Made by a program: the position numbers and the translations under genes
Source of the DNA: Clostridia bacterium
Lineage (GTDB): Bacteria > Bacillota > Clostridia > Oscillospirales > CAG-272
Reading direction: 5' to 3'
NCBI GenBank assembly: GCA_017621755.1
Contig: JAGASL010000041.1
Coordinates: 1 to 64,000, forward strand
Length of the DNA stretch: 64,000 nt
Notes under the pieces: generated by a model
The model's input: the letters and a program-made list of their open reading frames with translations, nothing else
Told to the model about the DNA's origin: nothing
Databases searched by the model: none
Shown here: piece by piece, positions 1-64,000 of the stretch
Position numbering within the stretch: position 1 is the stretch's first letter
How the letters are laid out: every line of letters starts with the position of its first letter

Positions 1-1101
1 AAGAAGTGAGAAGATTTCCAGACTGTCAATGAACTTATGTGCTTCCGCCTGCCCGCCTTTGATTTCAAACGTGAAAATGGAACCGCCGCCGTTCGGGAAG
101 TATTTCTGATACAGTGCATGATCAGGATGGTCGGCAAGGGAGGGATGGTTGACCTTTTCCACCTGCGGATGATTTCTAAGGAATTCAACGACCTTCTTCG
201 TGTTCTCGGCGTGCCGTTCCAGGCGCAGCGACAGGGTTTCTATACCCTGCAGTAGCAGGAACGCCGCAAAGGGAGAGATGGATGCGCCCGTATCACGGAG
301 CAGGATCGCACGGATGTAGGTAACAAATGCCGCAGGACCAACAGCCTTGACAAAAGAAACGCCGTGATAGCTGGGGTTGGGATCGGCAATGGCAGGATAC
401 TTGCCGCTTGCTGCCCAGTCAAATTTACCGGAGTCAACAATGATGCCACCGAGCGTTGTACCGTGACCGCCGAGGAACTTTGTTGCGGAATGGACGACGA
501 TATCTGCGCCGTGTTCGATCGGACGGATAAGATACGGTGTACCGAAGGTATTATCTACTACGAGAGGCAGTTCGTGCTTATGTGCAAGCTCAGCCAGTGC
601 GTCAATGTCGGGAATGTCGCTGTTAGGGTTGCCAAGGGTCTCGATGTATATCGCTCTGGTATTCTCCTGAATCGCCGCCTCAACTTCGGCAAGGTCGTGA
701 ATGTTTACAAAGCTTGCGGTAATACCGAAGTTCGGGAGGGTATGTGCCAGCAGGTTATAGCTGCCGCCGTAGATGGTCTTCTGTGCCACAAAGTGACCGC
801 CATTTTGACCGAGCGCCTCAAGAGTATAGGTAATTGCCGCCGCACCCGAGGCGAGAGCCAAAGCCGCTACACCGCCCTCAAGTGCTGCCACACGCTGTTC
901 TAAAACATCCTGTGTAGAATTGGTAAGTCTGCCATAGATATTTCCGGCATCGGAAAGGCCAAAACGTGCCGCTGCATGAGCGGAGTTGTGGAACACATAC
1001 GAAGTGGTTGCGTAGATCGGTACTGCACGGGCATCGGTTGCAGGATCGGGATTTTCCTGACCCACATGGAGCTGTAAAGTTTCAAATTTGTAGTTAGACA
1101 T
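1..1101 (-). CDS. metY: O-acetylhomoserine aminocarboxypropyltransferase (sulfhydrylase), 3' end cut by window edge
   Basis: A PLP enzyme of the Cys/Met metabolism family, which condenses O-acetyl-L-homoserine with sulfide (or methanethiol) to make homocysteine or methionine in the cytosol. The visible 367 residues start MSNYKFETLQLHVGQENPDP, typical of this family, and contain the PLP-lysine motif HSATKFLGGHG. About 60 C-terminal residues should lie beyond the left edge, judged from the usual length near 430. The start is the ATG at 1101, preceded by GAAAGGAAATAACGATT. It lies downstream of a leader peptide and terminator (1224-1424), which suggests transcription attenuation by Met and/or Cys supply. 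The family is secure; the preference for O-acetylhomoserine over cystathionine-type substrates is inferred from the N-terminal sequence. Confidence 0.9.
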   Translation of the reverse strand, partial: MSNYKFETLQLHVGQENPDPATDARAVPIYATTSYVFHNSAHAAARFGLSDAGNIYGRLTNSTQDVLEQRVAALEGGVAALALASGAAAITYTLEALGQNGGHFVAQKTIYGGSYNLLAHTLPNFGITASFVNIHDLAEVEAAIQENTRAIYIETLGNPNSDIPDIDALAELAHKHELPLVVDNTFGTPYLIRPIEHGADIVVHSATKFLGGHGTTLGGIIVDSGKFDWAASGKYPAIADPNPSYHGVSFVKAVGPAAFVTYIRAILLRDTGASISPFAAFLLLQGIETLSLRLERHAENTKKVVEFLRNHPQVEKVNHPSLADHPDHALYQKYFPNGGGSIFTFEIKGGQAEAHKFIDSLEIFSLL

Positions 1102-1223
1102 AATCGTTATTTCCTTTCGTGATTGAATGTTTGATGGTTATATACCCGGCACATTCGTCCGAAACGGAAATTTTCTCTGACGAGCTTTTCAAAATAGTTT
1201 TCCATGAGATTTTACCTGCCTTA

Positions 1224-1262
1224 CAAAAACATAAACCGGAAGACCCCGATAAAGTCTCCCGG
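1224..1262 (-). terminator. Intrinsic terminator inside the metY leader (attenuator)
   Basis: On the minus strand, arms at 1253-1262 and 1236-1245 form a 10-bp stem (CCGGGAGACU with GGUCUUCCGG, two G-U pairs) around a 7-nt loop, followed by a U-rich run (UUUAUGUUUUU). It lies between the leader peptide stop and the metY ribosome binding site, so it can only act as an attenuator of metY. Confidence 0.8.
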
Positions 1263-1289
1263 CTGTAAGCGATTGTGATTCCGCCAAAG

Positions 1290-1424
1290 TCAGGCGGTAC
1301 AAGGGTTTACTCCTTGAATGGAGAACACATCGGAAAAATGAGCGCAGTAAATCATACACATGCCGCAAGTCCACATGCACATCTCCATCATCATAGTATT
1401 GGTGATAGTGTACAGCTTTTTCAT
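1290..1424 (-). CDS. Met/Cys-rich leader peptide of metY (44 aa)
   Basis: A short reading frame with a strong Shine-Dalgarno (AGAAGGAGAACACGGTT before the ATG at 1424) and a start MKKLYTITNT. Residues 11-27 read MMMEMCMWTCGMCMIYC: 7 Met and 4 Cys in 17 positions. The whole peptide has 8 Met and 5 Cys in 44. The stop codon UGA falls in the loop of a small hairpin (CCGCC/GGCGG, 1281-1297), and a terminator follows at 1236-1262 before metY. Seen: the frame, RBS, residue content and terminator. Known: amino-acid operons use such runs of codons for attenuation. Inferred: ribosome stalling at Met or Cys codons when charged tRNA is low would favour read-through into metY. No obvious antiterminator could be assigned by eye. 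Confidence 0.75.
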   Translation of the reverse strand: MKKLYTITNTMMMEMCMWTCGMCMIYCAHFSDVFSIQGVNPCTA

Positions 1425-1473
1425 AACCGTGTTCTCCTTCTTCTTTTATTCACCCATCAATCAGGTTGGTAAT

Positions 1474-1502
1474 AGGATATCACAAATCACCTACTTTGTC
1501 AA
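1474..1502 (-). promoter_or_regulatory. Promoter of the leader-metY transcript with overlapping inverted repeat
   Basis: Minus-strand -35 TTGACA at 1497-1502, 17-bp spacer, and extended -10 TGATATCCT with the hexamer at 1474-1479. The -35 box is embedded in an inverted repeat at 1489-1507 (ACCTA-9 nt-TAGGT, extendable to 8-bp arms with one mismatch). That places a likely repressor operator over the promoter. The regulator is unknown; an Rrf2/CymR-type sulfur regulator is a guess from the pathway. Confidence 0.65.
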
Positions 1503-1604
1503 TAGGTAATTTAAAAATTTTACTTTTCTTTTTTCACACAAGATTTTGACATTATAATTTTAGTGTTAAAACCGGATTCAATAAGTTTGTAGTTGCACGA
1601 AAAT

Positions 1605-1634
1605 ACCGCCCGAAGGATTTCTCCCACGGGCGGT
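1605..1634 (-). terminator. Terminator of the DUF6061-like gene
   Basis: Perfect 8-bp arms ACCGCCCG (1605-1612) and CGGGCGGT (1627-1634), followed on the minus strand by ATTTTC. It lies just past the stop codon at 1642. Confidence 0.7.
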
Positions 1635-1641
1635 GTGTCAG

Positions 1642-1890
1642 TTAGTAATCTAAAGATTTATATTCGGTTACAGTTTTCAAATAGGTTTCTGGATCACCGT
1701 TCAAAATAAGGTCGGCATACTCCAAAGGAGCGTTGTAAATCAGATAGTCCAGCTCTGACCGCTGATACATATTGTCGGCAACCTCGTTCTCAACGGCGAT
1801 AGTATCAATCGATATCATGCTACCATCGGTAAATTTCAGTTCAACACAGCAGTTATCGAAGTTATATTCGCAGGAAATCAGCTTTTTCAT
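1642..1890 (-). CDS. DUF6061-like small protein (82 aa)
   Basis: Start ATG at 1890 has GGAGGT eight bases upstream; longer upstream readings of this frame run through the preceding helix-turn-helix gene and are unlikely. The protein begins MKKLISCEYNFDNCCVELKF and carries TIAVENEVADNMYQRSELDY, a pattern I recall from short uncharacterised Clostridia proteins (DUF6061). It is acidic, soluble and has no signal peptide. No function is known. It lies 64 bp downstream of a short XRE-type gene, probably on the same transcript, so a role linked to that regulator is possible. The family match is from memory. Confidence 0.7.
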   Translation of the reverse strand: MKKLISCEYNFDNCCVELKFTDGSMISIDTIAVENEVADNMYQRSELDYLIYNAPLEYADLILNGDPETYLKTVTEYKSLDY

Positions 1891-1954
1891 AGGGTTTACC
1901 TCCAAAATTGTATTGTTTGGAAGTAATGTAAGCGTGGGTTTTGTGGTAGTATCT

Positions 1955-2089
1955 TTAAGTTTGGGAAACCCCGGTCTCCCACCGGGAGACCGATTGGCTG
2001 GAAACCCCAAGGATCTCGGCAACCCTTTCCTGCGTATAACCCTTTTCCTTGCGCAGAAGCTTGCAGGTTTCACCAAATTTCAGGTTCAC
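1955..2089 (-). CDS. Short XRE-family helix-turn-helix protein or truncated regulator (44 aa)
   Basis: GTG start at 2089 with GGTGGGGGTGACCT upstream. The peptide starts [20 protein letters not shown] and contains a complete Cro/C1 helix-turn-helix with recognition segment [13 protein letters not shown], but a stop codon follows four residues later. Family members normally continue into a fifth helix and an effector or dimerisation region, so this is either a stub left by a nonsense or frameshift change or a minimal DNA-binding peptide. The downstream DUF6061-like gene is close and co-directional. Codon bases encoding SVSRWETG make a perfect palindrome (CGGTCTCCC/GGGAGACCG), probably by chance. 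Confidence 0.6.
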
Positions 2090-2204
2090 AGGTCACCCCC
2101 ACCTTTCCGAAAAACTGCATTTTATATATGATAGCATAAGTGCTGCCCAAAATCCATATCACGTTTGTTGATAGCAACTCACGGGCATGGTGATTTTCAA
2201 GAAA

Positions 2205-2228
2205 GGCGTGGAGCGTAGGCTCCACGCC
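2205..2228 (-). terminator. Terminator of the protease/CvpA-like/InlB-repeat operon
   Basis: Perfect 10-bp arms GGCGTGGAGC (2205-2214) and GCTCCACGCC (2219-2228), followed on the minus strand by TTTCTTG, just after the stop at 2235. Confidence 0.75.
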
Positions 2229-2234
2229 AACCTA

Positions 2235-5200
2235 TTATGAAAGGGAAATCGCCAGCAGATAGGCGATCTGCTCACCGGCGAGTCTTTCGTTCGAGCCGGC
2301 AGGTGCAGCGGCGTAATAGCTGCGCAGCGTGGTGGCTACCAGCTCCTGCACCTCGGTGGCCATGTCACTAAATTCCACGGCAAAGGCCGAGGGGGCGTTG
2401 CCGGTGGCGGCAACCACGTCATCCAGCGTGTTCATGCAGCTTTGCGAGATGGCAAGACAGTCCAGCATGTGCGTGATCTCCTGCTCGGTGGGGCGGTAAT
2501 CGCCACCCTTGTACAGAATGCCGTCTAAGTATTCGTGCAGGGCGATGAAGGCATCCGGCTCGGTCTCCACGAACAGGGCCTCCTGCGTATGGCTGTCGTC
2601 CTCCTTCGCCTTGATCTCGCCAATATAGGCAAACAGGTTCTCCGTATAGGTCTCTATGGTGAAGAGGTAGAGTGCCTCGGCTGCCTCGTCACCCTCGTAC
2701 AGGCCGGAAAGGTAGGCCTCGAATACGTCCTGCAGCATCTCGGCGTTTGCTTCGTTGTGGTTTTGGTAAATATTACGGAACTTGGCCTCGGTGGTGTTAT
2801 CCACGTATCCGTCACCATGGTAGTGGATCGAAACGGTGATCGGCTTGGCGTAGCAGACGTAGCTTGCACCGTCAGCCATAGGGCCAAAGGGCTTGTTTTC
2901 ACCAACCACCTGAATGGTCAGCTCGTCGTCAAATACGGCAGGGGCATTGGGCTTTACGACCAAGGCATCATTTTCGATGCTCAGATAGGTGCCCTCCTTC
3001 AGCGAAAGAGAGACACGGAAGCCATGCGCCTCATTCTTTAGTGAGGTGGTGCCAACGTTCTGCCCCTTTGCAGAATAGGTGATCACATCATAGATGCCGT
3101 GCTCATCTAAGCTCGTGTGCTGCTCGGTAATATCAAGCAGCTTGCTCGCCTCGCCCGATTGGTAAGCCAGCATGACGTAGGCATCGGTAAAGCCGTAGCG
3201 GCCAAGCGATATATCGCCCTGCCAGAAGGTGGTCTTTTCTTGAATAAAGAAGAACTGGCAGAGGCCGGTGAAGGATCCGCGCAGACCGCGTGCCCAATAA
3301 CCGGCGGCTACGCCGGTGGCGGCAGCATCCGTCCAGGTCAGGCCAAGGATGCCGGCTGCCTCGGTATAGGCACCAAACTCGGTCTCAAAGCCAAGGCGCA
3401 GCCAGCTGCTGAAGCCGATCAGCGAAACGTAAGAGCTGGATTGCAGGCTTGCTCGTATACCGGCTTTACCGTGCAAGTACAGGTTTTCAGCATCCGATTG
3501 GCCGCTCTTGACGCTATACGGCGTAATACTTCCATCCGCGCTCCGGCGAAAGCCGGTGGTGCTGCTGGTGGTAGAGATAGCGGTGTAGGATATCGAGGCG
3601 TTCAGCTCAAGCTCCAGGTTGATGGCAAGCTCGGCGTTAAAGGTGATCAGCCCTAATGCGACCCGGAAGGCGGGCAGCTTGATCAGCTTTTCGTTATCGC
3701 TGCCGCTCCACTGCTTTTCCTCCAGCACGCGCTTGATGCTATCCATGCTGTCGGTCAGCCGCTTCACGTCCTTGAGCGAATCGGCGATCTTGGCTTCGAT
3801 CTCGGCTTTCATATCGGGGCTTTCGTCCAGCTCGCCGCGCAGGCCGGCCTCCCAGCCCAGGCGCTGGCTTTCGTGCGTGGTCAGGGCGATATCAAAGGTG
3901 TCAATGCCGTAGGTAACCGTCCAACCAAAGATCTGCGTTTGCAGCATGGCGATATTGGCGCGCACCGAGAGTCGAATGCTCTCTGCAAATTCAAGGGCAA
4001 GGTAATAGTAGATGCCGGGCTTGATCTCTACGTTGATCGAGGCCTTGAGCTCTAGGGTCAGCGTATCCCCGGCTACGGTGATCGCGGGCTCCAGCTTCAG
4101 CATCTCGATCAGCTTTTTCAAGCTCATGGAGGAAACGTCGTAGCCACTTTCCTCCATATAATCGTGAATGCCGAGGTACGAGGCGGCCAGATAGGCCTGC
4201 ACGCTTTCGTTAGCAAGGAACTGCTGCTCGATCCTTGCCAGCGCTTCGTCGGTGATCGCTAGATCGGTATCCTTTTCCAGATCGATGGAAACGTTCTGGT
4301 AGATATCCAGCTCCTCAAAAATGTTCTCAAGGTTCGGCGCCGTCAGCAAAACGAACCAGCCGTCCGCCTCTCGCCGTATGGCCGCAACCTCGCCATACAA
4401 CGTGTCAAGGTCGTCTGTCTCGTCCTCGTCAATGCGAACGGTGGCACCAATGCCGCCGTTTTCGTACCCATCAAAGCAGGTAAGCGAGGCAATGCGGAAG
4501 CCGATCTCCTCTCCCTCGGGCACCACGGCCAGCAGCTCGCCCGGTGAGAGGGTAAGCAGCCCCGTCTTGTAAACAACGGTCTCGTGGTTTTCCTCTTCAA
4601 TGGTAAAGGAAAGCTCGTTTTCCTCCTCGGGCAGAGCGGTAAAGCTGACGTCCTCTGCCTCGTCGGGCAGGGTGGCGGTGTAGGTGGTGCCGCCCTCATA
4701 GGGGGAGGCCGGGGTCACGGTATAGGTGCCGTCACCGTTATCTGTGACGGTAAAATCAATGCTCAGTCGATCAGCAGCCTGTGCCTTTTCCTCCTCTGTC
4801 AGGTCAGCGCTTGCGAAAAAGGCATCGGCGATCACCAGGTTGTCTTGAATGTAGGAAAGGGCGTTTTCCTTGTCAGAGGAAAGGGTGAAGGTAAAGCCTT
4901 GGTTGCAGTCAAGCAGCTCATTCAGGCTTTCATAGCTGCTGCCAGCCTTCTCTGGCACGGGGGAAAAGGCTACGTACAGGCGCCTGTCCTCGGCCACCGT
5001 GAAGGAAAAGACGGGGCTGATGCTGAGCAGGGTGTGCGTCTCGTCATACCAGCCAGAGAAGAGATAGCCCTCTCTCGGTGTGGCCACCAGGTCAAGCTGC
5101 TGACCAATGGGGTATACGCCGCTTGGCAGATTAACAGAGCCGCCCGGCGCTACGTCAAGGATGATATCGCATTCCGTGCCGGTGCCGGCAGCGGAAAGGC

Positions 5201-5315
5201 GGGTCAAAAAGGCATCCTCGTCAAAGGAGCTGATGGTAGGTGCCACCACGGAAAACAGGATCACGACCGAAAGAATGACCGAGATGGCCGAAAGAAATGA
5301 TCTTAAAAATTTCAT
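2235..5315 (-). CDS. Large secreted protein with InlB-type B-repeat (1026 aa)
   Basis: Start ATG at 5315 has AGGAGGAGACGT upstream. Residues 1-30 form a signal peptide (MKFLRSFLSAISVILSVVIL, then VAPTISSF). Residues about 45-125 contain a divergent InlB B-repeat/Listeria-Bacteroides type module, seen in SGWYDETH and LYVAFSP. The rest is rich in beta-strand-like, acidic, low-Cys sequence and I recognise no catalytic motif. There is no LPXTG anchor or terminal membrane helix, so it is probably released or bound non-covalently. It is last in an operon, 11 bp after a CvpA-like membrane protein gene and behind an HtrA-like lipoprotein protease gene, so it may be a surface protein handled by them. 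Function unknown. Confidence 0.8.
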   Translation of the reverse strand: MKFLRSFLSAISVILSVVILFSVVAPTISSFDEDAFLTRLSAAGTGTECDIILDVAPGGSVNLPSGVYPIGQQLDLVATPREGYLFSGWYDETHTLLSISPVFSFTVAEDRRLYVAFSPVPEKAGSSYESLNELLDCNQGFTFTLSSDKENALSYIQDNLVIADAFFASADLTEEEKAQAADRLSIDFTVTDNGDGTYTVTPASPYEGGTTYTATLPDEAEDVSFTALPEEENELSFTIEEENHETVVYKTGLLTLSPGELLAVVPEGEEIGFRIASLTCFDGYENGGIGATVRIDEDETDDLDTLYGEVAAIRREADGWFVLLTAPNLENIFEELDIYQNVSIDLEKDTDLAITDEALARIEQQFLANESVQAYLAASYLGIHDYMEESGYDVSSMSLKKLIEMLKLEPAITVAGDTLTLELKASINVEIKPGIYYYLALEFAESIRLSVRANIAMLQTQIFGWTVTYGIDTFDIALTTHESQRLGWEAGLRGELDESPDMKAEIEAKIADSLKDVKRLTDSMDSIKRVLEEKQWSGSDNEKLIKLPAFRVALGLITFNAELAINLELELNASISYTAISTTSSTTGFRRSADGSITPYSVKSGQSDAENLYLHGKAGIRASLQSSSYVSLIGFSSWLRLGFETEFGAYTEAAGILGLTWTDAAATGVAAGYWARGLRGSFTGLCQFFFIQEKTTFWQGDISLGRYGFTDAYVMLAYQSGEASKLLDITEQHTSLDEHGIYDVITYSAKGQNVGTTSLKNEAHGFRVSLSLKEGTYLSIENDALVVKPNAPAVFDDELTIQVVGENKPFGPMADGASYVCYAKPITVSIHYHGDGYVDNTTEAKFRNIYQNHNEANAEMLQDVFEAYLSGLYEGDEAAEALYLFTIETYTENLFAYIGEIKAKEDDSHTQEALFVETEPDAFIALHEYLDGILYKGGDYRPTEQEITHMLDCLAISQSCMNTLDDVVAATGNAPSAFAVEFSDMATEVQELVATTLRSYYAAAPAGSNERLAGEQIAYLLAISLS

Positions 5316-5326
5316 ACGTCTCCTCC

Positions 5327-6676
5327 TTATGCCGCTTCGTCACTGATCAGGTTCAGCATGTTTTGCAGGAATATGGTAAAGGATTTGTAGGTCGTTTCGC
5401 CCGCCTCTACCTCGCGGTTCAGCTCGGCGATCGTCTCTTTGGAAATAAAGGTCTGTACGTCCTCATTCTGCATCAGAATGTCAAACAGCGTATCCGAAAG
5501 CTTGTGTGCCGGGTCAGAGACGTAAAGCGCATCCATTACCTCGCCCACAAAGCGTATGTTTTTGATCAGCACCTCGGCCATTGCCTCATCCTGGCTTTCG
5601 GCGCGGGTCAGGTTCTTGGCAAAATCGTTAAAGAAGTTGTTTTCGGCTAGGTGGCTGCCGGCGCGCAGTACGATGCGCAGGTCCTCCTCGATCTCGTCAT
5701 GCGTTTCAGAGGTATATGTTACGGCGAATACCTCTAAAATGTAGGCCGAGGTGGTATCATTCGTTTCCGGATGTAGGAAGATGCCCTCTTGCCCGGCGGC
5801 GTAGGCCTCAGCCTCGTGCTTGATGATATCAGCAATGGCGCCCACGATCAGCCCGTCTGCTGCCAGCGCCTCAAAGTCCTCTGCCATTGGCTCGTCTGAT
5901 ACCGTCCATGCCTCCATATGTACGTAAATGTGCGGCGCATGCTTGAGAACGGTGCGCAGCGTTTCACCGGCGTACAGCGTTTTTCCATCGATCTCTGTGC
6001 GTCCGCCCAGCTCAGCCGTGTGGCGCATCAGCCCGGCCAGGCCAAGCGCCTCGTAAAAGCGGGTGGCAGCCGCCTGCTCGTAGGGGGCTACCAGCTCCTC
6101 ATCGATCACGATCAGCTCCTCCCGCAGGGGGATCTCCTCGTCACAGGGCACCCGGGCGCAGTTGACCAGCGCCGTTCCGAAGGAGAGGGTGTAGAATACC
6201 GGCATCAGCAGCACAGCAGAAAGCAGCAGCCCGCCCACGGCACCCACCAGCGTAGCACCCGTGCGGCGCACGGCCGTGATGATGCGGTTAGACATTGGCC
6301 GATCCAGCAGGCGAAGCAGCAGCCGGTCAAGGATCGCCTTCAGCAGCCCGCGCATGACAAAATAGACCAGCACAAACACAATGGGGAAGAGAACGGACGA
6401 TGCAATAGCGGTAACAGAGCCCTCCAGTAGCCCGGTCAGGTAGGGGGAGGCTGCCAGCATCTCGCCGATCAGCGGTTGCTTTTCCAGTATTCCCTCTACG
6501 AACGCACCAAGCGTGGCAAATAGCCCAAAGCGCTGCAGCAGGTAGCAAATCACAAAGGCAAGTGGAATGGCCAGAAAGCGGCGAATACCCTTGGCCAGCG
6601 GTGAAAGCAGCGCCCGCAGCGCACAGCCGAGGGTAAAGACCAGCAAAAAGGTGAGGATGATAATTTGGTAGTTCAT
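5327..6676 (-). CDS. CvpA-like integral membrane protein (449 aa)
   Basis: The N-terminal 180 residues contain about four to five hydrophobic segments (for example IIILTFLLVFTLGCAL, FLAIPLAFVICYLL, SVLFPIVFVLVYFVM and LVGAVGGLLLSAVLLMPVFY), arranged as in the CvpA/colicin V production superfamily. The remaining 260 residues are hydrophilic and mainly helical, with no motif I know, and are probably extracytoplasmic or peripheral. The start ATG overlaps the stop of the upstream protease gene by 4 bp (6673-6676), indicating translational coupling. CvpA-like proteins often accompany envelope proteases. A function cannot be assigned from sequence; the CvpA comparison is by topology. Confidence 0.65.
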   Translation of the reverse strand: MNYQIIILTFLLVFTLGCALRALLSPLAKGIRRFLAIPLAFVICYLLQRFGLFATLGAFVEGILEKQPLIGEMLAASPYLTGLLEGSVTAIASSVLFPIVFVLVYFVMRGLLKAILDRLLLRLLDRPMSNRIITAVRRTGATLVGAVGGLLLSAVLLMPVFYTLSFGTALVNCARVPCDEEIPLREELIVIDEELVAPYEQAAATRFYEALGLAGLMRHTAELGGRTEIDGKTLYAGETLRTVLKHAPHIYVHMEAWTVSDEPMAEDFEALAADGLIVGAIADIIKHEAEAYAAGQEGIFLHPETNDTTSAYILEVFAVTYTSETHDEIEEDLRIVLRAGSHLAENNFFNDFAKNLTRAESQDEAMAEVLIKNIRFVGEVMDALYVSDPAHKLSDTLFDILMQNEDVQTFISKETIAELNREVEAGETTYKSFTIFLQNMLNLISDEAA

Positions 6677-7704
6677 GATGCCTCCTGTATAGAAAGGTGG
6701 TTGTAAAACGCATCGATCATGGTCAAATCGCTTGTCAGCTTTTTGCCCGCGCGGGAAACGGTAAAGGTCACACGGTCGCCGGGGGTGCAGGAAAGCAGCA
6801 GCTCACGCAGCGCACAGGCGCTGGTGGCAGCCTGCGTCACCCCACCGTTGATAGAAGCGGCAAGAATGATATCCCCCTCCTTCAACGCCACGTAGGCCGC
6901 GCTGCCCGGCTCAATGGCATGGGCGCGCACGCCGCTTGCCGTATCGGTCAGGGTAGCGCCAAGGGAAAGGGTGGGAAGGGCTGTGCCGCTTGGCGCGGCG
7001 AGAATGGCTTCTATCGGGGCGCGAAGATAGGCGACGGGTATGGCAAAGGAAAAGCCGCAAAGCGCCTCGCGCCCGCCGGCGTGCAGCAGGCCGACCAGCT
7101 GCCCTTCGCTGTCAAACAGGCCGCCGCCCGATGCGCCGTCGCCCAGCGTGATATCGCAGCGCAGCGAGGTCAGCGGTGTGGCAGCGCGATAAGGCAGGTC
7201 GTAAACGGTAAGCAGCTCCTGTGGCAGGCTGACGATGCCGGCCGCTGCGCAAAGCCCGTGGCCGCCGGGGGCGGCTAAGGCAATGACCGGGTCACCCATA
7301 GCGGGCAGGCTGTCGCGCAGCGTGGCTTGCGCGGCATTGGGGGGCGCGGGGGTCTCTAATACGGCCAGATCATGGGCGGCATCTACCCCCAGCAGGGTAG
7401 CGGAATAGGGCACTGCCGGATCTGCGGCAAAGCAAACAGAGATCGTCTCGGCTAGGCCAAGTGGCTCCTCGGCTACCACGTGGTAGTTGGTTAGCAGTAT
7501 GGCGCGTTCGTCACGCAGGGTGTAGATCACCGCGCTGCCAAGCTCGCGCACCCGCCCACCGGAAAAGGAAGCCTCTACCGTGGCCATGGCGCGCATCGTA
7601 TCAGCCGGGCTTGCCCCGGCTTCCCTTGGCGGCGCGCAGCCCGGTATAAGCAGCAGGGAAAGGCATAGTGCCGGTAAAAGCAGCAGGCATAGCAGCCGTT
7701 TCAT
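6673..7704 (-). CDS. HtrA/DegP-like lipoprotein serine protease (343 aa)
   Basis: Lipoprotein signal MKRLLCLLLLPALCLSLLLI with lipobox IPGC (lipidated Cys23). The trypsin-like domain shows the full triad: His75 in TNYHVV, Asp112 in HDLAVLE and Ser192 in GDGASGGGLF. A PDZ-like region occupies roughly residues 245-335 (SGVRAHAIEPGSAAYVALKE, GDIILA). It is expected to degrade or refold proteins at the outer face of the membrane. It is first in an operon with the CvpA-like and InlB-repeat genes, from a promoter at 7745-7773. Length fits a compact HtrA with one PDZ domain. It differs from usual HtrA by its lipid anchor rather than a transmembrane helix. Confidence 0.85.
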   Translation of the reverse strand: MKRLLCLLLLPALCLSLLLIPGCAPPREAGASPADTMRAMATVEASFSGGRVRELGSAVIYTLRDERAILLTNYHVVAEEPLGLAETISVCFAADPAVPYSATLLGVDAAHDLAVLETPAPPNAAQATLRDSLPAMGDPVIALAAPGGHGLCAAAGIVSLPQELLTVYDLPYRAATPLTSLRCDITLGDGASGGGLFDSEGQLVGLLHAGGREALCGFSFAIPVAYLRAPIEAILAAPSGTALPTLSLGATLTDTASGVRAHAIEPGSAAYVALKEGDIILAASINGGVTQAATSACALRELLLSCTPGDRVTFTVSRAGKKLTSDLTMIDAFYNHLSIQEAS

Positions 7705-7744
7705 GCGGCAGACCTCCTTGAAAAAGAGCTATATCATACTTTTT

Positions 7745-7773
7745 ATTATACTACACCTGTTCGATTTTGTAAA
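7745..7773 (-). promoter_or_regulatory. Promoter of the protease operon
   Basis: Minus-strand TTTACA at 7768-7773, 17-bp spacer, TATAAT at 7745-7750. Confidence 0.75.
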
Positions 7774-7811
7774 TAATTTTTGAAGAAAAAGCGGCGAAGG
7801 TGTAAAAAATC

Positions 7812-7840
7812 TTGTATTTTGCCCGGGGTTGTGGTATCAT
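7812..7840 (+). promoter_or_regulatory. Promoter of the EamA transporter gene
   Basis: TTGTAT at 7812-7817, 17-bp spacer, TATCAT at 7835-7840, about 30 bp before the start codon. Confidence 0.65.
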
Positions 7841-7868
7841 GTAGGAAAATCGAAAAAGGAACTTTTTT

Positions 7869-8756
7869 ATGAAGCATATGGCAAAGCTGCGGCTGGTGGC
7901 CGCCATGCTGATCTTTGGCACGATCGGCCTGTTCGTTCGCTATCTCAATCTCCCCTCGGGCATGATCGCCTGCGTGCGCGGCCTGGTGGGCACCCTGGTG
8001 CTGTTGCTGATCATGGCGCTGCTGCGCAAGCGCCCGTCTCTTGCCGCGATCAAGAAAAATCTTTTGCGGCTTCTGCTCTCTGGTGCCTTTATCGGCTTTA
8101 ACTGGATCCTGCTGTTCGAGGCCTATCGCTATACCACCGTTTCCACCGCTACGCTCTGCTACTATATGGCCCCCATTTTCGTGGTACTGGGCGCTGCGCT
8201 GCTGCTGCGTGAGAAGCTAACGGCGCGCAAGCTGCTTTGCGTGCTGGTGGCGCTTGTCGGCATGGTCGGCGTTTCCGGCATGGCGGAAAACGGCCTGCCT
8301 ACGCTTGCCGAGGCGCAGGGCATTCTCTTTGGCCTTGGTGCCGCCCTGCTGTACGCCAGCGTCATGCTGCTGAATAAAGGGCTGCGTGAGATCGATGCCT
8401 ATGATAAGACCGTGGTGCAGCTGGCCGCTGCGGCGCTGGTCATTCTGCCCTACACGCTGGCGGTAGAGGGGGGCGGGGCATGGCTCTCGCTTGATCTGCC
8501 CACCCTGCTGCTGCTGTTGCTGGTGGGTGTGGTGCATACTGGGCTAGCGTATTTTCTCTATTTTGGCGCCATGGGTGGGCTTCACGCCCAAACGGTGGCC
8601 ATTCTCAGCTATATCGACCCGGCCGTGGCCGTGCTGCTTTCCATGCTGGTGCTGCATGAGGGGATGACCCCCCTTGGCCTGGGTGGCGCCGTGCTGGTTC
8701 TGCTCGCGGCGTTGGTCAGCGAATTGCCCGCAAAGACAGCCAAAAAAAGCCGGTAA
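7869..8756 (+). CDS. EamA/DMT-family transporter (295 aa)
   Basis: Ten hydrophobic segments in two EamA repeats of about 140 residues, the standard length for drug/metabolite transporters. The N-terminus (LRLVAAMLIFGTIGLFVRYL) and the second-repeat motif (TVAILSYIDPAVAVLLSMLV) fit the family. Members export or import small metabolites such as amino acids or sugars by proton coupling at the cytoplasmic membrane; the substrate cannot be read from sequence. It is a single-gene unit with its own promoter (7812-7840) and terminator (8769-8793). Two other EamA genes lie at 20317 and 50115, and they are not close copies. Confidence 0.85.
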   Translation: MKHMAKLRLVAAMLIFGTIGLFVRYLNLPSGMIACVRGLVGTLVLLLIMALLRKRPSLAAIKKNLLRLLLSGAFIGFNWILLFEAYRYTTVSTATLCYYMAPIFVVLGAALLLREKLTARKLLCVLVALVGMVGVSGMAENGLPTLAEAQGILFGLGAALLYASVMLLNKGLREIDAYDKTVVQLAAAALVILPYTLAVEGGGAWLSLDLPTLLLLLLVGVVHTGLAYFLYFGAMGGLHAQTVAILSYIDPAVAVLLSMLVLHEGMTPLGLGGAVLVLLAALVSELPAKTAKKSR

Positions 8757-8768
8757 ACGTCAAACTGA

Positions 8769-8793
8769 CCCCTGTATAGCGATTGTACAGGGG
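8769..8793 (+). terminator. Terminator of the EamA transporter gene
   Basis: Arms CCCCTGTA (8769-8776) and TACAGGGG (8786-8793), followed by AAATTTTTATTTTTC. Confidence 0.85.
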
Positions 8794-8882
8794 CCAAATT
8801 TTTATTTTTCGTATAGACGCATAAATTTTAGATCGTTTTTCAAAAAGTTTTGGTTATATTGCACAAAAAACGCATTTGCTGA

Positions 8883-8911
8883 TTGACATTGACAATAGTT
8901 TGTGATATAAT
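8883..8911 (+). promoter_or_regulatory. Strong promoter of the opp operon
   Basis: Consensus TTGACA at 8883-8888, 17-bp spacer, TATAAT at 8906-8911 with an extended -10 (TGATATAAT). A second TTGACA copy directly follows at 8889-8894. The long leader (about 8918-9070) is T-rich with short inverted repeats, including AAGAG near 8969 and CTCTT near 9018, and may be structured, but no known riboswitch is recognised. Confidence 0.85.
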
Positions 8912-9070
8912 CTACAAGCACAAGGTGTGGTCGCAGGCCTTTTTGCCTTGTTTTCGACATAGTTTTACAAGAGGTGCGAGTCTTTTTTGGGAATAGGGCT
9001 TGTACTGTCTTTTTGCGCTCTTAGGCGGTTTTTGCCGTCTTTTGCCTATTAAGAAAGGAAAGGAAAAACC

Positions 9071-10000
9071 ATGAACTCCAAAAACCTGCTCTACATTGCG
9101 AAGCGTATCCTGCTTTGCCTGCTCACGATCTGGGTGGTCATTACGGTTACGTTCTTCGTGGTACATGCCGTTCCCGGTGGCCCGTTCAATGGGGAAAAGG
9201 CGCTCTCCCCCGCGGCAGAGGCTGCCTTAAAGGAAAAATACGGCCTCGATAAGCCGGTATGGCAGCAATACCTGACCTACCTGAGCGATATCGTTACCAA
9301 ATTCGATTTTGGCCCCTCTATCAAGCTGCGTGGTCGTCAGGTCATTGATATTATTGGCGACGGTATGAGAACCTCGGCTAAGCTGGGTCTGATCGCAGCG
9401 GGCATCGCGCTGGTTACGGGCGTTGTGCTTGGCGCGGTAGCGGCGTTGCGCCGTAATAAGATCGTTGACCGTGTGATCATGGTCATTACCACCGCCTTTA
9501 TTTCTATGCCCTCGTTTATCATGGGTACACTACTACTGTTGATATTCGCGGTGAACTTAAGGGTCTTTCCTGCTAACGGCACCACGGCTGCTGGCCTGGT
9601 GCTGCCCGTCATCACCCTGTCGCTGTATCCCACCGCCCACATCACGCGCCTGACTCGCTCTGCCATGCTGGACGTGCTGGGGCAGGATTACATCCGTACC
9701 GCTCGCGCCAAGGGTGTTTCCGGCGCCAAGATCATCTTTGGCCACGCGCTGAAGAACTCGCTGATCCCGGTTATCACCTACTTTGGCCCCATGCTGGCTT
9801 ATATCGTCACCGGCTCTATCGTGGTAGAAAAGATCTTTGCCGTGCCGGGCATTGGCCGTGACTTTGTAAACAGCATCATCAACCGTGACTATCCGCTGGT
9901 TATGGGTACCACCATCGTGCTGGCCAGCCTGATCGTGATCATGAACCTGATCGGCGATATTATGTACAAGGTCGTTGATCCCCGTATTAATCTGGAGTAA
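9071..10000 (+). CDS. oppB: Peptide ABC transporter permease OppB/DppB
   Basis: Inner-membrane permease of 309 residues, the normal length. The N-terminus (RILLCLLTIWVVITVTFFVVHAVPGGPF) is the usual first helix with the VPGGPF motif. The EAA loop lies in DYIRTARAKGVSGAKIIFGHALKNSLIPV, where it contacts the ATPases. It ends in the typical KVVDPRINLE. It pairs with OppC to form the channel for oligopeptides. It is first in a five-gene operon and starts with AAGAAAGGAAAGGAAAAACC before the ATG. Confidence 0.93.
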   Translation: MNSKNLLYIAKRILLCLLTIWVVITVTFFVVHAVPGGPFNGEKALSPAAEAALKEKYGLDKPVWQQYLTYLSDIVTKFDFGPSIKLRGRQVIDIIGDGMRTSAKLGLIAAGIALVTGVVLGAVAALRRNKIVDRVIMVITTAFISMPSFIMGTLLLLIFAVNLRVFPANGTTAAGLVLPVITLSLYPTAHITRLTRSAMLDVLGQDYIRTARAKGVSGAKIIFGHALKNSLIPVITYFGPMLAYIVTGSIVVEKIFAVPGIGRDFVNSIINRDYPLVMGTTIVLASLIVIMNLIGDIMYKVVDPRINLE

Positions 10001-10013
10001 AGGAGGTAGCATC

Positions 10014-11072
10014 GTGAAAAAGAATCCCTTTAGCATGCAGGTAGATCTGGATGCCTTTATCCCCGCCACGAGCGAGGAAAAGGAATACATGGTGCAGATG
10101 CGTCCCTCCTCCACCTTCTTCCGTGACGGCGTGAAGCGCCTGCTGAAGAACAAGGTAGCCACCGTTTGCTTCTTTCTGATCGTGGCGATCGTGATCGCCT
10201 GTATCGTGATTCCGTGGTTTTGGCCCTACTCCTACGATCAGATTCTTGGCCTTGGCGAGTTCGGTAAGACCGATAAGTCCTTTAACAATCTCAAGCCCTT
10301 TGAATATGGCGAGACCGAGCTCGCACGTATAGAAAACGGCGAAAGCGTGTTCCCGCACGTATTCGGCACCGATTCACAGGGGCGTGACTATTTTATCCGC
10401 GTGGTGTACGGTACCCGCATCTCTCTGGTGGTCGGCTTCTTTGCCAGCATTATCGTGCTGGTGATCGGTATGACGATCGGCTCGCTTGCCGGCTATCTGG
10501 GTGGCAAGGTAGATATGATCATCATGCGTATCGTAGATATCATCTATTCCTTGCCGGATGTGCTGATGGTTATTCTGATCGGCACCGTGCTGAAGCAAAC
10601 GCTTGGCGAGGCGATCGAGGGAACCTTCCTGCAATCGATCGGTACCAACATCATCAGTCTGTTTATCGTGTTTGCCGTGCTGTATTGGGTCTCTATGGCA
10701 CGCCTGATCCGCGGTCAGATCCTCTCTCTGCGTGAGCAGGAGTACGTGCTCTCTGCCCGGGCCACCGGCGCCAACGGCCGCTGGATCATTACCAAGCATC
10801 TGGTTCCTAACTGCATTAGTGTCATTATTATCTCTACCGCCCTGCAGATCCCCAGCGCCATTTTTACCGAAAGCTACTTGTCCTTCTTGGGTCTTGGCGT
10901 TAACGCGCCCATGCCCTCGCTCGGCTCGCTTGCTTCGGATGCGCTCAGCGGTATTTCCTCGTATTCCTACCGTCTTGTCATCCCCGCCATCGTCATTTCG
11001 CTGATCGTTCTGTCGCTGAACCTGTTTGGCGACGGTCTGCGTGATGCCTTTGACCCCAAGCTGAATAGTTAA
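10014..11072 (+). CDS. oppC: Peptide ABC transporter permease OppC/DppC
   Basis: The start is the GTG at 10014 behind AAAGGAGG; an upstream in-frame start at 9975 lies inside oppB and lacks a ribosome site. The 352-residue protein has the cytosolic N-terminal stretch, a first helix VCFFLIVAIVIACIVIPWFW, the extracytoplasmic loop GTDSQGRDYFIRVVYGTRIS typical of DppC/OppC, and the EAA loop EYVLSARATGANGRWIITKH. The C-terminus GDGLRDAFDPKL is diagnostic. It forms the transmembrane channel with OppB. It lies 13 bp after oppB. Confidence 0.93.
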   Translation: MKKNPFSMQVDLDAFIPATSEEKEYMVQMRPSSTFFRDGVKRLLKNKVATVCFFLIVAIVIACIVIPWFWPYSYDQILGLGEFGKTDKSFNNLKPFEYGETELARIENGESVFPHVFGTDSQGRDYFIRVVYGTRISLVVGFFASIIVLVIGMTIGSLAGYLGGKVDMIIMRIVDIIYSLPDVLMVILIGTVLKQTLGEAIEGTFLQSIGTNIISLFIVFAVLYWVSMARLIRGQILSLREQEYVLSARATGANGRWIITKHLVPNCISVIIISTALQIPSAIFTESYLSFLGLGVNAPMPSLGSLASDALSGISSYSYRLVIPAIVISLIVLSLNLFGDGLRDAFDPKLNS

Positions 11073-11088
11073 GAAGGAGAGGCAGATT

Positions 11089-12111
11089 ATGGCTTTATTG
11101 GAAGTAAAAGACCTGCACACCTCTTTCTTTACAGATGCAGGCGAGGTAAAGGCCGTTAACGGCGTGTCCTTTAATCTGGATCGCGGCCGCGTTCTCGGCA
11201 TCGTGGGTGAATCCGGCTCTGGTAAGTCGGTTACCGCCTACTCTATTATGCAAATTCTGGCGAGCACGGGTAAGATCGTTTCCGGCTCTGTCAAGATCGA
11301 TGGGCAAGAGCTTGTCGGTGCCGGTGAAAGGGTCATGCGTACTGTGCGCGGCAACCGCATTTCGATCATTTTCCAGGACCCGATGACCTCTCTCAACCCC
11401 ACCTACACCATCGGACACCAGCTGATGGAGGCCATTCTTCTTCATACCGACCGGGATAAGAAGCAGGCCTATGACCGCGCCGTTGAAATGCTGCGTCTGG
11501 TAAATATCAACGAGCCGGAAAAGAGAATGAAGCAGTACCCGCACGAGTTTTCGGGCGGTATGCGGCAGAGAATCGTTATTGCCATGGCGCTGGCCTGCGA
11601 GCCGGATATCCTGATCGCTGACGAGCCGACCACCGCGCTGGACGTAACCATTCAGGCACAGATCCTTGAGCTGATGGGCTCGCTGCAGAAGGAGCTGGGT
11701 ATGGCCATCATCATGATCACGCACGATCTGGGCGTTGTGGCACAGATGTGTGATGAGGTGATCGTTATGTACGCCGGCTCGATCTGCGAGCAGGGCACGG
11801 CAGATGAGATCTTCTATAATCCCAGCCACGAATACACCAAGGGCCTGATGCGCTCTATCCCCACCGTGAATACGATGGGCGAGAAGCTGAAGCCCATCGC
11901 CGGTACGCCGATCGACCTGCTGAATATGCCGGCCGGCTGCCCGTTTGCGCCCCGCTGTGAGGCTGCTATGAAGATCTGCCTGCGCCAGCGCCCCGCTAAG
12001 ATGATCATTAATGACGACCACCACGCCTCCTGCTGGATGAACGTGAAGGAGGAGAAAGCCTTAGGGCTGGTTGAAAAGGAAAACAAGGAGGGGGAAGAGA
12101 GCAATGGCTGA
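11089..12111 (+). CDS. oppD: Peptide ABC transporter ATPase OppD/DppD
   Basis: ABC ATPase of 340 residues with Walker A GESGSGKS, signature FSGGMRQR, Walker [10 protein letters not shown] and switch His in ITHDLG. The C-terminal oligopeptide-transporter extension carries the Cys pattern [14 protein letters not shown], seen in OppD/DppD. With OppF it energises peptide import at the inner face of the membrane. RBS AAGGAGAGG precedes the ATG. It overlaps the start of oppF by 8 bp. Confidence 0.94.
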
Positions 12112-13090
12112 TGAAATGAAAACACCCCTCATTGAGGTGCGAAATCTAAAGGAATATTTCGATATCAATATGGGTCTTTTCAAGACCAAGCCGCTGAAGG
12201 CGGTAGATGACGTTTCCTTCTTTATCAATAAGGGCGAAACGCTTGGTCTGGTTGGTGAATCCGGCTGCGGCAAGACCACGGTCGGCCGTACCCTGCTTCA
12301 CCTCTACAAGCCCACCGGTGGTGAGATCCTGTACAATGGCAAGCCCATCGTTACGAAGGCGGATATTCGCGAGTTCCGTAAAAAGGCAACCATGGTATTC
12401 CAGGATCCCTACTCCTCGCTGAACCCCCGTATGACTGTTTCCGATATCATTGGCGAGCCGCTTGACGTACATAAGATGTACAAAACGAAAGAGGAACGCC
12501 GCGATATGATCTTAGAGCTGATGGGTCAGGTGGGACTGAACAGCGAGCATGCCTCCCGCTACGCGCACGAGTTTTCGGGCGGCCAGCGCCAGAGAATCGG
12601 CATTGCCCGCGCCCTGGCTATGAAGCCGGATTTCATCGTGTGTGACGAGCCTGTCTCGGCACTCGACGTATCCATCCAGGCACAGGTCATCAATATGTTT
12701 GACGAGCTGCAGGAGAAGATGGGTCTGACCTATCTCTTCATCGCGCACGATCTGCTTGTCGTTCGACACATCAGTGATCGTATTGCCGTGATGTACCTTG
12801 GCAAGATGGTTGAGCTGGCAGATGCCGAGGAGATCTACAACCACCCGCTTCACCCCTATTCTAAGGCGCTGATCTCGGCTGTGCCGATCCCAGACCCGAA
12901 TATTGCCCGCGCTAATCAGCGTATCCCGCTGGGCGGCGATATTCCCAGCCCGCTTAACGCCCCCTCCGGCTGTCCCTTCCGCACCCGTTGCCCCTACGCG
13001 ACCGAGGCGTGCGCGGCAGAAATGCCGGAATTCCGCGAGGTTTCCAAGGGTCACTACGTGGCCTGTCACAACCTCGAAAAGATCAACTGA
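12104..13090 (+). CDS. oppF: Peptide ABC transporter ATPase OppF/DppF
   Basis: The ATG at 12104 ([19 protein letters not shown]) has GGAGGGGGAAG upstream and overlaps the oppD stop, so translation is coupled. Walker A is GESGCGKT, signature FSGGQRQR, Walker [14 protein letters not shown]. The C-terminal extension contains [10 protein letters not shown]. The 328-residue length is normal. It is the second ATPase of the peptide importer. Confidence 0.94.
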
Positions 13091-13187
13091 TCCCTTTTGT
13101 TCATCATTTGCCGCAAGCGGGGTGCAATACGCTTGCAGCGGTGTGAAATACACGTAAAAAACAAAAAAACCGAAAGGAAAACGTATC

Positions 13188-15056
13188 ATGAAAAAGCTTT
13201 TGGCTCTTATCCTGGTTCTGTCCACCGTTCTGTGCGTTGCTGCCTGCGGCCCGGCTGATACCACGGATCCCAATGCGACCTCTATCAACGTATGTCTCGC
13301 ATCGGAACCCCAGACGCTTGACCCCGCCCTGAACTCTGCTGTTGACGGCGCTACCATGTGCGCTCACCTCTTCTCTGGCCTTGCAAAGTGGGCACAGGAT
13401 GAGGATGGCAAGCTGGTCATCGTTCCCGACCTGGCTATGGCCCTGGTTGACGGTGTTGTCGGCGAAGACGGCAAGGTTACCTACACCTACACCCTGAAGG
13501 AAGGCCTGAAGTGGAGCAACGGTGACGATCTCACCGCCGCTCACATCGTTGATTCCTGGAACCGTGCTGCTTCTGCTGCTCTTGGCGCAGACTACGGCTA
13601 CATGTTCGAGGTTGTTGACGGTTATGCTGAGATCTCTGCTCTCACCGAGAAGCTGGATGAGAACGGCAACGTTGTCATCGACGAAGAGTCTGGCGAGCCT
13701 GTTATGGTTCCCGCCAATCCGGATGCAAAGCTGAACGTAACCGCAAAGGACGAGAGAACCATCGAGGTTGTTCTGGCTAACGCTGTTGCTTACTGGAACG
13801 AGCTGCTGGCATTCCCGACCTACTATCCCGTTCATCCGTCCGCTCTCGATAATGATGAGTGGGCTACCGATCCTTCTACCTACATCAACAACGGCCCGTA
13901 CGTGATGAAGAGCTGGGCACACAACAGCATGATCACGCTGGAGAAGAATGATAACTATCACGCAGCTGATACTGTAAAGATGGATATCATCAACTTCTAC
14001 CTGTCTGATGATGCCAACAACATGCTGGCTAACTTCAAGAATGGCGAGTGGCTGCTGATCGATGATGTTCCGGTTGACGAGATCAAGACCCTGGAGACCG
14101 AGTATCCGGATGAGTTCGTTATCGCCGGCCAGATCGGTACCTACTATGTATGCTGGAACGTAAACGAGGACATCCTGCCCGAGGGTAACGAGCTCACCGG
14201 TGCTGCCGCTGAGGCTGCTAAGGCTGAGATCCGTAACGCTATCGGCCTGCTGTTCGATCGTAACTACCTCGTAGATGCCATTGCACAGGGCGGTCAGCTT
14301 CCCGCTTCCTCCTTCGTTGCTATGGGTATGACCAACCCCGACGGTTCTGAGTTCTACAAGACCGCTGGTAGCGCTGATGATGATTTCGATGGCTACTATG
14401 ACGTAAGCGAGGACGCTCAGGAGAGCAACTTCGCTGCTGCTATCGAGACCCTGAAGAAGTACTACACCTGGGATGATGCTGCTAAGAAGTTCACCAACTT
14501 CCCGTCCATGACCTACCTGTACAACACCAACGATGGTCACAAGGCTATCGGTGAGTACCTGCAGGGCGTTCTGGCCAGCGTTGGTATCGACATGCAGCTG
14601 GAGAACCAGGAGTGGAACGTATTCCTGGAGACCCGTAAGAACGGTGAGTATTCCATCGCTCGTAACGGCTGGCTGGCAGACTACAACGATCCGATCTGCT
14701 TCCTGGATATGTGGACCTCCATCTCCGGTAACAACGACGTTCAGTACGGCAAGGGCGCTCACAAGGATCTTGCTATGTACAACCTCGACCTCACCGCTTA
14801 CGGCTACGAGACCAAGGTTGAGAACGGCACCTGGGCTGAGACCTTCGACGTTCTGATCAGCACCATCAAGTCCTGCACCGACAATGAGACTCGTTACGAG
14901 CTCATGCACCTGGCTGAGGATATGCTGATGGAGACCGGCTGTATCGTTCCCCTGTACTACTACACCGACCTGTACATGGTTGATGATAGCGTAAAGGGCT
15001 TTTTCTCCAACCCGCTCGGCTACAAGTACTTCATGTACTGCACCGTTGAGGGCTAA
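13188..15056 (+). CDS. oppA: Peptide-binding lipoprotein OppA/DppA
   Basis: Lipoprotein signal MKKLLALILVLSTVLCVAAC with lipidated Cys20, then an SBP family 5 fold of 622 residues. Features are ASEPQTLDPALN near the N-terminus, YTYTLKEGLKWSNGD, and GWLADYNDPICFLDMW near residue 500, which is typical of OppA-type oligopeptide binders. It captures extracellular peptides for OppBC-DF. It is the last gene of the operon, 97 bp after oppF. Codon use differs from its neighbours, with many GCT, GTT, GAC and AAG codons, which suggests very high expression. A strong terminator at 15142-15170 closes the operon. Confidence 0.92.
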   Translation: MKKLLALILVLSTVLCVAACGPADTTDPNATSINVCLASEPQTLDPALNSAVDGATMCAHLFSGLAKWAQDEDGKLVIVPDLAMALVDGVVGEDGKVTYTYTLKEGLKWSNGDDLTAAHIVDSWNRAASAALGADYGYMFEVVDGYAEISALTEKLDENGNVVIDEESGEPVMVPANPDAKLNVTAKDERTIEVVLANAVAYWNELLAFPTYYPVHPSALDNDEWATDPSTYINNGPYVMKSWAHNSMITLEKNDNYHAADTVKMDIINFYLSDDANNMLANFKNGEWLLIDDVPVDEIKTLETEYPDEFVIAGQIGTYYVCWNVNEDILPEGNELTGAAAEAAKAEIRNAIGLLFDRNYLVDAIAQGGQLPASSFVAMGMTNPDGSEFYKTAGSADDDFDGYYDVSEDAQESNFAAAIETLKKYYTWDDAAKKFTNFPSMTYLYNTNDGHKAIGEYLQGVLASVGIDMQLENQEWNVFLETRKNGEYSIARNGWLADYNDPICFLDMWTSISGNNDVQYGKGAHKDLAMYNLDLTAYGYETKVENGTWAETFDVLISTIKSCTDNETRYELMHLAEDMLMETGCIVPLYYYTDLYMVDDSVKGFFSNPLGYKYFMYCTVEG

Positions 15057-15141
15057 TTCGAGAAATATAGCCGACCACGGTAGGGATATCTTATAATTGC
15101 ACCATTGGTAAGGTGTCTTTTGACCGTATATACGGACAAAA

Positions 15142-15170
15142 GGGAACCGTGCTATTTCAGCACGGTTCCC
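15142..15170 (+). terminator. Terminator of the opp operon
   Basis: Perfect 12-bp arms GGGAACCGTGCT (15142-15153) and AGCACGGTTCCC (15159-15170), 5-nt loop, then TTTTCTCG. Confidence 0.9.
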
Positions 15171-15198
15171 TTTTCTCGTATAGGCGATTATTTTCCTC

Positions 15199-15227
15199 TT
15201 GCAGGCAGTGAAAAAAGATGGTACAAT
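15199..15227 (+). promoter_or_regulatory. Promoter of the DUF4838-like gene
   Basis: TTGCAG at 15199-15204, 17-bp spacer, TACAAT at 15222-15227, 33 bp before the start codon. Confidence 0.7.
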
Positions 15228-15259
15228 CATGGTAACGATAAAAATGCGAGGATAGGTAT

Positions 15260-17176
15260 ATGATCACGATTTCCGTATGCGGCGAAGAGCAGCCGATTCG
15301 CCTGGCGGCGCACGAGCTGTGTGATACGTTACGCGCTATGGGGCTTTCCGCCCGCTTGGCCGAGCAGGGGGGCATACGCCTTTGCCTGTTTGAGGCGCTT
15401 GGCCTTGTGCCGGTGGGAAAAGACCCTTCGTTAGATGACGAGATCGCTATTGCGGTTGCGCATGAGCAGGGCTATATTGCCGGCGCTAATCCGCGCAGCG
15501 TGCTGATCGCCGCCTATCGCTTTCTTTCTGAGTGCGGTGCTCGCTACGTGCGGCCGGGTAAGGACGGCACCTTTCTGCCGCAGATTACCGCCCTGCCGGA
15601 CGTTTCCTTGCGCGAACTGGCAGACATGCGTTATCGCGCCATCTGCCTTGAGGGGGCGGTGAGCCAAGAGCACGTGATGAATATGATCGAATGGATGCCC
15701 AAGCACGGCTTTAACGCCTATTTTATTCAATTTCGTGACGGCTTTACGTTTTATGATCGCTGGTATTCCCATATTGGCAGCACGGTCAAGACCCCCCAGC
15801 CCATCAGCCGCGAGACCGCTATGGCGTACACCATGGCTGCGCGCCGCGCAATCAAGATGCGTGGTATGCAGTTTCATGCAGTTGGCCACGGCTGGGCGTG
15901 CGAGCCGTTTGGCGTTCGCAACGACGGGTGGGATCCGGTAGAGGAGAGTACGCTGCCAAAGGAATATCTTTCCGTTTGTGCACAGCTGAACGGCAGGCGG
16001 GGCCTTTGGGAAAAAATGCCGCTTTGCACGCAGCTTTGTTATTCCCGCCCGGACGTGCGACACAAAATGGTGGATGCCGCCGTCTCGTATATCCGGGAAA
16101 ATCCGGACGTAGATTATCTCTGCTACGATCTTAGTGACGGGTATCGCAACAGCTGTGAATGTGAGGAATGTCGCCGTTTGCCGCTTGCGGATTATTATTG
16201 GATGATTCTGAACGAATTGGATGAAAGGCTGACAGCAGAGGGGTTAGACACCAAGATCGTTTGGGAGATCTATTCCGATCTTCTCTATCCCCCTATGAAA
16301 ACGCGCTTGAAAAATCCCGGCCGTTTCGTGCTGATGTTTTGTCCGACCGGCCGCGCCTATTCGCGCCATCTGCCGGATGGCTTCCCTGTAACGGAAATTC
16401 CTCCTTATCAGGTGAACGGGGTCTATGATACCTGCATGGAGGATAGCCTGGCCTATCTGTATTACAATAAAAAGCTCTTTGACGGTGATATTTTCTGCTT
16501 TGATTATCACCTCATGTATAACCACTTTATGGATGCCACTAAGGAGAATTTGGCACGGGTGATCTATGAGGATATTCAGCGCTACGATGCCTTCCCGTTT
16601 TCCGGTCTGATGAGCTGCCAGCTACAGCGCATGGCGCTGCCCACCGCCTTGCCCATGGTGGTAATGGGCAAGACCCTGTGGAAGAGAAGCACCCCGTATG
16701 AGGACATTCGACGTGAGCTGTATGCGGCTGCCTTTGGCGAGACCGATCTTGGTGCCGTTACCGACTATCTTGTCGCCCTTTCGGATTGCATCAACGTTGG
16801 TGTCTTAAAGGATGACCGCCGTCCCGCCGACGAGGTGATCGCGCTGATGGAGCGCGCTATCCGCCTGATCGAGGATTTTCGCCCCACGATCGAGCGCCAC
16901 CTTTCCGAGGGGGATCCCTGCCGCGCCAGTAGCTGGCGCCAGCTGCTGCCGCACGGCGAGATCTATACGATGATCGCCCGCTCCTGCATCGCCGAGCTGA
17001 CCGAGGGCAGGGAGGCCGCCGCCGCATGGCGCAAGCGCGCCGCGCAGTACGTATGGGAGCATGAGGACGAGCTTGTTGATGTGTTAGACGGCCACTTCTT
17101 TGACGATATCATCAGCTCCCGCTGCCGCATCGACTTGGGCGACGGCAGTGGCGTAGACGGGCTTGTGCCTGTTTAA
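15260..17176 (+). CDS. DUF4838-type putative glycoside hydrolase (638 aa)
   Basis: The N-terminal 110 residues look like the alpha-glucuronidase/GH20 N-domain fold: AAHELCDTLRAMGLSARL, then GYIAGANPRSVLIAAYRFLS with GARYVRPGKDG, the usual hand-over to the catalytic barrel. The middle part (from about residue 130, ICLEGAVSQEHVMNMIEWMP, through YDLSDGYRNSCECEECRRLP) matches the DUF4838 pattern, including the conserved cysteines of CECEEC. There is no signal peptide, so it probably acts in the cytosol on imported glycan fragments. It stands alone behind the opp operon with its own promoter. The exact substrate is unknown, and the family assignment rests on recalled motifs. Confidence 0.7.
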   Translation: MITISVCGEEQPIRLAAHELCDTLRAMGLSARLAEQGGIRLCLFEALGLVPVGKDPSLDDEIAIAVAHEQGYIAGANPRSVLIAAYRFLSECGARYVRPGKDGTFLPQITALPDVSLRELADMRYRAICLEGAVSQEHVMNMIEWMPKHGFNAYFIQFRDGFTFYDRWYSHIGSTVKTPQPISRETAMAYTMAARRAIKMRGMQFHAVGHGWACEPFGVRNDGWDPVEESTLPKEYLSVCAQLNGRRGLWEKMPLCTQLCYSRPDVRHKMVDAAVSYIRENPDVDYLCYDLSDGYRNSCECEECRRLPLADYYWMILNELDERLTAEGLDTKIVWEIYSDLLYPPMKTRLKNPGRFVLMFCPTGRAYSRHLPDGFPVTEIPPYQVNGVYDTCMEDSLAYLYYNKKLFDGDIFCFDYHLMYNHFMDATKENLARVIYEDIQRYDAFPFSGLMSCQLQRMALPTALPMVVMGKTLWKRSTPYEDIRRELYAAAFGETDLGAVTDYLVALSDCINVGVLKDDRRPADEVIALMERAIRLIEDFRPTIERHLSEGDPCRASSWRQLLPHGEIYTMIARSCIAELTEGREAAAAWRKRAAQYVWEHEDELVDVLDGHFFDDIISSRCRIDLGDGSGVDGLVPV

Positions 17177-17259
17177 GAAAGAAAAGAACCGCATGCAAGG
17201 CCTTGGCTTCTTAGGACAGTTTTTTAACGAACGGCAGACAAACAAGCGGCTAAAACCAG

Positions 17260-17384
17260 AGGCTCCCTTGTGTAAAGGGAGCTGTCAGCGAAGCTGACTG
17301 AGGGATTGTTTTTGTGTAAAATTCAACTTTTACAATCCCTCCGTCTCGCTTGCGCGAGCCACCTCCCTTTGCACAAGGGAGGCT
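17260..17384. repeat. Palindromic intergenic repeat (MITE-like)
   Basis: Left end 17260-17284 (AGGCTCCCTTGTGTAAAGGG...) and right end 17360-17384 are imperfect inverted repeats of each other, and each also folds on itself (CTCCCTT/AAGGGAG). Between them are AGCGAAGCTGAC and TCGCTTGCGCGA mini-hairpins and TGAGGGATTG...CAATCCCT. The element ends in GCTTTTTG, so it may also end transcription. Elements of this look are common between genes in gut Clostridia; the family name is not fixed. Confidence 0.75.
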
Positions 17385-17456
17385 TTTTGTTTGCCTTCAA
17401 GTGCGCACTTACTCACCACCAATCGTGGTTGTGCGATAGAGAACAATTCGAATAGA

Positions 17457-17497
17457 ATACCGCCGAGAATTACCTTTTTGGTAACACTCGGCGGTAT
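17457..17497 (-). terminator. Terminator of the long sigma-factor gene
   Basis: Perfect 11-bp arms ATACCGCCGAG (17457-17467) and CTCGGCGGTAT (17487-17497), with an inner TTACC/GGTAA stem, 5 bp after the stop at 17502. Confidence 0.75.
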
Positions 17498-17501
17498 TTA
17501 T

Positions 17502-19076
17502 TTAATTCTTCACAACGCAAATGGCAGGTTTTTCATTATCTCCAACCGCTTTGACCCAATCCATTTCAAACAACTTACTCACTAACTTGTCTATCGAATA
17601 GAAGCGATACACAAATGCACCAGCGTATTCTGCGTTTTTACGGATATGAGAAGGAGCAAGATCTGCAGTAATATTTGCGGCAAGCTCGGCAGTCTTTCGG
17701 TTCAAGTCCGAAACAATAGTGATGCACTCTTGCAGCATCTGCTGAAGTTCATCGTATTCCTCATTCGACCAAACAGCAAAATTAGCCTCGCTGTCCTTAG
17801 CATAATGAAGATCATTCAGTACTTTTTGCCAATCCTTCGGCAAATACTCAAAGCAATCAACAGCTGTGCAAACTATGGGATCGGTCATTTGTCCTTCGAA
17901 GTGCTGTGCATTTAGTGTTTGTCTGAAATTCATGGCGATAACACTTCCGTGCCCATCACTTGCCGGACAACCATTGTAAATACCTTGAATACCTCTTGGT
18001 AATTTATCTCCAACAACGTTCTCGGTACTTCTGCCCCAAATAATACCGTGTCCGCCACCACCGTTTACAAGTGAATACGGTCCGTCTTTGGGCAATTCGC
18101 CGTAATCCTTTTCAAGATCGTTTTCGGTATCAATCAATGAATAATGTAAACACAAAAGAAGCTTTTGCCAATGCGCGAGATTGGCGTTTGCAAATCGGTT
18201 TCCAAAGCGAGCATCGAACTCATCAGCTACAGCAATAAACTTTTGTGCGCTTTCCTCGGTAAGTTCTTTCAGTTTTCCATCAATCGTTTTTGTGCAATCA
18301 AGCGTAAAAATCGGAATGTTCGTCAGATACTTTCCATTGTTGCAAACAAGATATTGACGGTCAACGAGCAATTTGATCTCGTCCTCAAGGTAAGGGAGCG
18401 CAACCCCAAGCTCTATACTGATTTCCTGTATAGTTACTGGGCTGTAATATGCCGCGAGTAAAATATTCCCTTTGATCTTTCTTCTTTGGAAATCACGGTA
18501 TTCGCGATCATCTCCTGCTTTTGTTCCCCAAAAATCAATCTCAAAAATATTGGGGCGATAGCTCTTTTCTCCGTATAGTCTTTCCATATTCATACCCTCT
18601 CTGATAATCTTTCTTGCACGGAACAAATAGTACTTTACCATTTCCGTGCTGATCTGTAGTTTTTTTGCTACTTCGGAACAGGAGAGATTTTCAATATAGT
18701 ATAAAACAGTTGTCTCTCGGTATTGCTTTGACAACAATGAGAGTTCGCGCCGAAGAAGATTTAGTTCTTCTTTTTTGACGATTTCATCCAAAACAGACTC
18801 TGATTCATCAGCGATACTTTCATCGAGCTCCGCGGTACGGTTCGCAGTTTTTGCTTTTTTGCGAAGATGGTTCATATAGACATTCTCAGCAACCTTCCAC
18901 ATAAAGCCGTAAAAACGTTCCTCGTCTTTTAGGTTTGAAGCTGACCTGACGATTTCATAAAGAATATCACTCGCAAGCCATTCTGCTTCTGCTACATTTC
19001 CGAGTCTTGTCAATGCAAAGCCGAATATCGACTTCATATTTTCCGTTATCAGTTGTTCAAGCTTTATACTATCCAT
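17502..19076 (-). CDS. ECF-type sigma-70 factor with long C-terminal extension (524 aa)
   Basis: Residues about 1-90 match sigma region 2 (ASDILYEIVRSASNLKDEER, YGFMWKVAENVYMNHLRK). Region 4 lies at about 125-175 (LSKQYRETTVLYYIENLS, VAKKLQISTEMVKYYLFRAR). Normal ECF factors end here; this one continues for about 350 residues. The extension includes a winged-helix-like segment (PVTIQEISIELGVALPYLED, LVDRQYLV) and a region with NGGGGHGIIWGRSTENVVGD of no known fold. The ATG at 19076 has GGAG at the right distance, while the ATG four codons upstream does not. The gene is more AT-rich than its neighbours and sits alone between terminators, suggesting transfer. The extension may sense a signal in place of an anti-sigma factor. 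Confidence 0.75.
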   Translation of the reverse strand: MDSIKLEQLITENMKSIFGFALTRLGNVAEAEWLASDILYEIVRSASNLKDEERFYGFMWKVAENVYMNHLRKKAKTANRTAELDESIADESESVLDEIVKKEELNLLRRELSLLSKQYRETTVLYYIENLSCSEVAKKLQISTEMVKYYLFRARKIIREGMNMERLYGEKSYRPNIFEIDFWGTKAGDDREYRDFQRRKIKGNILLAAYYSPVTIQEISIELGVALPYLEDEIKLLVDRQYLVCNNGKYLTNIPIFTLDCTKTIDGKLKELTEESAQKFIAVADEFDARFGNRFANANLAHWQKLLLCLHYSLIDTENDLEKDYGELPKDGPYSLVNGGGGHGIIWGRSTENVVGDKLPRGIQGIYNGCPASDGHGSVIAMNFRQTLNAQHFEGQMTDPIVCTAVDCFEYLPKDWQKVLNDLHYAKDSEANFAVWSNEEYDELQQMLQECITIVSDLNRKTAELAANITADLAPSHIRKNAEYAGAFVYRFYSIDKLVSKLFEMDWVKAVGDNEKPAICVVKN

Positions 19077-19240
19077 TTGTTTCTCCATTTCCGTTTTCAG
19101 GCGCCTTCATACATATAGTCGTTGGATAGACAAAACGGTTAAGATGGTTTTGAATATTTCTTTGAAATAATTATATCATAAATTTGTGAATTAGTATACA
19201 TAAAGGCAGTTGTGTCTACAAATGCAGTGCTTGTCAAGAA

Positions 19241-19278
19241 AAATAGACAGAGAAAGCAAAAACATTCTCTGTCTATTT
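19241..19278. terminator. Bidirectional stem-loop between the sigma and SGNH genes
   Basis: Perfect 14-bp arms AAATAGACAGAGAA (19241-19254) and TTCTCTGTCTATTT (19265-19278), flanked by A and T runs. It can terminate the SGNH gene (minus). Confidence 0.75.
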
Positions 19279-19348
19279 TCTGTCGGTAGGTAACGAATTC
19301 TCAAAACTGTCCTTTAGAGCCCGTCGCTAATGCATGCGGTTTTTTCTG

Positions 19349-20140
19349 TTACAGCTTTCTGAAGTACGGAGTGCCCATCAGGCCGACCTGCTTAAAGGCT
19401 GCCTGGTCGTGGCGAATGATGTAGTCGATATACGAGGCTACCATCTTGGCCGTCAGCAGGTAGCCGGCGGCGTTGAGATGCCCCTCTAAGTAGAAGGCCT
19501 GCATAAATTCCTCATCGTATGCCGGGGCATATTTGCGAAAATCAAGCAGATAGGTGTTTTCAAACAGACCGGCTATATCGCGGATCAGCTGTGAAAATGC
19601 TTCCTTCAGCTCAGCCTTGCTGTCGCCCTCGCCGCCGCGCGGAATGGTCATTAAAAAGAATTTCGCCTCTGGCTGGATCTCCTTGTAGCGCTGAATGATC
19701 TTGGCATAGTAGCCGGCAAAGGTGGGCTTGTTCTGGTGATAATCCTCTAAGCACACGTCAGCTACAGAGCCCATTTCCAGGCCCCTATCATTCATATCGT
19801 TTACGCCCAGCGCCAGAATGTAGGCGTTTGCCGCCTTTTCCTTGTCCCAGCAGCCGTTTTCCTCACCCCAGGTTTCGGTAAACCACTTGGCGCTCATGCC
19901 ACCGCGCGAGAAATTATAAACGCTAAGCCCGGCCATGCGTGCCAGGTACTGCCCCCAGGAATAATCGTAATAATCCAAATAGACCTTCTTGCCCTCGGCA
20001 TCAAAGGATTCAAACTCGCCAGAGGAAAGACTGTCGCCCACGCAGGCGATCTTGCGCAGAATGCCGCAAAAGCCCCCGTCCTCTACCAGCCGGTCAAGCG
20101 GCTTTTCGTCTGTTTTGCCAAGAATATAGTTCATATCCAT
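19349..20140 (-). CDS. SGNH/GDSL-family hydrolase (263 aa)
   Basis: Block I is CVGDSLSSGEF with the nucleophile Ser, block III is LALGVNDMNDRG (GxND), and the C-terminal Asp-x-x-His equivalent is LEGHLNAAGYLL. These support an esterase/lipase-like enzyme that removes acyl (often acetyl) groups from glycans or lipids. There is no signal peptide, so it is cytosolic. The start chosen is the ATG at 20140 (MDMNYILGKTDEK), which has GGGGTG upstream; in-frame codons further upstream lie in promoter-like AT-rich DNA. It is a single gene, divergent from the EamA transporter gene at 20317. Sugar-ester hydrolysis is a guess from the carbohydrate-rich surroundings. Confidence 0.8.
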   Translation of the reverse strand: MDMNYILGKTDEKPLDRLVEDGGFCGILRKIACVGDSLSSGEFESFDAEGKKVYLDYYDYSWGQYLARMAGLSVYNFSRGGMSAKWFTETWGEENGCWDKEKAANAYILALGVNDMNDRGLEMGSVADVCLEDYHQNKPTFAGYYAKIIQRYKEIQPEAKFFLMTIPRGGEGDSKAELKEAFSQLIRDIAGLFENTYLLDFRKYAPAYDEEFMQAFYLEGHLNAAGYLLTAKMVASYIDYIIRHDQAAFKQVGLMGTPYFRKL

Positions 20141-20240
20141 ACGGTTGCACCCCATTTTCTTTTTTTTCATTATAGCATAGCTAATCTGTATTTTCAATGT
20201 TTTTTTGCTTTTTTTGCCGCATGAGAAAAAGAAAAAACGC

Positions 20241-20269
20241 TTGTAATATATGGAATAATGTGCTATAAT
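20241..20269 (+). promoter_or_regulatory. Promoter of the second EamA gene
   Basis: TTGTAA at 20241-20246, 17-bp spacer, TATAAT at 20264-20269 with extended -10 TGCTATAAT. Confidence 0.8.
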
Positions 20270-20316
20270 AAAATCGTTTTCTCCGTAATGAACACCATGA
20301 ATTTTTGAGGTTTACT

Positions 20317-21222
20317 ATGAGCGCGTTTTTAATTGCCTTTTTGATCCTGCTTTCCACCTTTCAGTCGCTGCTTTGCCGTAAATACAGCGATCATTACCCG
20401 GGTGAAGAGCAAATGTCCTCGCCGGTCTTTTCGGTCATCAGCGGTCTGATCGTGGCGCTGGTCTCCTTTGCCTTTGCCGGCTTCTCCTTTTCGCCCGCGC
20501 CGATCACCGTGCTGCTTGGCATCGGCAATGCCGTGGCGCTGTTTATGTACAACACCTGCATGATCAAGGCCTCGCAAAGCGGCCCCTACTCGGTGCTGAT
20601 GACCTTCATGCTCACAGGTGGCATGGTGCTGCCCACGGTTATTTCCTTCTTCGCCTTTGGCGACCGTATTTCGGTCGTGCAGATCATCTCTATCATCGTG
20701 ATCTTCGTCTGCATCTATATCACCTGCTATAAAAAGGGTGAAGCAAAGGGCAGCCTGGGCTTTTATCTGGCCTGCCTTGGGCTCTTCGTGTTCAACGGCT
20801 CCTATACCACCCTGCTTAACGTGCAGGATAAGCTGACCGGCGAAGCAGATAAAAAGGAAATGGTCATCATCACCTATTTCGGCTGCATGGCCATCTCGGT
20901 CATCTATCTGCTGATCACCAAGGGGGGCAGATTTATTCGCTCCATGCGCCAGACAAAGCGCTCGCTGTTCTATCTGCTTTCCTGCGCGGTGGTCATTTCG
21001 CTGGCCGTTAATCTGCTGGTCTACATCCTGCCACTGATCAATGCCACGCTGCTTTACACCTTCGACCATGCCGGTGTGCTGCTGCTCAGCGTGCTGATCT
21101 CGCACTTCTTCTTCCGTGAACGGCTCACCCGGCTGAACTGGGTCGGCTGTGCGGTCATGTGCCTGGCGCTGATCTGCATGTCGGTCTTTACGGTAGACTT
21201 TATGCAAGCCCATTTCGCTTAA
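20317..21222 (+). CDS. EamA/DMT-family transporter (301 aa)
   Basis: Multi-pass membrane protein of about ten helices in two repeats, starting MSAFLIAFLILLSTFQSLLC behind GAGG at the ATG at 20317; a TTG four codons upstream overlaps that ribosome site. Motifs such as GIGNAVALFMYNTCM and HFFFRERLTRLNWVGCAVM fit drug/metabolite transporters. Substrate unknown. It is a single gene divergent from the SGNH hydrolase and convergent with the serpin gene, sharing a terminator at 21227-21255. It resembles the transporter at 50115 more than the one at 7869 in its N-terminal architecture, though this is only an impression. Confidence 0.8.
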   Translation: MSAFLIAFLILLSTFQSLLCRKYSDHYPGEEQMSSPVFSVISGLIVALVSFAFAGFSFSPAPITVLLGIGNAVALFMYNTCMIKASQSGPYSVLMTFMLTGGMVLPTVISFFAFGDRISVVQIISIIVIFVCIYITCYKKGEAKGSLGFYLACLGLFVFNGSYTTLLNVQDKLTGEADKKEMVIITYFGCMAISVIYLLITKGGRFIRSMRQTKRSLFYLLSCAVVISLAVNLLVYILPLINATLLYTFDHAGVLLLSVLISHFFFRERLTRLNWVGCAVMCLALICMSVFTVDFMQAHFA

Positions 21223-21226
21223 TATG

Positions 21227-21255
21227 AAAAAACGCCTGTTTTCACAGGCGTTTTT
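21227..21255. terminator. Shared terminator between the EamA and serpin genes
   Basis: A-run, ACGCCTGT (21232-21239), TTTC loop, ACAGGCGT (21244-21251), T-run. It works in both directions for the convergent genes. Confidence 0.85.
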
Positions 21256-21257
21256 CT

Positions 21258-22682
21258 TTACGGAGTATACACCGTGCCAACGAAGAGCGGCAGACCATCC
21301 GGCCCGGTGATCACAAAGATAAACGGGCGGTCAAGGATAAAATCGATCTCCTCGCCCGGCGTGGGGGGCGCACCGCCAGCCTCATGCATCACCGTATATG
21401 CCGCTGCCTCAATGCCATCCTCATCAATGATCACGCGTGCCGCATGCTCTGCCTTGTCCAGCCATACCGGCATGCTGTCATCTGCCAGCAGTGGGCTGAA
21501 ATCAGAGGTGGCAGGGTCCAGGCAGGCCTCGACCCCTAAGCTGCGCAGGCCGGCAAGCAGATCTGTGTTCGCGGCCACGTCAAACTTTGGCAGGGAGAGG
21601 TTCAGCTTTCCCCCAGAATGGTTTTCCCATTCACCGCTTGCCGTCATAAAGCGCAGCGCCTCGCTGTCGGTAAGGAGCGCGGCAGGATCGACACCCTCGT
21701 CCGGCAGGATCAGGTACATATAGCCTTGATAGCCGCCATCCGCAAGACGTTTCCTGGTCGCTGTGAAGTGCTCGCCCCAGTAATAATCGCCGTCATGTAG
21801 CGTTTGGTTCATAAAATCGCACAAAAGCTCCCCGCCCGGTGTATAGAAAGTCCGCTTGGCAGTACGGGTGTTTTGAAATCCTACCGTCCATTTGGCGCGG
21901 TAATAGACCGTCGTCGCCAAGGCCATCACCGTCTCCTGAGAAAGCTCTACGCTGTTGGCGTGCTCAGCAAGCAGGCCGCCTGTTTGCTCGTTCAGCCAAG
22001 CGGAAAGCGCCTTGTTATAGCCGGCCGAGCCCATCTCGCCCTGAAAGGAAGAGGCATAGTAGGTGTCTGCCAGCCTGTTTAAGGTGTCTGCCTCATAGAC
22101 CAGATCCTTGTTCAGCCATACCGAGCTGCCCAGCAGGCTGGTCACAGCACCGTCATTGCGATAGTTGGCATTCCATACCGCGTTTGCCTGCGTGCGCAGT
22201 GCCTCTATGCTTTCGCTGCCCAGCAGGGCAAGGATCTCGGCACGGCTCTCGCCCTCGGTCACCTCGGCCAGCATGGCCAGCGCCATATAGACGTTCAGCG
22301 GGGAATATACGCGGTTTTCCTGCTCCTCATCCGCAAGAAACGTGGACATGGTAGCAGAGAAGAAGCTATCTAAGTCCTTGCCTGCGCCTGCATACTGTTG
22401 CCGCTCGTCGATGCTGCTGCGCCAGGCATCATATTCCTCATGTGTGCTATCCTTAGCTGGATAAGGTGCCATAACGGGGTAGCTGGCCTCTGCGATGGCG
22501 TAGCTGCCCTGCAAGGGGGGGATGTTCCATAATGAGCCAAGTAAAAGCACCACCGCCAGCATGGCCGCCACGGCAGATCGCCACCAGCGCGGCAGGCGCC
22601 GCCTGTCAGGCGGCATGTCGGCACGGGCGATCAGATCGCCGTCTACCATGCCAATGGCATCCTGTAATTTGTCTGCTTTCAT
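21258..22682 (-). CDS. Membrane-anchored serpin with anti-sigma-like N-terminus (474 aa)
   Basis: Residues 1-35 are cytosolic and resemble N-termini of Clostridia proteins paired with ECF sigma factors (LQDAIGMVDGDLIARAD, then an Arg-rich stretch). Residues about 36-52 form one membrane helix (SAVAAMLAVVLLLGSLW). From about residue 100 the sequence is a complete serpin: FSPL-like box VYSPLNVYMALAMLAEVTEG, shutter and breach regions, the hinge IIDEDGIEAAAYTV, and the C-terminal FILDRPFIFVITGPDGLPLF with FVGTVYTP. Serpins trap serine or cysteine proteases outside the cell. The hinge carries Ile at the usual P14 Thr site, and P1 falls in a small-residue stretch (about EAGGAP), hinting at an elastase-like target. 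The start overlaps the stop of an ECF sigma gene by 4 bp. Confidence 0.85.
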   Translation of the reverse strand: MKADKLQDAIGMVDGDLIARADMPPDRRRLPRWWRSAVAAMLAVVLLLGSLWNIPPLQGSYAIAEASYPVMAPYPAKDSTHEEYDAWRSSIDERQQYAGAGKDLDSFFSATMSTFLADEEQENRVYSPLNVYMALAMLAEVTEGESRAEILALLGSESIEALRTQANAVWNANYRNDGAVTSLLGSSVWLNKDLVYEADTLNRLADTYYASSFQGEMGSAGYNKALSAWLNEQTGGLLAEHANSVELSQETVMALATTVYYRAKWTVGFQNTRTAKRTFYTPGGELLCDFMNQTLHDGDYYWGEHFTATRKRLADGGYQGYMYLILPDEGVDPAALLTDSEALRFMTASGEWENHSGGKLNLSLPKFDVAANTDLLAGLRSLGVEACLDPATSDFSPLLADDSMPVWLDKAEHAARVIIDEDGIEAAAYTVMHEAGGAPPTPGEEIDFILDRPFIFVITGPDGLPLFVGTVYTP

Positions 22683-23239
22683 ATCGTAACCTCCCGTTCG
22701 GTCAAATAGGTCATGAGCCTTTCGCGCGTGCGCTTCAGCAGCATCTTCACGCGGCTTTCGCCCATGTTGTAGCGTGTGGCGATCTCCTTGATCGAATCAA
22801 GGAACCAATAGCGCCGCAAAAAGATATCGCCCTCTGCCCGTGGCCGGCTTCTTAAAAAAGCGGAAATGTGGGCAGCCAGCTCTTTCGCCTCAATGCCGGC
22901 ATCCGGCGCCGCCTCGCCCGGCAGGCACTCTGCCAGCTCGTCAAGCGAGAGCAGCACCCGGTCGCCACCGCGCTTCTTAGCCTGCCCCTTGCGCCACCGG
23001 TCTAACGCAATGCGGCGGGAAAGCATACCAAGAAAGGCCGAAAGCGGCTGCGGCCGCGCCGGTGGTATGCTGTTCCAGGCATCGAGATAGGTGTCATTCT
23101 CACATTCCTCCGCCTCCTCGTGCGAGGCAAGAATGCGGTAGGCAATGGCGTAGCAATAGCGCCCATATGTCTCTTTCGTGGCGGTAATGGCGCGCTCGTC
23201 GCGTTGCCAATACAGGTCTATGATTCGTTCATCCTCCAA
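22679..23239 (-). CDS. ECF sigma factor paired with the serpin (186 aa)
   Basis: Region 2 is seen in YGRYCYAIAYRILASHEEAE and NDTYLDAWNSIPP; region 4 in FLRRYWFLDSIKEIATRYNM with GESRVKMLLKRTRERL. The start is read as TTG at 23239 (LEDERIIDLYWQRDE), because GGAGG lies eight bases upstream and the alternative GTG three codons earlier overlaps the ribosome site. The DEDIIxLYxxRDE-type start is typical of Clostridia ECF factors. It is coupled by a 4-bp overlap to a membrane protein with a short cytosolic N-terminus and an outer serpin domain, the layout of a sigma/anti-sigma pair. Target promoters are unknown. Confidence 0.85.
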   Translation of the reverse strand: MEDERIIDLYWQRDERAITATKETYGRYCYAIAYRILASHEEAEECENDTYLDAWNSIPPARPQPLSAFLGMLSRRIALDRWRKGQAKKRGGDRVLLSLDELAECLPGEAAPDAGIEAKELAAHISAFLRSRPRAEGDIFLRRYWFLDSIKEIATRYNMGESRVKMLLKRTRERLMTYLTEREVTI

Positions 23240-23302
23240 AAAGATCACCTCCCATCGTCACCCTATATATCGCAAAACGAATACGGTTGGTCACCAAATA
23301 CG

Positions 23303-24157
23303 CTATATTTTTTCCCTTTCCCGATAGGCCGCCGGTGAAAGACCATATTTTTCCTCAAAATCACGGTAGAATTGTGTGCGGTTGCTGTAGCCTACCGCGG
23401 TAATGACCTCGCTTACCGTCATCTCCCCCTCGGCAAGCAGCCCGGTCGCATACGCTAAGCGGCGCAGGCGCAAATAGTCCTTAATGCCCATGCCGTACAG
23501 GGCGCGAAAGGCACGGCCGAGGTAGGTGGGGTGATAGTGTAGCGCCGCCGCCATCGAGGCAACGGTAAGCGGCGTGGTAAAGTGGCTGTCTAAATAGGCG
23601 GCCATCGCCTTTTGCGAAAGCCGCTTGCGTACCGGCTCCGGCTCCCCGCGCTGCAACGCGCGGATCAGCTTGGCAAATACCAGGCGCATATAGCCGTTAA
23701 GCACGAATTGCCGGCCAATGGCGTTGTCCTGTGCCTCGCGGTGCATGCGCTCGATCAGCTGCTCGGTCTCTGCCCGGTCAACGCCGGCAAGATGCACGCA
23801 GCGCGCAGTCACGGTGGGCAGCTCCTCTCTCCCATCTGAAAAAAACAGGCGAAAAACGTCGTCTACGCTACCGCTGTCGATTAGGTTCTCGCATAAAAAT
23901 TCCGGCTTCACTAACAGGTTGTAAAATTCGGTGCGCTCCTCGGTCTCAATAGCGTGCGTCTCGCCGTAATTGATAAACAGCAGATCCCCCCGTCTGACCG
24001 GATAGGTCTGTTTACCAATGGTGTGCGTGGCGTTGCCTGCTACGGTGTACACCAGCTCTACAAATTCATGGCGGTGCGGCAGCTCCGGCTTGTCGGCGAC
24101 GCATTGCGAGCGTTGCACCAGCACGCCGCGGCTCTTTTCAAAATTATATACGCGCAT
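23303..24157 (-). CDS. AraC-family regulator, divergent from ADP-ribosylglycohydrolase
   Basis: A 284-residue protein with an N-terminal cupin sensor domain (LPHRHEFVELVYTVAGNATH, RRGDLLFINYGETHAI) and a C-terminal pair of helix-turn-helices (LTVASMAAALHYHPTYLGRA, MTVSEVITAVGYSNRTQFYR). The start ATG at 24157 has GGGAG six bases upstream; longer readings begin in the intergenic region. It sits head-to-head with the gene at 24311, with about 150 bp between them, so it most likely controls that gene in response to a sugar or related ligand. Strongly supported as AraC; the ligand is unknown. Confidence 0.88.
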   Translation of the reverse strand: MRVYNFEKSRGVLVQRSQCVADKPELPHRHEFVELVYTVAGNATHTIGKQTYPVRRGDLLFINYGETHAIETEERTEFYNLLVKPEFLCENLIDSGSVDDVFRLFFSDGREELPTVTARCVHLAGVDRAETEQLIERMHREAQDNAIGRQFVLNGYMRLVFAKLIRALQRGEPEPVRKRLSQKAMAAYLDSHFTTPLTVASMAAALHYHPTYLGRAFRALYGMGIKDYLRLRRLAYATGLLAEGEMTVSEVITAVGYSNRTQFYRDFEEKYGLSPAAYREREKI

Positions 24158-24256
24158 ATCGTTCTCCCTTTGGCTTCTTTCAAGATCATTGTACCAAAAA
24201 TTTTTCAAAAAAGCAATATAAAGTATAAAAATGATACACAAGGTTCGCTTTTGCTA

Positions 24257-24285
24257 TTGCAGAGCGGGGAAAAACACGCTATAAT
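24257..24285 (+). promoter_or_regulatory. Promoter of the ADP-ribosylglycohydrolase gene
   Basis: TTGCAG at 24257-24262, 17-bp spacer, TATAAT at 24280-24285. Confidence 0.8.
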
Positions 24286-24310
24286 CAAGAAAAAAAGGAG
24301 GTATTTTCCT

Positions 24311-25828
24311 ATGCAACAATTAGATTACAGAACCTATCTTGATAAAGTGCGCGCCTGCTGGCTCGGCAAGAACGTAGGCGGTACGCTGGGCGGCCCGTTT
24401 GAGAGCATGCAGGGCGCCGTAGACCTTGATTTTTACACGCACGATATTGCCAAGGGCGTTCTGCCGAACGACGACCTTGACCTGCAGCTGGTCTGGCTGA
24501 TCGCGGCCGAGCGCGAGGGCAGAAAGGTCAATGCCGAAACGCTGGCCAACTACTGGCTCACCTACATCGTGCCTGACTGGTCGGAATACGGCTTTGGCAA
24601 GCGCAACCTGCGCGCAGGCCTGCTGCCCTCTGTTTCCGGCGGCTATGAAAACGATTTCCGTGAGAGCAACGGCTGCTGGATCCGCAGCGAGATCTGGGCA
24701 TGTCTTGCCCCCGGCCGCCCGGATATCGCCGTTAAGTACGCCTATGAGGATGCCATCGTCGATCACTGGGGCGAGGGCGTGTATGCCGAGATCTTCTGCG
24801 CCGCCCTGCAAAGCGCCGCCTTTGTGGAATCGGATATGGAAAAGCTGATCGAGATCGGCCTCTCCTACATCCCGAAGAGCTGCGCCACGGCCGGCGCCAT
24901 CCGCTACGTGCAGGAGCTGGTGAAGGATCCCTCGCTTGATTGGAAGAACGCACGCAAGAAGCTGCTGCAGAAGTACACCAGTTCCTTCGGTATGCGTCCT
25001 GCCCCCGGCCAGGAAATGGATCCCGAGATCCCCACGCCTATCCGCGGCTTTGATGCACCTGCCAACGTAGCCATCGTGGTGCTGGCGCATTACTACAGCA
25101 AGGGCGATTTCTCCCGCGCCGTTTGCATCGCGGCCGGCTGCTGTGAGGATGCTGACTGCACCGCCGGTACCATTGCCGCTCTCTACGGTATTCGCGGCGG
25201 CACCGCCTGCATCGACCAGAAGTGGCTTGACCCGATCGGCGACGAGATCAAGACTATCTCACTTGATCTGACCAAGCACGGTGATTGCAAAACGGTTACC
25301 GAGCTGACCGCCCGCGTTGCCCGCCTGATGCCTACCTTTATGGAGGATGGCGTTTCTTATGATGAAGAGGGTAAGATCGCCCTGACCGTGCATAGCGGCA
25401 ACGAGCTCTTTGCCCCCGGCTACCACCCGAACGCAGAGGAAAACGTCTTTGCCGGCGTCTTCCATGCCGATCGCCTCTGCCTGCGTGCTGAAACCCCGAT
25501 GATCGCCGTTAAGGCCCTCTTTGATACTGCCAAGGTTGAGGCCGATAAGCCCCTGCCGATCGATATCGCCGTCTCTATGCGCTACCCGCAGTATCAGAAT
25601 GCCAATTGGATGACCCTCATCTGGCACATGCCGCCGGAATGGGAGGCCATCGGTGGCCGTGAATCTACCATCGTTATCCGTGATTATTGGGCAGGGGATC
25701 AGGTGTTCTCTACCGGTATCATCCCGCACGAGCTGAAGGCCGGCCGCTACGAGATCACGCTGGAGATCCGCCAGCCGTCCAACCCCTCGCGCATGTATAT
25801 CCCGTTCACCTTTATGAACACCCTGTAA
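24311..25828 (+). CDS. ADP-ribosylglycohydrolase-family protein (505 aa)
   Basis: The start ATG at 24311 lies behind AAGGAGG. The protein has the DraG/ARH pattern: RACWLGKNVGGTLGGPFESM at the N-terminus, the metal-binding acid pair in PNDDLDLQLVW, and the late motif EDADCTAGTIAALYGIRGG, which stands for the usual GxDxDTxxA..GxxxG. ARH enzymes use two Mg2+ ions to hydrolyse ADP-ribose-protein bonds. At 505 residues it is longer than classic DraG (about 300), the extra C-terminal part (from about 380) being beta-rich. It has no signal peptide. Its divergent AraC regulator and sugar-related neighbours suggest that it may act on a glycoside rather than ADP-ribosyl protein; this is inference. Confidence 0.8.
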   Translation: MQQLDYRTYLDKVRACWLGKNVGGTLGGPFESMQGAVDLDFYTHDIAKGVLPNDDLDLQLVWLIAAEREGRKVNAETLANYWLTYIVPDWSEYGFGKRNLRAGLLPSVSGGYENDFRESNGCWIRSEIWACLAPGRPDIAVKYAYEDAIVDHWGEGVYAEIFCAALQSAAFVESDMEKLIEIGLSYIPKSCATAGAIRYVQELVKDPSLDWKNARKKLLQKYTSSFGMRPAPGQEMDPEIPTPIRGFDAPANVAIVVLAHYYSKGDFSRAVCIAAGCCEDADCTAGTIAALYGIRGGTACIDQKWLDPIGDEIKTISLDLTKHGDCKTVTELTARVARLMPTFMEDGVSYDEEGKIALTVHSGNELFAPGYHPNAEENVFAGVFHADRLCLRAETPMIAVKALFDTAKVEADKPLPIDIAVSMRYPQYQNANWMTLIWHMPPEWEAIGGRESTIVIRDYWAGDQVFSTGIIPHELKAGRYEITLEIRQPSNPSRMYIPFTFMNTL

Positions 25829-25834
25829 AACAAA

Positions 25835-25874
25835 CCAAGCCCCCGTGTGTTGCACGCAACACACGGGGGCTTGG
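25835..25874. terminator. Strong bidirectional terminator
   Basis: Perfect 18-bp arms (25835-25852 and 25857-25874, CCAAGCCCCCGTGTGTTG and complement) with a 4-nt loop, between convergent genes. Confidence 0.85.
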
Positions 25875-25901
25875 TGTTTCTGATTCCGCCCGGGGCGGGG
25901 A

Positions 25902-26786
25902 TTAGACCTTAGTGGCAAGGTAGGTAAGGCTTGGACCTTTTCTTTCATGCCCGTCTTTTGTCAAAACCGTTTCAATCCGGCAAAGCAAGGCCATTTTCTC
26001 CTCCTTTAGCCAAACAGCGGTAAACGTGTGCGCCGTGTACGTAACTGTATCAAATGCAAGTCGGTCTTTCTGTGTGGCCATTAGAGCATCTGCCTGACGA
26101 TAGGCGGCTTTCTGAATAGCTTCTTGGTCAAAATCTGGCATCTGATTTGCTTGTGGAAAGAGGCTATGCTGTATGATCAGATAGCCCTTTGGTGTACCGT
26201 CTAAATAAACGTTGGCCGTGATGATATCTGTAGTAGCATAGCCGGCAATATATCTTTCGAATCGCACATGCCAGCAATCTGCCTGCAATTGGCAATCTGC
26301 CACGCGGAAGGTAGCAATATCTGTGATACCGGCCGCCGAAAGCATCTCCCGCGCCATCAAAACTGCGGCATCCTTTTTTATACGATTATCCTGCGAGAAG
26401 CTTGCTTTTTCACCATAACCTGCATCTTCATACCCAAGCAGCTGGCCGTCCTGGTTGATATAGGCCGTGATATTCTTGCGTGAATTCATATACTGATAAA
26501 CCACGCTGTTGGTATAGGGACTCCAGCAGGCGCCCGGTTGATCATCCCACGTCAACTCCATCTCCTCGCCGTTCATGTCATACGTGATCACTGATATAGG
26601 GGCTTCTGCCTCTCCGTTTTCGTAGAAGTAATAGTCCGGCTCTGTCAATGCCACATGCGCCAGCATACCCCAATCGGCACCCACGTATTGAAGTTGAAAA
26701 TTCTTGCTTTCTATGGTTGCCGGCTGACAGGCAGCCAACGCAAGCAGCATGCAGGGCAGCAGTATCCATATGATCCATCTTTTCAT
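25902..26786 (-). CDS. Lipoprotein of unknown function, tandem paralogue 2 (294 aa)
   Basis: Signal MKRWIIWILLPCMLLALAAC with lipobox LAAC. The mature part has two halves like PepSY/YcdB-type folds; the stretch AAVLMAREMLSAAGITDIAT and the later FERYIAGYATTD with NVYLDGTPKGYLI parallel segments of the preceding gene product, so the two genes arose by duplication. It overlaps the upstream paralogue by 4 bp (26783-26786). It is expected to be tethered to the outer face of the membrane. No enzyme motif is seen. PepSY-like proteins often inhibit or sense proteases, but this is a weak structural guess. Confidence 0.7.
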   Translation of the reverse strand: MKRWIIWILLPCMLLALAACQPATIESKNFQLQYVGADWGMLAHVALTEPDYYFYENGEAEAPISVITYDMNGEEMELTWDDQPGACWSPYTNSVVYQYMNSRKNITAYINQDGQLLGYEDAGYGEKASFSQDNRIKKDAAVLMAREMLSAAGITDIATFRVADCQLQADCWHVRFERYIAGYATTDIITANVYLDGTPKGYLIIQHSLFPQANQMPDFDQEAIQKAAYRQADALMATQKDRLAFDTVTYTAHTFTAVWLKEEKMALLCRIETVLTKDGHERKGPSLTYLATKV

Positions 26787-27682
26787 AACTCGCTCTCCGT
26801 TTCCCTGGTGACCAGATAGCTGATAGAATGCGTTCTTTCCATATAGAGGCCATCGCTATCGGTTACCAGCGTTGTGGTCAGGGAGCAGGCAAGACCAACC
26901 TGCCCATCCTTAAGCATGACCAACGCATAGCTTGGCTTTTCGTGCCGCATATAGTCACATAAGAGGTGCGAGGAATCCGAGGCGTAGATATACTCGCTTT
27001 TTTCCTGTATGGCTTTTTCGATCTCCTCCAAATCAAATATACTGGTATCAAAATTCTGGGGGATCATGCTGTTTTGATTGATTTCATACGAAAAAACAGT
27101 TCCGTCCGCACATACGTTTACCTGCATGGTATCGCTGGTCGGGAATCCCTGTACGTACCGTGTCATTTGAACCTTGTACCTAAATGTCAATTTCGTTACC
27201 ACAGCAGAAAGTTGCGCGGCATCCGCAATGCCGGCCTTTTGTAGCGTTTGACGCGCGATCTGCACGGCATCTGCCGAGCTGATCGTCCCCTCATTATGTT
27301 CTTGTCCAACATTGTACCCTACATACACTACATTGCCATATGGATCAAGGGAAACGTCGCGTATAGCGGCATCATTACTGACACTACGATAGTAAAGTCG
27401 GGGCGCCCACTGATAGAAGGAAAAGCTTTTTCTTGCAAAACGCAACATATGCTCTTTTCCATCGATCTCAAAAAAGATCAACTCGCGCGGGACAATATCT
27501 TCAAACTGTTCATCCTGGTAGCTGTATTCTTTTTCATAAGCAGAAAAAGCCTCCGGAGAACAGTCACAGCCCCAACCTGTTGTTTGAATACGGTAGGCAG
27601 GGGCTTCGCCCTTGGCAGCACAACTGCCACTGCCGAGACAGATGAGTGATAGCAGCAAAAGCACGATAACTATCCGTTTCAA
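26783..27682 (-). CDS. Lipoprotein of unknown function, tandem paralogue 1 (299 aa)
   Basis: Signal MKRIVIVLLLLSLICLGSGS with lipidated Cys in GSCAAK. The middle region (AVQIARQTLQKAGIADAAQL, then MTRYVQGFPTSDTMQVNVCA with DGTVFSYEIN) aligns by eye with the following gene product. A Cys pair near the mature N-terminus (GWGCDCSPEAF) is absent from the paralogue. It is probably co-transcribed and translationally coupled with its partner. RBS AAAGGAGATATG lies upstream of the ATG at 27682. Function unknown; envelope location is firm. Confidence 0.7.
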   Translation of the reverse strand: MKRIVIVLLLLSLICLGSGSCAAKGEAPAYRIQTTGWGCDCSPEAFSAYEKEYSYQDEQFEDIVPRELIFFEIDGKEHMLRFARKSFSFYQWAPRLYYRSVSNDAAIRDVSLDPYGNVVYVGYNVGQEHNEGTISSADAVQIARQTLQKAGIADAAQLSAVVTKLTFRYKVQMTRYVQGFPTSDTMQVNVCADGTVFSYEINQNSMIPQNFDTSIFDLEEIEKAIQEKSEYIYASDSSHLLCDYMRHEKPSYALVMLKDGQVGLACSLTTTLVTDSDGLYMERTHSISYLVTRETESEL

Positions 27683-27714
27683 AAAACATATCTCCTTTCA
27701 ATTTTTCAATTGCT

Positions 27715-27890
27715 CTAATGAAAGATTACCGGCACCAGGGTCTTGCTCTTATCGCGGGTATGGCCATCAGCATCGATATACTTCGCCGGCTGGCCGTAGA
27801 AGTAGGCGGTCTTGCCGCCATCGCGGTTTTGGAAGAGGATATGAGAAAGCCCCTCCTCCTGCTCAAAAAGGCGGTTTACGTGCCCCTTTT
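27715..27890 (-). pseudogene. Remnant of a surface (YD/DNRLRE-type) protein gene
   Basis: On the minus strand one frame reads RLFEQEEGLSHILFQNRDGG, then KTAYFYGQPAKYIDADGHTR and DKSKTLVPVIFH before a stop at 27715-27717. No start codon or signal region precedes it in frame, and the reading breaks upstream near 27890. The pattern 'AYFYGQPAKYIDADG' resembles the segment early in YD-repeat or DNRLRE surface proteins, where a self-like phrase precedes the main domain. It appears to be a decayed fragment. The identification is by memory and weak. Confidence 0.35.
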
Positions 27891-28072
27891 CCGCGTTTTA
27901 TTGAGAAGTCTATTGCCGTGTGGCGAATATACTTCCATGTATAGTATACCATATTTCCCCAAATGCTGTCAATAGCGCATCATGCACAAAGATATTGTTC
28001 ACAAATTGTGCATAGTATCTAAAAAATCCAGAGAATATGAATAATGTAAAAACAAATTATGCATTTTCTGCA

Positions 28073-28112
28073 AAAAGCAAGCCCCCTCCTGTCGAGAAGG
28101 GGGCTTGCTTTT
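28073..28112 (-). terminator. Terminator of the 703-residue protein gene
   Basis: Arms 28073-28090 and 28094-28112 (AAAAGCAAGCCCCCT-type stem, one mismatch), then a T-run on the minus strand. Confidence 0.8.
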
Positions 28113-28115
28113 CGG

Positions 28116-30227
28116 TTACAGCTCTCTCATCAGCAGATCCAGGTTGATCAGCTTTTCAAGGAAGCTGTTTTGGGTGAAGTAGTAGTGGTTGCTGGCCTCG
28201 TAGCCGATGCGGGCATCACTTGCTGCCAGGCGGTAGAGCCACTCGGTCAGTTCCTTTTCCTCAGAAAGCAGGGCGGGCAGCTTTTCACGCTCGCCGGCGT
28301 CACGCGCTGCGTTGTAGCGCGCCTGCACCACCGCGCTGCGCAGATTGACGTAGATCACCTCGGCAAAGCGCCGCAGCTCACAGAAGGCGGTGTTGCCGAC
28401 TACGTCCTCTAACAGGGCAAGGCCCTTTTTCCATTCGCCCAGCAGGCTGTCTAACAGCCCAAGCCACTCGTTTAGCGTATATTTGCCGCGCCATGTGTTG
28501 TAATCGTCATGGGCGTAGGTCACCATGGTGGCGGTATAGCCGGTGGCCTCCTTGTATAGCAGGTTAGAGGGGCCAAGCTCCTGTGGCCCATCGTATAGCA
28601 TGGGAATGGTGTGTGGAAAATGGCGGAAACCATCTGAAAAATGCTTGACCGCCTGCTTGACAAGCGCCGCCTGCGCGGCAAAATGGTCGCAAAGGAAATC
28701 GTCATAGGAGAAGCCATCGGCAAAGAACCGGTTGACAAGATCCAGCGAAACGGTCGGGTAGCCGCCCACCGTCCAGGAAAGCATCAGGCCGCCAACGCCC
28801 AGCTCCTTCAGGTTCTGCATGTGCGCCATGATCAGGTCAAAGACCGGGATATAGGGCACCACGGCCATCTCCCAGCTGCTGTTGATCTGCACCTTGGCCA
28901 TGATCCGATGACCCAGCGCCCGCGCGTGCGAAAGCGCCTTTTTTGTTTCCTCACACGGGCCGATCTTGCTGATCGCGTATTCCTCAATCTCTACGCGCTG
29001 CCCGTCGATCATCACGCCGCCCATCTCGCTGACAGAGAGGATATCGATCTTCTGGTCCATGCGGGCAATGCCCTCTAAAATATCCTCCTCGCTCCAGCCG
29101 TAGGGGGCTGTCCATGACCACAGGTTGGCCAGCACGCGGGTCTTGACCCCGGCATCGCTGATCGCGCGCTGGATGATGTTGTTGACCTGCGGCACCACGT
29201 CCTGATGGCGCAGGTGCTTGCAATGCGGGCAGTTGTTATGGGGGCGGCTATGGCAGTTGGTCATGTTCTCCGACATGGTGATGGTAATAATACCGGCAAG
29301 CTCGGGCGTGGCGGTCACCAGCCCCTTCACCGCCTCGTATAGGTAGTCCTGCACCGGCTTTAGCGTGGTGCACAGGCTCCAGGTATTGTCAAAGAGGTTG
29401 CCCTTCATCGGCTCGGTCTCTGGGGTCAGCTGATCGGGCGCCAGGCCACGCGGCTCGTTAAAGTACAGGTAAACGCCGATGCCGTATTGCTTGCACTTGG
29501 CAATGATCTTGTTCAGGTTTTTTCGCCGGGTCTCGTAGCCCTCGTCAAGCCCCTTCACAAACGGGTAGGGCGAGAGCTTGGAAAGCACGCCCTGCATCCA
29601 CAGGCCGTTGACCCCCACCGCCTGCAGGCGGGCAAGCAGCTCGTCTGGCAAAATATCCTCGCCGTCAAGAAACGTATCGCCGTAGAGCATGGAATAGCTG
29701 TAGGCGATGCGTAAAAACTGATCGTTTTTCGCTACGGCTGCCGCCTTGATCGGCTCGCCCTTGTAGAAATCAAAGGGCTTGGCATAATCTGCCCGATAGG
29801 CCGCACGGATGATGGCGGCCAGCCGCTCGGTCTCGGCAATCTCGGTATCCGAGAGGGGCGAATAGATCACCGGCTCTGCCTGAGGCTTAAAGCTACCAAG
29901 CTTCACGCCGAGAAAATCGTCCTCCTTGAGGCAGTAATCCAGCGTTTTTTCGTCCATATCCAGTATGGTAATCAGCTGGTCATAGGGCAGGATATGCCAG
30001 TTGCACTTGATGATATTGATATAGCCCAGCTTTTGCCAGTCTGGGTTATAGGTAATCTGTTCCAGGCCGAGGCGGCAAGCCTCTCTTGTAATCGTTTCTT
30101 CGTCCGTGCCAAGCACGGCGGCCAGCCGCGCGGTGGGCACAAGCCCATAGTTGCGCAAAAGCACCGTTTGCCATTTTTGCGGGGTAAAGTAGGGAAGCGG
30201 CTTTAGGTCTCTGATCTCGGGAAGCAT
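28116..30227 (-). CDS. Large putative glycosidase of unassigned family (703 aa)
   Basis: Cytosolic-looking protein with no signal. Residues about 1-100 contain a small helical domain (LPYFTPQKWQTVLLRNYGLV, LAAVLGTDEETITREACRLG). From about 190 it reads like a TIM-barrel enzyme: GVNGLWMQGVLSKLSPYPFV, NKIIAKCKQYGIGVYLYFNE with PRGLAP, ITITMSENMTNCHSR and a NNCPHCKHL Cys pair, then WSWTAPYGWSEEDILE. The YLYFNEPRG segment and the Asn/Cys cluster recall GH20-like or DUF4838-like enzymes, of which another lies at 15260. I cannot name the family or substrate. It is a single gene with its own terminator. Confidence 0.6.
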   Translation of the reverse strand: MLPEIRDLKPLPYFTPQKWQTVLLRNYGLVPTARLAAVLGTDEETITREACRLGLEQITYNPDWQKLGYINIIKCNWHILPYDQLITILDMDEKTLDYCLKEDDFLGVKLGSFKPQAEPVIYSPLSDTEIAETERLAAIIRAAYRADYAKPFDFYKGEPIKAAAVAKNDQFLRIAYSYSMLYGDTFLDGEDILPDELLARLQAVGVNGLWMQGVLSKLSPYPFVKGLDEGYETRRKNLNKIIAKCKQYGIGVYLYFNEPRGLAPDQLTPETEPMKGNLFDNTWSLCTTLKPVQDYLYEAVKGLVTATPELAGIITITMSENMTNCHSRPHNNCPHCKHLRHQDVVPQVNNIIQRAISDAGVKTRVLANLWSWTAPYGWSEEDILEGIARMDQKIDILSVSEMGGVMIDGQRVEIEEYAISKIGPCEETKKALSHARALGHRIMAKVQINSSWEMAVVPYIPVFDLIMAHMQNLKELGVGGLMLSWTVGGYPTVSLDLVNRFFADGFSYDDFLCDHFAAQAALVKQAVKHFSDGFRHFPHTIPMLYDGPQELGPSNLLYKEATGYTATMVTYAHDDYNTWRGKYTLNEWLGLLDSLLGEWKKGLALLEDVVGNTAFCELRRFAEVIYVNLRSAVVQARYNAARDAGEREKLPALLSEEKELTEWLYRLAASDARIGYEASNHYYFTQNSFLEKLINLDLLMREL

Positions 30228-30340
30228 AGCGTGTCTCCTTGCAAAAAGAAGTGATGGCTTGATTATATCACCGATGAAAAAAATTGTAAAGGGGAAAGGT
30301 GAAAAAAGGGAGATGTTGAGAGCTTTTTAGCCTGTTTTTG

Positions 30341-30369
30341 TTGACAAGGAAAAAAAGCTAGGTTATAAT
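30341..30369 (+). promoter_or_regulatory. Consensus promoter of the SDR gene
   Basis: TTGACA at 30341-30346, 17-bp spacer, TATAAT at 30364-30369, a full consensus sigma-A promoter. Confidence 0.88.
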
Positions 30370-30396
30370 GATAAAAAAACAAAAAGGAGGACTATA

Positions 30397-31227
30397 ATGT
30401 CTAACGTATGTGTTATAACGGGCGGTGGCAGCGGTATGGGGCTGGAGGCCGCTAAATGTATGCCAAAGGAAAAGATCATTGTTATTTCCGGCAGAACGCT
30501 GTCAAAGCTGGAGGGAGCCGTTGAGGAGCTGAAGGCGCTTGGATATCAGGCTTACGCCAAGACCTGTGATACCTCTGACCGAGAAAGCGTTCGGGAACTG
30601 GCTACCTATGCAGCCTCGCTTGGCGAGGTGAAGAACGTCATCAATTCGGCTGGTGTATCCCCGGCGATGAAGGGCACGCAGGAGGGAATCTTGCGCATCA
30701 ACGCGTTAGGTACGGTATACGTTAACCAAGAGTTTTCTAAGGTGATGAAGCCGGGCAGCGTGATCGTAGACGTATCCTCAAACTCTGCTTACGTGCTGCC
30801 CTCCTTTTTGATCAATAAGAAGGTGTATGCCCTTGCCGAGACGGATGAGGAGACCTTTTTGAAAAAGCTGGTCAAAAAGAGCAACCTCGCCAAGGGGGAA
30901 TATCAGCGCAAGGGCTTTGCCTACTCGCTTTCTAAAAACTTTGTGGTTTGGTATGCTAAGAAATGTGCCTTTGAATATGGCAAGCAGGGCATTCGTGTCG
31001 TCTCCCTCAGCCCGGGGCTGATCGCTACCGATATGGGCAATCTGGAAAAAGAGGATGGCGGCATGCTAATCCCCTTCTCGGCCGAGGAAAGAATGGGAAG
31101 GCCAGAGGAGCTTGGCTATGCGCTGGCCACCGTGGCAGACGAGCGCAACGGTTACCTGGCCGGTGTAGACGTTCTGTGCGATGGCGGCAGCACGACCGGT
31201 ATGAAGGAATTTAAGAAGAAAAAATAA
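30397..31227 (+). CDS. Short-chain dehydrogenase/reductase (276 aa)
   Basis: Classical SDR: cofactor loop TGGGSGMG near the N-terminus, NSAGVSP (NAG motif), catalytic Ser in DVSSNSAY, and Tyr/Lys in YSLSKNF (YxxxK). SPGLIATDM is the usual segment after the active site. The SGRT at the end of beta-2 (Arg) suggests NADP(H). An insertion around residues 145-175 (NKKVYALAETDEETFLKKLV) between the Ser and Tyr motifs is longer than normal and may shape the substrate pocket. It has the strongest promoter in its region and stands alone, so it may be abundant. Substrate unknown. Confidence 0.88.
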   Translation: MSNVCVITGGGSGMGLEAAKCMPKEKIIVISGRTLSKLEGAVEELKALGYQAYAKTCDTSDRESVRELATYAASLGEVKNVINSAGVSPAMKGTQEGILRINALGTVYVNQEFSKVMKPGSVIVDVSSNSAYVLPSFLINKKVYALAETDEETFLKKLVKKSNLAKGEYQRKGFAYSLSKNFVVWYAKKCAFEYGKQGIRVVSLSPGLIATDMGNLEKEDGGMLIPFSAEERMGRPEELGYALATVADERNGYLAGVDVLCDGGSTTGMKEFKKKK

Positions 31228-31278
31228 TTTTTTATCGCTATAACGCCATGCGCTACTTCCCAGGCGGGCCGCCGGCTC

Positions 31279-31299
31279 GTTCGATTCCTGTACGGGTCA
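31279..31299 (+). repeat. Inverted copy of the tRNA-Glu 3' end
   Basis: The 21 bases 31279-31299 (T-arm loop and 3' acceptor strand) match the tRNA-Glu gene at 31504-31578 with one mismatch, but on the opposite strand. The DNA between (31300-31465) holds several palindromes: GCTTGTCAG/CTGACAAGC, ACAAGC/GCTTGT, CGACGG/CCGTCG, and CCGTGCCG/CGGCACGG. Confidence 0.65.
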
Positions 31300-31465
31300 G
31301 GGAATACGGGAATCCCGCTTGTCAGCGGGGATACCCACGCCCTGCGCCTGACAAGCAAGCTTGTCGATCTACGGGCGGGGTATGCGAACCCATGCGACGG
31401 TGCAGACTCGGTACAAGGTAGAGCTTCGATTTCCGTCGCCGTGCCGCTTGCGGCACGGGGGCAGC

Positions 31466-31504
31466 AAACAAAAAGAGACGCACAGAGTGCGTCTCTTTTT
31501 GTTT
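31466..31504 (-). terminator. Terminator of tRNA-Glu
   Basis: An 18-bp stem (31466-31483 with 31487-31504) around AGA, ending in a T-run on the minus strand directly after the encoded CCA. Confidence 0.85.
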
Positions 31505-31578
31505 GGTGACCCGTACGGGAATCGAACCCATGTTTTCGCCGTGAGAGGGCGATGTCTTAGCCTCTTGACCAACGGGCC
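31504..31578 (-). tRNA. tRNA-Glu (anticodon CTC)
   Basis: Minus-strand 75-nt cloverleaf: acceptor GGCCCGT/ACGGGTC with one G-U pair, anticodon stem TCGCC/GGCGA around CTCTCAC (anticodon CTC), T-arm GTTCGATTC, discriminator A and encoded CCA. Confidence 0.95.
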
Positions 31579-31828
31579 GTGATCAGAACGTTGATATTAT
31601 AGCACATCCTTTTTCAAATTGCAAGGGGTTTTTGAAAAAAAGTTGAAATATATTTTATTTTTTTGCATCGCCGCGCGCAGGCCTTAGCTTTTCCCGATTC
31701 CGCTTTTTGCCAGGGCTGCCATGGGTATCGCTTCCAGGGGGCCAAAAAGACACGGACGGTGTTGCTTTTGCGTGTTTTTTGCTTTTCATCGGGTGGAAGA
31801 GGATGCCAGAATTGCCATCATTCGTGCC

Positions 31829-31857
31829 TTGCATGGGGCAACCAATTCTGCTACAAT
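31829..31857 (+). promoter_or_regulatory. Promoter of the sleB-like gene
   Basis: TTGCAT at 31829-31834, 17-bp spacer, TACAAT at 31852-31857 with extended -10 TGCTACAAT. This is a sigma-A type; no sporulation sigma boxes were recognised. Confidence 0.65.
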
Positions 31858-31898
31858 ATGGACATGGCGCAAGCCAAATTCGATGAAAGGAGGAACCC

Positions 31899-32810
31899 AT
31901 GAAGTCTAAGACCAAGAACAAAAAGAAACGGTTTTTCGGTCGGCTGACGGCCATCGCGCTGGCGTTGGCAGCGTTATGCAGCGTGATGCTGCCCGCTTCC
32001 GCCGCTACGATCAGCGCCTGGCCGCGCGGAGACGCAAGCGACCGCGTACATACGCACTATGAAAACATCCCGGTAACGGTTTCCGCAAGTGCAAGGGAGG
32101 TAAGCGATTGTTACCTGATCGACGAGACGACTTACGCACCCCTGCGCTCTCTGTGTGATGCCGTTTGCACGTGCCAGGTCAGCTTTGATGCTAGAACACG
32201 CACCGCCTACGTAGAGGCAGACGGTCTTTCGCTTTCGGCGCAGGATGGCTCGTATTACATCGTGGCCAACGGCCGCTATCTGTATGCCGATACGCCTGTG
32301 CGTATTTTAGATGATGGGCACACCTATCTGCCCATTCGTCTGCTTTCTCGTGCCCTGGGGGTAGAGGTGAACTGGGATGCCGGCACGCGCAGCGTACGCA
32401 TCGACGGTAGCTTTTCACCCATTCTGTCCGGCGACCGGTTTTACGATCCGGACACGGTATATTGGCTTTCCCGCATTATTTCGGCCGAAAGCCGTGGCGA
32501 GCCGCTGCTTGGCCAGATTGCCGTGGGCAATGTGGTGCTTAACCGTGTTGCCAGCCGGGAATTTCCGAATACCGTTTGGGGTGTGATCTTTGATCGCCGC
32601 TATGGCGTGCAGTTTACCCCGGTGGCTAACGGCAGCGTATATGCCGCCCCGGCAGCCAGCTCAGTCATTGCGGCCAAGCTATGCCTTGAGGGAGTGACGG
32701 TATCGCCCAAGGCAATGTATTTTCTGAACCCGAATAAGGCCGCCTCTTTCTGGATCACATACGCGCGCCCCTATGCCTTCCGCATCGGGACCCACCAGTT
32801 CTACTATTAA
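31899..32810 (+). CDS. SleB-type cell wall/spore cortex hydrolase with copper-amine-oxidase-like domain (303 aa)
   Basis: Signal peptide at residues 1-36 (LTAIALALAALCSVMLPASA). Residues about 55-170 hold the copper amine oxidase N-terminal-like module (YAPLRSLCDAV, YLPIRLLSRALGVEVNWDAG), a frequent wall-associated domain in Clostridia. Residues about 185-303 are the Hydrolase_2 catalytic domain: YWLSRIISAESRGEPLLGQI with the catalytic Glu of AESRGE, VGNVVLNRVASREFPNTVWG, and YGVQFTPVANGSVY. SleB/CwlJ enzymes are lytic transglycosylases acting on peptidoglycan, classically spore cortex. AGGAGGAACCC precedes the ATG. It supports a spore-forming ancestry, though members also act in vegetative walls. 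Confidence 0.85.
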   Translation: MKSKTKNKKKRFFGRLTAIALALAALCSVMLPASAATISAWPRGDASDRVHTHYENIPVTVSASAREVSDCYLIDETTYAPLRSLCDAVCTCQVSFDARTRTAYVEADGLSLSAQDGSYYIVANGRYLYADTPVRILDDGHTYLPIRLLSRALGVEVNWDAGTRSVRIDGSFSPILSGDRFYDPDTVYWLSRIISAESRGEPLLGQIAVGNVVLNRVASREFPNTVWGVIFDRRYGVQFTPVANGSVYAAPAASSVIAAKLCLEGVTVSPKAMYFLNPNKAASFWITYARPYAFRIGTHQFYY

Positions 32811-32848
32811 ATTTTAGAAGAAAGTTCTCCGAAAAAATGGCAAACCAC

Positions 32849-32877
32849 TTGAAATGGGGGGGAATTTGTTGTATACT
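32849..32877 (+). promoter_or_regulatory. Promoter of the apt-like gene
   Basis: TTGAAA at 32849-32854, 17-bp spacer, TATACT at 32872-32877. Confidence 0.65.
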
Positions 32878-32912
32878 ATCAGGTGGAGATCCCATTCAAA
32901 GGAGAATGACCG

Positions 32913-33467
32913 ATGTTTTACCGTATCAATATCGCGGGGCTTGAGCGTGACCTCAAGATCTGCCCGCTGAACGAGAATCTTTCTATTGCTGGCTTTGTGA
33001 TGTTTGGCGACGTAGAGGTTACCGAGCATTGCGCGGCTGAGCTGCTTCGGCGTGCGCCGGAATTTGACGTGATGATCACGGCAGAGTCCAAGGGCATTCC
33101 GCTGGTATATGAAATGGCTAAGCAAGCGGGCATGAACCGCTATCTGCTGGCGCGCAAGGGCATTAAGGCCTATATGTCGGACGTGATCAAATACGAGGTG
33201 ACCTCGATCACCACGCAGCATAAGCAGACCCTGTATTTAGACGGCGCCGATGCTGCCTATATGAAGGGCAAGCGCGTGCTGATCGTGGATGACGTGATCA
33301 GCACCGGCGAATCGCTGGCTGCCTTAGAGAATCTTGTGGAAAGTGCCGGTGGCCAGATCGTTGGTAAGATGGCTGTGCTGGCCGAGGGTGATGCCCGCGA
33401 CCGCACCGATATTACCTATCTCGCATATCTGCCGCTCTTCCATGCGGATGGAAGTGAGCTTGTTTAA
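32913..33467 (+). CDS. Adenine phosphoribosyltransferase-like protein (184 aa)
   Basis: Type I phosphoribosyltransferase with the PRPP-binding signature VLIVDDVISTGES at about residues 127-139 and the N-terminal ITAESKGIPLVYEMAKQAGM segment typical of adenine PRTase. It converts a purine base and PRPP to the nucleotide in the cytosol. The length matches Apt (about 170-185). The segment LARKGIKAYMSDVIKYEVTS differs somewhat from standard Apt, so xanthine or guanine specificity cannot be excluded. It is followed by a terminator-like stem at 33527-33561 and then the DUF1846 gene. Confidence 0.82.
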   Translation: MFYRINIAGLERDLKICPLNENLSIAGFVMFGDVEVTEHCAAELLRRAPEFDVMITAESKGIPLVYEMAKQAGMNRYLLARKGIKAYMSDVIKYEVTSITTQHKQTLYLDGADAAYMKGKRVLIVDDVISTGESLAALENLVESAGGQIVGKMAVLAEGDARDRTDITYLAYLPLFHADGSELV

Positions 33468-33526
33468 TAATCTTTGCCGTGGCCGTACCGGGTGGCCTGG
33501 CAAAGCCTTTTGTGGATAATTCCACC

Positions 33527-33561
33527 AAGAGAGTCTGTATCCTGCCGGATACGGCTCTCTT
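33527..33561 (+). terminator. Terminator after the apt-like gene
   Basis: Stem AAGAGAGTC..TATCC (33527-33542) with GGATA..GCTCTCTT (33547-33561), followed by CTGTTTTG. The small internal mismatch makes it moderate in strength. Confidence 0.6.
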
Positions 33562-33623
33562 CTGTTTTGATGATCAGCGCTGGTAAATAATCCCGTCTTG
33601 GGAGATGGAAGGAATTGTGTGGT

Positions 33624-35111
33624 ATGAAGAAACTGGGCTTTGATAGTGAAAAATATCTTTCAATGCAGTCTGCCCGCATCGAGGAACGCATCAAGGAGTT
33701 TGGCGGCAAGCTGTACCTAGAGTTTGGCGGCAAGCTGTTTGATGATTTTCATGCCGCGCGTGTGCTGCCTGGCTTCGCGCCGGACAATAAGATCAAAATG
33801 CTGGAGATGCTGAAGGACCGCGCCGAGATCGTGATCGTGATCAGCGCCCAGGATATTGCCAAGAACAAGGTGCGTGCAGACCTGGGCATCACGTATGATG
33901 CCGACGTGCTGCGCCTGATCGGCATTTTCCGCTCCTATGGGCTGTTCGTTGGCTCTGTGGTTCTTTCTAAGTTTACCGAGGATAACGAGCCCGCCATCAA
34001 CTTCCAGCGCCGGCTGGAGAGCATGGGCATGCCGGTCTATCGCCATTATAACATCAAGGGCTACCCTAGCAACGTAGCGCACATCGTCAGCGATGAGGGC
34101 TACGGCAAGAACGAATATATCGAGACCACGCGCAACTTGGTCGTGGTAACCGCACCGGGCCCAGGCAGCGGCAAGATGGCCACTTGCCTTTCGCAGCTCT
34201 ATCACGAATACCGCCGCGGCCAAAAGGCGGGCTATGCGAAATACGAGACCTTCCCGGTCTGGAACCTGCCGCTCATGCACCCGGTCAACGTGGCCTACGA
34301 GGCTGCCACAGCAGACTTAGACGATGTGAACATGATCGACCCGTGGCATCTAGCCGCCTATAACGAATCTACCGTCAACTATAACCGTGACGTAGAGATT
34401 TTCCCGGTGCTGAACGCCACCTTTGAAAAGCTGATGGGCAAATCTCCCTACCGCTCGCCCACCGATATGGGCGTGAATATGGTGGGCTACTGCATCGAGG
34501 ATGATGCCGTATGCTGCGAGGCCTCACACCAGGAGATCATTCGCCGCTATTATAAGGCGCTGGTCAACGAGATCAAGCACCATAAGGAAAGCACCGAATC
34601 GGATAAGATCGCCCTGCTGATGCAGCGCCTCGGCATCAGCGTAGAGGATCGTGCCGTGGCGGTGGCCGCGCGCCACCGGGCAGAGGAAAAGAATTGCCCC
34701 GCCGCCGCTATTGAGCTGGATGATGGCCGCATCGTGACCGGCCGCACCACTGACCTTTTTGGCTGCTCGGCCTCGATGATCCTCAATGCCCTCAAGACCC
34801 TGGCCGGCATTGATGATGAGGTAAAGCTGATCGACCGCCGTTGTATCGAGCCGGTGCAGGAGCTAAAGACCAAGTACCTGGGCGGCAAGAACCCGCGCCT
34901 GCACGTGGACGAGATGTTGGTTGCCCTTTCCTCGTCCGCAGCGACCAACCCTGTTGCGCGCCTAGCGATGGAGCAGCTGCCCAAGCTGGCTGATTGCGAG
35001 GCACATACCACGGTCATCCTTTCCCACATTGATGAAAAGATGTTCCGCCAGCTGCGTGTGCGCCACACCGCCGAGCCGGTCTATCGCGATAAAACCATCT
35101 ATCATGAATAA
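33624..35111 (+). CDS. DUF1846-family protein (495 aa)
   Basis: The start is the ATG at 33624 (MKKLGFDSEKYLSMQSARIE); an in-frame TTG three codons earlier sits in the ribosome-site region. The N-terminus and the stretch LYLEFGGKLFDDFHAARVLP are diagnostic of DUF1846 (PF08903), as are VTAPGPGSGKMATCLSQLYH (a P-loop-like phosphate site) and the length near 500. Structures in this family show a Rossmann-like domain; the physiological role is still unclear. It is soluble and cytosolic, with its own unit between terminators. Confidence 0.9.
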   Translation: MKKLGFDSEKYLSMQSARIEERIKEFGGKLYLEFGGKLFDDFHAARVLPGFAPDNKIKMLEMLKDRAEIVIVISAQDIAKNKVRADLGITYDADVLRLIGIFRSYGLFVGSVVLSKFTEDNEPAINFQRRLESMGMPVYRHYNIKGYPSNVAHIVSDEGYGKNEYIETTRNLVVVTAPGPGSGKMATCLSQLYHEYRRGQKAGYAKYETFPVWNLPLMHPVNVAYEAATADLDDVNMIDPWHLAAYNESTVNYNRDVEIFPVLNATFEKLMGKSPYRSPTDMGVNMVGYCIEDDAVCCEASHQEIIRRYYKALVNEIKHHKESTESDKIALLMQRLGISVEDRAVAVAARHRAEEKNCPAAAIELDDGRIVTGRTTDLFGCSASMILNALKTLAGIDDEVKLIDRRCIEPVQELKTKYLGGKNPRLHVDEMLVALSSSAATNPVARLAMEQLPKLADCEAHTTVILSHIDEKMFRQLRVRHTAEPVYRDKTIYHE

Positions 35112-35164
35112 AACAAAACAAGCCACCCGTGTGTTAGCGTGATACTCTGTAAAGAGCATCACGC

Positions 35165-35340
35165 AGTCAAATCCGTCTTCGACGGATGAAATCCACCTTC
35201 GGTGGATGAAATCGCATTCGCGATGAAATCCTGCTTCGCAGGGGTGAAGTTAGACGGATTTGATTTCATCCAAGGCAACGCCTTGGATTTCATCTGAACG
35301 AAGTGAAGATTTCATCGTGGCATAGCCACGATTTCATGAA
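35165..35340. repeat. Array of mini-hairpins separated by ATGAAAT/ATTTCAT
   Basis: At least six short perfect stems in a row: 35173-35185 (CCGTC-TTC-GACGG), 35193-35205 (CCACC-TTC-GGTGG), 35212-35223 (TCGC/GCGA), 35230-35242 (CCTGC-TTC-GCAGG), 35270-35286 (CCAAGGC-AAC-GCCTTGG) and 35316-35330 (CGTGGC-ATA-GCCACG). The first four are linked by ATGAAAT and the last two by its complement ATTTCAT, so the array has a turning point near 35245-35265, where CAAATCCGTC (left) and GACGGATTTG (right) also mirror each other. It lies between a plus-strand gene end and a minus-strand gene end. Confidence 0.8.
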
Positions 35341-35367
35341 ACCAACAGAAAAAGAGAGAACATTTCG

Positions 35368-35403
35368 GCGGTGGGGTGCTTTTTACAAAAAGCACCCCAC
35401 CGC
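35368..35403. terminator. Bidirectional terminator between DUF1846 and AraC genes
   Basis: Perfect 13-bp arms GCGGTGGGGTGCT (35368-35380) and AGCACCCCACCGC (35391-35403), with A/T runs on both sides. Confidence 0.85.
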
Positions 35404-35412
35404 TTTTCCCCG

Positions 35413-36252
35413 TCAGATCTCCTCCGCGCGCTTGCCGGCGCGGTAGGCGTGCGGGGTCAGGCCGGTGGCCTCGCGGAACATTTTGGTGAAATGCGCGTGC
35501 GAGAGAAAGCCGACCTCCTCGGCGATCTTTTCAATACTGTGGTCGCTTTGCACCAGCAGCTGCTTGGCCGCGCGGATGCGCCGATCGATCAGGTAGCGGT
35601 GCAGAGATGTGCTAAGGGCGGCAACAAAGCATTTATTGAGATAGTAGGGGTGGTAATGAAATTGCTCGGCGATCTGCTTGTTGGTCAGGTGCTCGGTATA
35701 GTGCAGCTCGATGTATTGCAGCACCTCGCGCAAAAGCGGCGAAAGCGCCTCGCTTGGGTCAGAGAGGCGGCGCAGCGCTAAGATCAGCAGGCTACGTAAC
35801 AGGGAAGAGATGCGTTCATCTACCCATAGTGGCTTGCTATCCCACTCGTTTTGGATACGGTAAAGCGTGTTTTCTCCCTCTGGGAAGCTGTCTATCACAA
35901 ACGGCCTGGCCAGCTCGGCGCATGGCGGTGCCCTGTGCACCAGCTCCGGCTGGAAAAAGGCCTGCTCGCACGGCGGCATGGTGGCACGCTCGGTCACGCG
36001 ATAGTCGATATCAAAATTCAAAACCGTTAAAAACAGGTCGCCGCCTATCAGGCGGTAGGGGGTAGCCGGCGGAATGACCACCAGAGTCCCCATACCCAGG
36101 TCATGGCGGCGCCCGTCAATATCGATCGCGCCGTGGCCATCGTGAATATAAAACAGGCGAAAATCATAGGCGTATACCGGCGCCCCGCGGGTCGTATCAT
36201 AGATCCGCTTATGTACGTAGCGTACAAAGGGGGCAAGCTCTGCAATCGTCAT
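35413..36252 (-). CDS. AraC-family regulator, divergent from a glycosidase gene
   Basis: A 279-residue protein with an N-terminal cupin-type sensor (FRLFYIHDGHGAIDIDGRRH, GTLVVIPPATPYRL) and C-terminal double helix-turn-helix (LTNKQIAEQFHYHPYYLNKC, SIEKIAEEVGFLSHAHFTKM). The start ATG at 36252 has GAGG six bases upstream. It is head-to-head with the glycosidase-like gene at 36365, about 110 bp apart, which makes that gene its likely target. AraC membership is clear; the inducer is unknown. Confidence 0.88.
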   Translation of the reverse strand: MTIAELAPFVRYVHKRIYDTTRGAPVYAYDFRLFYIHDGHGAIDIDGRRHDLGMGTLVVIPPATPYRLIGGDLFLTVLNFDIDYRVTERATMPPCEQAFFQPELVHRAPPCAELARPFVIDSFPEGENTLYRIQNEWDSKPLWVDERISSLLRSLLILALRRLSDPSEALSPLLREVLQYIELHYTEHLTNKQIAEQFHYHPYYLNKCFVAALSTSLHRYLIDRRIRAAKQLLVQSDHSIEKIAEEVGFLSHAHFTKMFREATGLTPHAYRAGKRAEEI

Positions 36253-36364
36253 ATTGAACCTCAATGTTTGAAAAGTGATAATTTTTCTTTTCTTTACCCC
36301 TTTATATTAGCATGCTTTTGTGATATAGTCAAGTAAAAGAACAAAAGTTGCGGAGGAAATGATC

Positions 36365-38074
36365 ATGGCAAGTGGTATTGTGGTTTATTTGAATGGTGAA
36401 AGGGCTGCTTTTTCAATCGCAGAGAACCGCGTAGGCGAGCGCCTGCTGCTGACGGTTGGCGAGGAGCTGGATTATACCAGGATCGCGTATTTGGATTTTG
36501 ATATCGATCTGTTTCACGCAAGGAAGGGGGAGGAGGGGTATTTTCTCATCACCCAAGGCACCGGCACCCTGCGCGACAGCGGTCTTTGCTATTTTCACGA
36601 GCGGCCGGATTGTGAGGTGCTGACCCCGGCGCTGACAATGTATCTTTACGGCGCAAGGACGCCGCGTGCGACCTATGCCGCCATCGTGACCGGCCTGCCC
36701 TACGAAAGCACCCGCGTGCTGCGCGTAAAGGATGGCGAATATGCCTGCTACCCCCGTTTTATGATCGAGGGCAAGGCACCCTATGAGCCGATCGCCGTTG
36801 AGGTGACCTATCTTGCGCCCGATGCACGCTACCCAGAGATGGCGCGCGTTTACCGCCGATACCGCCTTACCCAATGCGGCTACCGCACGCTGAAGGACCG
36901 CATGAGCGCTACCGTGCGCTACGCAAGCGAATCGCTTTACGTGCGCGTGCGCATGGGCTGGAAGCCCGTGCCCAGCCCGGTTGCAGAGCAAACGCCGGAA
37001 ACCGAGCCGCCGATGCACACGGCCTGTACCTTTGACCGCGTGGGGGAGATCATGGATGCCTACCATGCCTTGGGGGTCAAGCGGGCAGAATTTTGCCTGG
37101 TTGGTTGGAATGTGCGCGGGCATGATGGCCGATGGCCGCAGGTTTTTCCCGTTGAGCCGCAGCTGGGCGGCGAGGAGGCGCTGCTGCGCCTGATCCGCCA
37201 CGCAAAAGAGCTGGGTTACACGGTATCCTGCCATACCAACAGCATGGATGCCTATCGCATTGCCGAGAATTTTTCAGAGGATGATCTGATCGTCGAGCGT
37301 GACGGTAAGATCTTCGTTGCCTCTAACGGCGTTTGGGGCGGCGGGCGCCCCTACAATCTTTGCCCGGTATGTGCTTTGCGCCAAGCAAAGGAGCAGCTGC
37401 CGCGCGTTGCGGCGATCGGCTTCAACGGCCTGCATTATATCGACGTGATCACCGCCGTGCCGGCGCGTGATTGCTGCAGCCCGGCGCACCCCGTTACCCG
37501 CCGTGAGGGCGCCCGCACCTTTGAGGATATTATGCTGTATGCGCGCGATCTTTTCGGCGGCATCAGTAGCGAGGGTGCCTTTGATGAAAGCATGCGCGAT
37601 TGTGATTTTATTTTGTACACGTCCTTTGCAAATGAGCGAGATCATTTTGATGGAATGCTTGATTGCCGCGTGCCGCTGTGGCAGCTGGTCTACCACGGGC
37701 TGGTCATGTCCTGTCCCTATTCGGTGGCGGTCAATGCCATCATCAGCGGGGAGCAGGATAACCTGCTAAAAACCATCGAGTACGGCGGCCGCCCGGCGAT
37801 CTACTATTATTCCAAATTCGTGACAGAGAGCAAGGAGCGCCAAAACTGGATGGGCGATTGCGACTTTACCTGCCATGACGAAAGCGATATGCAGTGCTGC
37901 GCGCAGGCCGCCAAGCGCTGGTACGATATCTACGAGCCGATGGCCTATCTGCAGCTTGAAACGATGGAGGACCACCGCGAGGTGGCACCCGGCGTGTTTG
38001 CCGTTACCTATTCGGATGGCAGTTGTGTAACGGTGGATTATAACCAAAAAACCTGGAAGTTAGAAAAGGCATAA
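36365..38074 (+). CDS. Putative glycosidase, DUF5696-like (569 aa)
   Basis: Of two in-frame ATGs, the one at 36365 is spaced eight bases from GGAGG; the one at 36359 is too close. The N-terminal 200 residues are beta-rich; from about residue 210 the sequence reads as a (beta/alpha)8 barrel: DAYHALGVKRAEFCLVGWNV, HAKELGYTVSCHTNSMDAYR, IGFNGLHYIDVITAVPARDC, LFGGISSEGAFDESMRDCDF. The acidic residues in HYIDVITA and SSEGAFDE could be catalytic. This resembles DUF5696/GH-like proteins, but the family call is from memory. No signal peptide, so it acts on imported oligosaccharides. It is paired with a divergent AraC gene. Confidence 0.65.
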   Translation: MASGIVVYLNGERAAFSIAENRVGERLLLTVGEELDYTRIAYLDFDIDLFHARKGEEGYFLITQGTGTLRDSGLCYFHERPDCEVLTPALTMYLYGARTPRATYAAIVTGLPYESTRVLRVKDGEYACYPRFMIEGKAPYEPIAVEVTYLAPDARYPEMARVYRRYRLTQCGYRTLKDRMSATVRYASESLYVRVRMGWKPVPSPVAEQTPETEPPMHTACTFDRVGEIMDAYHALGVKRAEFCLVGWNVRGHDGRWPQVFPVEPQLGGEEALLRLIRHAKELGYTVSCHTNSMDAYRIAENFSEDDLIVERDGKIFVASNGVWGGGRPYNLCPVCALRQAKEQLPRVAAIGFNGLHYIDVITAVPARDCCSPAHPVTRREGARTFEDIMLYARDLFGGISSEGAFDESMRDCDFILYTSFANERDHFDGMLDCRVPLWQLVYHGLVMSCPYSVAVNAIISGEQDNLLKTIEYGGRPAIYYYSKFVTESKERQNWMGDCDFTCHDESDMQCCAQAAKRWYDIYEPMAYLQLETMEDHREVAPGVFAVTYSDGSCVTVDYNQKTWKLEKA

Positions 38075-38111
38075 AGCAAGCAGCCCTGCCGTGCGGCAGG
38101 GCTGCTTGCTT
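38074..38111. terminator. Terminator between the glycosidase and GNAT genes
   Basis: Perfect 17-bp arms (38074-38090 and 38095-38111, AAGCAAGCAGCCCTGCC and complement), then TTTTTTTT. It serves both convergent genes. Confidence 0.88.
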
Positions 38112-38115
38112 TTTT

Positions 38116-38646
38116 TTATATGAGAGAGGCGAAGCGCGGTGGCAGAATGTCCTTTAGTGCTTCCCACCGTGCGTGATGGCTTTCGTGCAGGTATACCGGC
38201 CGAAAACCCAGCGAAAGATAGGCGCACAGCGCGGCGGTGCGGCCATCATCCGTAGAAAGCAAAACGCTGTGATAGCCGCGCGCACGCAGCGCGTACAGGG
38301 CGGCCAGAATGATCGCCTTACCAAGCCCCAGACCCTTGGCCTCGCTCTTTACGCCAACCATGCGTAGCCATCCCTCGCCGGGGAACTGCGGATTTTCGGT
38401 GGCGGTGGTGGTGGCCATCTCCTCATCACCGCGCCGGATATACAGCACGTATTCCGGCGCATAGGCGCCAGCCCTTTTTAGAAAATCAAAATCCATATGA
38501 AAGCCAAAGGCGCTTTCAATAATCTCTTCCCATGCTCTCTCCAGCCCCGTTCGGTGGGTGTGCAGGGTGTCGCCACGGGAGAGCGAGAGCGGTGGCAGAT
38601 CCTCTAATCGGTCAAGCCGCATAATCAGTTGTGGTTGTTGCTCCAT
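38116..38646 (-). CDS. GNAT-family N-acetyltransferase (176 aa)
   Basis: The acetyl-CoA site is seen in VGVKSEAKGLGLGKAIILAA (motif A, RxxGxG/A-like) and ALRARGYHSVLLSTDDGRTA with LCAYLSLGFRPVY (motif B). These give a GNAT fold of normal length, which moves an acetyl group to an amine in the cytosol. Its start is only 3 bp after the stop of the oxidoreductase gene, so the two are one operon. Its acceptor is unknown; an amino sugar would fit the neighbour. Confidence 0.82.
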   Translation of the reverse strand: MEQQPQLIMRLDRLEDLPPLSLSRGDTLHTHRTGLERAWEEIIESAFGFHMDFDFLKRAGAYAPEYVLYIRRGDEEMATTTATENPQFPGEGWLRMVGVKSEAKGLGLGKAIILAALYALRARGYHSVLLSTDDGRTAALCAYLSLGFRPVYLHESHHARWEALKDILPPRFASLI

Positions 38647-38649
38647 GCT

Positions 38650-39924
38650 TTATGCCTTTCTGTGCGCATCGTAATTGTCTTCGTTCTGTGCCCGGTCCTC
38701 AGAAAGCACCTCGCCTTGCGGGTCACCAAGATCCGGCACCTCTAACGTCTCACCGCCGCGCAAGGCACTTTGGTGGGCAACAAGGCCAGGCAGATTGTAC
38801 CTGGCGGCCTGCCATGCATTGGTGGGGGAAAGCTTACCCGTTACGTAGGCTTGGCAAAAATCGTCTACCATGAATTTATGCGTGCCGGCGTGCCCGGTGT
38901 GAATATCGGCAAATTCACGCGGCAGACGGTCTACGATCTGAATGGGGGCTTCACCTGCCGTCCATTCACCGTTTGCCACCTGCTGCAAATACCCCTCCTC
39001 TTTTTTGTGCTTGGTCATTTCAATGGGGTTGAGCAGGTCGCTCACGTCCTCATAGTCTACGTGCACGCGCTCGGGGCGCATTTTTACGTAGCTGTGCTGT
39101 ACCATCGAGCATTCGTAGGAGGCGTTTGTGCCCTGAAAGACGGAGATATAGGTCTCCGGCACGTGCCAGGCCACACGCCTGTTCTCGCTGATGCGAATGA
39201 TGGAATCGTCGCTCATCTTCATCAGCATAGAGGTGTTAGAAAACGGGTTGTCCCAATAGTTCTGCCCCTTGCCAAAGATGTCGGTATCTATTTTCTCCTC
39301 GTATCCAAAGGCGCAAACACGAAGGGCGTGCGCCTTGGTGGCTGAAAGAACCATGGATGTAGAGTGCGTGGGGTAAAAGAAGGGGGGAAACCCTGCCATC
39401 TTGCGCCACGCATCCCCTTCGGTATACTTAAATACGTCGTAAAGGCCAGACATATCGTGGTTATACTGTGCCTCGGCATAGACCAGCGTGCCCATTTCTC
39501 CCGTGGCGTATTTTTGTCGGCAGAAGATAGAGGCGGGGCGGTAAATACCCGTTTCCCCCATCGAATAGGTCAGCCCGGTTTCCTTGACAAGACGCACGAT
39601 CTCAGCAATCTCCTCTACGCTGATGGCCATGGGAACGGCGCTATACACGTGCTTACCCGCGCGTAGGGCGGCAATGGCCATTGGCCCGTGCAGATCTCGC
39701 TGTGAAAAGATGGCCACGGTATTGATTTCGTCTGAGGCGACCATCTCGTCATAGGTGTCAAAAATGCGATCGGCCTGAAAACGCTTGGCGTAATCCTCGG
39801 CTCGCTCGCGGAACTTGTCGCAAACGGCCACGTATTCCACCGCGGGGTGCACCTTGAACAGCGGCACAAAGTTTTTGCAAAATTGGCCACAGCCAACAAA
39901 GCCAATGCGGATCTTTTCTTTCAT
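38650..39924 (-). CDS. Gfo/Idh/MocA-family oxidoreductase (424 aa)
   Basis: The N-terminal NAD(P) Rossmann fold shows GFVGCGQFCKNFVPLFKVHP, then VAIFSQRDLHGPMAIAALRA and GKHVYSAVPMA, where the usual EKP motif reads SAVP, an unusual substitution at the Lys site. The C-terminal domain contains FFYPTHSTSMVLSATKAHAL, with the conserved His region. Members oxidise sugars, inositols or their derivatives. Operon with a GNAT gene; divergent from an AraC regulator gene at 40080. The loss of the EKP Lys could mean a non-standard reaction. Substrate unknown. Confidence 0.85.
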   Translation of the reverse strand: MKEKIRIGFVGCGQFCKNFVPLFKVHPAVEYVAVCDKFRERAEDYAKRFQADRIFDTYDEMVASDEINTVAIFSQRDLHGPMAIAALRAGKHVYSAVPMAISVEEIAEIVRLVKETGLTYSMGETGIYRPASIFCRQKYATGEMGTLVYAEAQYNHDMSGLYDVFKYTEGDAWRKMAGFPPFFYPTHSTSMVLSATKAHALRVCAFGYEEKIDTDIFGKGQNYWDNPFSNTSMLMKMSDDSIIRISENRRVAWHVPETYISVFQGTNASYECSMVQHSYVKMRPERVHVDYEDVSDLLNPIEMTKHKKEEGYLQQVANGEWTAGEAPIQIVDRLPREFADIHTGHAGTHKFMVDDFCQAYVTGKLSPTNAWQAARYNLPGLVAHQSALRGGETLEVPDLGDPQGEVLSEDRAQNEDNYDAHRKA

Positions 39925-40054
39925 AACTCCCCCATGTGCAGGTTTTTGATTTCATTATACCGTTTTTTACGTGAAAGTAAAGAAGCTTTTGTTGTGAATT
40001 GGTTAGACAAATGTTGTTTTTACAAATCGTGCACCAAAAGAAGCCAAAATGTGC

Positions 40055-40060
40055 TATAAT
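40055..40060 (+). promoter_or_regulatory. Extended -10 promoter of the AraC gene at 40080
   Basis: TATAAT at 40055-40060 preceded by TG (TGTGCTATAAT). The -35 region (CACCAA) is poor, so the extended -10 probably carries it. Confidence 0.65.
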
Positions 40061-40079
40061 AGAAAAAAGAGGTGAGACG

Positions 40080-40916
40080 ATGAGCTACGAAACAGACCGA
40101 TATCATTTACAGCGCCTGCCAGGGCACAGCCTGGCGGTGACCGAATGCGGCATACAGATCTGCCATGCGGGGCATGCCACACCGCGTTTGAAATACCCGG
40201 ATTACGCCGCCCATTTTATTGTAGAGGGTAAGGGCGTTTTTTGTACCGGGGGCAAAGAGATCGCCCTCTCTGCCGGGCAGGGATTTTTGATCCTGCCGGG
40301 GCTTGACTGTACGTATACGGCGGATAAAAAGCACCCGTGGAAATACATCTACGTTTCCTTTCGTGGGGTAGATGCAGAGGCACTGGTTAAGGCCGCCGGT
40401 CTAACCGAGCCGATACCGGTGTTTGATTTTGCGTTAGATGACGATATGATCCGGGATATCTATGCCATGCATTCGGCCGGCAAGCGGGATGAGGCGCTGG
40501 GTTATGACGTAACCGGCTATTTTCTGCTGGTGATGAGCCGCCTGATCCGCAGCCATGCTACCAGTCGGGTGCCGGAAGAGACGGTACAACGGGAATACGT
40601 GAGGCGTGCGGTGCAATATGTCGAGGATAACTATGCCTTGTACATTTCGACATCGGATATCGCCCTTCATATCGGGTTGGACCGCACCTATCTTTATCGC
40701 TTGTTCGTGCGGCAGATGGGTATTTCCCCCAGTCAGTATTTGATAGATTATCGCCTGAAAAAAGCGGTTCAGCTGTTAGAGGAAAGTGAGCTGACCATTG
40801 CGGAGGTCGCTGCTGCTGCCGGTTTTCGGGACATGGCGTATTTTTACCGAGCGTTTGCGCAGCGCTATCAAAAAACGCCGCGCGAATATCGCGCGGCAAC
40901 GCGAACACAAGCATAA
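40080..40916 (+). CDS. AraC-family regulator, divergent from the oxidoreductase operon
   Basis: The start ATG at 40080 has GAGGTG upstream. The 278-residue protein has a cupin sensor (YAAHFIVEGKGVFCTGGKEI, GQGFLILPGLDCTY) and a C-terminal double helix-turn-helix (ISTSDIALHIGLDRTYLYRL, LTIAEVAAAAGFRDMAYFYR). It resembles regulators of the XylR/MsmR type. It is head-to-head with the oxidoreductase/GNAT operon at 38116-39924 and convergent with the GH43 operon at 40967-43919; either could be its target, the first more likely by position. Confidence 0.88.
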   Translation: MSYETDRYHLQRLPGHSLAVTECGIQICHAGHATPRLKYPDYAAHFIVEGKGVFCTGGKEIALSAGQGFLILPGLDCTYTADKKHPWKYIYVSFRGVDAEALVKAAGLTEPIPVFDFALDDDMIRDIYAMHSAGKRDEALGYDVTGYFLLVMSRLIRSHATSRVPEETVQREYVRRAVQYVEDNYALYISTSDIALHIGLDRTYLYRLFVRQMGISPSQYLIDYRLKKAVQLLEESELTIAEVAAAAGFRDMAYFYRAFAQRYQKTPREYRAATRTQA

Positions 40917-40956
40917 AAAGCAGGGATTTGCCGCAAAGCGGCAAATCCCTGCTTTT
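40916..40956. terminator. Bidirectional terminator
   Basis: Perfect 19-bp arms 40916-40934 and 40938-40956 (AAAAGCAGGGATTTGCCGC and complement) with an AAA loop, between convergent genes. Confidence 0.88.
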
Positions 40957-40966
40957 ATATGGTCTG

Positions 40967-41836
40967 TCAGCTTGCGGCATCAGCCAGCTTGCGCGCGATC
41001 TCTGCCATGCGGCGGGCCGCCTCGGCATGGCCGTCCTCTTGCATGTTACGCACGTCAAGCGATGCTTCGATGGAAAGCACGCCGTTAAAGCCGGTTTCAC
41101 GAAGCGCCGCTGTAAAGCTCTCCCAGTTGATCGTGCCTTGATAGGGGGGCAGATGGGCATCCTTATCGCCCAGGTTATCATGCACGTGCAGCACCTTCAG
41201 CACCGGCGCGATCAGGCGAACCATATCACCGCAATCGTCACCAAATACGTTGGCGTGGCCGGTATCCAGACACATGCCCAGATTGGGATGGTTGATCTCC
41301 TGCACGAATTCATACATCCGCTTGGTACGCGAGATGGCCAGCGCGGTCATTGGCATATTTTCTATACAAATCGTTACGCCTTCTTCCTCGGCAATCGGTA
41401 AAATTGCACGTAAGAGCGCGGTGTTCGTTTGCCAGGCGAGGGCTTCATCCTCCTTCCACCAGCCAAGCGGCATGTCGGAGTGGATGACCAGATAGCGTGC
41501 GCCAAAGGCCGGCGTCAGGCGGATGGCGCGCTCCATGAAGCCGATCTTTTCCTTGCGGTTCTCTGCGGTGGTGTCATCGGTCGGCCACGGGCCGTGCACC
41601 TGGTGAATGCGGATGCCGGCGGCGGCCGCCGCCGCGCATTCGGCGCGTGCCATTTCCTTGGCTGTCTCCAGGTCGGCCGTATAATAGATGCCCTTGGTAT
41701 TGCAGATCACGCTTAGGTCGGCACAGGTGAAGCCCGCCTGGCGCATGCGGGTATACCCTTCCTGTCGCATGGCTTGGCGTTGCTCAAAGGAAGCTTGTCC
41801 ATCGTGAAAATTTTCCGTATGAATACCGATTTCCAT
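40967..41836 (-). CDS. Sugar phosphate isomerase/epimerase, AP-endonuclease-2-like TIM barrel (289 aa)
   Basis: A xylose isomerase-like TIM-barrel protein with metal ligands visible in ICIENMP (Glu), CLDTGHANV (Asp/His), VLHVHDN (His) and LSIEASLD (Glu). The 289-residue length is standard. These enzymes isomerise or epimerise sugars or inositols in the cytosol. It is last in a three-gene operon with a GH43 enzyme and an RpiB/LacA-like isomerase, 13 bp after the latter, so it likely handles the monosaccharide released by GH43. Substrate not known. Confidence 0.85.
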   Translation of the reverse strand: MEIGIHTENFHDGQASFEQRQAMRQEGYTRMRQAGFTCADLSVICNTKGIYYTADLETAKEMARAECAAAAAAGIRIHQVHGPWPTDDTTAENRKEKIGFMERAIRLTPAFGARYLVIHSDMPLGWWKEDEALAWQTNTALLRAILPIAEEEGVTICIENMPMTALAISRTKRMYEFVQEINHPNLGMCLDTGHANVFGDDCGDMVRLIAPVLKVLHVHDNLGDKDAHLPPYQGTINWESFTAALRETGFNGVLSIEASLDVRNMQEDGHAEAARRMAEIARKLADAAS

Positions 41837-41849
41837 GATGATTCCCTTC

Positions 41850-42428
41850 TTATTCTGGCTTCTTATCGAAATCCAGCGTCAGGTCGTAGTCGCCCAGCTT
41901 GTTGACGCGGAAGCCGTTTTTCTTGTATTCCTCGTAATCAAAGGCCTCTAGCTCGTCGATTGCCAGCTTATGGAACTCATAGAAGTTGTGCCACCATTCC
42001 CAGCCGCTGCCCAGCTCGTTGGAAAGGTAAGCATCGGCAATGTCGCAGGCGGTCTGGGGCGCTACGTAGAAGGCACCCATGGCCAGCACGTTAACGCCGT
42101 TGCCGGTAATAGCACGCAGGGCGGCCGGCAGGCTCTCTACAACGCCGGCATGCACGTGCGGGCACTTGCTGGCCGCAATGTGAATACCCATGCCTGTACC
42201 GCAGAAGAGCATGGCTCTTTCATAATTCCCCTCCGAGATCTCGGCGCCTACGCGCAGACCAACGCGGTGGAACATCAGGTCGGTATCGTTCGGGTCGCTA
42301 TCCTTGGTAACACCCAGGTCAAGGATCTTCCAGCCCTTTTTGGTCAGATGCTCAACCACTACCTCCTTGAGCGGGAAGCCGGCAAAATCGGCACCTACGA
42401 CCAGGTATTTGTCCTTTACGGTTTTCAT
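41850..42428 (-). CDS. RpiB/LacA/LacB-family sugar phosphate isomerase (192 aa)
   Basis: The family signature with active-site Cys is MLFCGTGMGIHIAASKCPHV. The N-terminal VVGADFAGFPLKEVVVEHL, with HLTKKGWKILDLGV, is typical, although the first His of the usual GADHAG motif is replaced by Phe (GADFAG). At 192 residues it is about 40 longer than standard RpiB. It would interconvert aldose and ketose phosphates (for example ribose or a derivative). It lies 15 bp after the GH43 gene and 13 bp before the TIM-barrel isomerase. The altered His and extra C-terminal tail point to a non-ribose substrate. Confidence 0.82.
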   Translation of the reverse strand: MKTVKDKYLVVGADFAGFPLKEVVVEHLTKKGWKILDLGVTKDSDPNDTDLMFHRVGLRVGAEISEGNYERAMLFCGTGMGIHIAASKCPHVHAGVVESLPAALRAITGNGVNVLAMGAFYVAPQTACDIADAYLSNELGSGWEWWHNFYEFHKLAIDELEAFDYEEYKKNGFRVNKLGDYDLTLDFDKKPE

Positions 42429-42443
42429 GATATGCTCTCCTTT

Positions 42444-43919
42444 TTATTCATATTTTCCGAACACGGTGAAATCTACAAGGCCAAAGCCGATCTTTTTCGG
42501 GCGGTTTACGGTTATTCTGACCCGCTCGCAGCTGGCATCGGCAAAGGTCTGATAGTCGATATTTTTTTCTTCAGTTGGGTGGCGGTTATCCAGCAGCGTA
42601 AACCAAGCGCCGTTGGCAAAGCCCTCCAGTAGGTAGCCGATCGGCTCTGGCAGAACGCCCGCCTGATAGTCAAGCCCGATCTCCTTCCAGAACAGACGCA
42701 CCGCGCTGACTGTAAAGACATTGCTGAAGGTGCATTCCAGCCAAGGGGCTTTGTCACCCTCTGTCGGCTGCCACCAGCTAAGGTTGCTTTCATCGGTGGC
42801 GTAGATGGAAAGATGCCCGTCCTTTTCCGAGGAGGCCGTCGGGCGGATGCCGCCCGTGAGCGAGAGAAGCCCGGGGCTGTTTTCACGGGTCGCATTCTCC
42901 CGGTAGCCGGGGATATATTGCGGTGTATCCGTTACCCCGTGTGGGCAGTACAGCTCACCGTTTTCATCAATGGCGACCAGATCCATGCCGATACGCCGCT
43001 CATAGCGGTGTGTGCAGGCGGTGGCAATCGTGTAAAAGGCCCACAGTGTTTCACCCGGCCCACGCTCCACACAGCCGTGCCCGGCGCCGGTAATGATGCC
43101 GGTGCGGTGGGCGGTAAGTGGATTTTTCTGTTGGCAGATAAAGCCGTCAAGCGGTGAGGTATCGCTGTAATACACAGCGTTCACGTAGGCGGCATTGCAG
43201 GTGTCCGGCGCGGCGTAGATGAGGTAATAGCGACCGTTCACCTTTAATAGGTGTGGCCCCTCTACCCAGCCAAAGGTGGGGTCTTGGTTGTACAGACCCT
43301 GCCGCTCCCACGGGTTCTTTTCCGGGTTCATTCTAATCACGTCTACCGGCCCGCGGACTACGTGTGTCGGCTTCTCGCGGTCCAGCTCGTAGCCAATGAT
43401 CTTGCAGGCCGAGCCCTTTTTGGTATCCGTCGGCTCCATAGCAAAGGCAAGCATATAGATGCGCCCATCGTCATCACAAAACAGGCAAGGGTCACAGGGG
43501 GTAAAGGGCTGTCCATCCAGCCCGATAAAGTCGCCAAGCTCTGTAAAAGGGCCAAGCGGCGTGTCCGCCACATAAAGCGGGCAGCACCAGGCGGTCAGCA
43601 AAAACCGCTCTCCCCAGGAGATGATACAGGGGCTGTATTTGGGGCAGTACGGTTCGGTACGCACGTGCTGCCAGTGCTCAAAATCCTCACTTACCCAGGC
43701 CATGCCGTAGCTGGGGTAGAGGTACCATTTCCCCTCGTGGTAAAATACGGTCGGGTCGCTGATCGAGCGGTAATCCGCCCCCGTAACCGAGGCAGGCTTG
43801 TTTTCATGGCTGAACATGCCGTGTTCGTGGGGGTACCATTCATCCTTGCCGCGCGGGATGCACGGCATGGGCAGGGGGTTGACAAAGGTGTGTGCCGCGG
43901 CACTATTTATTTGTTTCAT
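42444..43919 (-). CDS. GH43-family glycoside hydrolase with F5/8-type C-terminal domain (491 aa)
   Basis: Five-blade propeller enzyme with the three acids visible: Asp in SDPTVFYHEGKWYLY, Asp in PCDPCLFCDDDGRIYML and Glu in WVEGPHLLKVNGRYYLIY. From about residue 350 a discoidin-like (F5/8/CBM32) domain begins (RPTASSEKDG, APWLECTFSNVFTVSAVRL, ending LVDFTVFGKY). The start ATG at 43919 has GGGAG upstream; earlier in-frame codons lie across the promoter. GH43 enzymes remove arabinofuranosyl or xylosyl residues. No signal peptide. First gene of an operon with two sugar isomerases, which together suggest complete processing of one pentose-like sugar. Confidence 0.85.
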   Translation of the reverse strand: MKQINSAAAHTFVNPLPMPCIPRGKDEWYPHEHGMFSHENKPASVTGADYRSISDPTVFYHEGKWYLYPSYGMAWVSEDFEHWQHVRTEPYCPKYSPCIISWGERFLLTAWCCPLYVADTPLGPFTELGDFIGLDGQPFTPCDPCLFCDDDGRIYMLAFAMEPTDTKKGSACKIIGYELDREKPTHVVRGPVDVIRMNPEKNPWERQGLYNQDPTFGWVEGPHLLKVNGRYYLIYAAPDTCNAAYVNAVYYSDTSPLDGFICQQKNPLTAHRTGIITGAGHGCVERGPGETLWAFYTIATACTHRYERRIGMDLVAIDENGELYCPHGVTDTPQYIPGYRENATRENSPGLLSLTGGIRPTASSEKDGHLSIYATDESNLSWWQPTEGDKAPWLECTFSNVFTVSAVRLFWKEIGLDYQAGVLPEPIGYLLEGFANGAWFTLLDNRHPTEEKNIDYQTFADASCERVRITVNRPKKIGFGLVDFTVFGKYE

Positions 43920-43956
43920 AAGCGGTTCTCCCAGCAGAAGTACAAGATCTTTTTCC

Positions 43957-43985
43957 ATTATAAAGCATTCTATCGCCGTTTGCAA
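43957..43985 (-). promoter_or_regulatory. Promoter of the GH43 operon
   Basis: Minus-strand TTGCAA at 43980-43985, 17-bp spacer, TATAAT at 43957-43962. It lies directly behind the terminator of the preceding gene. Confidence 0.8.
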
Positions 43986-43999
43986 CCCTATTAGGAAAA

Positions 44000-44032
44000 A
44001 AAGCCCCTGGGAATTTTCTTTCCCAGGGGCTT
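44000..44032 (-). terminator. Terminator of the zinc-ribbon lipoprotein gene
   Basis: Perfect 13-bp stem (44001-44013 with 44020-44032, AAGCCCCTGGGAA and complement), then T-run on the minus strand. Confidence 0.85.
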
Positions 44033-44043
44033 TGCTTAGCAAA

Positions 44044-44244
44044 TTAGTCGAACAGGTCGCCCAGGTTCTGTAAATCCTCGTAGCAATCAGCGCAGTAAAT
44101 GACCTCCTGGCCAAATACCTCTTCCTTATACTGCTTGCCGCTCTTCTCCTCATTACAAAGATCGCAGGTAAACTTGGCACCGCAACCGGCAAGGGCGGTG
44201 GCCAGCGTAGCTGCCAGCACCAGCGTGCAAAGAAGCTTTTTCAT
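44044..44244 (-). CDS. Small zinc-ribbon lipoprotein (66 aa)
   Basis: Start ATG at 44244 behind GGAGAG. The signal ends in the lipobox LAGC (MKKLLCTLVLAATLATALAG then Cys). The mature 47 residues carry two CxxC pairs (TCDLCNEEKSG and YCADCYEDL), a treble of four Cys that should bind one zinc. It ends in an acidic tail. The mature protein is very small for a lipoprotein and is likely exposed outside the membrane. A role in metal or redox handling is a guess. Single gene with its own terminator. Confidence 0.75.
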   Translation of the reverse strand: MKKLLCTLVLAATLATALAGCGAKFTCDLCNEEKSGKQYKEEVFGQEVIYCADCYEDLQNLGDLFD

Positions 44245-44374
44245 GATAATGTCTCTCCTTCTGTGAATTTTGAATGGAGCGCATAGCACATCCTATTCTG
44301 TCTCTATCATAGCATAAGTTGCTTGCCGTGTCAACCGAAAAATTCATTTTTTGTTAACAAAATGCATCAAGAAC

Positions 44375-44414
44375 AAAAAACAACCTTGCAAATTGCTTTG
44401 CAAGGTTGTTTTTT
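44375..44414 (-). terminator. Terminator of ppdK
   Basis: Stem AAAAAACAACCTTGCAAA with TTTGCAAGGTTGTTTTTT (44375-44414), small loop TTGC, minus-strand T-run. Confidence 0.88.
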
Positions 44415-44433
44415 CTATTGATCTTGGCTCGAA

Positions 44434-47058
44434 TTACTTCTTCAGTGCAGCCTGTGCAGCGGCCAGTCTTGCGATCGGCACGCGGAAGGGCGAGCAAGAA
44501 ACGTAGTCAAGACCGATCTGGTGGCAGAACTCAACAGAGGTCGGGTCGCCGCCGTGCTCACCGCAGATACCAACGTGCAGGTGGTTGTTCACCGGTCTGC
44601 CCAGGGTAACTGCCATGTTCATCAGCTTGCCAACGCCGGTCTGGTCAAGCTTTGCAAACGGATCGTTCTCAAAGATCTTAGCATCGTAGTAAGCGCCAAG
44701 GAACTTGCCGGCATCGTCACGAGAGAAGCCATAGGTCATCTGCGTCAGGTCATTGGTACCGAAGCAGAAGAAGTCAGCGTTTGCGGCGATCTCGTCAGCG
44801 GTCAGACAAGCTCTCGGGATCTCGATCATGGTACCAACCTCATACTTGAGGGTTGCGCCGGCAGCAGCGATCTCAGCATCAGCGGTAGCAACCACAACAG
44901 ACTTCACGTACTTCAGCTCCTTCACGTCGCCAACCAGCGGGATCATGATCTCGGGAACGATGTTCCACTCGGGGTGCTTCTTCTGTACGTTGATAGCAGC
45001 GCGGATAACGGCGCTGGTCTGCATCTTTGCGATCTCAGGGTAGGTAACGGCCAGACGGCAGCCACGGTGACCCATCATCGGGTTGAACTCATGCAGGGAA
45101 GCGATAATAGCCTTGATATCCTCAATGCTCTTGTTCTGTGCCTTAGCCAGCAGGGCAATGTCCTCTTCGGTGGTAGGAACGAACTCGTGCAGCGGGGGAT
45201 CCAGGAAACGGATACATACCGGGTTGCCCTCAAGAGCCTCGTAAAGAGCCTCAAAGTCGGACTGCTGGTAGGGCAGGATCTTAGCCAGAGCAACCTCTCT
45301 CTCCTCAGCGGTGTCAGAGCAGATCATCTCGCGGAATGCGGCGATTCTGTCAGCCTCGAAGAACATGTGCTCGGTACGGCAGAGGCCGATACCCTCAGCA
45401 CCCAGCTCACGAGCCTTCTTAGCGTCAGCAGGGGTATCAGCGTTGGTTCTAACCTTCAGAGTACGGAACTCGTCAGCCCAGCCCATGATGGTGCCGAAGT
45501 TGCCGGAGATCTCAGCATCAACGGTGGGAACGATGCCGTCGTAGATCTTACCGGTAGAGCCGTCGATGGAGATATAGTCGCCCTCGTGGTAGGTCTTGCC
45601 TGCCAGGGTGAACTGCTTGTTCTCCTCATCCATGTTGATCTCGCCACAGCCGGAAACGCAGCACTTACCCATACCACGGGCAACAACGGCTGCGTGAGAG
45701 GTCATACCACCGCGAACGGTCAGGATACCCTGAGAAGCTTTCATGCCGGTGATATCCTCAGGCGAGGTCTCAAGACGAACCAGAACTACCTTCTTGCCCT
45801 GTGCCTTCCAAGCCTCAGCATCCTCAGCAGAGAATACGATCTGGCCGCAAGCAGCACCAGGGGAAGCACCCAGACCACGGCCAACCGGCACAGCAGCCTT
45901 CAGAGCCTTGGCGTCAAACTGCGGGTGCAGCAGGGTGTCCAGGTTACGGGGGTCGATCATCAGAACGGCCTCTTCCTTGGTCTTATGACCCTCAGCCACC
46001 AGGTCTACAGCGATCTGCAGAGCGGCGGGAGCGGTTCTCTTGCCGTTTCTGGTCTGCAGCATGTAGAGCTTCTCGTTCTCAATAGTAAACTCCATATCCT
46101 GCATGTCGTGGTAGTGATTTTCAAGAATCTCGCATACCTTCTTGAATTCCTCGAAGGCAGCCGGGAACTTGTCAGCCATTTCAGCGATCGGCATCGGCGT
46201 ACGAACACCGGCAACAACGTCCTCACCCTGTGCGTTGGTCAGGAACTCGCCCATCAGCTTCTTCTCGCCGGTAGCAGGGTCACGGGTAAAGGCTACGCCG
46301 GTACCGCAGTTGTCGCCCATGTTACCGAATGCCATTGCCTGTACGTTAACGGCAGTACCCCAAGAGTAGGGAATGTCGTTATCGCGGCGGTATACGTTTG
46401 CGCGGGGGTTATCCCAAGAACGGAATACGGCCTTAACGGCACCAATCAGCTGCTCCTTGGGGTCAGAGGGGAAGTCGGAACCGATCTTTGCCTTGTACTC
46501 TGCCTTGAACTGGTTAGCCAGCTCCTTCAGATCCTCAGCGGTCAGCTCGATATCCTGCTTAACGCCCTTCTCTTCCTTCATCTTATCGATGAGCTCTTCG
46601 AAGTACTTCTTGCCGACCTCCATAACAACGTCGGAGTACATCTGGATAAATCTTCTGTAGCAGTCGTAAGCCCAACGCGGGTTGTTCGACTTCTTTGCCA
46701 TAACCTCAACAACGTCCTCGTTCAGACCCAGGTTCAGAATGGTATCCATCATGCCAGGCATGGATGCGCGCGCACCGGAACGAACCGAAACCAGCAGCGG
46801 GTTCTCCAGATCGCCAAACTTCTTGCCGGTGATCTCTTCCATCTTTACGATGTACTCCATGATCTGCGCCATGATCTCGTCATTGATCTGTCTGCCATCC
46901 TCATAGTACTGGGTGCAGGCCTCGGTGGAAATGGTGAAGCCCTGGGGAACCGGGAGACCAATCTTGGTCATCTCAGCCAGGTTAGCACCCTTACCGCCAA
47001 GCAGCTCACGCATGTTCGCGTCGCCTTCGGTGAACAGGTAAACATACTTCTTGCTCAT
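44434..47058 (-). CDS. ppdK: Pyruvate, phosphate dikinase
   Basis: An 874-residue protein, the normal length. The start ATG at 47058 is read from MSKKYVYLFTEGDANMRELL, with GGAGG 11 bases upstream. Domains: N-terminal ATP-grasp (GGKGANLAEMTKIGLPVPQG, RSGARASMPGMMDTILNLGL), central phosphohistidine domain (ILTVRGGMTSHAAVVARGMG with the active His), and C-terminal PEP/pyruvate barrel (GIGLCRTEHMFF, FFCFGTNDLTQMTYGFSRDD, GICGEHGGDP). It converts pyruvate, ATP and phosphate to PEP, AMP and PPi, and in anaerobes may run as the PPi-dependent end of glycolysis. Its 5' end has a stem-loop (47109-47135). Codon use suggests high expression. Confidence 0.97.
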   Translation of the reverse strand: MSKKYVYLFTEGDANMRELLGGKGANLAEMTKIGLPVPQGFTISTEACTQYYEDGRQINDEIMAQIMEYIVKMEEITGKKFGDLENPLLVSVRSGARASMPGMMDTILNLGLNEDVVEVMAKKSNNPRWAYDCYRRFIQMYSDVVMEVGKKYFEELIDKMKEEKGVKQDIELTAEDLKELANQFKAEYKAKIGSDFPSDPKEQLIGAVKAVFRSWDNPRANVYRRDNDIPYSWGTAVNVQAMAFGNMGDNCGTGVAFTRDPATGEKKLMGEFLTNAQGEDVVAGVRTPMPIAEMADKFPAAFEEFKKVCEILENHYHDMQDMEFTIENEKLYMLQTRNGKRTAPAALQIAVDLVAEGHKTKEEAVLMIDPRNLDTLLHPQFDAKALKAAVPVGRGLGASPGAACGQIVFSAEDAEAWKAQGKKVVLVRLETSPEDITGMKASQGILTVRGGMTSHAAVVARGMGKCCVSGCGEINMDEENKQFTLAGKTYHEGDYISIDGSTGKIYDGIVPTVDAEISGNFGTIMGWADEFRTLKVRTNADTPADAKKARELGAEGIGLCRTEHMFFEADRIAAFREMICSDTAEEREVALAKILPYQQSDFEALYEALEGNPVCIRFLDPPLHEFVPTTEEDIALLAKAQNKSIEDIKAIIASLHEFNPMMGHRGCRLAVTYPEIAKMQTSAVIRAAINVQKKHPEWNIVPEIMIPLVGDVKELKYVKSVVVATADAEIAAAGATLKYEVGTMIEIPRACLTADEIAANADFFCFGTNDLTQMTYGFSRDDAGKFLGAYYDAKIFENDPFAKLDQTGVGKLMNMAVTLGRPVNNHLHVGICGEHGGDPTSVEFCHQIGLDYVSCSPFRVPIARLAAAQAALKK

Positions 47059-47108
47059 CTTTCGAAAATCCTCCAAATATAATATTATTTATTTTTTTCT
47101 TCTTTGGC

Positions 47109-47135
47109 TGCAAATGCGGCAAGCCGCAATTTGCA
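47109..47135 (-). promoter_or_regulatory. 5'-end stem-loop of the ppdK mRNA with upstream promoter
   Basis: TGCAAATGCGGC (47109-47120) and GCCGCAATTTGCA (47123-47135) form a near-perfect stem-loop. The minus-strand -10 TATAAT (47142-47147, extended TGG) lies just upstream, so the transcript would start within a few bases of the stem. It is too early to terminate; it probably protects the mRNA. Confidence 0.6.
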
Positions 47136-47217
47136 TCCTACATTATACCATACTGAAAGCGAAATTACCATATTTTTTTATTCTTTTGTGATGCAAATGG
47201 CATTGTTTACAATTTGT

Positions 47218-48807
47218 TCACATTTGATTGGCAGCTTCATTCGGAACGTAGATACAAAAAACCTCATTCAGCATATCCTTGTAGTTGGTGAGCAGCTGGC
47301 CGTCGGTGCGGGAGACGTTAAAGGCGCGGTACAGATAGCCATCAAAGAAGCTTTCATCCAAAACGATAGTACCCGCTCCGATCTCATCCGGGCGGGACTC
47401 CTGCAGGGCAGCATCCTTCCATGCCTCCGGGCGGATCTTCCAGCCATCAGCAATGATCAAGATCGTGTCGGCCGGCAGCTCGTCTGACGTGAAGCGTTTG
47501 GTGGCGGCAAATTTCATGCCGAAATCACCACTGCCGTTGAGCACGTTATGGCTGCCCGCGGCCATCGAATGCCAATACTTGCCTACGGTGAAGTCAAGCT
47601 CCAGCTTAGTATAGTCCTCGATGGAAAGATCCAGAACCGGTTCCTTGGTATAAGACGAGGCCGTCACATCCCAATCGCAGAGAATGGCGTTACGCGCGCT
47701 CTCGCGGCAAACGGTAATGTGGTCGCCCCACAGGCCAAGCGGTGCGTAGGAAACCTCCATCGGGTCAATACCGGTCAGCGCGCCCAACGTTGTCAGGGAA
47801 GCAATGTAGCGGCCGTAGTTCAGCGAGAGGTGGTAGCCGTCTCGCGTTAGTGTGTCGCCTAGGAAGGACGTGCGCGCGTTCTGAATCGCGGTGCCGCTTG
47901 GTACCAGCACGGCAAAATCGCGTGTCAGCACCTGGTCGGAGACGGCAAGCAGAATGCTCTCATACATCTCTATCTGGTCGCGCTCGTAAGCGGCAAAGCC
48001 GCCGTGTGTAGAATCTTGCTGATAGGCCCAGGTCATTTGAAAGGCCAGCTCTGCTTCGGGTACCTTTTCGCGCACGTAGGCCATCAGAGCGTCAAGCGGC
48101 GCATAGGTCAATGGCTTGCCCGATTCGTGGCTGGCCTGCTGCAGCATCACAAAATCCCATTCGGCATAGGCAAGGCCCATGTCCACGGTATAATTGGTCT
48201 CTGTGGTTGTCCCGCCCTCGCCAAAGAGGTGAAATTCATACGCTGCCGCGCCACCTTCAATGTTGGTCAGATGCTGCTGCAGGGTGCAGCCGCCGATATA
48301 CAGATTGGCAAGACAAATATTCTCGGCCGGTATGCCGGCAGAAAGGGCTGTTTTGTAGAGGTGAGCCATTGCGTCATCGCCAAAGCTGTTGCCGAGGATC
48401 AGCAGGCGCAGGCTGTCGCGCGGCGAGACCGTGACCTCATAGGTGATGGGATCAGCCAAGCCGGAAAGATCCTCTACCGTTATCGTATAGGTGCCTACCA
48501 GGTTAGCGTTGTAGCTGTCTGCGTTTACGCGGTATTCGTCTGCCGAAAGGGCAACCTGGCTGCCATTGTTTTCATCACCGCCCGTGCGGTAAACGACCAG
48601 CCCATCAGCCGAAAAGGCTTCCAGGTATGAAAATTCCGTACGTCCGCCCTCCAGCGAAAGGGTATACACAATGGGGTCATTTGGCGGCGTGTCATCCCCT
48701 GCCGGATCCCCTGTCGGATTCCCGGTCGGATTCCCGCCACAGGCGGTAAGTAACATCATCCCAAGCAGGGCAAGAAGAATTGAAAAAAGAACTCTGATCG
48801 CTTTCAT
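47218..48807 (-). CDS. Lipoprotein with Ig-like and DUF4886 (SGNH-like) domains (529 aa)
   Basis: Lipobox LTAC at residues 20-23, then a linker of short repeats (NPTGNPTGDPAGD) that is coded by repeated DNA at about 48690-48735. Residues about 45-130 form a bacterial Ig-like module (YTLSLEGGRTEFSYLEAFSA, VTVSPRD). From residue 132, RLLILGNSFGDDAMAHLYKT shows the DUF4886 nucleophile block (GNSF), with LANLYIGGCTLQQHLTN, FVMLQQASHESG and a late DGYHLS (Asp/His). It is probably a surface esterase acting on glycans. The start has AGGTGCAGC upstream. Single gene. Substrate unknown. Confidence 0.8.
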   Translation of the reverse strand: MKAIRVLFSILLALLGMMLLTACGGNPTGNPTGDPAGDDTPPNDPIVYTLSLEGGRTEFSYLEAFSADGLVVYRTGGDENNGSQVALSADEYRVNADSYNANLVGTYTITVEDLSGLADPITYEVTVSPRDSLRLLILGNSFGDDAMAHLYKTALSAGIPAENICLANLYIGGCTLQQHLTNIEGGAAAYEFHLFGEGGTTTETNYTVDMGLAYAEWDFVMLQQASHESGKPLTYAPLDALMAYVREKVPEAELAFQMTWAYQQDSTHGGFAAYERDQIEMYESILLAVSDQVLTRDFAVLVPSGTAIQNARTSFLGDTLTRDGYHLSLNYGRYIASLTTLGALTGIDPMEVSYAPLGLWGDHITVCRESARNAILCDWDVTASSYTKEPVLDLSIEDYTKLELDFTVGKYWHSMAAGSHNVLNGSGDFGMKFAATKRFTSDELPADTILIIADGWKIRPEAWKDAALQESRPDEIGAGTIVLDESFFDGYLYRAFNVSRTDGQLLTNYKDMLNEVFCIYVPNEAANQM

Positions 48808-48915
48808 GCTGCACCTCGTTGTTTTTTCCCATTATACCATGCCGCTCTCGTTCTGTCAAGCGACATTGCCCTCGTAGAAGGCGGTGAGAAAAATACGAGA
48901 ATTTACAAAAAGCGG

Positions 48916-48944
48916 TTGACCTTTTCTGCCAATTGTGCTATAAT
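48916..48944 (+). promoter_or_regulatory. Promoter of tRNA-Arg
   Basis: TTGACC at 48916-48921, 17-bp spacer, TATAAT at 48939-48944, extended -10 TGCTATAAT. Confidence 0.85.
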
Positions 48945-48954
48945 AGCTACATCC

Positions 48955-49029
48955 GCCTGCATAGTTAAATGGATATAATAGCCCCCTCCTAAGGGGTAGT
49001 TACAGGTTCGATTCCTGTTGCGGGTGCCA
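48955..49029 (+). tRNA. tRNA-Arg (anticodon CCT)
   Basis: 75-nt cloverleaf with anticodon loop CTCCTAA, T-arm ACAGG-TTCGATT-CCTGT and encoded CCA at 49027-49029. The acceptor stem GCCTGCA/TGCGGGT has G-U pairs at the first and fourth positions, so the 5' end could be off by a base. The gene begins about 10 bp after the -10 box. Confidence 0.85.
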
Positions 49030-49064
49030 AAAGGGAGCCGGCGCATTGCGCCGGCTCCCTTTTG
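49029..49064 (+). terminator. Terminator of tRNA-Arg
   Basis: Perfect stem AAAAGGGAGCCGGCGCA / TGCGCCGGCTCCCTTTT starting at the encoded CCA, ending in a T-run. Confidence 0.88.
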
Positions 49065-49250
49065 GCACCCGCCAGGCGAACCTGCTCCGCGCTCGAAAAA
49101 CAGCCCACTTCTCTAAAGCAGAGGCGCGGAATCAGGTTCGCATATGCGACGAGAGCGGCGGCCGCTTGCGAGGCGCCGGCGAGGAGCAAATATCATTGCC
49201 CGCCAAGGCGGGCGATATTCCTGTTGCGCATGGCACCGGCTCCCTTTTGG
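49061..49250. repeat. Palindromic region with inverted tRNA-Arg 3'-end copy
   Basis: 49061-49084, read on the minus strand, is CAGGTTCG...GCGGGTGCCAAA, the tRNA-Arg T-arm and acceptor end with about five bases missing. A second CAGGTTCGC is at about 49132-49140 in the opposite direction, with CGCGG/CCGCG arms, and 49187-49215 holds CCCGCC/GGCGGG. The last segment (about 49220-49250) again repeats GCACCGGCTCCCTTTTGG as in the tRNA terminator. No gene is seen in this stretch. Confidence 0.6.
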
Positions 49251-49343
49251 CTTCGAACCTGTTACTTCATAAGAATATATTGAATTCGTAGAACTTCAGT
49301 GATATAATGAATTAAAACTATTTGCATTTATGAGGAATTCTTT

Positions 49344-49973
49344 ATGAAAAACTTATTGCTTATTGGCGACTCAATCCGTGCAGGATATGATAAATCTGTC
49401 AAAAAAACCTTAAGCGGCAAGGTGAATGTAATTTTCCCGGAAGAGAACTGCCGCTTTGCTTCGTATGTATTAAGAAATTTTCACGAGTGGTTTGGTGAAC
49501 TTAATGCCAAAGATATAGATGTAATACATTGGAATGCAGGACTTTGGGATTGCTTAAGATTATTCGGCGAGGAACCTCAAACACCGCTTGACGTCTATGC
49601 TTATTATATAGAAAGAATATGTATAAGAATTAAAAAATTGTGTCCTAATGCAAAGGTGGTATTTGCAACATCAACCAAAGTTATTTCCGAACAGATGAGC
49701 GATAATTTTAAGCGCTATAATGAGGAAATCGAAAAATATAACGAAGCTGCCGTAAGCATTGTTAAAAAATATGGCTTTGAGATAAACGATTTGTATGCTC
49801 TCTCTGCAAGCTTACCAAATGAATTACATTCCGACCCAGTTCATTATTACACACCGGAGGCAACAAGGGTGCTTACGAATCGGGTGCTCTCCGTTGTTTC
49901 ACCGATGTTGGGATTGGAAGAAATACCTGAATACAGCGAGGATTTATATACAGATAGCCCGGTTGGTATATAA
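49344..49973 (+). CDS. SGNH/GDSL hydrolase, AT-rich (209 aa)
   Basis: Nucleophile block LLLIGDSIRAGY, then IHWNAGLWD in place of the usual GxND block, and a C-terminal SDPVHYYTPEATRVL with the Asp/His pair. No signal peptide, so cytosolic esterase-like. GAGGAA precedes the ATG. Base use is strikingly AT-rich (many AAA, AAT, ATA, TTA codons) compared with both neighbours, pointing to recent acquisition next to tRNA-Arg. The substrate is unknown. A related but different SGNH gene is at 19349. Confidence 0.8.
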   Translation: MKNLLLIGDSIRAGYDKSVKKTLSGKVNVIFPEENCRFASYVLRNFHEWFGELNAKDIDVIHWNAGLWDCLRLFGEEPQTPLDVYAYYIERICIRIKKLCPNAKVVFATSTKVISEQMSDNFKRYNEEIEKYNEAAVSIVKKYGFEINDLYALSASLPNELHSDPVHYYTPEATRVLTNRVLSVVSPMLGLEEIPEYSEDLYTDSPVGI

Positions 49974-50071
49974 TTCAACGGTTTCAACGGATATGATTTT
50001 ACACATCACTTCGTGATGATTCCATACGTGCCAAGTCATCGTTCCTTATTCGCATAGTTGCTGGCAGAAAA

Positions 50072-50108
50072 ATAGAAACAGGCAGCCGTTACGGCTGCCT
50101 GTTTCTAT
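50072..50108. terminator. Bidirectional terminator
   Basis: Arms ATAGAAACAGGCAGCCGT (50072-50089) and complement (50091-50108), between the SGNH and EamA genes. Confidence 0.8.
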
Positions 50109-50114
50109 GAAATC

Positions 50115-50963
50115 TTACAAATTCAAGAGTATAACGGCCGCCACGCCGAGAAAAAGACCGACAAGCTGCCGCTTGACGAGCTTCTCGCGGAACAGGAGCG
50201 TGGATATGACGTAGGTGAGCACGATATTGCCGGCCGAGATGGTGGGGTAGAGCAGCGAGGCCGAGAGTCGGTTCGCCAGCACCATCACCAGCAGGTTGGC
50301 GATGCCGTTTGCAACCCCGCAGCCGCCGCCGTACAGCAGGCCGGGCTTATAGCAGGCGCGCAGCGCGCCGCGTTCGCGGACAAGGGCAATGGTGCCGATC
50401 ACGCAGGTCACCAGCAGTAGGGAAGCGATCATAAATTCGTTTTTGTAGGCCCCATCAAAGCTGTCCTGCTGCATCTTCTGCACGATCGAGCAGGCCCCGT
50501 TTCCAATCGAGGCAAGCAGGGTGTATAGCAGCCATTTGCCGGTGATCTTTGCTTTTTCACGCTTGGCGCAGATCAGGTATAGAGAGACCACCAGCAGCAG
50601 AATGCCGCCGATGATGCCGATGTCGGCCTGCTCCTTTAGAAAGATCAGACCGTATAGCGTAGGCATCAGGAGTGAATAGGAGATCAGCAGCGAGGTGATC
50701 GAAAGCGGCCCGCAGGCGATCGCCGCAAAGCTGAAGATCGTGGCCACCGCATAGGAAAGGCCAAAGGCTACCGCGTAGGGCAGCAGCTCGATGCAGAAGG
50801 AAAGCGGACCGGCTGTGACAACAAAAAAGAGCAGCGCGGCCAGTGCCACGATCGTGCTGAAGCAATATTTACCGTCAACGGTGACCTTGTCATTGTAGAT
50901 TCGTTTGGTGATCGTTTGCATCGTTAGGCAAACGGTGACCACCGCCAATAATAGCGCGTTCAA
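50115..50963 (-). CDS. EamA/DMT-family transporter (282 aa)
   Basis: The likely start is TTG at 50963 (LNALLLAVVTVCLTMQTITK), which has GAGG eight bases upstream; a longer reading to 51134 crosses the promoter at 51028-51056. The product has about ten membrane helices, with FGLSYAVATIFSFAAIACGP and VISTLLFREKLVKRQLVGLF typical of the family. Substrate unknown. It is divergent from the metallophosphoesterase gene at 51133. Of the three EamA genes in the window it is the least standard in start codon. Confidence 0.78.
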   Translation of the reverse strand: MNALLLAVVTVCLTMQTITKRIYNDKVTVDGKYCFSTIVALAALLFFVVTAGPLSFCIELLPYAVAFGLSYAVATIFSFAAIACGPLSITSLLISYSLLMPTLYGLIFLKEQADIGIIGGILLLVVSLYLICAKREKAKITGKWLLYTLLASIGNGACSIVQKMQQDSFDGAYKNEFMIASLLLVTCVIGTIALVRERGALRACYKPGLLYGGGCGVANGIANLLVMVLANRLSASLLYPTISAGNIVLTYVISTLLFREKLVKRQLVGLFLGVAAVILLNL

Positions 50964-51027
50964 AATTGACACCTCGTAAGTGAACTTTTCTATAGGATCG
51001 CTGCTTGCTGCTGCAAGCCCGATGCAG

Positions 51028-51056
51028 AGTATAGCACAAAAACGAAAAAATGTAAA
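51028..51056 (-). promoter_or_regulatory. Promoter of the EamA gene at 50115
   Basis: Minus-strand TTTACA at 51051-51056, 17-bp spacer, TATACT at 51028-51033 with extended TGC. Confidence 0.75.
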
Positions 51057-51074
51057 GCCTTTTCGGCTTTTCTC

Positions 51075-51103
51075 TTTACTGAAAAACAAAGTTATGCTAT
51101 AAT
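51075..51103 (+). promoter_or_regulatory. Promoter of the metallophosphoesterase-AEC operon
   Basis: TTTACT at 51075-51080, 17-bp spacer, TATAAT at 51098-51103 with extended -10 TGCTATAAT. Confidence 0.8.
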
Positions 51104-51132
51104 GAAGAAAAAACAAAAAAGGGGTGCCTACC

Positions 51133-52269
51133 ATGGCAGAGCAAGAAAAAAGAATTCCCGCGATCGTTGAAAGAAACCGCGATGTAGAGCATATCGTATA
51201 CGCCAGCAGCCGCTACGGCCACCACGGCTTTGGCCGGCGGAATAAGGACAAGCTGTTTTCTATGCTGGTCAGCACCGATATCCACCACTGCCCCTCGGTG
51301 ATCGAGGCAACGGTTGATTATCTGAATTATCACGAGCCGCTCGATTGCGGCATTTGCTTAGGCGACATTATCGCCGCGGATTTCCGTGAGGACGGCAGCT
51401 GGTATACCGAGCACGTGCTGCGGGCAGAGAAGCCGTTTTTAACGCTGCTTGGCAACCATGACGTGGGCAATAGCGCCGAGCCGCCGCTTGCCGCCACCTC
51501 GCAGATGGCCTTTGAAAAATATATGCGCCCGGTTGCCGAGAAGATCGGCGTAGCGGGGCTGGACAAGCCCTATTACGTCCGTCTCTTTGACGAGTATAAG
51601 ATCGCCCTTGTCGCTCTGCACGTGTTCGACACGCCAGACGGGATGGATGAAAAGGGCAACTATGCCGTTCACCGCGGGATGGAGATGCTCTCGCAGACGC
51701 AGATCGATTGGCTGATCGGCACCCTTGCCGACATCCCGGCCGATTATCACCTGGTCATTGCCATGCACGCTTATCCCTTCGGCCACGTGGCAGAGCCCGG
51801 TGCATGGACACAGCAGGGCAAGGATCTTGGCTCGCTTTCCGCCTGGGATAAGGCGTACGGCACCACCAACCTGCTGCCGGATATCATCCACGCCTGGAAG
51901 ACCGGCACCGCCCGCCGTGCCAGCTACGCGCCACGCTATAGCAATCTGCCCACCATCACCGTTGATTGTGATTTCTCCGCGCGCGGAGAGGGGCAGTTCG
52001 TTGGTTACCTGGTCGGCCACTACCACCGCGACGTGATCGCGCATAGCGATCGGTATCCCTCGCAGAAGATCATCGCCTTTGCCTCTGCCGCAAGCGATGC
52101 CTGGCAGAATTACGATGGCGATCTGCCGCGTGCCGAGGGCACCAAGGCAGAGGACCTGCTCACCGTTTGCAGCATCGACACCGAAAAGCGTGAGATTCGC
52201 TTAGTGCGTGTTGGCAGCAATATCACCATGGAAATGACCGAGCGTACCTACACCGTTATCCCGTATTGA
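51133..52269 (+). CDS. Metallophosphoesterase (378 aa)
   Basis: The start ATG at 51133 has AAGGGGTG upstream. Calcineurin-like motifs in order: STDIHH (DxH), CGICLGDIIAADF (GDxx), LTLLGNHDVG (GNHD), AMHAYPFGH (His) and GYLVGHYHRDV (GHxH). It should hydrolyse a phosphoester with two metal ions in the cytosol. The substrate (nucleotide, sugar phosphate or lipid) is not apparent. It forms an operon with an AEC transporter gene 13 bp downstream, so it may process the compound that is moved. Confidence 0.85.
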   Translation: MAEQEKRIPAIVERNRDVEHIVYASSRYGHHGFGRRNKDKLFSMLVSTDIHHCPSVIEATVDYLNYHEPLDCGICLGDIIAADFREDGSWYTEHVLRAEKPFLTLLGNHDVGNSAEPPLAATSQMAFEKYMRPVAEKIGVAGLDKPYYVRLFDEYKIALVALHVFDTPDGMDEKGNYAVHRGMEMLSQTQIDWLIGTLADIPADYHLVIAMHAYPFGHVAEPGAWTQQGKDLGSLSAWDKAYGTTNLLPDIIHAWKTGTARRASYAPRYSNLPTITVDCDFSARGEGQFVGYLVGHYHRDVIAHSDRYPSQKIIAFASAASDAWQNYDGDLPRAEGTKAEDLLTVCSIDTEKREIRLVRVGSNITMEMTERTYTVIPY

Positions 52270-52282
52270 TCGGCAGGCAGAT

Positions 52283-53269
52283 ATGGATTCCTTACTGTTT
52301 GCGCTGGGGGCGGTATCTCCTATTATATGCATGGTTGCCATTGGCTACGTGCTGAAAAAAATAGGCTGGATGAGCATTGAATTTGCTAAAAAGACGCATA
52401 AGCTGGTCTTTCACGTCTTTTTGCCGGCCATGCTTTTTCTTAATGTGTATAAGATCGAGCAGCTTGGCAGCGTAGACCCTACCTATATTTTTTACGTGGT
52501 GGTCATGCTACTCTTGGTCTTTTTATTGGGCCTTCCGCTGGTGCTGCTGGTGGCGCGGCGGCCGCAGTACCGCGGCGCGCTGATGCAGGCAGTCTTTCGC
52601 TCCAACTATGCGCTGATCGGCATTCCCCTGGCTGCCTCGCTCTTTGGCGAGGAGGGGGTCATGATCGCTACGCTGCTTTCGGCCGTTTCGGTGCCGGCAC
52701 TTAACGTACTGGCCGTGATCGCGCTTACCGTTTTTCGCACCGATGGCGGCCGGGTGAACGTGAAAAGCATTCTGCTTGGCATTATCAAAAACCCGCTGAT
52801 CGTTAGCGTATTGGTCGGCCTTGGCACGCTTGGCGTGCGTGCGCTGCTGGTGCAGGCCGGCATCTCCTTCCGTCTTTCGGATATCACGCCCCTGTACCAG
52901 GTGCTGACCTACCTATCCAACCTGGTCACTCCCCTCGCCCTGCTGGCGCTGGGCGCACAGTTTGAGTTTTCTGCCGTGGCGGCCCTGCGGCGCGAGATCG
53001 TGTTTGGCACGCTGATGCGCACGGTGGTAGTGCCCCTGATCGGCATAGGCGTTGCCTTCCTTTTCTTCCGCGAGCGCTTTGGCGGTGCGCATTTTGCCGC
53101 CTTTATCGCCATGTTTGCTACGCCGGTATCCATTTCCAGCGTGCCCATGGCGCAGGAAATGAAGGCAGACGCCACGCTTGCCGGCCAGCTGGTGGTGTGG
53201 ACCACACTGGTCTCGGCGCTGACGGTTTTTCTCGTTTCCTTCCTCTTGCGCCTTGCCGGCGTGTTTTAG
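52283..53269 (+). CDS. AEC-family transporter (328 aa)
   Basis: Ten predicted membrane helices, N-terminal VSPIICMVAIGYVLKKIGWM and the central FRSNYALIGIPLAASLFGEE, both typical of the auxin efflux carrier family PF03547, then MFATPVSISSVPMAQEMKAD. These carriers export or import organic acids and similar anions at the cytoplasmic membrane. It is second in an operon after the metallophosphoesterase gene, 13 bp apart. The substrate is unknown. A terminator follows (53273-53301). Confidence 0.88.
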   Translation: MDSLLFALGAVSPIICMVAIGYVLKKIGWMSIEFAKKTHKLVFHVFLPAMLFLNVYKIEQLGSVDPTYIFYVVVMLLLVFLLGLPLVLLVARRPQYRGALMQAVFRSNYALIGIPLAASLFGEEGVMIATLLSAVSVPALNVLAVIALTVFRTDGGRVNVKSILLGIIKNPLIVSVLVGLGTLGVRALLVQAGISFRLSDITPLYQVLTYLSNLVTPLALLALGAQFEFSAVAALRREIVFGTLMRTVVVPLIGIGVAFLFFRERFGGAHFAAFIAMFATPVSISSVPMAQEMKADATLAGQLVVWTTLVSALTVFLVSFLLRLAGVF

Positions 53270-53272
53270 AAA

Positions 53273-53301
53273 AAAGATCCGGTCAAAAAATTGACCGGAT
53301 T
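53273..53301 (+). terminator. Terminator after the AEC gene
   Basis: ATCCGGTCAA / TTGACCGGAT stem with A-run before and T-run after, about 53273-53301. Confidence 0.78.
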
Positions 53302-53379
53302 TACATATTTTTTGACGGTTTTTACCATTTACTATCTGCCTTTTTGTGGTATGATAGGGGGTGAAGGAAGGTGTTTTAC

Positions 53380-54687
53380 ATGACAGAGCAGCAAGAGCTT
53401 CGGCAAACGCCGGAAAGGGATCCCTATCGTAAGAGCCGTGTGCTGTATATTATCGAGGCCACGGTAGAATATTTTATCGCCACCATGATCGCCGGTGCGT
53501 TTTTGGCTAAGGTGACTGATGCCATTGGCATGAGCGATGCGCAGACCGGCATCGTTTCCTCCTTCGTCTCGCTTGGCCTCGGCTTTCAGCTGATATCTAT
53601 TCTACTTGCGCGCTTTACCCCGGTCAAGCGGTGGGTCACAGCGCTGAATATTCTCAATCAGATTTTGTTTTCGCTGATCTATGCTGTGCCCTTTTTCCCC
53701 CTTCCCGGCCCGGCTAAGATCGCGGTGTTCGTTTTGCTGCTGCTGGGCGGCGAGCTGGTGGCCAACATAGCCATCTCACCAAAGACAAACTGGTTCATGT
53801 CGCTGGTGCCGGATAAGCAACGCGGCCGTTTTACCGCCAATAAGGAGATCGCTTCGCTGATGGGCGGCATGGTCTTTTCCTTTGCTATGGGGGCGGCAAA
53901 CGACCATTTTCACGCCATTGGCCGCTCGGATATCGCCTTTATGATCTGCGGCTTCACCATCTTTGCTTTAGCCCTGATCCATACGCTGACGCTGGTGTTC
54001 TCTAAGGAGAAGCCGGTACCCAGGCAGAACCTGGCGATCGGCAAGCAGCTTTCCTCTCTTGTGCGAGATAAAAATCTGTGGCTGGTCATTGTGGTGATCT
54101 CGCTGTATAAGATCTCGCAATACGCCGTGACGCCCTTTCTCGGTACCTATCAGAACAAGGAGCTTGGCTTCTCCTTGACGGTGGTCTCTGCCCTTGGCGC
54201 GCTTTACAGCGTGGTGCGCTCGCTCTGCTCGCGCCCCATTGGCCGCCTGGCCGATAAGACCTCCTTCAGCAAAATGCTGCAGCTTTGCTTTCTCTTAGAG
54301 GCGCTGGCCTATCTTTCGCTGGTGTTTACCGGCGGTGCGTTTGGGCAGGCTGCCTTTGTGGTGTATAAGGTGCTTAACGCCATTAGCATGGCCGGCATCA
54401 ACAGCGGCAGCCTCAACCTCGTTTACGATTACGTTGCGCCCGACCGCCGTGTGGGCGCTCTAGCCCTGCAAAATACCGTGGCCGGCGCGGCCGGCTTTTT
54501 AACCACGCTGGGTGCCAGCGCGATCGTTGATCACATTCAGGCAAGCGGCAATCTGGTGTTCGGCATTCCCATGTATGCCCAGCAGGTGCTTTCGATCTTT
54601 AGCGCGCTGATCTGCCTGGTGATCGTGGCGTATCTGCACGGGGTGGTTGGGAGATCTCAAAGGGCTGCGAGCTCTGATATTGCTTAG
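53380..54687 (+). CDS. MFS transporter (435 aa)
   Basis: The start ATG at 53380 has AAGGAAGGTG upstream; a GTG three codons before lies in that site. The product has about 12 helices with AFLAKVTDAIGMSDAQTGIV, SLVPDKQRGRFTANKEIASL (an MFS motif A-like loop) and a second-half RPIGRLADKTSFSKMLQL loop. Substrate unknown; efflux or sugar uptake are both possible. Its last 89 bp (54599-54687) overlap the 3' end of the AraC gene on the other strand, with no terminator between. The promoter is weak (TTTACT-16-TATGAT near 53335-53362). Confidence 0.85.
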   Translation: MTEQQELRQTPERDPYRKSRVLYIIEATVEYFIATMIAGAFLAKVTDAIGMSDAQTGIVSSFVSLGLGFQLISILLARFTPVKRWVTALNILNQILFSLIYAVPFFPLPGPAKIAVFVLLLLGGELVANIAISPKTNWFMSLVPDKQRGRFTANKEIASLMGGMVFSFAMGAANDHFHAIGRSDIAFMICGFTIFALALIHTLTLVFSKEKPVPRQNLAIGKQLSSLVRDKNLWLVIVVISLYKISQYAVTPFLGTYQNKELGFSLTVVSALGALYSVVRSLCSRPIGRLADKTSFSKMLQLCFLLEALAYLSLVFTGGAFGQAAFVVYKVLNAISMAGINSGSLNLVYDYVAPDRRVGALALQNTVAGAAGFLTTLGASAIVDHIQASGNLVFGIPMYAQQVLSIFSALICLVIVAYLHGVVGRSQRAASSDIA

Positions 54688-55477
54688 GCGTCATGCCAAA
54701 GCGACGCCGAAACAGGCGAATGTAGTTGGAATAATCTGAAAAGCCGGCCGCCGTACAGGCATCGTATACGCTGTACCCCTGCTTTAGCAGAATGCGCGAG
54801 CAGGAAAGCCGCTTGGTCTCTAAATACTGCTTAGGTGTAGTATGCAGGTAGGTGCGAAACAGGCGCCCAAGCGTGCTGGGGCTGATAAAATAGGTCTCGT
54901 GCAGGTATTCCAGGTGGTCGATCTTGGTAAAGTTCTCATTGATATCGCTTAAGATCTGGTGCAGCACCGCCGGCATTTCAGCCTTTTCGGTATGGGCGGC
55001 CGGGCTGCTGCTCTGCACCAGCCACAAAAATTCCATCAGTAGGTAGAGGCGCTGGATGCGCGCCGTTGGCTCCTCTAAGCACTTGGCGATCGTTAGCACG
55101 CGGTCAAGCCGCTCCTTGCCTAAGCTAACGCAGCGGCTGCCGCTTGCATGCAGGGAAAGAAAATTGTCAAACAGCCCGTCTCGCGTGGGCGTAAGCTGAA
55201 AGCACAGATGCTGAAATAGGGTCTGGTTATGTAAAATGCAGTTGTGCGCCTCGTTGGGGCTGATGATCACCGCATCCCCCGGCTGCATGCTGTATAGCCC
55301 ATCCTCCACCGAAAAGGCACATTCGCCCTGTAGCAGGATCAAAATTTCTATGGCATCATGCATATGGCGCGGAAAAATGCGCGGCTGTGCCTCGTTTGGG
55401 CTTTCGCTGACGTAAAAGGTCACTTCAAAATCACCTATAGCGGGAAATGGCAGGGTCTTTCTTGGCTCTTGACGCAT
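54599..55477 (-). CDS. AraC-family regulator, divergent from GH39
   Basis: The start ATG at 55477 has GAGG six bases upstream. The 292-residue protein has a cupin sensor (RHMHDAIEILILLQGECAFS, GDAVIISPNEAHNCIL) and a double helix-turn-helix (LEYLHETYFISPSTLGRLFR, SVYDACTAAGFSDYSNYIRL). It is head-to-head with the GH39/GH78 genes at 55504, only 26 bp apart, so it likely controls them. Its 3' end runs 89 bp into the MFS gene; the C-terminal tail (PFEISQPPRADTPRSPGRSAR region) encoded there is low-complexity. Confidence 0.87.
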   Translation of the reverse strand: MRQEPRKTLPFPAIGDFEVTFYVSESPNEAQPRIFPRHMHDAIEILILLQGECAFSVEDGLYSMQPGDAVIISPNEAHNCILHNQTLFQHLCFQLTPTRDGLFDNFLSLHASGSRCVSLGKERLDRVLTIAKCLEEPTARIQRLYLLMEFLWLVQSSSPAAHTEKAEMPAVLHQILSDINENFTKIDHLEYLHETYFISPSTLGRLFRTYLHTTPKQYLETKRLSCSRILLKQGYSVYDACTAAGFSDYSNYIRLFRRRFGMTPKQYQSSQPFEISQPPRADTPRSPGRSAR

Positions 55478-55503
55478 AATAAACCTCAAAAAGGAGAAGA
55501 AGT

Positions 55504-56847
55504 ATGGAACGCTTACAGATTGATTTTACCACAGAAATCGGAAAAATCAAGCCCATGCACGCAACAAATAACGGCCCGGCCGGCTCGGCTGTGCGCAACA
55601 CGGGGATAGATGCAGCCTTTGCCGCTGCCGGCATCCCCTATGCGCGCAATCACGATGCCGCCTTTTACAGCGGCTACGGTGGCGAAAACACCGTAGACGT
55701 GCATCGCATCTTCCGTAATTTCGCGGCCGATGAAAATGACCCCGCCTCCTACGATTTCCGCGCGACCGATCAGTACGTCCAGCGTACCGAGGCGTGCGGC
55801 ACGCATGTCTTTTACCGCCTGGGTGCTGCTATTGAGCACGACATCAAGCGCGGTACCTTTCCCCCGGCCGACTACCTGAAATGGGCCCGCATCTGCGCGC
55901 ACATCATCCGCCACTATAACGAGGGCTGGGCAAACGGCTTCCGCTACGGCATCGCGTATTGGGAGATCTGGAACGAGCCGGATTGCCGCAACGGCGATGG
56001 CTCTAACCCCTGCTGGCAGGGAACGGATGAGGAGTTTGTTGAGTTCTTCTGCACCGTGCTTTCTTATCTGAAGGGGCAGTTCCCGTACCTGAAGATCGGC
56101 GGCCCCGCCTTCTGCTGGGGCTGGGGCGGGGAGGAGCGTCTGCCGCACAAGCTGCTTGCCGCGATGCAAAAGCGGGGGCTGACGATGGATTTTTATTCCT
56201 TTCATTGCTACGCCCACGATCCGGAGCAGATTCGCATCAACACCGAGGAGGTCGATAAACTGCTTGCCAAATACGGCTTTGCGGGGATGGAGACCAACCT
56301 TAACGAATGGAACTACAACTGCGGCTGGAACGGCGAGGATTTCATTCGCGGCATTGAGATCATCAAGGGGCAAAAGGGCGCCTCCTATACCACGGCCTGC
56401 ATGTGCGTTGGCCAGGCCTCTTCGCTTGGTATGCTGATGTACTACGATGCCCGTCCCTCGGCCTATAACGGCCTGTTTGATACCGATACGCTGCGCATCC
56501 TCCATGGCTACTACCCGTTTAAGATGTTTGGTAGCCTGTACCGCCTGGGCGCCTCTGCCGCGATCAGCGCGTTGCCTAAGGGCCTTTATGCTGCCGCCGC
56601 CACAAACGGGCAAAAGCACGCCCTGCTGCTTACCCGCTTTGATGATGCGGCTGCGCAGGGCACGGCCGGCGGGGCGATCACGCTGGCGCTTGGCCTACCG
56701 GCGGGAAAGACCTATCGCGTGAAGCAGTACCTGTTGGATGAAGAAAACACCATGGCCGAGGAAGAAATTCCACTCTCGCCTGACGGCAGCGTGGTCGTCT
56801 CTTGCCCCATGTACACCGTGCTGTACCTGGAGATCGAAGAGGCCTGA
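55504..56847 (+). CDS. GH39-type glycoside hydrolase (beta-xylosidase-like, 447 aa)
   Basis: A TIM-barrel family-39-like enzyme: acid/base Glu in YWEIWNEPD and nucleophile Glu in ETNLNEWNY. The N-terminal IGKIKPMHATNNGPAGSAVR and a C-terminal beta-sandwich (from about residue 355, LPKGLYAAAATNGQKHALLL) complete the layout. No signal peptide. AAAAGGAGAAG precedes the ATG. It would remove xylose or a related pentose from oligosaccharides inside the cell, in the same unit as the GH78 enzyme downstream (own promoter at 56890). The sugar specificity is inferred from the family only. Confidence 0.82.
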   Translation: MERLQIDFTTEIGKIKPMHATNNGPAGSAVRNTGIDAAFAAAGIPYARNHDAAFYSGYGGENTVDVHRIFRNFAADENDPASYDFRATDQYVQRTEACGTHVFYRLGAAIEHDIKRGTFPPADYLKWARICAHIIRHYNEGWANGFRYGIAYWEIWNEPDCRNGDGSNPCWQGTDEEFVEFFCTVLSYLKGQFPYLKIGGPAFCWGWGGEERLPHKLLAAMQKRGLTMDFYSFHCYAHDPEQIRINTEEVDKLLAKYGFAGMETNLNEWNYNCGWNGEDFIRGIEIIKGQKGASYTTACMCVGQASSLGMLMYYDARPSAYNGLFDTDTLRILHGYYPFKMFGSLYRLGASAAISALPKGLYAAAATNGQKHALLLTRFDDAAAQGTAGGAITLALGLPAGKTYRVKQYLLDEENTMAEEEIPLSPDGSVVVSCPMYTVLYLEIEEA

Positions 56848-56889
56848 TATCATATTGCAGGAAAACCCAAGAAAAGCACCGCCTTGATA

Positions 56890-56919
56890 TTGCAAAATAT
56901 CAGGGCGGTGTGTTATAAT
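56890..56919 (+). promoter_or_regulatory. Promoter of the GH78 gene
   Basis: TTGCAA at 56890-56895, 18-bp spacer, TATAAT at 56914-56919. The inverted pair TGATATTGCA/TGCAAAATATCA at about 56885-56902 overlaps the -35 and could be an operator. Confidence 0.65.
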
Positions 56920-56943
56920 AGCCAAAAAAGCAGGAGGTATCCT

Positions 56944-58884
56944 ATGGCTACTTGGATATGGAAATATCGTGATTTTGAGTTTTACCATGGCATGCAGTAT
57001 ATGCTGGCGCGAGAGGATCGCGGGAATTTTGTGCCTGCCTTTTATAAAATTCCGCGTCATAGTGCATCTGTTCGATTTTCAAAGCGTGTAGACCTTGCGG
57101 AAGCAGAGGAGATTACGTTGACCTCTGAGGGGGAATGTGCCCTTGAATTGGACTGGATACGTTTGGCGTATGCAGAGCGGTATCTGATCCCCGCCGGTCA
57201 GCATCAGATCCGTATTTCGGTTGGTAATGCGACCGGTATGTGTGCCCTGTGGATTGACGGAAAGACAATTGAAAGTGATGAAAGCTGGAGCGTCGAGGCC
57301 TATGATAATGATTTTGCGCCCGTCGCGTCTTCTCCGTTGTGCAATGACCGCAACCAAAAGCCGGGAGATTTTCGATTCCCGGAGGAGGTCTGTATTCCCG
57401 CCTCGGATGTTACGAAAAATGGCGAACGTATCATCGATTTTGGTCGTGAGACCTTTGTGCGCTTGCATGTGACGGGCGTGACGGGTGAGGTATGTGTGTT
57501 CTATGGCGAATGCCTGGAGGAAACCTACAGCGACCGTTGCGTCATTATTGATCGTTTCCATGGCGACGGCGAATTGCCGCTCCGTGCCTGCCGCTATCTG
57601 CGCTTTACGGGTGCTACCGATTTTAATCTGCAGGCTACCATGCCCATTCTGCCGCCCCTTCGTGCTTCCTTTGACGGCGACGCGCAGATGAACAAGATCT
57701 ACGAGACCTCGGCCTATACGCTGGGGCTTTGCAGTCGTCTTTTCTATCTGGATGGTATCAAGCGCGACCGCTGGCCCTGGGCAGGGGATGCCTATATCAC
57801 CATGCATATGGATGCCTACGGCTATGCCGACCCGGATATCATGCGCCGCACCATGCTCGTCTTGCGTGGTGAAAGCCCCGTGCGGCAGCCGGTCAATAAC
57901 ATTCTGGAATATTCCTTCTACTGGCACATGATGCTGGGCGCCTATTATACCTATACGGGGGATGCTGATTTTATCAGGCGGAACTATGAAAATGCCCGCT
58001 CGCTGATCGAATATTATATTGAAAAGCGTGATCAGTATGGCTTTGTTCCCCCTATTCCCGGTGTGTGGCTGTTTGTAGACTGGCACCCGATGGATAAAAA
58101 CGGCGACGTTTGCGTGGTGCAAATGCTCTTTTACCGCTCGCTTACCGTCATGGCCGAGCTGGCCACGCTGTGTGAGCGGCAGGCAGATGCGGCGCGCTAC
58201 CGCCAAATGGCCGAGGAGCTGGCCGCAGCCATCAACGCGACCTACTGGCGCGAGGAGCTTGGCGCTTACGTTTCCGTTTTTCGGAATGGGGAGGCGGTAA
58301 GCGAGGTGCGCCGCCACCAGAACTATCTGGCTATTCTCTTTGGCCTGGCGGACGAGGGGCGCACGCAGCGCATCATGGAAACGGTGCTGCACAATCCGCA
58401 AATTCCGCCCATCACCACGCCCTTTTATAAGTTCTTTGAATACGACGTGCTTTGCCGCTGCGGCTTTGTAGCCGAGGCCTTTGCCGAGATGCGCCGCTAC
58501 TACGGCGGCATGCTGGCGCTTGGCGCTACCGCGATCTGGGAGGATTTTAACGAGCGCGAGGAGGGCCTTGCCCATTACGCCATGTATGGCGAACCGTTTG
58601 ACCGCAGCCTGTGCCATGCCTGGGGTGCCGGGCCCCTCTATTTCACCGGTCGGTACCTGGCCGGCGTGCAGCCGGCAGCGCCCGGCTGGCAGCAATTTAC
58701 CGTGGCACCCTGCCTCGATTTGGGAGATTTCTCTGCCACCGTGCCGGTTGGCACTGGCAGCGTGACCGTTACGCTGTCCGGCAATCAGCTGACCGTGCTG
58801 GCCGACCGCGATGGCGGTTGCTTGACGGTAGGGGATGCATGCCATCCGCTTTCCGCCGGGCAGGCACTTTCCCTCACGATATGA
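56944..58884 (+). CDS. GH78-type alpha-L-rhamnosidase (646 aa)
   Basis: The start ATG at 56944 has AGGAGG upstream; earlier in-frame codons lie within the promoter. The (alpha/alpha)6 barrel has the GH78 pattern DGIKRDRWPWAGDAYITMHM (general acid region), a later WEDFNEREEGLAHYAMYGEP, and CHAWGAGPLYFTGRYLAG. An N-terminal beta-sandwich (residues 1-240) precedes the barrel. No signal peptide. It would remove L-rhamnose from oligosaccharides or glycosides. With GH39 and a divergent AraC gene it forms a small glycan-degrading locus. Confidence 0.85.
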   Translation: MATWIWKYRDFEFYHGMQYMLAREDRGNFVPAFYKIPRHSASVRFSKRVDLAEAEEITLTSEGECALELDWIRLAYAERYLIPAGQHQIRISVGNATGMCALWIDGKTIESDESWSVEAYDNDFAPVASSPLCNDRNQKPGDFRFPEEVCIPASDVTKNGERIIDFGRETFVRLHVTGVTGEVCVFYGECLEETYSDRCVIIDRFHGDGELPLRACRYLRFTGATDFNLQATMPILPPLRASFDGDAQMNKIYETSAYTLGLCSRLFYLDGIKRDRWPWAGDAYITMHMDAYGYADPDIMRRTMLVLRGESPVRQPVNNILEYSFYWHMMLGAYYTYTGDADFIRRNYENARSLIEYYIEKRDQYGFVPPIPGVWLFVDWHPMDKNGDVCVVQMLFYRSLTVMAELATLCERQADAARYRQMAEELAAAINATYWREELGAYVSVFRNGEAVSEVRRHQNYLAILFGLADEGRTQRIMETVLHNPQIPPITTPFYKFFEYDVLCRCGFVAEAFAEMRRYYGGMLALGATAIWEDFNEREEGLAHYAMYGEPFDRSLCHAWGAGPLYFTGRYLAGVQPAAPGWQQFTVAPCLDLGDFSATVPVGTGSVTVTLSGNQLTVLADRDGGCLTVGDACHPLSAGQALSLTI

Positions 58885-58890
58885 AAGTAG

Positions 58891-58916
58891 GAGCAAGCGG
58901 CAAGCCGCTTGCTCCT
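58891..58916. terminator. Terminator between GH78 and lipase genes
   Basis: GGAGCAAGCGGC / GCCGCTTGCTCC stem with AA loop at 58891-58916, followed by TATCTTTTGC. Confidence 0.8.
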
Positions 58917-59553
58917 ATCTTTTGCTCAATTCAGCCAGGTAGGCCTCTGGTCGGTGCGCGTCAACGGGCGAGTAGCGCCCGCGCTGCCCGATGGTCAGCA
59001 CCTGCCCTACGTGGTGGTAGCCAAGCAGGGCGGGTGGCAGATGGGTAACGGCATCCGGGATGTTGCGAATGACCGTAAAGCACGCAAACCGTGCCTGCAC
59101 CGCGCGCGGCAGGGGGCCAAAGGCAAAGCGCGGGCAGCCAAAGCCGTAGCCGCAAACAGAAAGCCGCTCGCCGTATAAAAATTCCATATCCTCGCAGGCC
59201 AGGCCGCATAGCGCCGCCCCGTGCGAATATCCCACGCAAATGATCTCCCGTACTCCACCGCGCGACACACGGGTGGCCACCTTTGCCTCTATTTCGTCCC
59301 GTACCGATCTCCAAACTGAAAGAAAGCCGCGGTGCGCGTACCAGCGCTCGCCACCGTTATGGTAGGCACGGGCAGGGAAGTTGAGATTGCTTTTCCAGTC
59401 CTCGCCGCCATCCGAGCATTCAAAAAGCAGGTAGAGGGTGGCCCCGCTCTCGTGGATCGCGTAATCGGCCGAGCGGCCGGTGTGTATGTAGTCGGCGTAT
59501 AGGCATCGCCGAAACAGGCGAGGTAGATCGTCATAAGGGCAGGGCATTTTCAT
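58915..59553 (-). CDS. Class 3 lipase-like alpha/beta hydrolase (212 aa)
   Basis: The nucleophile elbow is GYSHGAALC (Ser), with Asp in NIPDAVTHLPP and the final His in PVDAHRPEAY. The lipase class 3 layout (NGGERWYAHRGFLSVWRSVR near residue 70 is the HxGF region) supports the fold. No signal peptide, so the enzyme is cytosolic, unusual for a lipase and suggesting a small ester or lipid-precursor substrate. Its last bases overlap the terminator of the preceding gene. Single gene. Confidence 0.82.
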   Translation of the reverse strand: MKMPCPYDDLPRLFRRCLYADYIHTGRSADYAIHESGATLYLLFECSDGGEDWKSNLNFPARAYHNGGERWYAHRGFLSVWRSVRDEIEAKVATRVSRGGVREIICVGYSHGAALCGLACEDMEFLYGERLSVCGYGFGCPRFAFGPLPRAVQARFACFTVIRNIPDAVTHLPPALLGYHHVGQVLTIGQRGRYSPVDAHRPEAYLAELSKR

Positions 59554-59666
59554 AGTACTCTCCTTTTTTGACAGGATATGCGTCTCTTGCCCGCCCTGCT
59601 ACCGTTCGCAGAAAGAAAAAATAAAATTTTTTGCATTACCCCCTTTATTTTCCGAAAAAGATGTGC

Positions 59667-59672
59667 TATAAT
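59667..59672 (+). promoter_or_regulatory. Promoter of tRNA-Gly
   Basis: TATAAT at 59667-59672 with extended TGTGC; -35 TTTATT at 59644-59649, 17-bp spacer. Confidence 0.7.
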
Positions 59673-59683
59673 AGTTAGGCAAT

Positions 59684-59757
59684 GCAGGTATAGTTCATCG
59701 GTAGAACGCGAGCTTCCCAAGCTCGATAGGAGGGTTCGACTCCCTTTACCTGCTCCA
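59684..59757 (+). tRNA. tRNA-Gly (anticodon CCC)
   Basis: 74-nt cloverleaf: acceptor GCAGGTA/TACCTGC, anticodon loop TTCCCAA (CCC), T-arm GGGTTCGACTCCC, discriminator T and encoded CCA. Confidence 0.95.
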
Positions 59758-59759
59758 TT

Positions 59760-59793
59760 GACCAAAAACCGCTATATATAGTGGTTTTTGGTC
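59760..59793 (+). terminator. Terminator of tRNA-Gly
   Basis: Perfect 11-bp arms GACCAAAAACC (59760-59770) and GGTTTTTGGTC (59783-59793), followed by TTTTTC. Confidence 0.85.
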
Positions 59794-59823
59794 TTTTTCT
59801 TTTGCTATATATAGTTTTTGGTC
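59771..59823. repeat. Direct repeats after tRNA-Gly (possible attachment-site remnant)
   Basis: GCTATATATAGTGGTTTTTGGTC at 59771-59793 and GCTATATATAGTTTTTGGTC at 59804-59823 repeat with a 3-base difference. GGTCACGTTTTGGTCAC follows. tRNA 3' flanks are common integration sites, but no integrase gene is present here. Confidence 0.4.
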
Positions 59824-59904
59824 ACGTTTTGGTCACAAAAACCTAACGTAGCCCCCCTTGAAATCCTTGACAAACCACTCCTTTCGCGCTTTTGATTAAT
59901 TAAA

Positions 59905-60067
59905 AAGAACGGCCAAAGCCGTTCTTGCCGAAAGGAGGTGAACCTATGAAAACAATTCAGCGCTTGATTGCTTTGCTTTTCATGTGCAAGATGTTAGTAA
60001 AGTACATCACAATTAAAATTGCTTTCAAGGACTAACCGTCCGGCAAGAACGGTTTCGGCCGTTCTTG
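59905..60067 (+). repeat. Inverted repeats boxing the 29-aa peptide gene
   Basis: Hairpin A (59905-59913 with 59918-59926, AAGAACGGC/GCCGTTCTT) and hairpin B (60044-60052 with 60059-60067, CAAGAACGG/CCGTTCTTG) are each self-complementary. Also, the 20 bases 59911-59930 and 60041-60060 are complementary in 18 of 20 positions, so the RNA can close a long outer stem around the peptide gene instead. Hairpin B is followed by TTTTTATTG and can terminate transcription. Confidence 0.7.
59946..60035 (+). CDS. Small cationic hydrophobic peptide (29 aa)
   Basis: A very strong Shine-Dalgarno (AAAGGAGGTGAACCT) before the ATG at 59946. The peptide starts MKTIQRLIALLFMCKMLVKY and ends ITIKIAFKD, with alternating hydrophobic and Lys/Arg residues and one Cys. 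It could span or lie on the membrane. It is enclosed by inverted repeats that make competing RNA folds. No known family is recognised. It could be a regulatory or toxin-like peptide, or a leftover of a mobile element near tRNA-Gly. Confidence 0.5.
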   Translation: MKTIQRLIALLFMCKMLVKYITIKIAFKD

Positions 60068-60118
60068 TTTTTATTGTAGCACAAAAGGAGTAATTTGTCA
60101 AGGCAATTCGGTTTTTGT

Positions 60119-61081
60119 TTAGAATATCACGCACAGCGGGCCGGGCAGAGAGATGGTTTGCACCAGCCGCTCGAACTTGCCGTTTTCACGGGCGAACACG
60201 GTAACCAGATCAGAGAATTCGTTGGTGCAGATCAACAGCTTGCCATCCGGCGTGACGTTGAAATCACGCGGCGAGGCACCGCCTGAGGGGATGCGGTAAG
60301 AGAGGGTAAGCGTACTTCCTTCACGCCGAAAAACCGTGATGGCATCTAAGCCGCGGTCAGAAACGAACAGCTCGTCCCCCAACACGCGAATAGCGGCGGT
60401 GGTGTTTTTGCCTTCAAAATCGGGTGGCAGGGTCGGCACGGTCTCTAACAGGCGGGAAGAAAGCCCGTCATAGGCGAAGATCGAGACCGAGCAGCTCAGC
60501 TCGTTGGCACAGTAGAGCAGCTTGCCGTCAGGCGAGAAGGCCAGGTGGCGCGGGCCGGCACCGGCCGGTAGAGACAGGCGGCCACATTCCCGCAGGTCGG
60601 GTGTGTAGAGAACGATCGCATCAATGCCCAGGTCGGTTACCAGCAGGTATTTGCCATCCGGCGAATAGCCCACGTAGTGGGTGTGCGCGCATTCCTGCCG
60701 CGTGGGGTGGGGGCCATGCCCCTCGTGCGTGGCAAGCTGGCCGCCCGGCAGGCGGGTCACGTTGCCGGAGAGATAGTTGACCACGTGGGTGATCCCATTG
60801 CGCACCACCAGGTGGCAGGCACACAGGCCACGGGTGGCGTACAGGCCATCGCCCGGGACGGGGTTGCCGCTTGGATCAATATACATGGTCAGCAGGCCGC
60901 TGTGCTTGGTGGCTGAAAAGGGCTGCTTGAGCAGGGCATACATGCGGTCGCCCTCCCGCGCCAGATACATGGGCGCGGGGAGCTTGGTCACGCTTTGCTC
61001 GGCCAGCAGGCCGCTTTCGTCGATCGTGTAGTGATAAATGCCGCCCGCCTCATGGCATGCGGCGATATAAACGTGCTGCAT
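60119..61081 (-). CDS. Lactonase-like seven-bladed propeller protein (6-phosphogluconolactonase/YbhE type, 320 aa)
   Basis: Repeated propeller blades with SPDGKYLLVTDLGIDAIVLY and SPDGKLLYCANELSCSVSIF, and a later TPDGKLLICTNEFSDLVTVF, fit the Pgl/YbhE lactonase family (PF10282). PRHLAFSPDGKL and SPRDFNVTPDGKL are family phrases. It has no signal peptide. The family includes 6-phosphogluconolactonases and proteins of unknown sugar-lactone activity. It is 12 bp downstream of the rRNA methyltransferase gene and probably co-transcribed. Confidence 0.82.
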   Translation of the reverse strand: MQHVYIAACHEAGGIYHYTIDESGLLAEQSVTKLPAPMYLAREGDRMYALLKQPFSATKHSGLLTMYIDPSGNPVPGDGLYATRGLCACHLVVRNGITHVVNYLSGNVTRLPGGQLATHEGHGPHPTRQECAHTHYVGYSPDGKYLLVTDLGIDAIVLYTPDLRECGRLSLPAGAGPRHLAFSPDGKLLYCANELSCSVSIFAYDGLSSRLLETVPTLPPDFEGKNTTAAIRVLGDELFVSDRGLDAITVFRREGSTLTLSYRIPSGGASPRDFNVTPDGKLLICTNEFSDLVTVFARENGKFERLVQTISLPGPLCVIF

Positions 61082-61093
61082 ACGGTTTCTCCT

Positions 61094-62455
61094 TTATTTG
61101 TTACGAAGCCCCTTGGGGTACAGATTTTTGGCCATCCCACCCGAGACCTTGCCTCCGCCAAGCGGGCAGCCCTCTACCATGATCGCGCAATAGCCACCGC
61201 CCAGCTCGCCGGTTGGGATCACCTCGCCGTGCAGGTAGTCGGATAGGCGCTTATCATTCAGCGAAAGAGAAAGGTTGCGCGCAAAGCGCCGGCCATAGGC
61301 CGAAAACAGCTGATGGTGGGGGAAGAGAAGATCCTTTCTTACCTCGCCAACCAGCACGCCTGCGGCAAACACGTTATGCGGCGGCAGCGCCACGGGTGGC
61401 GGCAGGATCAGGTTGCCACGCAGCGCACGCACCGCATCGGCCACCTTGCCATCCCCCCACGCATCGGCAAAGAAGCTGCGCAGGGCAGGCATGGCTGATT
61501 TAGGCGGTGCCTCGCTTGTGTCACGGTAGGCAGGCGCCTCGGCACGCTCGCCCTGCCCGTCTCTTTGCAGCAGGGCCAGGTATTGCCCCTCGCCGGGGGC
61601 GATGTGTGGGTAAAAGCGGCGCGTGCAGGATAGGTCAAGCCCGCTATAGGTGATGCCGGGCGCGGTATGCCGGCAAAGTGCCTCTGCCACCGGGCAGAGA
61701 TGAAAATCAGGGTGCTTTTCTAAAAAGGCGGCCACCTGCGCCTCATTTTCCTCGATGGCAAAGGTGCAGGTAGAATACAGCAGATAGCCACCCGGTGCCA
61801 CGGTCTTGGCAGCATTCTCTAAAATCTCAGTCTGCCGTGCCGCGCAATGGCGCACGGTCTCCTCGCTCCAATCGGCCAGCGCCTCCTCGCTTTTACGGAA
61901 CATGCCCTCGCCAGAGCAGGGGGCATCGACCAGCACCAGGTCAAAAAAGCCGGGGTACCAGGCGCCAAGCGTCTCGCTATCGGTATTCAGCACCAACGCG
62001 TTGGGAATGCCTAACCGTTCAACGTTGCCAACCAGCAGCTTGCAGCGCGCCGGCACGTATTCGTTAGAAACCAGAAGCCCCTCGCTGCCGATGGCGGCGG
62101 CCAGCTGGGCGCTTTTGCCACCCGGCGAGGCGCACACGTCCAGCACGCGCCACCCGGGTGCAACCGTCAGCGCATTGAGCGTGGCCATGGCGCCGGGGTC
62201 CTGGGAATAGACCATCCCCGCGTGGTGAAAGGGGTGGGTGCCGATCTTTTCTTCCTCGTGGTAAAAGCCGTCAGATGTATAGGGGATGCTTCGCGCAGGG
62301 ATATGCGAGATCGCGGAAAAATCCTCTACGCGGCATTTTATCGTATTCACACGGAAGGCGTGACGCGCGGGCATTTCGGTCATCTCGCGGTAAAAGGCGG
62401 GATAATCAGCCCCCAAAAGTCCCTCCATGCGTTTGGCAAAGGCGGATGGCAGCAT
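61094..62455 (-). CDS. rsmF: 16S rRNA (cytosine-C5) methyltransferase RsmF-like (453 aa)
   Basis: A class I SAM methyltransferase with VLDVCASPGGKSAQLAAAIG (SAM site), LVLVDAPCSGEGMFRK (catalytic PCSGEG Cys), and LLYSTCTFAIEENEAQVAAF (second Cys, STCT). The start ATG at 62455 is preceded by GGAGG. The C-terminal third (LFSAYGRRFARNLSLSLNDK) is the RsmF PUA-like region. It makes m5C in 16S rRNA. Longer reading frames extend through the divergent promoter region and are not used. Confidence 0.9.
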   Translation of the reverse strand: MLPSAFAKRMEGLLGADYPAFYREMTEMPARHAFRVNTIKCRVEDFSAISHIPARSIPYTSDGFYHEEEKIGTHPFHHAGMVYSQDPGAMATLNALTVAPGWRVLDVCASPGGKSAQLAAAIGSEGLLVSNEYVPARCKLLVGNVERLGIPNALVLNTDSETLGAWYPGFFDLVLVDAPCSGEGMFRKSEEALADWSEETVRHCAARQTEILENAAKTVAPGGYLLYSTCTFAIEENEAQVAAFLEKHPDFHLCPVAEALCRHTAPGITYSGLDLSCTRRFYPHIAPGEGQYLALLQRDGQGERAEAPAYRDTSEAPPKSAMPALRSFFADAWGDGKVADAVRALRGNLILPPPVALPPHNVFAAGVLVGEVRKDLLFPHHQLFSAYGRRFARNLSLSLNDKRLSDYLHGEVIPTGELGGGYCAIMVEGCPLGGGKVSGGMAKNLYPKGLRNK

Positions 62456-62479
62456 GCTTCCTCCATCGTTTTTTCTTTT

Positions 62480-62508
62480 ATTGTAGCACATCCCCACGCC
62501 GTTTGCAA
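62480..62508 (-). promoter_or_regulatory. Promoter of the rsmF operon
   Basis: Minus-strand TTGCAA at 62503-62508, 17-bp spacer, TACAAT at 62480-62485 with extended TGC. Confidence 0.78.
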
Positions 62509-62559
62509 GGTGGGTATAAAAAATATCGCGCGGTGCATACTGTTGGTGAGGTGATGAGG

Positions 62560-62763
62560 ATGAATGAAAAGAATCAGCTACCAAGCTTAAAGCTACCAGC
62601 CGGTACGCCCTGGTCCGGCAAGAAGGAATGCCCACCGAGGAAGGCGCCGGATCCGAACGACCCACCCGTGCCCGACCCCACCGTGCCCAACCGCGCGCAT
62701 ACCGAAATGCGCACCACCTTCCCGCCTGAGCTGCCGCATAAGGAGCAGCCGCGGGAGCTGTAA
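62560..62763 (+). CDS. Proline-rich small protein (67 aa)
   Basis: The ATG at 62560 has GAGG eight bases upstream; the ATG at 62554 is also possible. The peptide starts MNEKNQLPSLKLPAGTPWSG and contains KKECPPRKAPDPNDPPVPDP, then TVPNRAHTEMRTTFPPELPH: about one Pro in four residues, no hydrophobic segment, and one Cys. It must be largely unfolded. It is divergent from rsmF and has its own terminator. No family is recognised. The third-position bias fits coding DNA of this genome. Confidence 0.55.
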   Translation: MNEKNQLPSLKLPAGTPWSGKKECPPRKAPDPNDPPVPDPTVPNRAHTEMRTTFPPELPHKEQPREL

Positions 62764-62765
62764 GA

Positions 62766-62796
62766 AATAAGCGGGAAGAGATTCTTCCCGCTTATT
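62766..62796. terminator. Shared terminator between the proline-rich and AraC genes
   Basis: AATAAGCGGGAAG / CTTCCCGCTTATT stem with short loop, T-run following, about 62766-62796. Confidence 0.8.
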
Positions 62797-63667
62797 TTTT
62801 TTCTATCGCGCGTACTGAGCGCGCATATTCGCTGGGCGCCATGCCGGTCACGGAACGAAACTGGCGTGAAAAATAGTGAATGCTGTCATAGCCCAGCAGC
62901 TCGGCGATCTGCGTAAGGCTGTAATTGCCCTCGCGGATGTAGACCTTGGCGGCATCGATTCGCAGGCGGATCAGGTAGGCCATGGCGCCCATACCGGCGC
63001 GTGCGCGAAAGGCCGCCTTGACGGTCGATTCGCTGACCCCGGCATAGTGCGCCAGGTCAGAAAGCGTGAGCGGCGCGGCAAGATTTTTTTGCATATGGTC
63101 GGCCAGCTGCAAAAACAGGTCTCCCTCTATACGGTGGCGCAGGGTAGAGGACTGGGCGGCCGGCTCGCTGCGCAGCAACAGGATCAGCAGCTCCTCCAAA
63201 TAGGCGCGGATCAGCTGCTCTGCCCCTAAGGGAGAAGTCTCGCGCTTTTCCATCTTCATAATGCCGGGGTTGCCCAGCGGGGTGGAAAACACCGCCTCAC
63301 TTTCCCGCAGGATGCCGGAGATCAGCTCTCGGCTTCGTTGCCCCAGCTTGGCGTGCAGGCCGCGAAAGGCCGCCATCGCCGGTGAGGGGGAAGAAAAGGA
63401 GAGTACCACCAGGTTCGGAGCTACGATGCCGTTGGCACGCAGGGTGTGCCATTCGTTGGGCTCGTGAAAAAGGATCTCGCCGCGGCAAAGGCGGATCTCT
63501 CGCTCGCCGGCCGTGGCAATGATCTCGCCCCGGTCAACGTATACGCATTCCCAAAAATCGTGTGCCTCGCCCGGATAAGCGTAGCTTTTAGAGTATTCAA
63601 AATAATGCACGGTATACAGCTTGTCAACCGCAATGTCGCGCATCAGCTCTGTTCCCTCGTATCCCAT
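62792..63667 (-). CDS. AraC-family regulator, divergent from a sugar kinase-like gene
   Basis: The start ATG at 63667 has GGAGG seven bases upstream. The 291-residue protein has a cupin sensor (GEAHDFWECVYVDRGEIIAT, GEILFHEPNEWHTLRANG) and C-terminal double helix-turn-helix (LTLSDLAHYAGVSESTVKAA, SLTQIAELLGYDSIHYFSRQ). Its promoter is at 63687-63715. It is head-to-head with the kinase-like gene at 63847 and should control it. AraC membership is certain; the ligand is unknown. Confidence 0.88.
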   Translation of the reverse strand: MGYEGTELMRDIAVDKLYTVHYFEYSKSYAYPGEAHDFWECVYVDRGEIIATAGEREIRLCRGEILFHEPNEWHTLRANGIVAPNLVVLSFSSPSPAMAAFRGLHAKLGQRSRELISGILRESEAVFSTPLGNPGIMKMEKRETSPLGAEQLIRAYLEELLILLLRSEPAAQSSTLRHRIEGDLFLQLADHMQKNLAAPLTLSDLAHYAGVSESTVKAAFRARAGMGAMAYLIRLRIDAAKVYIREGNYSLTQIAELLGYDSIHYFSRQFRSVTGMAPSEYARSVRAIEKK

Positions 63668-63686
63668 AAGCACCTCCGTTTTTTCT

Positions 63687-63715
63687 ATTATAGCATGCAT
63701 GACCAAAAATGTAAA
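63687..63715 (-). promoter_or_regulatory. Promoter of the AraC gene at 62792
   Basis: Minus-strand TTTACA at 63710-63715, 17-bp spacer, TATAAT at 63687-63692 with extended TGC. Confidence 0.8.
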
Positions 63716-63785
63716 TATTTTGTCGGATTTTATCAATACTTTTTCATCAAGAATGCTATAATCAAGATGAAAAACAAAAAATATA

Positions 63786-63814
63786 TTGCAAACCCGCCAT
63801 AGTAGTAGTATAAT
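63786..63814 (+). promoter_or_regulatory. Promoter of the kinase-like gene
   Basis: TTGCAA at 63786-63791, 17-bp spacer, TATAAT at 63809-63814. Confidence 0.78.
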
Positions 63815-63846
63815 AAAAAGGAAATTGATTATGGAGGCTTTGCGGA

Positions 63847-64000
63847 ATGGAGCTTACTGTGAACGAAATTCTTCACCATTTTGCTGCTCAGCTGGATGAC
63901 GACCAGCCGGTTCCTTATGGCAACGGGCATATTAATTCTACCTTTGTGGTTGGTAAAAAGACCAGATACATCCTGCAAAAGATCAATACCAACGTATTCC
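63847..64000 (+). CDS. Phosphotransferase-family (N-acetylhexosamine kinase-like) gene, 3' part beyond window
   Basis: The ATG at 63847 has GGAGG nine bases upstream. The 51 visible residues contain GNGHINSTFVVGKKTRYILQ and KINTNVF, matching the start of NahK-like aminoglycoside phosphotransferase-fold kinases (GxxNxTYxV, YILQRINTxVF). These kinases phosphorylate N-acetylhexosamines at C1. The gene is cut by the right edge, and it is divergent from an AraC regulator gene. The kinase call is from the N-terminal pattern alone. Confidence 0.7.
   Translation, partial: MELTVNEILHHFAAQLDDDQPVPYGNGHINSTFVVGKKTRYILQKINTNVF

Follow-up and report, generated by a model that had tools for sequence, protein, structure and literature searches.

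A predicted Met/Cys leader-peptide attenuator upstream of metY and a family of CGA-AUG leaders in Clostridia and relatives

The window analyzed here is the whole 64,000-nucleotide stretch of DNA from a Clostridia bacterium. The locus of interest lies near its beginning, on the minus strand, where a gene resembling O-acetylhomoserine sulfhydrylase (metY) is preceded by two short leader frames. Along that strand the order is promoter-like site, frame 1, a hairpin holding the frame 1 stop codon, a terminator, frame 2, and metY. The features are as follows.

1489..1507, no strand assigned: inverted repeat ACCTATTGACAAAGTAGGT, which overlaps the -35 box; possible operator
1474..1502, minus strand: promoter-like site, TTGACA (1502), 17 nt, TATCCT (ending 1474), with TG ahead of the second box; a consensus match only
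1470-1452: inverted repeat ACCAACCTGATTGATGGGT, a second repeat near the promoter
1429..1437, minus strand: segment 1, GGAGAACAC, part of the frame 1 ribosome site and partner of segment 2 in ribosome-free RNA
1290..1424, minus strand: leader frame 1, 44 codons, Met/Cys-rich, with residues 11-27 as the putative control codons
1320..1334, minus strand: segment 2, UCCGAUGUGUUCUCC, codons 31-35 of frame 1 and 5' arm of the antiterminator
1281..1297, minus strand: small hairpin CCGCC-UGACUUU-GGCGG, whose loop holds the frame 1 stop codon
1244..1260, minus strand: segment 3, GGGAGACUUUAUCGGGG, which forms the antiterminator with segment 2 or else pairs inside the terminator
1225..1264, minus strand: intrinsic terminator (stem 1264-1234) with a U-rich tail to 1225
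1107..1205, minus strand: leader frame 2, MENYFEKLVRENFRFGRMCRVYNHQTFNHERK, containing ...NFRFGRMC..., one of the Arg(CGA)-Met leaders
1152..1157, minus strand: CGA-AUG codon pair of frame 2
3..1101, minus strand: metY, O-acetylhomoserine sulfhydrylase-like, ATG at 1101, 366 residues within the window

The name metY was given from the look of the sequence rather than from a family search, and the C-terminus of the protein is missing because the window starts at the contig edge. Judging by its sequence, the promoter-like site TTGACA/TG-TATCCT appears to fit leader frame 1. For comparison we took 100 non-identical regions upstream of metY genes with at least 60% identity; these are not independent of one another, since only exact duplicates were removed. 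Inverted repeats of the ACCTATTGACAAAGTAGGT/ACCAACCTGATTGATGGGT kind occur in 36 of these 100 regions, and the divergent neighbors of metY at two loci (L061 and L043) match the Rrf2 family in Pfam. We infer that the repeats may be an operator for the Rrf2 family, and transcription initiation at the metY locus is probably also under control. The divergent neighbors of metY at L056 and L105 have a similar look to those at L061 and L043. Elsewhere in the window, the Gut-1 RNA of Rfam is matched at 35164-35234 (+) with 53.6 bits (cut-off 50).

The preliminary description of this DNA had placed a leader peptide and attenuator at 1224-1424, a stretch that covers the frame 1 leader and leaves frame 2 (1205-1107) outside. 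Its account of the frame holds. A 44-codon frame lies at 1424..1290 (-) and encodes the 44-aa peptide MKKLYTITNTMMMEMCMWTCGMCMIYCAHFSDVFSIQGVNPCTA, with a strong ribosome site (AAGGAG, 9 nt ahead of the ATG), 7 Met and 4 Cys among residues 11-27, and a stop codon, UGA (1292-1290), inside the small hairpin loop. The terminator with its U-run is also present, but its stem, described as 10 bp, comes to 14 pairs including G-U pairs by scan. Met and Cys make up 12 of the 43 codons after the start, whereas their share over 38 long window ORFs is 4.6% (binomial tail 3e-7). Furthermore, among the 56 window frames that begin with ATG, have a ribosome site ahead, and encode 25-60 aa, frame 1 alone has more than 5 Met/Cys per 17 codons.

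A single universal leader before metY was considered and rejected, as three plans were found; besides that of frame 1, at least two other architectures occur ahead of this gene. Type A consists of a Met/Cys leader, a terminator, and frame 2 (the window, L040, L041, L042, L044, L046, and L035). Type B is an Arg-Met frame without CUCCCGG behind it, and includes frame 2 of the type A loci. Type C is a single CGA-AUG leader, mostly with Met/Cys codons just ahead, in which CUCCCGGGCA pairs with the terminator arm UGCCCGGGAG.

The preliminary description had made its reading depend on the frame and its Met/Cys bias being kept in relatives, and both are kept. The search of related metY upstream regions that it proposed gave a Met/Cys-rich frame of the frame 1 plan, with a terminator, at six further metY loci. 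In addition, a metagenome protein search gave 7 clusters, all of exactly 44 aa and 61-86% identical (E values of 3e-16 to 4e-19 for six and 6e-8 for one), one of which represents 103 contigs. Over the 27 codons after the start at seven loci, Met/Cys account for 65 of 189 codons in the leader frame versus 29 and 3 in the other frames, and Cys is spelled TGC 18 times and TGT 10 times in the frame 1 leaders. At least 9 Met/Cys per 17 codons occur in 3 of 418 ATG frames preceded by a ribosome site (25-60 aa, from 80 named metY loci), and these three are the frame 1 leaders of L040, L041, and L042. The Met/Cys-rich composition of frame 1 is not a product of chance.

Gaps within aligned frame 1 are 6 and 3 nt long (five loci). 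The differences between the window and L040 are distributed 8, 8, and 6 over the codon positions, so the synonymous rates of this pair give no sign of coding selection, and some stretches of the leader beyond the codons match them in conservation. At L046, the frame has no stop ahead of the terminator. Among the 69 genomes of the genus that were searched, 12 carry this metY and two of these have the frame 1 architecture (the window's own genome and G066, locus L035), while the window's terminator sequence occurs in one of the 69.

We asked whether the leader RNA could adopt mutually exclusive structures, and the folding proposed in the preliminary description did reveal an antiterminator: UCCGAUGUGUUCUCC (segment 2, codons 31-35) pairs with GGGAGACUUUAUCGGGG (segment 3), the 5' half of the terminator. 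In an alignment of five of the seven type A loci (L046 and L035 left out), the ten-pair core of this helix is kept in 98% of cells compared to 30-60% with the partner slid; no covariation can be counted because the pairs hardly vary. The pairing of segment 2 with segment 1 (GGAGAACAC, the ribosome site with codons 32-35) is kept in 82% of cells compared to 42-67% when slid. By sequence and folding, the frame, its codon cluster, and three alternative pairings (1:2, the 2:3 antiterminator, and the 3:4 terminator) are all seen at the locus and are conserved. The free leader RNA folds better than its shuffles (z -3.2). In the free RNA of the window, the 1:2 pairing prevails and the antiterminator has P = 0.00. 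The resting state varies among relatives, since the free RNA already favors the antiterminator in L042 (P 0.96) and L046 (P 0.80).

To follow the structure during translation, we computed folds for the RNA in front of a ribosome whose leading edge lies at P+15, with the RNA behind the ribosome excluded and the terminator 3' arm not yet made, for six of the seven type A loci (L035 left out). In the window, the probability of the modeled antiterminator stays at 0.96-0.99 throughout codons 11-26 and is 0.89 at Cys27, then 0.10 at codons 28 and 29, 0.21 at codon 30, and 0 from codon 31 on. Cys27 is the final Met/Cys codon of the cluster, and the modeled antiterminator is lost immediately after it. 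At the other five modeled loci, it is lost between codons 25 and 29. When pairing behind the ribosome was permitted, the antiterminator appeared at most Met/Cys-region positions in L040, L042, L044, and L046, and in the lowest-energy fold of the window it appeared within that region at codon 19 only, so the result for the window depends on the usual assumption of no pairing across the ribosome.

Our data indicate that the locus holds the parts of an attenuator: a short frame with a ribosome site between promoter-like site and gene, enrichment in codons for the product, a terminator, and an antiterminator whose computed formation depends on ribosome position. The preliminary description had proposed leader-peptide attenuation at the Met/Cys codons, with stalling there preventing the terminator. 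Our computations support both parts, in that the antiterminator was found, is conserved, and in the model forms only with the ribosome on or before the cluster. With high confidence, we read the 44-codon Met/Cys frame and its mutually exclusive antiterminator and terminator as a predicted ribosome-mediated transcription attenuator of metY that would respond to starvation. A shortage of charged tRNA-Met or tRNA-Cys would stall the ribosome at any of codons 11-27, where it would hold segment 1 off segment 2. Segment 2 would stay free, and therefore the 2:3 helix would form ahead of the terminator 3' arm and polymerase would read through into metY. With ample Met and Cys, the ribosome would translate through segment 2 and reach the stop, or would depart and let 1:2 re-form. 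With segment 2 covered or held in 1:2, the terminator would stop transcription. Frame 2, further downstream, may provide additional control.

Frame 2 belongs to a far more widespread group. When the leader region was searched against the DNA of 98 relatives, five of the seven matches outside its own genome fell on frame 2. The hexamer CGAATG lies within 300 nt in 69 of the 100 upstream regions, compared to an average of 11.2 and a maximum of 22 in shuffles. No other hexamer is as frequent upstream of metY, the next being AAAGGA with 62. A peptide scan blind to codons found Arg-Met leaders at 60 sites in 60 of the 100 loci. CGA encodes the Arg of the Arg-Met pair at 59 of the 60, and CGC does so at the remaining one, in L075. 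By comparison, the remaining Arg codons of these frames are CGA in 36 of 301 cases. A pyrimidine directly follows CGA-AUG in 68 of 69 frames, a set that includes likely chance frames such as those of L055 and L093, and amino-acid choice does not explain this pyrimidine. Just before CGA-AUG in type C, 69 of 140 codons are Met/Cys, and just after it in type B, 53 of 153 are. A pairing of GUCGAA with a downstream UUCGAC, considered as the cause of the CGA-AUG invariance, was rejected, as inspection by eye showed it in some type C leaders and not in others. In the window (1109-1101), the frame 2 stop lies 5 nt before the metY ATG, and the frame spans the metY ribosome site. The stop of its kin in many relatives comes tens of bases earlier.

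CGA is the least used Arg codon in the ORFs of the window (43 of 891). At 36 tRNA places in this genome, ARAGORN identified 35 distinct tRNA genes. These include tRNA-Arg genes with the anticodons ACG, CCG, CCT, and TCT, one each, and none with TCG, in a set that is incomplete (tRNA-Cys, -Asn, -Ile, -Phe, and -Trp are missing from it as well). Going by this incomplete set, CGA is probably, though not certainly, read by inosine wobble here. An assay based on a bacterial his leader showed slower decoding of CGA than of CGU and CGC (PMC4046918).

These observations raise the question whether frame 2 is the main regulator of metY, with its NFRFGRM peptide arresting the ribosome upon a sulfur metabolite and frame 1 as an auxiliary. 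Arg-Met frames occur at 60 of 100 loci compared to seven for frame 1. The peptide is conserved by position, with its Arg at codon 13-18 from an ATG preceded by a ribosome site in 58 of 66 frames (at codon 17 in 34), so that it combines a conserved motif with a near-fixed distance from the start. Among 32 NFRxGRM peptides, the final Arg is CGA in 31, compared to 1 and 6 for the two preceding Arg codons. TnaC, SpeFL, and plant CGS1/MTO1 are known arrest peptides, and the kin of frame 2 would resemble them in being a position-conserved peptide that ends at a near-fixed codon. Against a main role for frame 2, no terminator was detected between the codon pair and metY in any of the 36 type B frames run, out of 41, with a detector of limited sensitivity (it recovered 4 of the 7 upstream terminators already known). 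We regard this alternative as rather unlikely. A pause in type B frames could possibly act through Rho, mRNA stability, or coupling to metY.

Type C leaders suggest a distinct use of the codon pair. Here CUCCCGGGCA lies at a near-fixed distance 3' of CGA-AUG and pairs with the terminator arm. We analyzed 26 of the 28 type C loci (in L078 and L113, no terminator arm was matched by the search expression) and aligned 21 of the 26 (L079, L094, L121, L122, and L125 left out). In this alignment, the outer helix of the antiterminator is kept in 99% of cells and the inner helix in 71%; its covariation is within the range of shuffles (75 of 500 as high), and that of the terminator helix is somewhat above it (3 of 500 as high). 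We modeled the 26 loci with the 3' arm of the terminator already made. When the P site is still a codon short of CGA, the terminator arm pairs in the 3' direction (P >= 0.5) at 3 of 26 loci. The count rises to 19 of 26 once CGA occupies the P site and reaches 26 of 26 once AUG does. By a cruder scoring, the flip falls at CGA for front edges of P+13 through P+15, a codon later for P+12, and a codon earlier for P+16 or P+17. In ribosome-free RNA that does not yet include the 3' arm, the antiterminator is favored in 22 of 26, so termination in type C would require a parked ribosome.

Given the modeled flip at CGA-AUG and this need for a parked ribosome, we tentatively suggest, at somewhat less than even confidence, a large family of sulfur leaders in Clostridia and relatives in which a slow CGA would act as a gate, the codon pair would be the conserved part, and leaders without a terminator would use the pause for another output. 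Ribosomes past the Met/Cys codons would park at CGA-AUG with the front edge over the antiterminator arm, leading to termination. Ribosomes starved of Met or Cys would halt at least one codon earlier and leave that arm free.

An order-wide scan found the exact type C pattern in 5 of 117 genomes. It precedes metY in L174 (the place of L007), L176, and L173, where the assembly shows a premature stop within metY. In L126 and L175, which are from one genus, it precedes amino-acid ABC permease-like genes, named by the look of the protein, and the type C family is therefore not confined to metY. Scans of the phylum (398 genomes each) gave 5 matches to the exact type C pattern, two of them likely by chance, and 4 to NFRxGRM, three of them likely by chance; none of these five likely chance matches was a leader before a metY-like or permease gene.

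In Bacillota, the SAM-I riboswitch (RF00162) controls methionine genes. The preliminary description had seen no SAM or T-box riboswitch at metY, and indeed neither has an Rfam covariance match in the window or at 40 metY loci of relatives. SAM-I goes unmatched at the metY leader, and the one copy found in the genome (L172, G000:C5:10920-11004) lies ahead of a metK-like gene, which suggests that the genome divides its sulfur control, with a riboswitch for one part and leader peptides for another. It could be argued that the RNA itself is the sensor, as a metabolite- or protein-binding element before metY to which the Met/Cys frame is incidental, since some non-codon parts of the leader are as conserved as its codons and the free RNA outfolds its shuffles. 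However, nothing in Rfam matched at the frame 1 leader or near metY at the 40 relatives' loci, Met/Cys enrichment is limited to one reading frame, leaders of the other architectures have Met/Cys codons in common and not sequence, and the modeled switch flips where the codon cluster ends. We consider an RNA sensor very improbable. It is harder still to credit that frame 1 encodes a functional Met/Cys-rich small protein (e.g., for metal or thiol binding) with the terminator as a simple dampener, for although its length of 44 aa is constant in seven clusters, it has no Pfam or NCBIfam match, its codons 31-35 are used for antiterminator pairing, and relatives carry dissimilar short peptides at the same place.

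Leader-peptide attenuators that respond to amino acids are well known from the trp, his, leu, and ilv operons. As computed here, frame 1 shares with them a short frame rich in product codons, an antiterminator/terminator alternative, and a decision made by ribosome position. It differs in coding two sulfur amino acids jointly and in the gene, metY. Cys leader peptides in mycobacteria and other Actinobacteria are reportedly the subject of Canestrari 2020, cited in PMC13236596. Short Cys-codon frames before sulfur genes in mycobacteria and other actinobacteria, which frame 1 resembles, are described in PMC1262725, with Cys runs near the stop and no obvious terminators. Compared to those, frame 1 mixes Met with Cys, holds them mid-frame, has an intrinsic terminator, and is not a poly-Cys frame; the terminator-less type B leaders are closer to the actinobacterial ones than frame 1 is. 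Within Bacillota, a leader-peptide attenuator is described at ilv-leu of S. aureus (PMC5794164), and His leader peptides are described ahead of hisS paralogues in bacilli (PMC2965389). The latter are regular Bacillota leader-peptide attenuators, as is predicted for frame 1, and differ in the amino acid, histidine, and in the gene. Among the literature matches listed, with most subscription papers outside their scope, we found no Met leader-peptide attenuator and no description of a metY leader peptide, a Bacillota Met/Cys attenuator, or a CGA-AUG leader.

It is very likely that frame 1 represents a true leader-peptide attenuator for Met/Cys, and the CGA-AUG leader family that includes frame 2 is the larger surprise. 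If the attenuator reading is true, Met/Cys would join the amino acids that are sensed through leader-peptide attenuation, and a Bacillota-type genome would divide its sulfur control between a SAM riboswitch at metK and a leader peptide at metY. If the reading of the codon pair is true, the near-invariant CGA-AUG would be a rare case of synonymous codon choice as a conserved regulatory feature.
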